DNA of 35,158 nt, taken from contig PCXB01000005.1 in NCBI GenBank assembly GCA_002787535.1, forward strand, positions 1-35,158, read 5' to 3'. This DNA is from Deltaproteobacteria bacterium CG11_big_fil_rev_8_21_14_0_20_45_16 (GTDB taxonomy: Bacteria; Bdellovibrionota; UBA2394). Positions 1 through 35,158 of the stretch are shown piece after piece. A program made the position numbers and the translations under genes. Below the pieces are notes generated by a model, which did no database searches, had not been told where the DNA came from, and was given only the letters and a program-made list of their open reading frames with translations. Every line of letters begins with the position of its first letter. Positions within the stretch are counted from its first letter, which is position 1.

Positions 1-38
1 TCGGTCCTGCCAAGAAGCCGCCGAGTTTTCGAATTATT

Positions 39-1490
39 ATGATAGCCTTCAACGAGAATCAAGAACCCAGTCCTGTCATTCCTGAGGACATCAAGAGTGC
101 CTGGCATAACGCCCTTCGGGCGGTCGAAAAACTCGTTCGGCCACAATACTTTCAGTCCTTTATCCTAACTATTCGACTTTTGGAATTGAAGGATACAAGC
201 CTTATACTTGGCTTCCCAGATAGATTTTATAGAGATTGGGTCCATGATCACTATTCCGCATTAATTCAGGAGAAATTTGCCGAAAACTGTCCTCGAAAGG
301 TCCAGTTGGAGTTTTCTGTAGAAACGAAGCGACACTCTCCAAACCCGGCAAAGGCCCCACGGAGTGCTCAGGAACCTCTAAGTCTTCAGACTTTGAGGAA
401 GCAACATGCCAACTCCTTGAAGAATCACTCGCGCCACTCATCACTGTCGGACGAAACAAGTCTTAATCCAAAGTACGGATTTGAAACCTTTGTCGTTGGA
501 ACGAGTAACCAATTTGCCCACGCAGCGGCTTTTACGGTCGGGGAGGCGCCAGGAAAGCACTACAATCCTCTGTTTATTTACGGGGATGTTGGGCTAGGCA
601 AAACGCATCTCCTCAATGCGATCGGATTGAAGATTTTAGAAAAATTTCCGCAAACCCGTGTTCATTACACAACTTTCGAAAAGTTTACGAACCATATGAT
701 TGAAAGCATTCGCATTGAAAAGATGGATGAGTTTAGAGATCGCTATCGAAAAAACTGCGATGTTTTGATTATCGATGATATCCAGTTTATCTCCGGAAAA
801 GAAAGGACTCAGGAAGAATTCTTTCATACATTCAACGCTCTCTATGAATGTCAGAAACAAATTGTTTTAAGCTCCGATCGAGCCCCAAAAGACATTCAGG
901 GCTTGGAAGACCGCTTGCGAAGCCGTTTTGAGATGGGATTGATCGTAGATATTCAACCGCCCGAGATGGAAACTCGCGTCGCAATTATTTTTAAGAAATC
1001 TGAATCTGACGGAATTAATATCCCGGAAGAAGTCGCATTCTATCTTGCCAAACTTTACAGATTGAATATTCGTGAGCTTGAAGGAGCACTTCTAAAGCTG
1101 AGTGCCTTTGCCTCATTGTCTGGATCTGAGATTAGTATTGAATTGGCAAAGAAAGTGTTACGCCAAGATAGTTCTCAAAGTGCCAATGTTTATAAAGATC
1201 CCGAGCATATAATGAAGATCGTTGCGCAGCAGTACAAAATTAGCTTGGCTGATTTGAAATCAGACAAGAAGTATAGAGAGCTCTCTATGCCTCGTCAGTT
1301 GGCTATGTTTTTAACTCGAAAATATTCGAACTTATCTCTTCCTGATATTGGGCATATGTTCGGTGGAAAGAATCACACGACGGTCCTTCATGCTGTTCGC
1401 CGGATCAGCAAGCTTCAGGATGCCGATCCGCTTCTAAAGGAAAGTCTTGTTAAGCTTGAAGGACAAATTCAAGAACTCAATCCGCTTTGA
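39..1490 (+). CDS. dnaA: Chromosomal replication initiator protein DnaA
   Basis: This cytoplasmic AAA+ ATPase binds DnaA boxes at oriC, melts the origin and loads the helicase. The 483 residues show the whole family layout: an N-terminal domain I (about 18-95), a variable linker (about 96-142), the AAA+ core with Walker A GDVGLGKTH at 182-190, Walker B LIIDD at 243-247 and an arginine-finger segment RLRSRF at 292-297. Domain IV at about 385-480 carries the DNA-binding signature around 417-450, including DIGHMFGGKNHTTV. Length is normal for the family. The ATG has no strong Shine-Dalgarno sequence, but only 38 bases precede it and the N terminus aligns with domain I, so I keep it. The origin lies directly downstream, so DnaA is encoded beside its own binding sites; autoregulation is usual, but its promoter is outside the window. 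Confidence 0.98.
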   Translation: MIAFNENQEPSPVIPEDIKSAWHNALRAVEKLVRPQYFQSFILTIRLLELKDTSLILGFPDRFYRDWVHDHYSALIQEKFAENCPRKVQLEFSVETKRHSPNPAKAPRSAQEPLSLQTLRKQHANSLKNHSRHSSLSDETSLNPKYGFETFVVGTSNQFAHAAAFTVGEAPGKHYNPLFIYGDVGLGKTHLLNAIGLKILEKFPQTRVHYTTFEKFTNHMIESIRIEKMDEFRDRYRKNCDVLIIDDIQFISGKERTQEEFFHTFNALYECQKQIVLSSDRAPKDIQGLEDRLRSRFEMGLIVDIQPPEMETRVAIIFKKSESDGINIPEEVAFYLAKLYRLNIRELEGALLKLSAFASLSGSEISIELAKKVLRQDSSQSANVYKDPEHIMKIVAQQYKISLADLKSDKKYRELSMPRQLAMFLTRKYSNLSLPDIGHMFGGKNHTTVLHAVRRISKLQDADPLLKESLVKLEGQIQELNPL

Positions 1491-1575
1491 TTGCTATAAA
1501 TCCACTAAATCTCAATATTCTACGTTTTTTGCGGAACCTGTTGATAACTATTAACACGCTGCGCAAATATGAAAG

Positions 1576-1608
1576 TTATCCACAGATTTATCCACAGGTT
1601 TATGCACA
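1576..1608 (+). promoter_or_regulatory. Tandem array of three DnaA boxes at 12-bp spacing
   Basis: TTATCCACA at 1576-1584, TTATCCACA at 1588-1596 and TTATGCACA at 1600-1608 start exactly 12 bases apart in the same orientation. An AT-rich stretch follows at 1615-1660. Regular same-strand spacing suits cooperative DnaA assembly. This is the dnaA-proximal part of oriC. Confidence 0.85.
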
Positions 1609-1662
1609 GACCTGTTGATTGTAAATATATGATAATATTCAATAAATTTAATTTATCGGTAG

Positions 1663-1758
1663 TTATGCACAATATTTGAAACCAAATGCTGTGGATAATA
1701 TAGTTATGCACATTATCCACAGGTTTATGCACAGGCTGTTATGCACAGCTGTGGATAA
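1663..1758. promoter_or_regulatory. Dense DnaA-box cluster in oriC (seven boxes)
   Basis: Seven perfect boxes sit in 96 bases. Plus-strand boxes are at 1663-1671, 1704-1712, 1713-1721, 1725-1733 and 1739-1747. Minus-strand boxes at 1690-1698 and 1750-1758 flank the tight group. The boxes at 1704 and 1713 abut with no gap. This is probably the core platform where DnaA assembles. Confidence 0.85.
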
Positions 1759-1942
1759 TTCAAAATTTCATCCACATGGCTTGTTCAAAAAGCTGTGAAT
1801 TTTGTGCAAGAAACCAATCACTTGTGTATAAAATTTTTGAACCGGGGTGTTTCCGTTTCATGCTTATGCACACAATTCACAGGCCAATTCTGAAAAATAT
1901 ATTTAAAATCAGATACTTATAAATCTATCAACAATTGCACAG

Positions 1943-1954
1943 CTACTACTACTA
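1943..1954. promoter_or_regulatory. Candidate DnaA-trio element
   Basis: The plus strand reads CTACTACTACTA, four perfect triplets that read 3'-GAT on the other strand, the form described for DnaA-trios in Bacillus subtilis. A degenerate box-like sequence ending in TGCACA (to 1941) abuts it, and an AT-rich run (1960-1980) follows. That order (box, trio, AT-rich DNA) is the published arrangement. The repeat is short, so chance cannot be excluded. Confidence 0.55.
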
Positions 1955-2065
1955 AGAGGAATAATTTTTTTTGAAAAATAGAACCCTCAAAGCAGGTGTG
2001 TATGTTGATGAATTAAAAACGCGCTAGGAATTTCTATTAAGAAACATTAGAAATCATTGAGAAAT

Positions 2066-2141
2066 GGGCCTGTAGCTCAGTTGGGAGAGCGCCACAATGG
2101 CATTGTGGAGGTCGTCGGTTCGACCCCGATCAGGTCCACCA
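2066..2141 (+). tRNA. tRNA-Ala (anticodon GGC)
   Basis: A full 76-base cloverleaf can be folded by hand. The acceptor arm GGGCCTG pairs with CAGGTCC and includes the G3:U70 pair that specifies alanine. The D arm is GCTC/GAGC, the anticodon stem CCACA/TGTGG encloses loop ATGGCAT, and the T arm carries TTCGA. The anticodon is GGC, reading GCC. The terminal CCA is encoded. It lies between oriC and dnaN on the plus strand. Confidence 0.97.
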
Positions 2142-2191
2142 TTTAACTGTTAATTTAGCTTGAGAAATGCTTTATTTGGGCGAGAGGAAGC

Positions 2192-3352
2192 ATGTCTAAA
2201 CAGGTTGCAGGGTTTGAAATGGATCGGGAGAGCTTTTTAAAAGCTCTTCAACGCGTTCAAAGCGTTGTTGATCGTAAGAACACGATTCCAATTCTTAGCC
2301 ACTTATTGATTGAAGCCGCTGATGATCGGGTTACTTTTTCAGCAACGGACCTTGAAGTAGGTATTCGTCTTCAACTGCCGGCCCATGTTATCAAAAGCGC
2401 TAAAGTAGCGGTTCCTGCCAAAAGCCTTTATGAAATTGTTAGAGAACTTCCATCCGAGAGTCTGGTTCGGTTTCAAATTTTTGATAACTTTTGGATCGAG
2501 CTTTTAGCTGGAAAAAGTGTTTTTAAGTTGGTCGGCCAAGATGCTGATGAATTTCCCCAACTTCCTAGAGTCGATACGAAGAAGTCGTTTAAGCTAACGA
2601 GTAGTAGATTTGCCGAAATGATCGATCATACTATTTTTGCCGTATCTAACGATCAGACTCGATATGATTTGAGCGGAGTCTATCTCGAGCAAATTAAGGC
2701 TAAAGCTAAAGTCTTTTTAAGAATGGTGGCGACGGACGGTCATCGACTTTCAATGATGGATCAGGAGCTTGAAGAGACAAAAGACCTACATCTTGATCAA
2801 GGCGTAATTTTACCTCGTAAAGGATTAACTGAATTACGGAGAATGCTCGGCGAAGAAGATAGTTTTTACTGTGCTTTAATGGAAAATAACGCTGTCTTTT
2901 GGACCTCATCAGAGCAAGTTCAATTATTTATGCGTTTATTGGACGGTGAGTTTCCTGATTACACGCCAGTAATTCCTCAAAATAACGATAAAAGGGTCGT
3001 CGTTCGGCGAGAATCTCTTTTGAATTCATTAAAGCGAATTAGTGTTTTATCGCTAGAGCATTCACGATCAGTGAAGTTTCTCTTTGAGGGCGGTAAACTT
3101 CAACTATCTTCAAGTAATCCAAAATTAGGTGAAGCTAAGGAAGATGTCGATATTGATTACGGTGGTGATAAAATCGAAATTGGCTTTAATGCTGGTTATT
3201 TTATCGACATTCTTAATGCTATGGACGATCAAGATAATATCGTAGTCGAAATGACCGATGTCTTATCGCCGAGTGTTGTTAAAGGTACCAAATTCGATGG
3301 TTCTTTAAATATCGTAATGCCCATGCAACTGGGCAGCGATGCTCAAGTTTAG
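2192..3352 (+). CDS. dnaN: DNA polymerase III subunit beta (sliding clamp)
   Basis: DnaN forms a ring dimer that tethers DNA polymerase III and other DNA-acting proteins to the template. The 386 residues keep the family pattern: an N-terminal segment with KALQRVQSVVDRKNTIPIL, three repeated clamp domains, a central ATDGHRLS motif near residue 180, and the C-terminal MPMQL that forms part of the protein-binding pocket (usually MPMRL). It is about 20 residues longer than the Escherichia coli protein, with extra residues before the first domain and six after MPMQL. The ATG follows a purine-rich GAGAGGA ribosome-binding site. recF follows after a short gap, so the two are probably co-transcribed. 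Confidence 0.97.
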   Translation: MSKQVAGFEMDRESFLKALQRVQSVVDRKNTIPILSHLLIEAADDRVTFSATDLEVGIRLQLPAHVIKSAKVAVPAKSLYEIVRELPSESLVRFQIFDNFWIELLAGKSVFKLVGQDADEFPQLPRVDTKKSFKLTSSRFAEMIDHTIFAVSNDQTRYDLSGVYLEQIKAKAKVFLRMVATDGHRLSMMDQELEETKDLHLDQGVILPRKGLTELRRMLGEEDSFYCALMENNAVFWTSSEQVQLFMRLLDGEFPDYTPVIPQNNDKRVVVRRESLLNSLKRISVLSLEHSRSVKFLFEGGKLQLSSSNPKLGEAKEDVDIDYGGDKIEIGFNAGYFIDILNAMDDQDNIVVEMTDVLSPSVVKGTKFDGSLNIVMPMQLGSDAQV

Positions 3353-3410
3353 TAGCCGATTCAGCCGATCGTATTGAGAGGATTTTCGTATTCTTGTATC
3401 AGCTGTCAAA

Positions 3411-4523
3411 TTGATTAACTTCCGGCGATTTTCTCGACTCGAAGTGAATGAATTTCATCCACAGCTGAATGTGATTGTGGGTAAGAATGCACAGGGAAAA
3501 ACCAGTATATTGGAGTCGCTATCTTTAGTGACTCAATTGGAAAGCTTTCGAAGTTCTGATGTATCTGAGTTGATTAAATATGGCGAAATTCAAGCTTCTT
3601 GTACGGTGGATTTGAATGCTCCGACAAAGAGCCGAGTTCTTATTGGATTAGAAAACAAGAAGAAGAGTATTCGAATTGACGAAACAAAAATTTCATCCAA
3701 GTCAAAATATAGTCTTTTAGGTACGAGCGTTACTTTTGTGCCTGATGATCTTTATCTTATTAAAGGCGGTCCAGAAGCGCGTCGTAAATTTTTTGTTCAG
3801 CTAGCGATCAATTTGGATCCTTCATCTGTGCAAATTTATCAACAGTATGAAAAGAATTTGAAACAGCGGAATAGAATTTTGAAAGGAATGAAGGAGGGAG
3901 ATCATCTTGGCGATCAATTGGAAATATGGACGGATCAATTTATAGGCGCAGCTGTGCAAGTTTATGAACAGAGGTTTAAAATTCTTGAAAGACTGAGAGA
4001 GGTCTTACCGAGTATTTATCAAAAATTATTCGATGTTTCGGAATCGATCGAGATTCTTCATGATCATGGTTTTGATGAAAACTTGCCAGATCGAGATTCC
4101 ATTGCGAGACGAATGAGTCGATTAAGAGGGGCTGAAACTGCGATTGGGTATTCTTTGGTGGGGCCTCATCGTGATGATTTTAAATTTAATCTGAATTCTT
4201 TAAATGCGCGACAATTTGCAAGTCAGGGACAGACGCGCAGTTTGGTGATTGCACTAAAAATTAGTCAATTGGAGCTAACAAGAGAGGACGCCTATTCAAG
4301 TCCTCTGTTATTGTTGGATGATATTGTTTCCGAATTGGATGAGACGAGAACCTTGGCGCTTGTAAGTTATTTAGCTGATTATGATGGCCAGTTGTTTGTT
4401 ACGACGGCAGAGTCTTCAAAATTGAAGACTCTGCACTCACAGTTCGCCAGTTTCAAACTGATCGACTTAACCGAAGATTCAAAGATTGTTCGTCGCTTAG
4501 ACGTTCGGGAGCTTTCAGTCTGA
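3411..4523 (+). CDS. recF: DNA replication and repair protein RecF
   Basis: RecF is an SMC-like ATPase that, with RecO and RecR, loads RecA at gaps and stalled forks. Walker A GKNAQGKTS is at 24-32, the ABC-type signature region includes SQGQTR in the C-terminal part, and Walker B LLLLDD is at about 299-304 followed by IVSELD. At 370 residues it is of normal length. The start given is a TTG, which places the conserved NFR at residue 3. The family usually has about eight residues before NFR. The reading frame stays open upstream to 3378, and an ATT at 3390 sits seven bases after GAGAGGA, so the true start may be that rare ATT. The 3' end overlaps the reverse-strand gene at 4515. Confidence 0.95.
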   Translation: MINFRRFSRLEVNEFHPQLNVIVGKNAQGKTSILESLSLVTQLESFRSSDVSELIKYGEIQASCTVDLNAPTKSRVLIGLENKKKSIRIDETKISSKSKYSLLGTSVTFVPDDLYLIKGGPEARRKFFVQLAINLDPSSVQIYQQYEKNLKQRNRILKGMKEGDHLGDQLEIWTDQFIGAAVQVYEQRFKILERLREVLPSIYQKLFDVSESIEILHDHGFDENLPDRDSIARRMSRLRGAETAIGYSLVGPHRDDFKFNLNSLNARQFASQGQTRSLVIALKISQLELTREDAYSSPLLLLDDIVSELDETRTLALVSYLADYDGQLFVTTAESSKLKTLHSQFASFKLIDLTEDSKIVRRLDVRELSV

Positions 4524-4841
4524 TCGAGTTCTATCGAAGGATCTATTACCGCAAAGCTTAACCCCCTCGCTATGGGCTAAGCCTAAGCCGCCATCATACT
4601 TAGGTGTTAATACAGCCAATCGAAAGCATTCGATGGTGAGCTCCGAATCGAGGCTTCCGGCGCATAGCTCCGTGGCCATGGATTGACCAATTTGTAGGCC
4701 ACCATCCCATTTATCGGCCGTCGCCATTTTGTGACACTGGATTGGTTCCAAGTTTATGGGCTTTGCAAATGCCGTCTCAGCTCCCAGAACAAGCGTGGCC
4801 AAAGCACATAAAACTACCGTGATTACTTCAGTATTCTTCAT
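4515..4841 (-). CDS. Small secreted protein with two cysteine/DGGL repeats, unknown function
   Basis: I do not recognise this 108-residue protein. Residues 1-26 look like a Sec signal peptide with cleavage near AFA-KP. The mature part is two copies of one unit: Cys36, DGGL at 46-49, Cys60, then Cys72, DGGL at 83-86, Cys97. Both copies run C-x(9)-DGGL or nearly so, followed by a small helix-like stretch and a Leu-Cys end, so each unit could be closed by a disulfide. The ATG follows AGGGAG, a good ribosome-binding site. The gene is transcribed away from gyrB and its last nine bases overlap the end of recF. Two intact repeats, the signal peptide and the ribosome-binding site argue that it is a real gene. 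An envelope or periplasmic location is inferred. Confidence 0.8.
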   Translation of the reverse strand: MKNTEVITVVLCALATLVLGAETAFAKPINLEPIQCHKMATADKWDGGLQIGQSMATELCAGSLDSELTIECFRLAVLTPKYDGGLGLAHSEGVKLCGNRSFDRTRSD

Positions 4842-4913
4842 CTCAATTCTCCCTGAACATTAGTTTCCCCATTGGGATCGGAATGGTCCAGAAATTCATT
4901 CTTAAAAGTAGGC

Positions 4914-4937
4914 ATGAAGGCCATTGAAATGGCTCAT
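4914..4937. promoter_or_regulatory. Interrupted palindrome upstream of gyrB
   Basis: GCCATT and AATGGC face each other across GA (4920-4933), with outer arms ATGA (4914-4917) and TCAT (4934-4937) offset by two bases. It lies about 20 bases before a possible -10 element TATACT (4957-4962), in the intergenic region between the reverse-strand secreted protein and gyrB. It could be an operator covering the -35 region of gyrB. No regulator is known. Confidence 0.35.
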
Positions 4938-4991
4938 AAAGCTGTTCTCTAAGGACTATACTGGCTTGCCGCGCTACAGGGTTACGGCTAG

Positions 4992-7394
<2,403 letters not shown>

Positions 7395-7396
7395 AT

Positions 7397-9832
7397 ATGG
7401 CTGACAAGCAAGAAAAAGGCATAGTTCCTATCACAATAGAACAAGAGATGCGCGGCTCCTATTTGGACTACGCGATGAGCGTTATTATTGGCCGAGCTAT
7501 TCCCGATATTCGCGATGGCTTGAAGCCGGTTCATAGACGAATTTTATATGCAATGTTTCGAGAAGGTCTGCTTTCTTCGAAACGATTTTCAAAGTCAGCC
7601 GGTGTCGTCGGGGAAGTGCTCAAAAAATATCACCCACATGGTGATATGGCCGTTTATGACTCCATGGTGAGAATGGCCCAGGATTGGAACCTGCGATATC
7701 CGCTGGTGGAGGGCCAGGGTAACTTTGGATCTATGGATGGCGATAGTGCCGCAGCTTATCGATATACCGAAGCACGACTTTCTAAATTGGCAGAAGAATT
7801 TCTTAGCGAAATCGATCAAGACACAGTTGATTTTCAACCAAACTATGATGGTTCAACAGAAGAGCCGATCATTTTGCCAGCTACTTTTCCTGGTTTACTT
7901 GTTAATGGTACCACAGGAATCGCTGTCGGAATGGCGACTAATATGCCTCCGCACAATCTAACGGAAGTAATGGATGCCGTTGTTGCGATGATTGATACGC
8001 CCTCCATACAACTGGCAGAGATCATGAAAATTATTCCGGGGCCCGATCTTCCCACAGGCGGAAGTATTTGTGGAACTGAAGGAATCGTTCGTGCTTATGA
8101 AACCGGACGTGGCAGTATTACGATGCGAGGCGAGGCTGTTATCGAGGAAATGGGGAATCGTGAGCGTATCATTATTACCGAAATACCATACCAGGTTAAT
8201 AAGTCTAATATGCTGGAACAAATCGCCGATCTTGTGCGCCAGAAGAGAGTGGAAGGGATTTCGGATCTTAGAGATGAAAGTAATCGTGATGGAATGCGTG
8301 TTGTCGTTGAACTTAAAAAGGACGCACCCGCCGAGATTATTTTAAATCAGCTTTATAGTCATACGCAGCTTCAAGATAATTTTGGAATTATCAATTTGGC
8401 GATTACAAAAAAGCGACCCAAGGTGTTTTCCCTTAAGGAAATACTTCAGTCGTTTATTGACCATCGTAAAGAAGTGGTCGTTCGACGATCGGTATTTGAA
8501 CTTCGAAAAGCTCAGATGCGCGCGCATATTCTTGAGGGATATGAAAAAGCATTAGATAAAATCGATGCGGTCATTGAATTGATTCGAAAGTCTCAGACCG
8601 GCGACGAAGCTAGGGCGGGTTTAGTTAAGAAGTTTGATTTTACGATTGAACAAGCTACGGCCATCTTGGATATGAGACTCCAAAGACTCACAGGTTTAGA
8701 GCGTGAGAAAATTCGAGAGGAATTGGAATCTCTTCGAGTTCGAATTGGCGAATTGAAGGAACTTTTGGGTTCCAGAGAAAAATTAATGGCATTGATTCGA
8801 GCGGAATGTGTCGAGATCAAAAATAAATTTGGAGATAAGAGGCGGACAAAAATTATTCCTGCCGTAGGTAAGTTTGTTGCGGAAGATCTTATTCCAGAAG
8901 AAGAGGTAGTGGTTAGTCTCTCGCATACGGGTTATATCAAACGAAATCCGACCGACACTTACAGAGCACAGAAACGTGGTGGCACAGGTAAGATTGGTAT
9001 GGGCACGAAGGAAGATGATTTTGTCTCGCATCTTTTTGTAGCCTCGACTCATGATTTTCTTTTGCTGTTTACGGATAAAGGTCGATTGCTTTGGCTTAAA
9101 GTTCACGAAATTCCTGTTGCCAGTCGAACAGCCAAGGGGCGTCCTCTCGTAAATCTAGTTAAGTTTCATCATGACGAGAAGTTGTGCGCAATTTTACCCG
9201 TGAAGAAGTTTGAAGAAGGTCAATTTGTCTTTATGGCAACTAAAGAGGGTATCGTAAAAAAGACGGAGCTGAAGCATTTTTCGAATCCAAGACCTTCGGG
9301 AATTATTGCCATTAGCTTTGATGATGGAGATCAACTTGTTGGGGCGAAACTAACTAATGGAAAAGACGAAATTTTAATTTGCACGAAAGATGGAATGTCT
9401 ATTCGGTTTTCTGAAGAGGAAGTGCGTGGCATGGGTCGAACGGCTCGTGGCGTGCGTGGAATCGATTTGTCAGACGGCGATCATGTAGTGGGCGTAGATA
9501 CAATTGATTCTAAAGCTCAGCTTCTTAGCGTATGTGAGTTTGGATATGGCAAACGAACCAATGAGGATGAGTACCGAACTCAGAGTCGGGGCGGAAAAGG
9601 TATCATTACGATAAAAACAACAGATCGAAATGGTTCGGTGGTCTCGGCGCTGCAAGCTTGTGAATCGGACGAAGTCATGATTATGACAAGCGGTGGAAAA
9701 TTGATTCGTATGAAAGTAGCAGAGATTTCGATTATTGGTCGCAACACTCAAGGGATGCGTTTGATTTCTTTGGACGAGGGCGAGAAGGTTTCTTCCGTGG
9801 CTCGAATCGTGGCTGAAGAAGTCGAAGACTAA
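7397..9832 (+). CDS. gyrA: DNA gyrase subunit A
   Basis: GyrA is the DNA-breaking and rejoining subunit of gyrase. The winged-helix region carries the catalytic tyrosine at 123 in [10 protein letters not shown]. The C-terminal beta-pinwheel contains the GyrA box QKRGGTG at about 525-531, the mark of gyrase rather than topoisomerase IV, and a degenerate copy QSRGGKG later. At 811 residues it is somewhat shorter than the Escherichia coli protein (875), mainly in the C-terminal tail. In the quinolone-binding helix the sequence reads [10 protein letters not shown]: methionine 84 stands where E. coli has Ser83, while the acidic residue (Asp88) is kept. The gene directly follows gyrB. Confidence 0.97.
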
Positions 9833-9865
9833 TGAATCGACAATTTTCGAATTGGACGGATCTTG

Positions 9866-10663
9866 GTGAGAAAAGCTCTATTCACAATTATTAGCCTTGG
9901 CTTGCTGTCGAGTTGTACTTCAGAGCATGAAAGTCTGGTGCAGAAAGCTGATCGCGAAGCGTCCCGTCAGAATGCTCAGCTGGCAAAATATCTATACTTG
10001 CAGGTGATCGAGCAGAGAAAGGAGCGAGATCACATCCGCTACTCAGCTTTGAAAGGGCTGGCAAAGGTTTGTCTTGATCAACTCTTTGACTATCCAATCG
10101 CTGCGAAATCCTTTGAAACGATATTTGAGGAATACTCTGGAGTGGCACGCTATCAGACGGAAATTGCGAAGCTTCGCTTGGAGGCCTCAAAGATGTACCG
10201 AATTAACCTTGAGCGCCCACAAAAAGCGCTAAATGTCCTCAGCCCTTTTATTGAGGGCCGTGGTTTTAGTATCGAGATAGGGAAGGAGTTGGGCTGGGTT
10301 TTCGTTGCCTTAAGTGATTACAACCAAGCTCGACATTGGTTTGTTCAATCCTGGGAGAGGGCGAAGGCTCGCAATAGCTGTAGTGATATGCGTGAGTTGC
10401 AGCTGAATATTATCCAGGTTTTCTCGCTCCAAGATTTATGTGATGAAGCATTACGTTGGACCGGCGAAGCTCTTCCAAAAGGCTGTGAGCCAGATGCTTT
10501 TGCGATTCTTATTGAAAAAGCACACTGCTTTGAGATTTCCGGGGAAGTTAATAAGGCCATGAGTTTGTTTGAAGAGGTTATTGCGAAGGATGCGAAGAAT
10601 GAAAGGGCTCATTTTTTTTTAGAGGGTCTCAAAAGAAGACAAAAAGAAAAGGCCAGTAAGTAA
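9866..10663 (+). CDS. TPR-containing lipoprotein, unknown function
   Basis: The N terminus is a lipoprotein signal: RKALF, a hydrophobic stretch, then the lipobox LSSC with the lipidated cysteine at about 17. The mature protein is helical and looks like tetratricopeptide repeats, for instance around AKYLYLQVIEQRKERDH, YNQARHWFVQSWERAK and the last repeat NKAMSLFEEVIAKDAKNERA. Such proteins scaffold envelope complexes, but no partner can be named from sequence. The start could be the GTG chosen or a TTG three bases upstream; GGACGGA before them is a weak ribosome-binding site. hemL begins two bases after the stop, so they are probably co-transcribed. Confidence 0.85.
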   Translation: MRKALFTIISLGLLSSCTSEHESLVQKADREASRQNAQLAKYLYLQVIEQRKERDHIRYSALKGLAKVCLDQLFDYPIAAKSFETIFEEYSGVARYQTEIAKLRLEASKMYRINLERPQKALNVLSPFIEGRGFSIEIGKELGWVFVALSDYNQARHWFVQSWERAKARNSCSDMRELQLNIIQVFSLQDLCDEALRWTGEALPKGCEPDAFAILIEKAHCFEISGEVNKAMSLFEEVIAKDAKNERAHFFLEGLKRRQKEKASK

Positions 10664-10665
10664 AT

Positions 10666-11976
10666 ATGAAATTGAAGATGCAAAAAAGCGAACAACTTAT
10701 GAATTTGTCGCGCAGTTTGATGCCAGGAGGTGTGAGCTCTCCGGTACGTTCATTCCAGGCGGTTGGCGGACAGGCTTTTGTCGCCCGACAAGGCAAAGGC
10801 CCTTATTTGTATGATGTGGACGGAAATAAGTTTATTGATTTGGTTTGTTCATGGGGACCGCTGATTCATGGCCATAATCACCCTCGAATTGTTGAGTCAA
10901 TTGTCGATGCATTGAAGGATGGGGTTAGTTTCGGAGTAACTTCGGAACCTGAGATCAAGCTATGCCAGAGAGTGATCGAGATGATTCCTGGTTTGGAAAT
11001 GTTGAGGCTCGTCAACTCGGGAACTGAAGCTTGCATGAGCGCGATTCGGTTGGCGCGAGCATACACTAATCGAAATTTGATTTTGAAATTCGAGGGGAAT
11101 TATCATGGCCATGCCGATTCGTTCTTAATCTCGGCGGGAAGTGGTTTGGCGACCTTAGGTGTGGCAGGCTCTGCCGGGATTTCTAAAGATATCGTTCATT
11201 CCACTTTAGTCTCGGGGTTTAACGATATTGAGAGTTTAGAAAAGTTATTTTCTGAACATGGGGAGAGGATTGCCGGAGTTATCGTGGAGCCTGTGGCCGG
11301 CAATATGGGGGTCGTTCGACCTAGCATGGAGTTTCTATCCAGCTTAAGAAATCTTACGGAAAAGTATGAAGCCCTCTTAATCTTTGACGAAGTGATGACA
11401 GGCTTTCGACTTTCGAGCTCTGGTGCCCAAGGAATATACAATATTGAGCCTGATCTAAGTTGCTTCGGAAAAGTAATTGGAGGGGGATTGCCAGTTGGAG
11501 CTTATGGCGGAAAGACTAAGTTGATGAGTCTTGTAGCGCCTTTGGGTCCCATGTATCAGGCGGGAACACTTTCGGGGAATCCCTTGGCCGCTGCCGCTGG
11601 CTTAGCAAGTTTGGAACTTATTCTGGACGATAAGAGAAATTTTTACCAATTATTGGATGCAAGCGGGGCTCATTGGAAGAGCTATCTTGAAGCTCATATT
11701 AAACATAAATCCTATCCTGTTTGCGTAGAACAAATAGGAAGTATGCTGACGATATTTTTTTGTGAAAAGCCGCCCAGGAATTACGACGAAGCCAAAGTTT
11801 GTAATCTTGACCGATTTAAAAGTTTCTTTTGGGCCCTACTTGAGCGAGGGGTTTATTATCCTCCAAGTCAGTTTGAATCATGCTTTCTTTCGAGCGCTCA
11901 TACGGAAGAAATTATGGAGCGAGTGGCTGAGGCTAGTGTTGGAGCTCTCGATGCTGCATTTGAGGTCGCGAAGTGA
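10666..11976 (+). CDS. hemL: Glutamate-1-semialdehyde 2,1-aminomutase
   Basis: HemL converts glutamate-1-semialdehyde to 5-aminolevulinate, the first committed tetrapyrrole intermediate in the C5 pathway. It is a fold-type I PLP enzyme. Family signatures include PGGVSSPVR at the N terminus, NSGTEACMSAIRLAR (phosphate binding), IFDEVMTGFR with the aspartate that contacts the PLP nitrogen, and FGKVIGGGLPVGAYGG with the Schiff-base lysine at 269. The 436 residues match the family. It begins two bases after the TPR lipoprotein and its stop overlaps the GTG of the next gene by four bases, so translation is probably coupled. Haem made from its product would serve the cbb3 oxidase encoded later in the window. 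Confidence 0.95.
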   Translation: MKLKMQKSEQLMNLSRSLMPGGVSSPVRSFQAVGGQAFVARQGKGPYLYDVDGNKFIDLVCSWGPLIHGHNHPRIVESIVDALKDGVSFGVTSEPEIKLCQRVIEMIPGLEMLRLVNSGTEACMSAIRLARAYTNRNLILKFEGNYHGHADSFLISAGSGLATLGVAGSAGISKDIVHSTLVSGFNDIESLEKLFSEHGERIAGVIVEPVAGNMGVVRPSMEFLSSLRNLTEKYEALLIFDEVMTGFRLSSSGAQGIYNIEPDLSCFGKVIGGGLPVGAYGGKTKLMSLVAPLGPMYQAGTLSGNPLAAAAGLASLELILDDKRNFYQLLDASGAHWKSYLEAHIKHKSYPVCVEQIGSMLTIFFCEKPPRNYDEAKVCNLDRFKSFFWALLERGVYYPPSQFESCFLSSAHTEEIMERVAEASVGALDAAFEVAK

Positions 11977-12203
11977 GTAATAACAAAAGTCTTTGGCTTA
12001 CGGCTCTTGGAATTTCTCAAGCCGGCTTCATGATCATCATGAGTTTGGTTCTGGGGGCTTGGTTGGATCGCAAGCTGGATACTCGGCCCTGGCTTTCAGC
12101 GCTTGGATTGATTGTAGGCTTTATTGGTTCCGGAAGTTTTCTGTACAGGTTAGTGAGGTTAAGTCAAAAAAGGAACGATTCTGATGATCAAAACAAGCCT
12201 TAA
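11973..12203 (+). CDS. AtpZ/AtpI-family ATP synthase accessory membrane protein
   Basis: This 76-residue protein has two membrane segments (about 9-29 and 38-60) separated by a short charged loop with LDRKLDTRPW, followed by a basic, polar tail. This is the pattern of the small AtpZ/AtpI family found at the head of F-type ATP synthase operons, thought to help c-ring assembly or magnesium supply. Its GTG start overlaps the hemL stop, and its 3' end overlaps the next gene by 20 bases. Identification rests on topology and context more than on a strict motif. Confidence 0.75.
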   Translation: MSNNKSLWLTALGISQAGFMIIMSLVLGAWLDRKLDTRPWLSALGLIVGFIGSGSFLYRLVRLSQKRNDSDDQNKP

Positions 12204-12549
12204 AATCGCATTGGGCCTCATGGCGATAGGAATCGGGAGCTTTGGAATCGCGAGTTCCTGGGAAGATGCTTTATGGTTTGCTCTGGGGTCAATGTTAGCT
12301 TTGGCAAATTTTGGCTTGGCCGGGCTTGTCGTCAGGAGGGCTCTGGGTGGTGTACGAAAGAAGTTTCTATTTTTAAACCTTCTTTTGATCAAATCTTTTG
12401 TATTCGTATCTAGCGTGGTTTTGGTCCTTATGTTCGTTAAACCCTCCTTTTTTCCCTTTACCTTGGGAATAGGCCTCGTTATTTTCTCTTTGGTTCTCTG
12501 GGCGGCTTGGGAAAGCCGAGGTTATTTAAAGAGCAGCCCTAATAGTTAG
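12184..12549 (+). CDS. ATP synthase subunit I-like membrane protein
   Basis: A 121-residue protein with four predicted membrane helices (about 5-22, 28-52, 62-83 and 87-107) and almost no soluble part. In size, topology and place directly before atpB it fits AtpI (subunit I), which acts as a chaperone for c-ring assembly but is not part of the finished enzyme. Sequence conservation in this family is weak, so the call is mainly by context. The start overlaps the preceding gene and atpB follows after four bases. Confidence 0.7.
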   Translation: MIKTSLKIALGLMAIGIGSFGIASSWEDALWFALGSMLALANFGLAGLVVRRALGGVRKKFLFLNLLLIKSFVFVSSVVLVLMFVKPSFFPFTLGIGLVIFSLVLWAAWESRGYLKSSPNS

Positions 12550-12553
12550 AATT

Positions 12554-13291
12554 ATGTCAGCAGGACAACACAGCGTTTACGACCTTATTCATTTGGATCA
12601 TAGCTATCACTATGCGGCTGCTGCGGGCTTGTCGGCTGCCGTTCTTACTTTGGCTGGTTTAGCCATTCGATCAAAGGCCAACTTAAAACTGGAGGCTGAC
12701 GAAGTTCTTCCAGATGGAAGGTGGACTTTTTTCAATACGATGGTGGAGTTTTTGGCTTATTTCCGAAAGCTTCTGCAGGATATGATTGGGCAGGATGGAG
12801 AAAAGTATCTACCGATTGTTTTTGGAACTTTTCTCTTAATTTTAACCAACAATCTTTCGGGTTTTATCCCGGGTCTTATCAGCCCCTCGGAAAACCTCAT
12901 TAATAATCTCTCAATGGCCCTGTTTGTTTTTTTGGCGTATCAATTTTTTGGATTGAAAGAGCATGGTCTTCATTATTTCAAGCAATTTACTGGTGGCTTA
13001 CCGCCGAAGGGTTATGGTTTGGGCGTTAGCATTGTTTTAAGTGTCGTAGCTGTGATGGTGTTTTTCATTGAAGTAATTGGGCATATTGTAAGACCGTTTT
13101 CTCTCAGCTTAAGGCTTTGGGGAACCGTCACTGGGGACCACGCCTTGTTAAGCGTGGCAACAGGAGTAATGCCTTTAGTTTTACCAATGTTGGCAATGAT
13201 TTTAGGGCTTTTGGTTAGCGTTGTTCAGGCGCTTGTGTTTTCGTTGTTGTCCACCGTCTACATTAAGTTGGCAGTATCACACGATCATTAA
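12554..13291 (+). CDS. atpB: F0F1 ATP synthase subunit a
   Basis: Subunit a forms the two half-channels that carry ions to and from the c-ring of the F0 motor in the inner membrane. Its hallmark is helix 5 with the essential arginine: here PFSLSLRLWGTVTGDH, Arg187. Other marks are NNLSGFIPG near residue 100 and the final helix ending in QALVFSLLSTVYIKLA. The 245 residues are in the family range, with five or six helices. It lies between the subunit I-like gene and atpE. The peripheral stalk and F1 genes are absent from this window, so the synthase genes are split into at least two loci. Confidence 0.95.
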   Translation: MSAGQHSVYDLIHLDHSYHYAAAAGLSAAVLTLAGLAIRSKANLKLEADEVLPDGRWTFFNTMVEFLAYFRKLLQDMIGQDGEKYLPIVFGTFLLILTNNLSGFIPGLISPSENLINNLSMALFVFLAYQFFGLKEHGLHYFKQFTGGLPPKGYGLGVSIVLSVVAVMVFFIEVIGHIVRPFSLSLRLWGTVTGDHALLSVATGVMPLVLPMLAMILGLLVSVVQALVFSLLSTVYIKLAVSHDH

Positions 13292-13320
13292 CCCTCATGC
13301 GTAAGGAGATAGAAGTCTGT

Positions 13321-13677
13321 ATGAAAAAATTAAGTGTTAAAAAAGCGATCAAATTTGGAAGCCTGTTTGGTCTGTTCGTATTGGCAGGAGTAAGCTTCCT
13401 GTTTGCACAGGAAGCCGCTGCGGCTGGAGCTGCCACCAGCAATCTAGAAATTATCAAATGGTTGGGAATGGCCTCAGGTTTTAGTATTGGTCTAGCTGCC
13501 TTGGGTTCCGGTCTTGGACAAGGAAAGATGGTTGCCTCAGCGATGGATGGCATTGCTAGAAACCCCCAAGCTGCTAAGGACATGTTTGTTCCCTTGATCC
13601 TAGGTCTTGCGTTTACCGAAGCTTTGACGATCTATGCTCTAGTGTTTGGATTCGTTTTCAAACTTTTGGTTTTGTAA
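13321..13677 (+). CDS. atpE: F0F1 ATP synthase subunit c, with N-terminal leader
   Basis: Subunit c is the hairpin proteolipid whose ring rotates in the membrane. From the ATG at 13321 the protein has 118 residues. The second helix carries the ion-binding Glu100 in LAFTEALTIYALV, very close to plant chloroplast subunit c; the first helix has GSGLGQG with Gln67, and the polar loop ARNPQA joins them. Alanine after the glutamate, where sodium enzymes have Ser or Thr, favours protons. Unusually, about 35 extra residues precede the first helix and look like a signal peptide (KKLSVKKAIK, a hydrophobic core, then FAQEAAAAGA). An upstream ATG at 13297 would add eight residues; TAAGGAGA lies between the two, favouring 13321. 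Confidence 0.93.
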   Translation: MKKLSVKKAIKFGSLFGLFVLAGVSFLFAQEAAAAGAATSNLEIIKWLGMASGFSIGLAALGSGLGQGKMVASAMDGIARNPQAAKDMFVPLILGLAFTEALTIYALVFGFVFKLLVL

Positions 13678-13683
13678 AGATGA

Positions 13684-13943
13684 GGGGTCAGGGCGGTTAA
13701 GTGCCAGGTAAACTAGGCTCTTAATTCAAGCTTACGGCCAACTTCATCATGTCATCACTGGGCCGGCACAACCGATCTTAGCATTTCAGAAAGTAATTCT
13801 GCGTGCCTTAACTGGGGCCCCACGCTCATTGCGTCTCGATTGCAGGACTTGCTTCCCCAGAAACCCACTGACGGCATGATGAAGTTGGCTGTGTGCTTGC
13901 TTAGATTCTGCTATTTACCTGGCACTTAACCGCCCTGACCCCC
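13684..13943. repeat. 260-bp palindromic element with 29-bp perfect terminal inverted repeats (REP/MITE-like)
   Basis: The left end, 13684-13712, starts GGGGTCAGGGCGG, and the right end, 13914-13942, is its exact reverse complement over 29 bases. Inside, GCCAACTTCATCATG (13737-13751) pairs with its exact complement at 13875-13889, and CTGGGG (13812-13817) pairs with CCCCAG (13855-13860). The whole could fold into one long interrupted hairpin. It contains no credible gene and I see no target-site duplication. GGGGTCAGG ends recall the palindromes mobilised by REP-associated (Y1/HUH) transposases, but that link is from memory. It begins six bases after the atpE stop, so it may also act as the 3' end of the atp transcript. 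No second copy was noticed in the window. Confidence 0.8.
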
Positions 13944-14031
13944 GATTGGGCCGAAAATTTTCCGGCTTTCGATCGCTTAGTTGAGCGTAGGCGACGAACG
14001 ATAGAGGCTCTTCTTGGGTCTACTCCTTGCA

Positions 14032-14054
14032 TTGAATTAATGGAAATAATTCAA
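14032..14054. promoter_or_regulatory. 8-bp perfect inverted repeat before the DnaA-IV-like gene
   Basis: TTGAATTA (14032-14039) and TAATTCAA (14047-14054) are perfect inverted arms around a seven-base spacer. The right arm abuts the ribosome-binding site AGGAGA (14055-14060). It could be an operator, perhaps for the small DNA-binding-like protein it precedes, or a hairpin that limits translation. Confidence 0.4.
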
Positions 14055-14064
14055 AGGAGACCTT

Positions 14065-14358
14065 ATGAGCCTAGATCGAGAAGAGTTAATTTATTGGTTT
14101 GAGAGAAAGACACTCTTGGGGTGGCCAAGAATTCTAAGTGCTAAGTCACATGAAGAAAGGCGAGTCCGCAGAGTGGCTATCTGGAGTTTCGTTAATTTTC
14201 TTAATCATAATCCAAACGATATTGGTAAAATCTTTGGGTTTGCCGCGAGGCAATCGATATTTCGAATTCTACGTTCTAAGAATTTATCCGATGATGAATA
14301 TAATTTGAGACGGGAATTGCAAGCTTGCCTTCGATCTAGAAAAAATCAGGCAACCTAG
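14065..14358 (+). CDS. Small helix-turn-helix protein resembling DnaA domain IV, unknown function
   Basis: The 97 residues are basic and helical with no signal peptide. Residues 36-85 align by eye with DnaA domain IV of this same chromosome: VAIWSFVNFLNHNPNDIGKI here against LAMFLTRKYSNLSLPDIGHM in DnaA, sharing the helix before the turn, DIG, the following FG, and an arginine in the recognition-helix region. The DnaA signature NHTTV is not kept (AARQSI here), so DNA specificity should differ. There is no AAA+ domain. Some transposases of palindromic repeats carry a similar C-terminal domain, which makes the palindromic element just upstream suggestive. The ATG has a strong AGGAGA ribosome-binding site. 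Its stop TAG overlaps the convergent pdxA stop within CTAG. Confidence 0.75.
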   Translation: MSLDREELIYWFERKTLLGWPRILSAKSHEERRVRRVAIWSFVNFLNHNPNDIGKIFGFAARQSIFRILRSKNLSDDEYNLRRELQACLRSRKNQAT

Positions 14359-15314
14359 CGCAGATAGGCAAGAGCTTCTAGAATAGCGTTTTTGTAACTC
14401 AAGAATGAGGCTTTATTTTGACCCGCAATATCAAAAGCTGTTCCATGATCAACGGAGCTCCTAAAAAATCCGAGACCCAAACTAATATTGATCGCACTTT
14501 CAAAGTCTAGGAGCTTGAGAGGAATGAGAGCCTGATCATGATACATGGCAATGATGAGATCGTATTCCTTATACCTAATAAATAAGGTATCGGCCGGAAG
14601 TGGACCGATGATTTCGTGAACATATTTTTTTCGAAGCTTTTCACACGTTGGAAAGATGATGTCGGCTTCTTCAGATCCAAAAAGTCCTTTATCAGAGGCA
14701 TGCGGATTAAGAGCACACACCGCTATTCTAATTTTGTGATTTGGCCGAATTTTTTGGAGATACGCGATCGATTCATCAATTGTTGCTACGATGGATTCTT
14801 CGCTTACAGCCTGCGATACTTGGTTAATCGCCAAATGTGTGGTCACTAAACTTACACGGATTTTAGGACCGGCGAGCATCATGATGGCCCGGTTATTGGG
14901 TGAGAGCTGTCTGAGAAATCCTGTCTGTCCGGTAAAATGCTTTTGGTGTTGCGCGACGTAATATTTATCCACAGGGCCCGTGACTAAGGCGCGGATTTCG
15001 GGATGCTCCCTTACAAATTTTGCTGCAGCTTCAAGATCTTTAAGAGCCGAATGACCGCTCTCTATACTTGGCTTTGCCAATGCAAAATTTTCAGCATTTA
15101 AATGCCAAGTAATGTTGGGATGAATTTGTAGAGATTCAAACAAACGAGAATCTGATGATCGAAGGCTAGAGGTCGATCCATAGACCTTAAATTTAATATT
15201 TTTATCAGTTAACTCACTTACTACGGAGGAAAGAGCTTTCAATAAGACTTCTGGACCAATACTGCAGGGGTCACCGGCTGTAAGAGCCAAGGTTTTGGAG
15301 TCTAACCCCAGCAT
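14355..15314 (-). CDS. pdxA: 4-hydroxythreonine-4-phosphate dehydrogenase
   Basis: PdxA oxidises 4-phosphohydroxy-threonine with NAD in the DXP-dependent route to pyridoxal phosphate. The N-terminal motif LTAGDPCSIGPEV matches the family's TxGDPxGIGPE. The three metal-binding histidines are visible: His160 (VTTH), His205 (NPHA) and His259 (YHDQALIPLK); the end carries HGTAFDIAGQNKA. The 319 residues match the family. Its ATG directly abuts the stop of the SurA-like gene (TAAATG), so it is the last gene of the reverse-strand operon. The surA-pdxA pairing is also seen in enterobacteria. PLP made here is the cofactor of HemL. Confidence 0.94.
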   Translation of the reverse strand: MLGLDSKTLALTAGDPCSIGPEVLLKALSSVVSELTDKNIKFKVYGSTSSLRSSDSRLFESLQIHPNITWHLNAENFALAKPSIESGHSALKDLEAAAKFVREHPEIRALVTGPVDKYYVAQHQKHFTGQTGFLRQLSPNNRAIMMLAGPKIRVSLVTTHLAINQVSQAVSEESIVATIDESIAYLQKIRPNHKIRIAVCALNPHASDKGLFGSEEADIIFPTCEKLRKKYVHEIIGPLPADTLFIRYKEYDLIIAMYHDQALIPLKLLDFESAINISLGLGFFRSSVDHGTAFDIAGQNKASFLSYKNAILEALAYLR

Positions 15315-16220
15315 TTAAGAGGCGATCTTAATATAAGTCTTGGCTCGAAGATCGGTGATGAGACGCTGTCGAGCTTTGTTCATTCTTTGGGTAAGAATGT
15401 TGTTCCTAATATCATCTTTAACTTTGTCAAATGATCGAGGTCCCAAGTCACGCTTAGAAATGATCTTGAGAAGCTGTATGGCGCCAGGCATTTCTATAAG
15501 TACAATTTGCTGAGGCTTCTTTGATTCTAGTGCCAAAGAAACTTCGTCCCGGAGTACGGCGCCCTCAACCTTTCCAAGCATGCCCTTGTTGGTGGCAGAA
15601 GGGCCTCGGCTAAAATCTGAAACACACTTTCCAAAGGTGGTGGGTTTATTCTGAAAGTCTTTTGCAATTTTTGTAACTTTCTCACGACTTTCGCCATAGG
15701 GAATTAGACATTCCTGAAGTTCATATTCCCAGTTGGAAGAGAACTGCGACGCATGATCCTTATAAAACGACTGAAGCTCTTTCTCATCGACGGTCTGCAA
15801 AGTATCGCGCTGAAGAATTTGAGTAAATTGGGCCAATCGCATTTGTTCCTTAACTTGCTTTCGAAAATCACTAAAAGATAATCCCTGCGACTCTAACATT
15901 TGTCGAAACTCCTCAATGGATTGAATGCCTTGGGCCGTTCGAATGGAATCAATTTTCCTTTCCACATCTTGACTTGAAACATCCATTTGAAAATTGCTCA
16001 AATACTCTCTAACGAGGGCCTGTTCGATCAGTTTATCCATAGCCGCCTTCCGCAAGGTCTGGCTTGATTTCTGTTCCAAAGCGGCTTTTTGTAAAGCCTC
16101 AACTTCCAAGAGAAGATCCGTCGACGTTATGATTTGCGCACCAATGCGCGCCTCGATTTTTTCCGTAAAGCCAGAGGGGTTGGGAGCAAGGATTAGAGCA
16201 AACAAAATCGAAAGCGCCAT
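15315..16220 (-). CDS. SurA-like periplasmic chaperone
   Basis: The N terminus has a short hydrophobic leader (about residues 1-17), then a SurA N-domain pattern: KIEARIGAQIITSTDLLLEVEAL, a helical region with LIEQALVREYL, and SFSDFRKQVKEQMRLAQF. A degenerate parvulin-like domain follows (about 160-260), lacking the usual catalytic histidine motifs but with a KGMLGKVEGAVL strand like the family's GGxLGW segment. It probably binds unfolded outer-membrane proteins rather than isomerising prolines. The leader lacks the usual positive charges, so the real start may lie slightly upstream. pdxA follows without a gap, and a 71-base space separates it from the preceding parvulin lipoprotein. Confidence 0.85.
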   Translation of the reverse strand: MALSILFALILAPNPSGFTEKIEARIGAQIITSTDLLLEVEALQKAALEQKSSQTLRKAAMDKLIEQALVREYLSNFQMDVSSQDVERKIDSIRTAQGIQSIEEFRQMLESQGLSFSDFRKQVKEQMRLAQFTQILQRDTLQTVDEKELQSFYKDHASQFSSNWEYELQECLIPYGESREKVTKIAKDFQNKPTTFGKCVSDFSRGPSATNKGMLGKVEGAVLRDEVSLALESKKPQQIVLIEMPGAIQLLKIISKRDLGPRSFDKVKDDIRNNILTQRMNKARQRLITDLRAKTYIKIAS

Positions 16221-16291
16221 AAGGGCTCTATATATATCAGAAAGTGTGAGGATTGTGGACTATCTTAAGTACCCAAAATAACTCATATTTT

Positions 16292-17215
16292 TTAGAGGGA
16301 ACGGATGAGTTCTCGATTATATTCGATTTTTGCAGAACGAATGAGGTTTTCTTCAAATTTATCCATCCAGTCTCGCCGACGCTGTTCATAGAGAATTTCG
16401 TAAATTCGACTCTTCACTTGTGCAAAATCAAGGTTCATTTCAGCGCTTCGGTCTAAAACGCAGAAGATGTGAAATCCATATTCTGATTCTAGTATAGAAG
16501 AGACTCTTTTAAATGGGATTTTCAAAAGCTCATCTTCAATCTGTTGAGGCATTGTGCCTAGTTCGAATTCAATAATGGCGTCGGTTTGTCCTTCAGGACC
16601 AATGCTGTATTTTCGGGCGAGTTCTATAAAACTTTCTTTTTTTTGACTGAGCGATGTATAAATTTCGGTTGCGAGCTTTTTATCACTGACGACAATATGT
16701 TGGGCTCGAATTTCGCCCGCTCGACGGAAGTTGCGAGGATTTTGTTCAAAATAGGCCATAGCCTCTTCCTCGGTAGGAGCTTCAATTTTTTGACTCGATT
16801 TTTCGAACAATTTTTCTACTAAGAGACTTTGTCTGACCTGCTCTTTCCACTCACTTTCATCGACCATTCCTTCCAGTAAACTTTCTTTAAAACTCTGATC
16901 CGTGTAGCCAGCGCGAAATCGGTCCAAGCCTTTTTCTAATTCGTCTGGGGAAATGATGATCTTTTCCTTCTCAGCTGTTGTTAGAACCACAGCTCTTCTA
17001 ACGAGAGTCTGAAGGGCAAGATTTTTCATTTGAATTTTGTCTTGTCCAGACAAGCTACTTTCTTTTGGCTTCAAATTTTCGTAAACCCTCAAATAATCCT
17101 TTAGCAAAATAGATTGACCATTGACGCGTGCCACGGGGTCATCTGCCGAGGGCATTCGCTGGCACGCAAGAAGTAGCCATAGTGCAAGTCCAAAAATTAC
17201 GCTTTTAAAACTCAT
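16292..17215 (-). CDS. Parvulin-type peptidyl-prolyl isomerase lipoprotein
   Basis: The signal ends in the lipobox LLAC with the lipidated cysteine at 18, so the protein is anchored to a membrane facing the periplasm. Residues 28-150 form the helical SurA/PrsA-type chaperone part (VARVNGQSILLKDYL). A rotamase domain spans about 168-255, with IRAQHIVVS, FIELARKYSIGPEG and YGFHIFCVLD, matching the parvulin core. It is likely to fold exported proteins, as PrsA does in Firmicutes. The ATG overlaps the stop of the preceding parvulin gene in ATGA, so translation is coupled. Confidence 0.9.
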   Translation of the reverse strand: MSFKSVIFGLALWLLLACQRMPSADDPVARVNGQSILLKDYLRVYENLKPKESSLSGQDKIQMKNLALQTLVRRAVVLTTAEKEKIIISPDELEKGLDRFRAGYTDQSFKESLLEGMVDESEWKEQVRQSLLVEKLFEKSSQKIEAPTEEEAMAYFEQNPRNFRRAGEIRAQHIVVSDKKLATEIYTSLSQKKESFIELARKYSIGPEGQTDAIIEFELGTMPQQIEDELLKIPFKRVSSILESEYGFHIFCVLDRSAEMNLDFAQVKSRIYEILYEQRRRDWMDKFEENLIRSAKIEYNRELIRSL

Positions 17216-18159
17216 GGACTTGTCTCAGTTTTATCCTTGCCGGGATTGGGAATCATATGATCTTTTGGAAGAACGGCGTCTGGATCCTGGGAAATGATGT
17301 CGGGCAAAGGGGAAAGCTTTTTCAAATTATCTTCGTAGATCTCAATGTTTTGCTCGGAGCGAAGTTTGGCGACCAGTTTTCGTAGAGAAACCTGTCGCTG
17401 AGAGCGAACTAAATCCTTTTTGATTTGGTCTTTGTGGAATTCAAGCCCCCTTTTGTCACCCGTAAGTTGAATAATATGGTAGCCAAATTTAGTTTGAATA
17501 ACCGGAGAGATTTCCGAAATCTTTTTGAGCTTGAAGGCAGCTTCGGAGAATTCTGGAACCATTTGAACGTACGGAAAGTAGCCCAGGTCGCCCCCATTAC
17601 GCGCACTGCCATCTTGAGAGTATTTCGAGGCATATTCCGAAAAATTATCAGGCGCTTTAAGAAGGTCGGCCTGCCATCTGGAGATCTCTTCATACTTTGA
17701 TCTTTTGATATCAGCGGAGTCGGAACTTTCAAATTTTGTAATGATATGTCGCGCTGAAATTTGATCATAATCCTTTTTATGAGACTGGTAATATCTAGCA
17801 ATTCGATCATCAGTAATTTTGGCATCCGAGTCCCTAACTAAGCGCTCAACCAGGATGTCCGCCATTCTAGCTTTGAATTCAAAACTATTTTGAATCCCCC
17901 CCTTCTTTGCTTCCTCGTAAAGGAGGTCTAAATTGATGAGCTCGTTCAACAAATCCTTCTTTTGGGGATGCGTACTTAGAACCTGTGGAGTTTTGGATTC
18001 TATGACTTGAATATGATCGAGTAATTCTTTGTCGCTTATCTTGCGATCACCAACACTTGCTATGATCATTCCCGGTCCCAGCATTTTTGGTGGGATGGGC
18101 TTGTTATTGCAAGCTGTGAACAACATAGGCACACAGAAATAACAGAGGTGTTTCATCAT
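17212..18159 (-). CDS. Parvulin-type peptidyl-prolyl isomerase lipoprotein (second copy)
   Basis: A short signal ends in the lipobox FTAC with cysteine 17. The N-terminal helical chaperone part starts with IIASVGDRKISDKEL. The rotamase domain (about 135-232) is canonical: ISARHIIT with His138, NFSEYASKYSQDGSARNGGDLG, and KFGYHIIQL. It is better conserved than the next gene's domain, so it is probably an active isomerase. A proline- and lysine-rich tail ends the protein. It sits ten bases after mfd and overlaps the following parvulin by four bases. Three parvulin-family genes in a row suggest divided roles in outer-membrane protein folding. Confidence 0.92.
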   Translation of the reverse strand: MMKHLCYFCVPMLFTACNNKPIPPKMLGPGMIIASVGDRKISDKELLDHIQVIESKTPQVLSTHPQKKDLLNELINLDLLYEEAKKGGIQNSFEFKARMADILVERLVRDSDAKITDDRIARYYQSHKKDYDQISARHIITKFESSDSADIKRSKYEEISRWQADLLKAPDNFSEYASKYSQDGSARNGGDLGYFPYVQMVPEFSEAAFKLKKISEISPVIQTKFGYHIIQLTGDKRGLEFHKDQIKKDLVRSQRQVSLRKLVAKLRSEQNIEIYEDNLKKLSPLPDIISQDPDAVLPKDHMIPNPGKDKTETSP

Positions 18160-18168
18160 TCAGAAGAA

Positions 18169-21100
18169 TTATGGCAAAACTTTTGCGGTTTTACCAAGGG
18201 AATCACTACCCATGAGGGACATCAACTCCTTTAGGCCAAGTGAAATCTGATGGAAATCGTATTGCTCTGGGCGATCAAATTTAGTTGATTTTAAGAGCTC
18301 ACTGTCATCCATGGCTGATTTAAAGCTAAAAATAAGTCGCCCCTTAGGATCAAAACTAAAGCGTTTACCAAATGTCTTAAGAATTTCATTGGGATCGAGA
18401 CTGGTATCGGAGCGCATTTCAAGACTGAGACGTCCTGGAAAAATATCAATGGCCTTCGCCCGAAGTAAGGCCGCCTGGACGCGGAGTCGAATAAGTTGGC
18501 AAAGATTGTCGACCGGTTCTGGGTAGAGTCCAAATCGATCCAAGAGCTCATCTTCCATATTTAAAAGCTCGGATTCACTCGAAATACGGTTCAACTTTCT
18601 ATAGGTAGCAATTCGAACACCAGGATCGGGAATATAAACTTCAGGAATATATGAACTGTAACCCGAGTTAAGTTCTGGAAGCGGCGTTGAAGCTGGCTCA
18701 TCGCGGAGTGTCGAAAGGGCTTCATATAACATTTGATTATATAACTCGAGACCAACCTCGGCAATAGCGCCAGACTGTTCTTCTCCCAAAAGATTGCCCG
18801 AGCCACGGATTTCCATGTCATGCGCCGCCACTTTAAATCCACTTCCTAATTCGGTGCAGTTCTGAATAACTTGCAGTCGCTTGGACGCATCAGCCGTGAT
18901 ATTCTGATTTTCATGGATCAGGAAATAACAATAGGCTTTTCGATTGGATCGGCCCACGCGACCCCGCAACTGATATAGATCGCTCAGTCCAAACTGCTCC
19001 GCATGATCGACAAACATTGTATTAGCATTTGGTATGTCAATCCCATTTTCGACAATACTTGTTGCAAGCAGCAACTCATATTTTTGATGGATGAAATCAT
19101 TCATTTTATCTTCGAGCTCAGTCTCCCGCATTTGTCCGTGGGCGACAGCTATCCGAAGATTGGGCAATAGATTTTTTAATCTCGCCTCCAATTTGTAGAT
19201 ACTCTTAATTCGATTGTGGACAAATAGAATTTGCCCACCGCGATCGATTTCCCGTTGGCAGGCGTTCCTGATAAGAGATTCGTCAAAACCCCCGACTCGA
19301 GTTTCTACTGCTTCACGTGTTTCTGGAGGTGTGACAATCAGGCTCAAATCTCGGATGCCCGCGATCGCCATCTGAAGAGTTCTGGGAATAGGTGTAGCCG
19401 ACAAAGTAAGAATATCCACCAGACTTTTTAATTTTTTGATTCGTTCTTTATGTTTAACACCGAATCGCTGCTCTTCGTCGACAATGAGGAGTCCAAGACT
19501 CTTAAATACAATATCCTTTTGTAACAGCCTGTGTGTTCCGATGATCAGATCAATTCTACCTTCGGCCAATTCCTGAACAATCTTCTTTTGATCGATGTCT
19601 TTAACAAATCGAGAGAGACGCTTGATCCGAACGGGAAAATCAAAAAATCTCTTTTTAAATTTATTAAAATGTTGCTCAACAAGAAGGGTGGTTGGCGCCA
19701 AGAGCGCCACCTGCCGATTTTGTAAAATGCGAAACATGCTCGCTCGAAGGGCAACCTCAGTTTTGCCAAACCCGACATCCCCGCAAACTAGCCGATCCAT
19801 AGGGTTGGGCTGGGACAAGTCCGTTTCGACCTGCTTAATGGCCTTTTCTTGATCAGGTGTTGGATCATATTCGAAGGTGTTACTAAATTTTTGATAACTA
19901 TCTTCGTCCACCCGGGATCGCTCAATTTTGAGCGAATGCCTTTTTGCAGCAACATCTATCAGCTCATGAGCGATTTTTAGAATGTCTTCCTTCGCTTTGG
20001 CTCTTTTTTTGGAAAATAAATTTGAACCGAGTCGATCAAGTTTGGGGGAGGCAAATCCATCGCCGCTTAGGTAGCGAGAGATTTGATCAATTCGGTAAAT
20101 GGGGAGATAGAGTTTGTCCTGATCTGCATATTCGATTTGGACAAACTCACTTGTTCGATCCCCTATCTCGAGAGTCTGAAGACCTCGATAGATGCCCACG
20201 CCGTGTTGATCATGAACAATATAGTCTCCCTCTTTAAGATCAGAGAATTCTTTAAAAAAATCTTCCGCGTTCGATTGGTCGAAAATGCTTTTTGCCTTCT
20301 GTCGGATGCCAAATATATCTTTCTCCGTAATGAAAGCTCGTTGAAAACTCGTAGAATAAAAGCCAGAAAAGCTATTAGCCTCGTCCCATTCAACTCTATT
20401 GGAAATTTCCTCAAGGCTTTGACGAAGTGAATGCATTTTCTTTGGACTCTGAAAGACAATCGATGTTTTGATACTCTTTTCCGTCAGGTCCTCAATTATT
20501 CGTTTGAGCGGCTCGAAACTTTTGGATTTAGAAAGGCTTTGTCGGAGGTTTTCGAACTCAAGGCTGTTATAACTAATTCCTCGCGAGGAAAGTTCGGATT
20601 CGATTTTGCATGTCGCCTTTGACAACCAGGGCACCAGATCGGCGCGTAAATCTTTAGGAGAATAAGCTAATCGATCCAAGCTTTCATATTGATTGGTCTC
20701 TAGTTTCAGACAGGAAAAATATTCTTCTTCACAAGCTTGTGGATTGATTATGATGATAGGGAATTCCTCTGGAAGATAGTCAAAAAACTGGCCCAAGGGG
20801 TCGTGAAAAGCAGGAAGTAGCCAGCGGGCGAGCAAGCTGTCGCGTTGATTTTCTAGCTGCCAGATAACATGTTCTCGATCTTCTCTTGATATTTGTCGGC
20901 TATCTCCGAGTTCTTTGAGTTTTTTCTTTCCGATTTCGAGAGCGGCGTCTGAGAGATAGAGTTCGTGGCAGGCTCGGATAGAAATCTCATCTAGTTCTCT
21001 TAGGGAGCGCTGATTTTCAGGATCAAATTCGCGAAGACTGACTATTTCGTCCCCAAAAAATTCAATTCTAAATCCACTCTTCAAATACGGAGAGAGAACA

Positions 21101-21570
21101 TCCAAAAGATGTCCGCGAACACTAAAGAATCCCTTATCCTGAACGATATCGTCTTGAAGGTATCCCAATGACTTTAATTTCCGAATTACCTCATCTCGAT
21201 CAATGAGCTCCGTTTTCTTTAGATCCAACTCGGCCTTTTGAAGATCTTTTGGCGCTAGGGTCTTTTGGCTTAGCGCAAGTGTGTTAGAGATAACAAAATA
21301 ATTTTTGCGAAGCCGAGAGCATTGATAGAGGCAATTCAGTCGATCGTAAACACATTGAGAGTCTTCACGCATAAGGTCGTAGCCCGGAGAGTATTCAGGG
21401 AAGCTTAAGACCTGAGGATTCTTGGAAAAGAATTTTAGGGCCCTACTAGCATCATTTAGTTGGAGGCGGCTCGGCTGAATGATCAAAGCCTGCTGAAAAT
21501 GCTGAGAAACATAGTAAAGCGCGCTCGATCCGCTTAGGCCATTAATGATGTTAATTTTTGAAGTCTTCAC
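18169..21570 (-). CDS. mfd: Transcription-repair coupling factor Mfd
   Basis: Mfd removes RNA polymerase stalled at DNA lesions and recruits UvrA. The 1133 residues follow the family order: UvrB-like N-terminal domains with SFPEYSPGYD, an RNA-polymerase interaction (CarD-like) domain at about 445-500 with YIVHDQHGVGIYRGL, then RecG-type helicase motifs including Walker A GDVGFGKTE near 595, DEEQRFGV near 700, LSATPIPRTLQMAIAGIRD, and the RGRVGRS motif, and a TRCF C-terminal domain. The start is a GTG without a clear ribosome-binding site; ten bases separate it from the upstream namZ stop, so translation may depend on coupling. Confidence 0.97.
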   Translation of the reverse strand: MKTSKINIINGLSGSSALYYVSQHFQQALIIQPSRLQLNDASRALKFFSKNPQVLSFPEYSPGYDLMREDSQCVYDRLNCLYQCSRLRKNYFVISNTLALSQKTLAPKDLQKAELDLKKTELIDRDEVIRKLKSLGYLQDDIVQDKGFFSVRGHLLDVLSPYLKSGFRIEFFGDEIVSLREFDPENQRSLRELDEISIRACHELYLSDAALEIGKKKLKELGDSRQISREDREHVIWQLENQRDSLLARWLLPAFHDPLGQFFDYLPEEFPIIIINPQACEEEYFSCLKLETNQYESLDRLAYSPKDLRADLVPWLSKATCKIESELSSRGISYNSLEFENLRQSLSKSKSFEPLKRIIEDLTEKSIKTSIVFQSPKKMHSLRQSLEEISNRVEWDEANSFSGFYSTSFQRAFITEKDIFGIRQKAKSIFDQSNAEDFFKEFSDLKEGDYIVHDQHGVGIYRGLQTLEIGDRTSEFVQIEYADQDKLYLPIYRIDQISRYLSGDGFASPKLDRLGSNLFSKKRAKAKEDILKIAHELIDVAAKRHSLKIERSRVDEDSYQKFSNTFEYDPTPDQEKAIKQVETDLSQPNPMDRLVCGDVGFGKTEVALRASMFRILQNRQVALLAPTTLLVEQHFNKFKKRFFDFPVRIKRLSRFVKDIDQKKIVQELAEGRIDLIIGTHRLLQKDIVFKSLGLLIVDEEQRFGVKHKERIKKLKSLVDILTLSATPIPRTLQMAIAGIRDLSLIVTPPETREAVETRVGGFDESLIRNACQREIDRGGQILFVHNRIKSIYKLEARLKNLLPNLRIAVAHGQMRETELEDKMNDFIHQKYELLLATSIVENGIDIPNANTMFVDHAEQFGLSDLYQLRGRVGRSNRKAYCYFLIHENQNITADASKRLQVIQNCTELGSGFKVAAHDMEIRGSGNLLGEEQSGAIAEVGLELYNQMLYEALSTLRDEPASTPLPELNSGYSSYIPEVYIPDPGVRIATYRKLNRISSESELLNMEDELLDRFGLYPEPVDNLCQLIRLRVQAALLRAKAIDIFPGRLSLEMRSDTSLDPNEILKTFGKRFSFDPKGRLIFSFKSAMDDSELLKSTKFDRPEQYDFHQISLGLKELMSLMGSDSLGKTAKVLP

Positions 21571-21580
21571 AATTTAGGGC

Positions 21581-22762
21581 TCAGTTATAAAGCAAGAATG
21601 CTTCTCTAAGCCTCTTAAACTCTTTTTCGTCCTCTTTCCACTTTTGAAAGAGTTTTTTTAGTGATGATTGCGAATCGATGCATTCCCGAAAATCCGTACC
21701 CCCAGCCAAGATATCGATGGGTAGCTTTTCAAATTCATATTCATAGGGCGGCGAACTCCAATTCCATTTATTTCCGTAAAGCGCTCTTAATATCCACAAC
21801 AAGCAGGCCGCATGCCGAACGGGTAAGAATTTCTTTGGTTCTCGTGGAATCTGAATCGCTCCTAGGCAGGTTTGATCTTTAAACTTGTGGAAACTAGGTA
21901 TAAAGGCCTGCCGATGAAAAATCACTGGGCTAAGTTCGAGGGATTTGGCTAGTTTTTTGTATTCGCGCTCGATCACATCCCAATCAAAAAAAGGCGCCCC
22001 AATTAGCTCAAATGGTCTAGTGGTGCCGCGACCCTCGCTTATACTCGTGGCTTCCAAGAACACCATGCCAGGAAAAATTTGAGCGGTTTGGAAACTCGGC
22101 ATATTGGGAGAAGGAAGGGCCCAGTAAAGATCTGTCTCGGTAAATCGCAGCTTTCTTTTCCATCCCTTGCATTTCAAAATTGATATATTTGCCTGTAGAT
22201 CCAAACGGCTATTAAAAAAAAGAGCCAGCTCCCCAATACTCATTCCATGAACCATAGGAATGGGATGCAATCCCACGAAGGATTTGTAATTTAAATCGAG
22301 AATACTGCCTTCAACTCGCTCACCACCGAGGGGATTGGGGCGATCCAAAACTAGAACCTTCACCCCAGCCTTGGCGCAGGCCTCTATCATATAGCTCATC
22401 GTATATACGTATGTATAAAGCCTTGCGCCAACATCAAATAGATCGATAATCAGCAGATCAACATCTCGAAGCGACTCTTGCGTTGGGATTCGAGTTTTGC
22501 CATAGAGGGAATAAACGGGCCGGCCTTTTTGATCAGTAAAGCTTTGCCACTCGATCATATTGTCTTGAGTCTGGCAGTTGATTCCATGCTGGGGTCCAAA
22601 TAGAGAAACAAGCTTAGCATTTTCCTCAGCAATATTAATGAGATGTCTGAAGTCCTTAGAGACGGACGAGGGATGACACAATACAGCAACCCGACTCTTT
22701 TTGAGCCCGTATTTAGCGAGGTGAAGCCTTAAACTATCAATTCCACATTGCACAGTCTTCAT
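21581..22762 (-). CDS. namZ: NamZ-type exo-beta-N-acetylmuramidase (DUF1343 family)
   Basis: The family (Bacillus subtilis NamZ, formerly YbbC, DUF1343) releases MurNAc from the non-reducing ends of peptidoglycan fragments. Its signatures are clear: FGPQHGI at 55-61, DLFDVGARLYTYVYTM at about 107-122, LDRPNPLGGERVEG at about 139-152, and the later EGRGTTRPFELIGAPF. The 393 residues match the family. No signal peptide is present, and the frame upstream of the ATG holds no start codon or hydrophobic stretch before a stop, so the enzyme appears cytoplasmic, unlike the secreted Bacillus enzyme. It is the first gene of the reverse block, upstream of mfd. A role in recycling imported muropeptides is inferred. 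Confidence 0.9.
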   Translation of the reverse strand: MKTVQCGIDSLRLHLAKYGLKKSRVAVLCHPSSVSKDFRHLINIAEENAKLVSLFGPQHGINCQTQDNMIEWQSFTDQKGRPVYSLYGKTRIPTQESLRDVDLLIIDLFDVGARLYTYVYTMSYMIEACAKAGVKVLVLDRPNPLGGERVEGSILDLNYKSFVGLHPIPMVHGMSIGELALFFNSRLDLQANISILKCKGWKRKLRFTETDLYWALPSPNMPSFQTAQIFPGMVFLEATSISEGRGTTRPFELIGAPFFDWDVIEREYKKLAKSLELSPVIFHRQAFIPSFHKFKDQTCLGAIQIPREPKKFLPVRHAACLLWILRALYGNKWNWSSPPYEYEFEKLPIDILAGGTDFRECIDSQSSLKKLFQKWKEDEKEFKRLREAFLLYN

Positions 22763-22767
22763 AATGA

Positions 22768-22797
22768 TTGACGCAGAGCCGCTACAGCTCGTTTAAT
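22768..22797 (+). promoter_or_regulatory. Candidate sigma-70 promoter for the HExxH protein
   Basis: TTGACG (22768-22773) and TTTAAT (22792-22797) are 18 bases apart, close to the housekeeping consensus, in the divergent gap between namZ and the next gene. The spacing is acceptable but the -10 is imperfect. Confidence 0.35.
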
Positions 22798-22810
22798 AAT
22801 ACTAAGGGGA

Positions 22811-22831
22811 TTTCTTTCGTTTTGAAAGAAA
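22811..22831 (+). promoter_or_regulatory. Leader hairpin before the HExxH protein
   Basis: TTTCTTTC (22811-22818) and GAAAGAAA (22824-22831) are perfect inverted arms around GTTTT. The right arm touches the ribosome-binding site GAGAGGGG (22833-22840), so the hairpin could affect translation. The stem is mostly A-T pairs, so it would be weak. Confidence 0.35.
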
Positions 22832-22844
22832 GAGAGGGGAAATC

Positions 22845-23696
22845 ATGAGCTTTCTTCGTGCGGCGCGTCGCGCCGCAATCTTGGGGATAATTGTCGGACT
22901 TTTTTCGATTGTTTCAGTGTCGGCCTATCAATGGCAGGTTGAAGATTATTTGCAGAGCATTCGTGTTCCAAGAGCCTCTAAAGTAAACAGTCCGTTCATG
23001 TTTCTTGGTTTGCGGGCGGCCAAGGGTATCGAATTTTCGGACTCTGGGACGAATCAATATCAATCATTTATGGGGCGACTAGTATTGAGCGATTCGCTTC
23101 AAGATGGGGGAAATCGTCTTCGTCCTTATGAGGCGATAAGTAGTATTGATTTGGGAATCTTGGCACATGAAAGTTGGCACTCCTACCTTGATAACTACAT
23201 TATGCGAAAGAGCTCCTATGCTCGATTTAAAAAATGGATCACGAGTAGAGCGCGAAATTTGTTTTGGGATCTGCCTGAATCCAAACAATTGGCTGCGCTG
23301 GACGAAGCCTATGCTATTTACATTGGATCGATGGTCACAGCCTACCGAGGAATTCAAAGAGATATGGATCGACAATTGAAACAAGATTCTTGGGATTGTG
23401 GGAAAATCGAGTCATTGGCGGATAGATTTTGGAGTCTGGCATGGAATGAGCCCGTTTATGGATACTATTATCGCGATACGATTTCTGAATACTGGGAGGA
23501 CAAATTTACTGCTGTTATCAACTGGATTTCTGGCGAGAAAAGCGATCAAAATAGCGAAGGAATTTATTACGTCAAGCAAAGCATTACGGATATTGATAGA
23601 GATTGGATTGCGGAGAATGTTCTCAAAACCAAATTTTCTAGAGACTATCTAGAAACTTTCGGCAGCGAGCTTCGTCAACTGTCCTGTAGAGATTGA
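22845..23696 (+). CDS. Putative secreted zinc metallopeptidase (HExxH), unknown family
   Basis: I do not recognise the family. The first 28 residues are a signal peptide or membrane anchor: FLRAARRAA, then a hydrophobic stretch ending SVSA. Residues 108-112 are HESWH, an HExxH zinc-peptidase motif, preceded by the helix-like SIDLGILA. A candidate third ligand is Glu154 in LDEAYAIYIGS, 42 residues on, the spacing and context of gluzincins. The region between is rich in aromatic and basic residues. A conserved-looking tail (EYWEDKFTAVINW) follows. A strong GAGAGGGG ribosome-binding site supports the ATG. The gene stands alone between the namZ operon and the cbb3 cluster. Activity is inferred from the motif only. 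Confidence 0.8.
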   Translation: MSFLRAARRAAILGIIVGLFSIVSVSAYQWQVEDYLQSIRVPRASKVNSPFMFLGLRAAKGIEFSDSGTNQYQSFMGRLVLSDSLQDGGNRLRPYEAISSIDLGILAHESWHSYLDNYIMRKSSYARFKKWITSRARNLFWDLPESKQLAALDEAYAIYIGSMVTAYRGIQRDMDRQLKQDSWDCGKIESLADRFWSLAWNEPVYGYYYRDTISEYWEDKFTAVINWISGEKSDQNSEGIYYVKQSITDIDRDWIAENVLKTKFSRDYLETFGSELRQLSCRD

Positions 23697-23719
23697 CTCG
23701 GTGCTTTTATTGGATTTTA

Positions 23720-23731
23720 TGACCTAGGTCA
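23720..23731. promoter_or_regulatory. 12-bp perfect palindrome, candidate FNR/FixK-type operator of the cbb3 operon
   Basis: TGACCTAGGTCA is a perfect palindrome 39 bases before ccoS. It resembles FNR/FixK anaeroboxes, which often read TTGAYCTAGRTCAA, keeping the TGA/TCA half-sites and CTAG centre but not the outermost T and A. FNR-family control of cbb3 oxidases is common in proteobacteria. A possible -10 (TATTTA, 23742-23747) follows closely. Binding is not shown. Confidence 0.5.
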
Positions 23732-23770
23732 GATCTCGGGTTATTTAAATTCCACAAGACTGGAGTCTCA

Positions 23771-23926
23771 ATGTCTGCTCTTTATATTACGATCATTGCA
23801 GCTCTTATTCTACTCATCATATTTTTAGGCTTGTTGGCCTGGGCGATTGTTTCGGGTCAGTGGGATGATCTTGAAACACCCGCTCATCGTATTCTATTGG
23901 AGGAATTGAATGAAAATCGAAAATAG
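23771..23926 (+). CDS. ccoS: Cbb3-type cytochrome oxidase maturation protein CcoS
   Basis: This 51-residue protein has one membrane helix (about 5-27) followed by SGQWDDLETPAHRILLEE, the hallmark of CcoS (typically SGQFDDLEGPAHRIL). CcoS is required to insert haem b and copper into the catalytic subunit of cbb3 oxidase in Rhodobacter. It is usually the last gene of ccoGHIS; here it is first in the cluster. Its 3' end overlaps the ccoNO start by 17 bases, so the two are translationally coupled. Confidence 0.92.
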   Translation: MSALYITIIAALILLIIFLGLLAWAIVSGQWDDLETPAHRILLEELNENRK

Positions 23927-26123
23927 CTCGGCGGCACTCGAAACTGTCAAATTCGATGATTGGATTGCTCGCGCTTTTTTATGGGCGACGATGATTTGGG
24001 GGCTGGTCGGAATGCTTGTCGGGTTGTTAATTGCGACGCAACTTATCGATTGGCGATTAAATTTTGACCTACCTTGGCTGACCTTTGGACGGCTCCGACC
24101 ACTTCACACGAACGCCGTAATTTTTGCTTTTGCCGCCAACTCGTTTTTTGCAGCTTGCTATTATTCGACCCAGCGATTGTTGAAAACACGAATGTATTCG
24201 GATCTAATGAGTCGGATTCATTTTTGGGGTTGGCAACTAATTATTGTCGCTGCGGCGATTAGTTTTCCGATCGGTTGGACGCAGGGGCGGGAGTACGCGG
24301 AATTAATTTGGCCCATTGATATGGCTGTAACGATCATATGGGTTATTTTTACAGTAAATTTTCTTCTTACTCTTTGGATAAGGCGCGAGAAGCATATCTA
24401 TGTAGCTATTTGGTTTTATATAGCATCGATCTTGGCCATAGCGATGTTGCATGTCGTAAATAATATTCAGCTGCCGGTGTCATGGACGCTCTCGTATTCC
24501 GTTTATGCTGGTGCTCAAGATGCGCTTGTTCAGTGGTGGTATGGCCATAATGCCGTGGGATTTCTCCTCACGACACCTTTTTTGGGAATGATGTATTACT
24601 TTTTACCGAAAGCTGCGGACCGCCCAATTTTCTCCTATAGACTTTCCATTATTCATTTCTGGGCTCTTGTCTTTATATATATCTGGGCTGGACCCCATCA
24701 CCTGTATTACAGCGCTTTACCGGAGTGGCTACAATCCTTGGGAATGGTTTTTAGTATTATGCTTTGGGCTCCGTCTTGGGGTGGCATGCTCAATGGACTT
24801 TATACCTTGCGGGGAGCTTGGCATAAAGTTCGTGAGGAACCCATTCTTAAATTTTTTGTAGCAGCCGTTACGGCTTACGGAATGTCGACTTTTGAAGGTC
24901 CTCTTTTGTCCATTAAAGCTGTTAATAAGATTTCGCATTTTACAGACTGGACCATCGCGCACGTTCATGTGGGCGCCCTCGGTTGGGTTGGTTTCATGAC
25001 CTTTGGGATGATCTATTATCTTATACCAAAACTATGGAAGAGGCCGATTTATAGTCGTTCGCTCGCAAATGCTCACTTTTGGATCGGCTTGATAGGCATT
25101 TTACTTTACGCGGTACCGCTGTGGATCGCGGGTGTTACTCAGGCCCTGATGTGGTTGGCAATGGATGATCAAGGCGCGCTAGTTTACCCGGATTTTATGG
25201 AAACGGTGAAAAGCATTATGCCGATGTATTATCTACGGGCAATCGGCGGAAGTTTGTTTATCATCGGTGTGCTGATCATGCTTTATAACTTTCTTCGAAG
25301 CATCGCGGGCGTAAAGTGCTCGGAACTCGTCGATACTGAAATTAAGGCGGCACATTTTTCTACTGTTAAACCCGAAGATCAGATTTCTGAACTTTTCGAT
25401 AAAGAGGGTAAGCCGAAGGCGTCATTTTGGAAACAAGTCCACCGCCTGATTGAGGGGTGGCCTCTTGTGTTTTCGGCGATAGCCTTAATGGCGTTAATGG
25501 TCGGTGGTCTTGTTCAAATCGTACCGATGATTCTTGTTCAAGCTTCAGCTCCCAAGGATATTATCGTTCGGCCCTATACTGGCTTGGAACTCTTGGGCCG
25601 TGACATTTATATTCGAGAAGGCTGCTACAACTGCCACTCGCAACAGGTGCGGCCGATTCTAGAAGAAGCTAAACGTTATGGTCCGGCCTCGAAGGCTTAC
25701 GAGTATATGTATGATCATCCCTTTCAGTGGGGTTCGAAACGTACGGGCCCTGATTTGCATCGAGTGGGTGGAAAGTACCCGGACCTTTGGCATTATCGAC
25801 ATTTGGAGGATCCTCGATCGGTATCAGCTAATTCGTTGATGCCCCCGTATCCTTGGCTTTTGACTGCAAATTTAGATATTTCGAATCTTGAAACCCGATT
25901 GAAGGTTCTAAAAAAGTTAGGAGTTCCTTATCGCGATCAAGACATTGAGTTTGCAAAGGAGGATTTGGAGAAGCAGGCCTTGGAATTTTCAGGGCGATTG
26001 AACAAAGATGGCGGCGTTAAGAATTCCGAGAAGAAAGAAATTGTTGCGTTGATAGTGTATCTTCAGCGGCTTGGAAAAGACGCGCAATCTGATTCCGTAT
26101 TAAAATTGGGAGAAAGCCAATGA
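23910..26123 (+). CDS. ccoNO: Fused cbb3-type cytochrome c oxidase subunits I and II (CcoNO)
   Basis: Residues about 1-480 are CcoN, the haem-copper catalytic subunit with some twelve membrane helices: RLRPLHTNAV (a haem-ligand histidine, 66), WWYGHNAVGF, GPHHLYYSALPEW and HFTDWTIAHVHVGALGW hold the haem and copper ligands. After a linker (about 485-510) and one membrane helix, the CcoO part carries one c-type haem site CYNCH at 572-576 followed by SQQVRPI, and a likely methionine ligand in NSLMPPYPWL. Normally N and O are separate genes; the fusion is also known from Bacteroidetes. The enzyme reduces oxygen with very high affinity and pumps protons. GGAGG lies seven bases or so before the ATG. 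Confidence 0.95.
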   Translation: MKIENSSAALETVKFDDWIARAFLWATMIWGLVGMLVGLLIATQLIDWRLNFDLPWLTFGRLRPLHTNAVIFAFAANSFFAACYYSTQRLLKTRMYSDLMSRIHFWGWQLIIVAAAISFPIGWTQGREYAELIWPIDMAVTIIWVIFTVNFLLTLWIRREKHIYVAIWFYIASILAIAMLHVVNNIQLPVSWTLSYSVYAGAQDALVQWWYGHNAVGFLLTTPFLGMMYYFLPKAADRPIFSYRLSIIHFWALVFIYIWAGPHHLYYSALPEWLQSLGMVFSIMLWAPSWGGMLNGLYTLRGAWHKVREEPILKFFVAAVTAYGMSTFEGPLLSIKAVNKISHFTDWTIAHVHVGALGWVGFMTFGMIYYLIPKLWKRPIYSRSLANAHFWIGLIGILLYAVPLWIAGVTQALMWLAMDDQGALVYPDFMETVKSIMPMYYLRAIGGSLFIIGVLIMLYNFLRSIAGVKCSELVDTEIKAAHFSTVKPEDQISELFDKEGKPKASFWKQVHRLIEGWPLVFSAIALMALMVGGLVQIVPMILVQASAPKDIIVRPYTGLELLGRDIYIREGCYNCHSQQVRPILEEAKRYGPASKAYEYMYDHPFQWGSKRTGPDLHRVGGKYPDLWHYRHLEDPRSVSANSLMPPYPWLLTANLDISNLETRLKVLKKLGVPYRDQDIEFAKEDLEKQALEFSGRLNKDGGVKNSEKKEIVALIVYLQRLGKDAQSDSVLKLGESQ

Positions 26124-26293
26124 GAGATCTTTTAGGGTCAATTGCGCACCCGGCTTTTGCTGGATTTTCCCTTATTTTGCTACTCGTTGTTTTCTTAGGA
26201 ATCCTAGGTTGGGTGTTTTGGGGGCTCAATCGGGAAGACATATCAAAGCGATCTAACATTCCCTTTGAAGGGGATCGAAGGAGTCGGGCATGA
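26120..26293 (+). CDS. ccoQ: CcoQ-like small subunit of cbb3 oxidase
   Basis: The 57 residues have one membrane helix (about 14-36) ending GWVFWGLNRED, with a polar tail, as in CcoQ, which stabilises the cbb3 complex. It overlaps the ccoNO stop in ATGA and the ccoP start in ATGA-like fashion (four bases), so all three are translationally coupled. Identification is by position, size and topology; CcoQ is poorly conserved. Confidence 0.82.
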   Translation: MRDLLGSIAHPAFAGFSLILLLVVFLGILGWVFWGLNREDISKRSNIPFEGDRRSRA

Positions 26294-26868
26294 ATGAATC
26301 AGATGATGATAAGTTGATGAGGGATCACGAGTACGACGGTATTCAAGAGTATGATAACAATCTTCCACGCTGGTGGGTGTATAAGTTTTTAATCACGATC
26401 GCATTTGCCGTTGTCTATATGTATTGGATGCAATTTAGTGGAAGCGGTAAAAATATCTGGGATGAATATATGACGGATCGGACGGCTTACGAGAGAGATG
26501 AAATGTTGCGGGCGGCCAAAAATATGAGACCGTCGGAAGAAGAGTTTTTAGCCTTGGCCGCGGATCCATTGGTGCTTTCAAGTGGTGAGCTTGTGTTCAA
26601 GGAGCGCTGTGCAAGTTGTCATGGATTAAAAGGAGAGGGCATTGTGGGCCCAAATTTAACGGATCATTACTGGATACATGGTGGAAGCTTGATGGAGATT
26701 GCGAATGTGGTGGAGAAGGGGGTGCCGGAAAAAGGAATGGTACCTTGGAAAGGCATTCTCAAACCGGACGAAATTTATGCCGTTATTGCTTACGTTCATG
26801 AACTAAATAAAAAAGGTGAAGTCGAAGGGAAGGCTGCCGAGGGCGAATTTGTATCCGGAGGAAAATAA
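26290..26868 (+). CDS. ccoP: Cbb3 oxidase subunit III (CcoP), monoheme form
   Basis: The N terminus matches the CcoP domain: HEYDGIQEYDNNLPRWWVYKF, then one membrane helix (about 30-50). The periplasmic part has a single c-type haem site CASCH at 107-111, followed by GLKGEG and VGPNLTD, with a likely axial Met150 in KGMVPWKG. Proteobacterial CcoP normally has two haems and about 300 residues; this one has 192 and one. It passes electrons from soluble cytochrome c to CcoO. It is coupled to ccoQ upstream, and ccoG follows after a few bases. Confidence 0.93.
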   Translation: MNESDDDKLMRDHEYDGIQEYDNNLPRWWVYKFLITIAFAVVYMYWMQFSGSGKNIWDEYMTDRTAYERDEMLRAAKNMRPSEEEFLALAADPLVLSSGELVFKERCASCHGLKGEGIVGPNLTDHYWIHGGSLMEIANVVEKGVPEKGMVPWKGILKPDEIYAVIAYVHELNKKGEVEGKAAEGEFVSGGK

Positions 26869-26871
26869 GTG

Positions 26872-28248
26872 ATGGCAAGAACGGTCGACTTATCGACTGT
26901 CGAAGCTTCTGGAAAGCGAAAATGGATCTATCCAATAGTTTCAAGGGGCCTTTGGTATCGTAGGCGGAAATGGGCCGCCTACGCACTAATCATTTGGCTA
27001 GTTGGCGTACCGTGGACTCAATGGGACGGTCGGCAAACTCTTCTCTTCGATTTTTATCATCGTAAATTTCAAGTTTTTGGGTGGACGTTTTTTGCCAATG
27101 AAAGCTCGGTGTTTCTTGGTTTTGTATTATTTTTTATAGCGTCGATTTTGATATTAACAGCCTTGTTTGGAAGAGTGTTTTGCGGATGGGCGTGTCCGCA
27201 AACTGTTTTTATGGAATTTATTTTTAGGCCCATAGAGCAGTGGCTTGAGGGAACGGGCTTGTCTCAAAAGAGATGGAATCAACAAGAGTATTCCAAAAAA
27301 CTGCCTCGAAAATTGGTCAAGTATTTTCTATTTTTTTCAATATCAATGGTTCTTTCAAACACTTTTATAGCCTATCTTTTTGGCTCACATCACCTAATAA
27401 AAATGATTCAAGAGGGACCACTGAGTAACGCCAGCATATTTTTTGGAATGCTATTTGTCGCTGTTCTTATTAATTTTCAATTTGGGTGGTTTCGAGAGCA
27501 AGTTTGCGCCTTTGTGTGTCCCTATGGACGTCTCCAATCCATTCTGTTGGATCGGCACTCCGTGATTGTCGCTTATGATGCAAAGCGCGGGGAACCCCGA
27601 GGAAAACTTGGACAGACTTCGGGAGATTGTATCGATTGCCATAAGTGCGTACAAGTTTGTCCAACGGGAATTGATATACGTGCGGGGCTTCAATTGGAAT
27701 GTATTCATTGCACTCAGTGTATCGATGTCTGTGACGAGGTGATGACCAAAATCGGTAAGCCCATCGGATTGATTGCTTATAATACGCAAGCGGCCATGGC
27801 TGAAAAACCAAAAGTTATTTTCCGACCACGCCTGCTTATTTATGGGCTAGTTTTTTTAATTGGAGGCTTCTTAATGGGGGCTTTTGGACTTGGGCGGAAA
27901 TCTATCGACGCCAGCCTTCATCGTGAGGCGGGAAGAAATCTTTTTGAGAAAGTGGGACAGACTGAGTTTGTTAACAATTTCAAAATAAATATTCAAAATC
28001 GTTTGGACGAGTCTCAGAAACTGTCGTGGCAATTGATTGAACCTCCTTCGGCCGAGCTTATTTTGCCGGAGGGTGAAATTGAATTGAAACCCGAGGAAAA
28101 GAGAAGCATACAACTGCTCATAAAGATGAAATCAGAGGACTTTCATTCGGAGGTCGGTTCGATTCCTTTAAAGATTAAAATCAGTGTGGATGCCGATAAT
28201 CAAGTAGATTTGAACTCGAAAATCTTTGGCTATGAATCTGATGATTGA
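26872..28248 (+). CDS. ccoG: Cytochrome c oxidase accessory protein CcoG (FixG/RdxA)
   Basis: CcoG is a membrane-bound iron-sulfur protein needed for cbb3 assembly, thought to reduce Cu(II) for insertion. It has about five membrane helices, a NapH/PolyFerredoxin-like FCGWACPQTVFMEF, CAFVCPYGRLQS, then two 4Fe-4S motifs: CIDCHKCVQVCP and CIHCTQCIDVC. The final 110 residues form an Ig-like FixG C-terminal domain. The start is ambiguous: GTG at 26869 stands seven bases after GGAGG and ATG at 26872 ten bases after; I give the ATG. It lies in the usual place after ccoP. Confidence 0.95.
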   Translation: MARTVDLSTVEASGKRKWIYPIVSRGLWYRRRKWAAYALIIWLVGVPWTQWDGRQTLLFDFYHRKFQVFGWTFFANESSVFLGFVLFFIASILILTALFGRVFCGWACPQTVFMEFIFRPIEQWLEGTGLSQKRWNQQEYSKKLPRKLVKYFLFFSISMVLSNTFIAYLFGSHHLIKMIQEGPLSNASIFFGMLFVAVLINFQFGWFREQVCAFVCPYGRLQSILLDRHSVIVAYDAKRGEPRGKLGQTSGDCIDCHKCVQVCPTGIDIRAGLQLECIHCTQCIDVCDEVMTKIGKPIGLIAYNTQAAMAEKPKVIFRPRLLIYGLVFLIGGFLMGAFGLGRKSIDASLHREAGRNLFEKVGQTEFVNNFKINIQNRLDESQKLSWQLIEPPSAELILPEGEIELKPEEKRSIQLLIKMKSEDFHSEVGSIPLKIKISVDADNQVDLNSKIFGYESDD

Positions 28249-28942
28249 GCCGGCCTTTTTGCAAATCCTGAGCCTTGGATTAATTTGGGTAAGTTTTCAC
28301 TGCGGTCCAATGTGTGGACCTATCGTGCAGGGACTTCGCTTGGATGATGGGGGAAGGTGGGGGTGCTTAAGAGGATTGCTTTTCTATCAACTCGGACGCG
28401 CACTGCCTTATGCCATCTTTGGAGCTGTGGCTGGAGCCTTGGGTTCAAGTGAGAAGTTTGGCTTCTCTCAACTCGGGTTCATAATACTCTTTGTCCTTTG
28501 TTTCATGCTGATTTTTAAACTTGGATGGATCAAGAGGAAGCCAAAAAGCTCCAAATGGTCTGTGATGATGTCGAGACTTCTTGGCCTCTTTCAGAGATAT
28601 GAATTGGGAAATCGCCGCTCATTTATGTTAGGGATCTTATTTTCCCTGTTGCCCTGCATGTTAGTAGGTTGGGCTTTGAGTGTGGCCGCAACGACGCAAT
28701 CTATCTGGAAAGGCGCGATCTGCATGTTATTACTTTTGCTCATGACGAGCTTGCCGCTAGGATTGATTGTTTGGGGATCCAAGAAGCTTTGGAGGGTGTT
28801 AGGACGAAAATCGGAAATCTTATCCCTTGCTATATCTATCGTGTGGACGACTTTGATGTTAGCTGCGGCTCGAGGCTGGATAGAACATTTGCACTATCAC
28901 TTTGAAATCTTAGACAAACCTCTGACATTGATGTTTTGGTAG
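28232..28942 (+). CDS. SafE/UreH-type membrane protein, probably copper-linked cbb3 assembly factor
   Basis: A membrane protein of about 236 residues with six helices. The first helix holds FHCGPMCGP, matching the HCxGMCG motif of the UreH_2/SafE family (cytochrome c biogenesis-like membrane region), and LLPCMLVGWAL repeats the pattern in the second half. Such genes often sit between ccoG and ccoI, and a role in copper handling for the oxidase is inferred; no substrate is proved. No ccoH is visible here, the place it usually has. Possible starts are TTG 28226, ATG 28232 and ATG 28241, all overlapping the ccoG end. Confidence 0.85.
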   Translation: MNLMIEPAFLQILSLGLIWVSFHCGPMCGPIVQGLRLDDGGRWGCLRGLLFYQLGRALPYAIFGAVAGALGSSEKFGFSQLGFIILFVLCFMLIFKLGWIKRKPKSSKWSVMMSRLLGLFQRYELGNRRSFMLGILFSLLPCMLVGWALSVAATTQSIWKGAICMLLLLLMTSLPLGLIVWGSKKLWRVLGRKSEILSLAISIVWTTLMLAAARGWIEHLHYHFEILDKPLTLMFW

Positions 28943-28944
28943 TT

Positions 28945-31254
28945 ATGGCTGTAATTCCGGCTCATCATTCCTGCAAGCATTGTGGTCTAGACTCCGAAGA
29001 AAGCGATTTTTGTTGCTTTGGCTGTCGGACGGCCTATGAAATCATTCAAGCCAGCAGGCTCGGGGATTTTTACAAGAAGAATGAGCCTTCCAAAAAGCCA
29101 GTCGATAGCATCGCAAGCGAAAGTCTCGAGGCCTTGGATCAGGATGACTTCCTTCAATCGCAGTGTCGCAGGGTGAATGGGGAATGGGTGGGGCGATTTG
29201 CAATCGAAGGCTTGCATTGTTCAGCTTGTATTTGGCTATTGGAAAATCTTCCGGCGATGGAGGCCAATTGTCTGAATGCTAGGGTTAATTTCGGAGCCGG
29301 CGAAATTGAATTGCGTTTTAAAGATCATCTTTCTCTGATCGCACATAAGATTAATCAACTGGGCTATTGTTTGCGTCCAACTGACCATGAAGATCTGAGA
29401 TCGAGCTTGAAAACTAGAGAGTTGTTAAGACTCGGTGTAGCGGGAGCCCTTGCAGCGGCTCTCATGCATATTGGGTTACTATTCTTGGCGGCCTGGAACA
29501 ATCCGATGTCGCATGGAGATGCCAAAGCTTTGGGGTTTATTTCGGCGGCATTGATGATTCCAATTTTTTTCTACGCCGCACAGCCTTTTTTTATATCGAG
29601 TCTTAGGTTTTTGAAAATTGGTCGATTGCATCGAGATATTCTTGTGGTTGCAGCTATTGCGTTCGGGTTCTCGTTTAGTTTGGCACAAACTATTCGTGGG
29701 GGCATCGACGTTTACTACGACTCGATTGCCATGTTGGTCTTTCTCCTTCTAGCGGGCCGATATCTGATTGGATTTCAACATAAAAAACTTCGGCAATCAT
29801 TAGATCAGAAAGTCCAACGCTACAATTTCTCGAAGCAAGCTTTTGAATGGGTAATGGGTCGAAGCCTTAAGGTCGGGGATCGGTTGTTGATTAGGAAAAA
29901 TGAAACGCTGGCGTGTGATGCGAAACTCTTGAGCGCCGAAAGCTGGTTGGAGACAAGCGTTGTAACTGGAGAGTCAGTTCCACGAAGATATCTAAAGGAT
30001 GCTGAGCTCCCTGTGTTGGCGGAGAATTTGGGAGGAGACATCGAAGCTGTCTGTACCAAAACCTGGAGCGAATCTTGGATTATGAAATCGGCTGGTGAGT
30101 TTCAAACGAAGGAGGTGGAGACCCCCAGTCGTTGGATGGATCTTTTTGTCGTGCTTGTCGTGCTGATAGCCATCTCAGCGTGGTTTTGGGGAGGCCAAGA
30201 TTGGATTTCAAAATCGATGGCCATTTTGATTGCCGCCTGTCCTTGTGCTTTAGGTCTTTCAAGACCCCTTGTGTTGGCGAGTTTTTGGCGCCAGGCTCTT
30301 AATCATCATTATTTAATTAAGAACTTGGATCGATGTTTGAACTGGCGGAATCTTCGTGGAATTGCGTTCGATAAAACAGGGACTCTTAGCGAAGCGAATC
30401 TTCAGCTCGGGGAATCTAAATTTGAGGGAGAGGCTAAGCTTACTGATTATGCCAATATTATTTATGGCATGGCTTCAACCAGCGCGCACCCGGTTTCCAG
30501 GGCGATAGCTTTTCATATTTATGATAACTGCAAATTTGATCCGCTTGATCTTCATGTCGTAGATCAAGCAGGTAATGGTTTAACTTGCGAGTACCTTGGT
30601 GATTCCTATTTTTTAGGCAGAAATGGAAACCGAGGATTGAAAAATTTAGATTTGATGTCCTGCCAGTTCTTCAAAAATGACCGATGTCTTGGAAGCTTTT
30701 ATTTTGAAGACCGAGCTGAGTGTACGGCGCTCCAGGCTTTAGAACAATTGCGGGCCCAGGGACAGGCATTGTCCTTACTTTCGGGGGATCATTTTGAGTC
30801 GGTAAAATCTTTTGAGAAAGAGCTTGGGTTTGAATTTGATCACGTACTTGCTGATCAAAAACCAGGGGACAAAATAAACTATATCTTGAGCCAACCAAAT
30901 TGCGCTTTTGTTGGTGATGGCCTTAACGATGTCGGGGCACTTAAAGTGGCCTATGCGAGTATGGGGTTTCAGACGAGTCGGGAGGCCAATTTTGAATCCG
31001 CAGATATTTATCTGATTCGTAAGGATCTTAGAATGGTCCCCAATTTTATCGAAGGCGCTCGCCGAGCCTATAGTCGAATTAAGATAAATTATGGAATTTC
31101 TCTACTCTACAATGTGGCAAGTATTGTCTTGATAGCTTCCGGCCTGGCTGGACCCGTAATCTGCGCGATCTTTATGCCACTCAGTAGTTTGAGTGTTGGA
31201 TTAATGTCTCGTTATTGGAAGGCTTTTGCGGGAACTACGAAGCCTGCTGCATAG
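28945..31254 (+). CDS. ccoI: Copper-transporting P1B-type ATPase CcoI (FixI)
   Basis: CcoI exports copper to the periplasm for cbb3 oxidase. From the ATG at 28945 the order is: a cysteine-rich N-terminal segment HSCKHCG with a following CCFGC as in FixI-type ATPases, a heavy-metal domain with GLHCSACIW near residue 91, six to eight membrane helices, an actuator domain with VVTGES, the copper-selective CPC at 432-434, the phosphorylation site DKTGT with Asp476, a nucleotide-binding HP motif (SAHPV), and the hinge GDGLNDV. This N terminus separates CcoI from general CopA. A TTG at 28936 is an alternative start. The gene begins two bases after its membrane-protein neighbour. Confidence 0.95.
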   Translation: MAVIPAHHSCKHCGLDSEESDFCCFGCRTAYEIIQASRLGDFYKKNEPSKKPVDSIASESLEALDQDDFLQSQCRRVNGEWVGRFAIEGLHCSACIWLLENLPAMEANCLNARVNFGAGEIELRFKDHLSLIAHKINQLGYCLRPTDHEDLRSSLKTRELLRLGVAGALAAALMHIGLLFLAAWNNPMSHGDAKALGFISAALMIPIFFYAAQPFFISSLRFLKIGRLHRDILVVAAIAFGFSFSLAQTIRGGIDVYYDSIAMLVFLLLAGRYLIGFQHKKLRQSLDQKVQRYNFSKQAFEWVMGRSLKVGDRLLIRKNETLACDAKLLSAESWLETSVVTGESVPRRYLKDAELPVLAENLGGDIEAVCTKTWSESWIMKSAGEFQTKEVETPSRWMDLFVVLVVLIAISAWFWGGQDWISKSMAILIAACPCALGLSRPLVLASFWRQALNHHYLIKNLDRCLNWRNLRGIAFDKTGTLSEANLQLGESKFEGEAKLTDYANIIYGMASTSAHPVSRAIAFHIYDNCKFDPLDLHVVDQAGNGLTCEYLGDSYFLGRNGNRGLKNLDLMSCQFFKNDRCLGSFYFEDRAECTALQALEQLRAQGQALSLLSGDHFESVKSFEKELGFEFDHVLADQKPGDKINYILSQPNCAFVGDGLNDVGALKVAYASMGFQTSREANFESADIYLIRKDLRMVPNFIEGARRAYSRIKINYGISLLYNVASIVLIASGLAGPVICAIFMPLSSLSVGLMSRYWKAFAGTTKPAA

Positions 31255-31344
31255 TGAACCTCGAATTATATGTATTTCAGGCTTTTGAAGGCCCTGCTGG
31301 CTGCACGGGTCTTGCATCAGATTACTCTGGCTTTGGAGGTGCGA

Positions 31345-32739
31345 ATGCAGAGCGCGATTCACTTTTCATTTGGTGTTCTTCGTCTTACTCGTCGAATAGA
31401 TTTAATTTTAGGCTCGTTTATTATTCTCGGATCGTTCTTGATTTCCGCCTGTGGGAATAGTCCTGATAAAAATGGAGACGGAAGCTTTGATCCGAATCTT
31501 TTTGGGAATGGTTACTACTTCCCTGGCGGGATAAATGGCAATGATTTCAAAAATAAAGTTAACGAATTGGACGGAAAGATCGCGTCAGGCCAACTTGGCG
31601 GAACGGGAAACTATACCTACGATCCAGAAACACAGAACACCACAGGGGGCTTGGGCAATTCACCCATAGATGGCAAAACTCCGGCTGCAACGAGTGTCGG
31701 AGATCATGATTTCATTCAGAACTTCACCGACTTTCAGAGCATTTTTGGGAACCTCAATAATGCAGCTGGCGTTGTAAAAATGGTTACGACTTATGAATCG
31801 AGTAGCGGATCACAAATTGAGCGTATCAACACGATAATTATGGATAAGGAATTTGGACACGGCGAGCTTGATGCCACACTAAACCTTGGTGGCCCAAGAG
31901 AAGGCTTTAGTTATCCACCAGGCGCCAGCCCAGAGTTTTTTTGTTCCTTGGTACATATCGATGCGGAGAATCGAAAGATCCTGAAAACCAATGAACTACC
32001 TTTAAGCTTTGACCCAGCGACCATGGAAGTCGGAGATCCCGTCTGTCCGATAGAAAGGAAGCTATTTAATTTGGCCGAAGGTGAGCATGGTAAGATACGT
32101 TTAGAGATTGAAACCGAACCCCTTCCGAAATTTGAGAGCACCCGAAGTACGATTAAGAGTCTGGGGCGTTATGGTGATTTTACTCCCGGACCTTCCAACA
32201 TCATTTTTTATGAGAGCAAAGTAGAGAGTCGAAACGCGGCCAATGAAATCTCATATGTTATTAACAGCTACTTCTTCATTTTGGACGTCCTTCAAATGGA
32301 AGTGCCGGGCCAACTCTCTCCCTATCAATATAAAGGAAAGTTTGGAGATTCAGAATACTATATGATTTTGCCAAGCACTCCCTTCAAGCAGATCAAGACC
32401 CAGGCAGCTCTGCTTGGTGTCGCCGTAGGCGCTAATGAGGCCTACGGAGTTGCCATTACAAGTCAGGAAGAACTAGAATTTATAAAAGGAATCATTCCCG
32501 GAAATCGAGTGTGGATGGGGCTCGATGATATTGCCTCGGAGGGAAGCTTCAAGCTGCATAGTGAGGAAGTCTTTAGCTTTTCGAATTGGGCCAGCGGTGA
32601 ACCAAACAACGATGGAAATGAGGACTGCGCCCATTTAAATTATAGTCGGGGAGGGGACTGGAACGATACGGAATGTTACCATGCCTATCCTGTTCTGATC
32701 GAAGTTAAAGTAGATTCCGGAAGCCTTCAACTTCCCTAA
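31345..32739 (+). CDS. Lipoprotein with C-terminal C-type lectin domain
   Basis: GGAGG (31335-31339) five bases before the ATG at 31345 fixes the start; an upstream ATG at 31270 lacks this. A signal with TRRIDLILGS ends in the lipobox ISAC with cysteine 36. A Gly/Asn/Asp-rich linker (about 40-110) and a region without recognised domain follow. The last 130 residues are a C-type lectin-like domain: VWMGLDDIASEGSF, NWASGEPNNDGNEDC with EPN at 419-421, and DWNDTECY with WND at 439-441. EPN plus WND is the calcium-site pattern of mannose-type lectins. The cysteines at 428 and 444 could form the usual internal disulfide. A surface-exposed carbohydrate binder, perhaps for attachment, is inferred. 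Its stop overlaps the convergent glpK stop. Confidence 0.88.
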   Translation: MQSAIHFSFGVLRLTRRIDLILGSFIILGSFLISACGNSPDKNGDGSFDPNLFGNGYYFPGGINGNDFKNKVNELDGKIASGQLGGTGNYTYDPETQNTTGGLGNSPIDGKTPAATSVGDHDFIQNFTDFQSIFGNLNNAAGVVKMVTTYESSSGSQIERINTIIMDKEFGHGELDATLNLGGPREGFSYPPGASPEFFCSLVHIDAENRKILKTNELPLSFDPATMEVGDPVCPIERKLFNLAEGEHGKIRLEIETEPLPKFESTRSTIKSLGRYGDFTPGPSNIIFYESKVESRNAANEISYVINSYFFILDVLQMEVPGQLSPYQYKGKFGDSEYYMILPSTPFKQIKTQAALLGVAVGANEAYGVAITSQEELEFIKGIIPGNRVWMGLDDIASEGSFKLHSEEVFSFSNWASGEPNNDGNEDCAHLNYSRGGDWNDTECYHAYPVLIEVKVDSGSLQLP

Positions 32740-34199
32740 TTAGTCAGTGGCGAATTCTTAACCAGAGTCATCCAGCTTGAAAAAGTTTTGCTTAAAGCAT
32801 GGTGCTGTTGTGGGCGGGCTTCAAAAGTGCTTTCAGGTTCATAGCTCGCAGCAATTTCGTGGAGATCATACAGACCGCTTGCGTAACCCGCCAAGAGAGC
32901 GACTCCGATAGCTGTCGCTTCGAGATTCTTGGGGCGATAAATCTTGCAGTTAAGAACATCTGCCTGAATTTCAAGTAATAGATTATTTTTGACAGCTCCC
33001 CCATCAACTTTCCATCTGGTTTTTTTCAGGGACGCATCTCGTTTCATCGCGTCGATAAGGGCTCTGTTTTGGAAACACAAAGCTTCCAAGGAGGCACGAG
33101 CTATATGAGCTTTTGAGCTTCCTCTCGTTAAACCTTGAATACTTGCTCGGAGTTCACTTCTCCAAAAAGGTGCGCCAAGTCCGGTTAGCGCGGGGACAAT
33201 CATGACACCCCCGCTGTCGGTGACTTCCCTCGCTAAACTTTCGATCTCTTCAGAAGATCGGATCAATCCAAGCTGATCGCGCAACCACTGTACCCAAGCC
33301 CCGCAGATAAAGGCACTTCCCTCCAAAGCGTAGGTTTTTTTCCCATTTGAAAATTCCCAGGCAAGAGTACTCACGAGAGAATTTTTAGAATGTACTGGCC
33401 TGTCGCCGGTATTGAGTAAGACAAAAGCTCCCGTTCCATAGGTAATTTTTCCCTCCCCTTTTTTCCAAGCTAATTGTCCAAATAATGCAGCCTGCTGATC
33501 GCCAAGACAGGCCTGGATAGGAATGCCGTCTGGAAGAAAATCTAGTCCTTTTGTTTTTAAATTCATTCCCTCCGAGGCAATGATTTCAGGGCAAAAAGTG
33601 TGAGGGATATCAAATATATCAAGCAAAACCGAATCCCAACGGGCCGATTTTAAATTAACGAGTTGAGTTCGATGAGCATTTGTTGCTTCGGTGACATTGG
33701 CTCCTGTCATTCGATTTAAAACAAAACTATCAATCGTACGAAACTTGATATCCTTTGAGCGCTTCGAAATCTTGAGGTGCTTGATTAGCCAGGCGATCTT
33801 AGTAGATGAAAAATAGGGGTCAACTGGCGTGCCGGAGCGAGATCGAATTATCTTCCCTTTGGATTTAAGTTTTTTGCAGGCGTCCGACGTCCGACGATCC
33901 TGCCAAACGATAAAAGGATGTAGCGCATTGCTTCCTTGAAATAAGCTTAGAGTTTCGCGCTGATTTGTAAGGCCAATACTGGTAATTTCCCTTGTTGATA
34001 TCTTTGCTTTATTCAAGGTTGTAGAAACCGCAGTGGTCAAACTTTGCCATATTTCTTCGGGTCGATGTTCTACCCATCCCGGTCGAGGAAAGTGCTGCGG
34101 TACGGGGGATGTCGATGTGGCGATAACCTTAGCCTGTTCATTTAAGAGGCAGGCGGTGGATCCGGTCGTTCCCTGATCAATGCCGAGTATAAATGACAT
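32736..34199 (-). CDS. glpK: Glycerol kinase
   Basis: GlpK phosphorylates glycerol to sn-glycerol-3-phosphate with ATP. It is an FGGY kinase with the family signatures: GIDQGTTGS near the start (phosphate loop), SIGLTNQRET, WQDRRTSDAC, GDQQAALFGQ, and WKVDGGAVKNNLLLEIQADVL near the C terminus. I choose the ATG at 34199 (487 residues) because the protein then begins MSFILGIDQGTT like its relatives; a TTG 18 bases upstream would add six residues. No clear ribosome-binding site is visible. No glpF or glpD gene accompanies it here. It is divergent from the J-domain gene and convergent with the lectin gene. Confidence 0.95.
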   Translation of the reverse strand: MSFILGIDQGTTGSTACLLNEQAKVIATSTSPVPQHFPRPGWVEHRPEEIWQSLTTAVSTTLNKAKISTREITSIGLTNQRETLSLFQGSNALHPFIVWQDRRTSDACKKLKSKGKIIRSRSGTPVDPYFSSTKIAWLIKHLKISKRSKDIKFRTIDSFVLNRMTGANVTEATNAHRTQLVNLKSARWDSVLLDIFDIPHTFCPEIIASEGMNLKTKGLDFLPDGIPIQACLGDQQAALFGQLAWKKGEGKITYGTGAFVLLNTGDRPVHSKNSLVSTLAWEFSNGKKTYALEGSAFICGAWVQWLRDQLGLIRSSEEIESLAREVTDSGGVMIVPALTGLGAPFWRSELRASIQGLTRGSSKAHIARASLEALCFQNRALIDAMKRDASLKKTRWKVDGGAVKNNLLLEIQADVLNCKIYRPKNLEATAIGVALLAGYASGLYDLHEIAASYEPESTFEARPQQHHALSKTFSSWMTLVKNSPLTN

Positions 34200-34260
34200 G
34201 CAGTCATTCAACGACAATTCATATAGAATAGGAATAGAATATTTGAGATCCCCTTGAGCT

Positions 34261-34968
34261 ATGATTAAGAATTATTTTGCTGATTTAGAGTTGGATCCTG
34301 AAGCTAGCCTTGATGACATCAAGCATTCATTTAAGAGGCTGGCTAAAAAATTTCACCCCGATTTGCATCCTGGGGATATTTTTGCCGAAGAGTCATTCAA
34401 AAAAATCTCTGAAGCCTACGAAAACTTATGCTCCGATGAGTTACTTGTTAAACAGCGCAAGCTTTTGATGGATCTTGAGATTGATGAGACGACGATCACG
34501 CGCTGGAAAAAAAGAGGAGCCTTTACAAAGGAAGATCTTAGAAAGGCCAAAGACCAAGCTGAGAATCTTGATATTGATCTTGAATTGAGCATGCCCGCCG
34601 CCAAAGACGTGAAACGCTTGGATGTTAGGGTGTCCGTGGAGGAAGTTTGTCTTAAGTGTCAGGGAGAGGGCGGGAGAAAAGGTGCCGCCTTAATGACTTG
34701 CAAAACCTGCGCGGGCCTTGGGTACGGGTTAGTTCAGCGAGGAGCCTATCGGTGGAAGAAGAGTTGTGAGGATTGTCGAGGGAAGGGCTATGTTAGCTTG
34801 GAGCCCTGCTCATCCTGCAAAGGATATGGTAAATTGGCGGTAACGAAAGAATATCGGCTGGATGTTCCCGATCATGCGGGGCCCCAAATTTATCCGGATT
34901 TGGGTCACGCCAGTTACGCTGGGAAGAATCGAGGTCGGCTCCGCATCAAATGGAAAGCTTCAAGTTAG
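34261..34968 (+). CDS. J-domain protein with DnaJ zinc finger, truncated form
   Basis: A J domain at 3-65 contains HPD (32-34), the residues that stimulate DnaK ATPase. The usual Gly/Phe linker is missing and is replaced by a charged helical stretch (about 66-105). Part of the substrate-binding domain I follows, then a complete zinc-finger region with four CxxCxGxG units: CLKCQGEG at 130, CKTCAGLG at 147, CEDCRGKG at 169 and CSSCKGYG at 183. It ends 45 residues later, without domain II and the dimerisation helix, at 235 residues against about 375 for DnaJ. It is therefore a specialised co-chaperone, not the main DnaJ. The open frame ends cleanly, so truncation by frameshift is not evident. 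Confidence 0.88.
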   Translation: MIKNYFADLELDPEASLDDIKHSFKRLAKKFHPDLHPGDIFAEESFKKISEAYENLCSDELLVKQRKLLMDLEIDETTITRWKKRGAFTKEDLRKAKDQAENLDIDLELSMPAAKDVKRLDVRVSVEEVCLKCQGEGGRKGAALMTCKTCAGLGYGLVQRGAYRWKKSCEDCRGKGYVSLEPCSSCKGYGKLAVTKEYRLDVPDHAGPQIYPDLGHASYAGKNRGRLRIKWKASS

Positions 34969-35044
34969 AAAGAAATTCCACTCTTTGTCTGTGATGCGGC
35001 GCCTCGGGCCACTTTCGTCTTGTATAATAAAGTAAGGCCTCTAC

Positions 35045-35158
35045 ATGATTGCGTTTGATTGGTTATTAGAAAGATCTTTTATTTATGGCGGTATGATCGC
35101 GATTGGATTCTTTTCCTTTCAGCTGATCAAGATGCTTTTTCCGGATCAGGAGCTTATG
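35045..35158 (+). CDS. Partial membrane protein, cut by the window end
   Basis: An open frame of 38 codons runs to the last base without a stop. It starts at an ATG seven bases after TAAGG (35033-35037). A TATAAT lies at 35023-35028, but it overlaps the leader so closely that its role as a -10 is doubtful. Residues about 11-32 form one membrane helix (FIYGGMIAIGFFSFQLIKMLF), followed by PDQEL. Too little is present to name a function. Confidence 0.55.
   Translation, partial: MIAFDWLLERSFIYGGMIAIGFFSFQLIKMLFPDQELM

Follow-up and report, generated by a model that had tools for sequence, protein, structure and literature searches.

A predicted lipoprotein with a C-terminal EPN-type C-type lectin domain in a genome of the Bdellovibrionota

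The described systems closest to the protein reported here are the EPN-type C-type lectins of animals, among them mannose-binding protein, CRD2 of Endo180/MRC2 and DC-SIGN. Domains with an EPN motif also take GlcNAc, glucose or fucose, and C-type lectin folds often bind protein rather than sugar, protein-binding members being common. According to PMC5379193, mannose goes with the EPN motif and galactose with QPD. A C-type lectin fold is also found at the tip of the MAT fibre protein Bd2740 of Bdellovibrio bacteriovorus, where calcium has been dispensed with (PMC10769870). The gene described here lies in a stretch of DNA of 35,158 nucleotides (the window), and its product combines a bacterial lipoprotein N-terminus with a lectin domain that keeps a full set of calcium ligands. 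On the basis of the sequence and a structural model, the reading that we favour is that this is probably an outer-membrane lipoprotein which would act as a tethered, Ca2+-dependent glycan binder in attachment or glycan capture.

The gene, its N-terminus and the stalk

The open reading frame, read directly from the window, has the coordinates reported for it in the initial annotation. A second in-frame ATG is found upstream, at 31270; the ATG at 31345 was favoured as the start because GGAGG stands 5 nt before it. The main features of the gene and its product are as follows:

31335..31339, + strand: Shine-Dalgarno sequence GGAGG, spacing of 5 to ATG 31345 (read directly)
31345..32739, + strand: lipoprotein with C-terminal C-type lectin domain, 464 aa (ORF, profile match, sequence)
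31345..31449, + strand: signal peptide, residues 1-35, with basic n-region RLTRR and hydrophobic core, ending LISA (sequence and hydropathy, by eye)
31450..31452, + strand: lipobox cysteine C36, in LISA/C-G-N (sequence)
31453..31689, + strand: Gly/Asn/Asp-rich linker, residues 37-115 (composition, model)
31690..32340, + strand: orphan middle region, residues 116-332, with Cys200 and Cys234 (searches, model)
32341..32712, + strand: C-type lectin domain, residues 333-456 (Pfam, phmmer, model, Foldseek)

The n-region, hydrophobic core and lipobox cysteine of a bacterial lipoprotein are all present, and were read by eye from the sequence as RLTRR-IDLILGSFIILGSFLISA followed directly by the cysteine. 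The lipidation signal, the Gly/Asn linker and the C-terminal lectin head that had been proposed from the sequence were recovered from the LISA/C36 site, from composition and the low pLDDT of the linker, and from the Pfam match, respectively. The residue at position +2 of the lipobox is Gly, which by the E. coli rule argues solely against retention in the inner membrane, surface exposure being a separate matter.

In the AlphaFold2 model the linker has a pLDDT mostly below 50, except for one short predicted helix at residues 65-80. The middle region is predicted to be mostly beta, with low confidence, and reached a pLDDT of 35 when modelled alone. Residues 1-365 matched no Pfam family, and searches of 59 relatives, 369 genomes of the phylum, genome_contigs and PHROGs found no relative of them; plasmid and phage collections likewise gave matches to the lectin end only. 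No fibre shaft was detected among these residues, the lipobox being present and the model of the middle region being of low confidence.

The lectin domain and its predicted calcium site

The Pfam family Lectin_C (PF00059) matches residues 368-450 with E = 1.3e-11 and a score of 45.6 bits, where the cut-off is 22.6. A phmmer search of the PDB gave 1.3e-17 to Endo180/MRC2, with further matches to the mannose receptor, CD23, DC-SIGN and surfactant protein D. Structure prediction of the lectin end, proposed in the initial annotation as a check, returned a C-type lectin fold with pLDDT of about 86-96 over residues 337-456 and with the ligands of the Ca2+ site kept. Comparison of this model by Foldseek gave 286 matches below 0.001, and the 50 of these 286 that were listed are C-type lectin entries; single-domain structures matched at a TM (target) of about 0.68-0.87, including MBP-C bound to Man-a13-Man (1kza; 0.87, rmsd 1.8 A) and Endo180 CRD2 with a fucoside (9qy1; 0.85, 1.5 A). 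The C-terminal C-type lectin domain is real, far beyond chance. Among the best 60 solved chains matching the domain profile there was no bacterial protein.

The following positions make up the putative calcium and sugar site and its disulphide:

32527..32541, + strand: D395...E399, aligned with auxiliary Ca2+ site ligands, D-x3-E (alignment)
32599..32607, + strand: E419-P420-N421, sugar/Ca2+ site 2 motif (sequence)
32620..32628, + strand: E426-D427-C428, the third site-2 ligand, auxiliary-site Asp and Cys C2 (alignment)
32659..32667, + strand: W439-N440-D441, with site-2 ligands N440 and D441 (sequence)
32674..32676, + strand: C444, partner of C428 in the C2-C3 disulphide (alignment)

EPN and WND lie at 419-421 and 439-441, exactly where they had been placed. 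In rat MBP-A, the site 2 ligands of which we take to be E185, N187, E193, N205 and D206, these residues align with E419, N421, E426, N440 and D441 of the window protein, and all five are kept. Alignment to the same protein points to D395, E399, N422 and D427 as a putative auxiliary site. Across 27 bacterial relatives the columns of the site are the most conserved, with E89, P90, E96, W109 and D111 invariant and N91 and N110 kept in at least 90%. At the level of motifs the domain is thus of the mannose (EPN) type, having both EPN and WND and all the ligands of the primary Ca2+ site; the assignment made from the sequence holds to that extent.

These ligands also bear on whether the fold may have been kept for binding protein, or nothing at all, like intimin D3 or the Bd2740 tip. 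Protein-binding members of the fold are familiar, and the calcium-free tip in Bdellovibrio bacteriovorus (PMC10769870) offers a precedent; however, Bd2740 has lost the Ca2+-binding motif that is complete in the window domain, and we consider such a loss of sugar binding improbable here.

The protein has cysteines at positions 36, 200, 234, 428 and 444. The two that had been noted as placed for the usual bond, C428 and C444, occupy the conserved columns of the C2-C3 disulphide, but the classical form has a second bond as well. Neither C1 nor C4 is kept, so that no C1-C4 bond can form and C2-C3 is the single classical disulphide open to the domain. This loss may affect stability. Many bacterial homologues also do without C1-C4, so the pair is not a requirement of the domain family, and a subset of the bacterial relatives shares the loss of C1 and C4, with (V/I)-(V/I/L)-E at the end where others have (I/V)-C-E.

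Distribution and genomic setting

A single convincing Lectin_C domain is present in the window genome, and 11 of the 369 genomes of Bdellovibrionota carry the domain; the lectin gene has no relative in the four genomes of the family. One scan of genome_contigs with two short motifs (GEP and WND) gave 72 loci, a seeding which favours the EPN/WND type and from which the share of other types is not deducible. These loci include Clostridia, Planctomycetes, Myxococcota, Bacteroidota, Cyanobacteria, Patescibacteria and Verrucomicrobia as well as one archaeal genome, and a few related domains are in phage-like contigs and phages. A strict pattern found the EPN...WND pair in 47 of 78 domains, an undercount, since others were missed by their spacing. 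With loci across so many phyla the domain is therefore, judging by sequence matches, thinly but very widely spread among bacteria, and the window protein is an ordinary example of already widespread bacterial C-type lectin domain proteins. The suggestion that such domains are uncommon in bacteria is thus right only in part: it suits the phylum, where few genomes carry one, and is weak for bacteria at large.

The closest bacterial match is 50% identical over 76 aa (a rumen Clostridia MAG), followed by 48% over 52 aa (a Deltaproteobacteria MAG) and 45% over 66 aa (Bdellovibrionaceae). Identity to two MRC2 domains is 27 and 36% over the aligned core, so the best bacterial relatives are as close as, or closer than, the two MRC2 domains compared. 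A recent transfer of the domain from an animal might be suspected, since the relatives of known structure that match it best come from animals, but the body of solved structures is itself weighted towards animals. The identities, together with a composition that shows no clear departure from that of the neighbouring DNA, disfavour this origin, which we find scarcely credible.

A lipoprotein-like N-terminus with a lectin domain recurs in the phylum on other stalks (L042, L044, L047, L020, L023, L025). Where L-A-G-C would be usual, predicted lipoproteins of the phylum were also seen repeatedly to carry a lipobox-like FQNC (L042, L044, L150); counted at DNA level in the window genome, the FQNC-type lipobox occurs 15 times against 13 in the control, which is about equal. 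In one genus of Bdellovibrionota (L045:9140-10837, L046:3365-5080, L049:5718-8639) an unusual fusion was observed, in which a membrane acyltransferase (Acyl_transf_3) carries at its C-terminus a Lectin_C domain whose motif is EPN or QPD; one copy has an N-terminal 7TMR-DISM sensor.

The lectin gene is preceded by an oxidase cluster:

23910..31254, + strand: cbb3 oxidase cluster (ccoNO, ccoP, ccoG, DsbD/CcoH-like, ccoI P-type ATPase), upstream of the lectin gene

In the family relatives L039 and L040 the gene order is NamZ, a 22845-type gene, glpK and dnaJ, and in the window the 22845-type gene is separated from glpK by the oxidase cluster together with the lectin gene. Since these two genes are adjacent in the relatives, the oxidase/lectin segment is lineage-specific; by parsimony it would have been inserted in the lineage of the window, loss in the relatives being the alternative. 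Of the four family relatives, three lack an oxidase match. The gene at 22845-23696 of the window encodes a 283-aa protein with no Pfam match, which is ~33% conserved and holds the same place in the family relatives. CcoN and CcoO form one fused protein in the window (COX1 + FixO, 737 aa), a form common in the phylum, and in the related genome G002 (L146:8312-10655) the ORF for the ccoI P-type ATPase is split into two overlapping frames, possibly through a frameshift or an assembly error.

The lectin gene starts 90 bp after ccoI on the same strand and no terminator-like site was found between them, so read-through is possible. This arrangement, within a single lineage-specific segment, would suit an accessory of the cbb3 oxidase. 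However, G002 has its cco genes in an identical order on a contig from which the lectin gene is absent, and the cco clusters of four other genomes of the phylum also lack it; nor is it plausible that assembling an oxidase would call for a lectin. Co-function with the oxidase was rejected on this comparison of clusters and is highly improbable, and the link between the two looks positional.

Proposed role and comparison with known systems

As a tethered glycan binder, the protein would be held in the outer membrane by its lipid anchor, with the flexible linker and the beta-rich region carrying the C-type lectin head. Ca2+ would be bound at the EPN...E...WND site, and the ion would in turn coordinate a pair of adjacent equatorial hydroxyls on a sugar resembling mannose, GlcNAc, glucose or fucose; the tethered protein would then work in attachment or glycan capture. 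An adhesive role of this kind presupposes that the protein faces outwards, and sequence does not reveal how a lipoprotein is oriented. In the outer membrane, the majority of lipoproteins are turned inward by default. The same lectin could thus face the periplasm and bind glycans of the cell's own envelope, such as peptidoglycan or periplasmic glucans, in envelope organisation. There is no gene for a surface-export partner beside the lectin gene, and a gene for the muramidase NamZ is located 9 kb upstream, though NamZ is also present in relatives that lack the lectin. The linker, on the other hand, is long and flexible, the head is of a type usual in external glycan binding, and the patchy presence of the gene, seen from its absence in the other family genomes, is ill-suited to a core envelope role. 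We regard the inward-facing lipoprotein as unlikely beside the surface-tethered glycan binder.

A further step, that the putative surface lectin recognises other cells through an EPN site that truly depends on Ca2+, held out on a stalk of a fold not otherwise known, is proposed only tentatively, and we would sooner doubt it than rely on it. A complete EPN-type site in a bacterium, with no bacterial chain among the best solved matches, and the orphan stalk make the protein of mild interest. Its head, a small and well-predicted single domain with a complete Ca2+ site, is a convenient test case for EPN-type sugar binding in bacteria, and could show whether such lectins help cells to attach in a phylum noted for its predators.

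A diversity-generating retroelement (DGR) was observed on another contig of the window genome (C41, locus L152), with its target at 1704-4853, variable repeat at 4718-4843, reverse transcriptase at 6140-7180 and template repeat at 7191-7316. The reverse transcriptase carries the motif IPIGNLTSQ and has relatives of 67% identity in G003 and G002. The template and variable repeats, each 126 bp long, show 18 mismatches, of which 16 fall on an A of the template. The target protein, of 1049 aa, has an FGE-sulfatase domain (C-type lectin superfold) at its C-terminus. The lectin gene was rejected as a target, as only chance matches of 15-16 bp were found between the window and the reverse transcriptase region, none of them within the gene. 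DGR variable proteins with a C-type lectin fold share the superfamily fold with the window domain, whereas the window gene has no match to the template repeat and lies on a different contig.

The window domain has the same fold as the animal EPN-type lectins, with EPN and WND, the primary-site Ca2+ ligands and the C2-C3 disulphide in common; it differs in the missing C1-C4 disulphide, in an insertion of ~7 residues after the first helix and in its bacterial lipoprotein context. Nearer in architecture are L044/L081 (isolate KLAP46) and L042 (G036), which like the window protein have a lipobox-like N-terminal cysteine and a C-terminal Lectin_C domain. The stalk of L044 consists of two Ig-like domains (Pfam Ig_3) whereas that of the window protein is an unrelated orphan region, and the domains of L044 and L042 keep the C1 and C4 that are lost here, with EPS/WND and KPD/WAD, respectively, in place of EPN/WND. 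Bd2740, from the same phylum, also uses a C-type lectin fold as a C-terminal recognition head. Bd2740 forms the trimeric tip of a fibre and lacks Ca2+ ligands, whereas the window lipoprotein keeps them all, and a surface lectin that recognised cells, if that is what this protein proves to be, would be the calcium-dependent counterpart of the calcium-free Bdellovibrio fibre tip.
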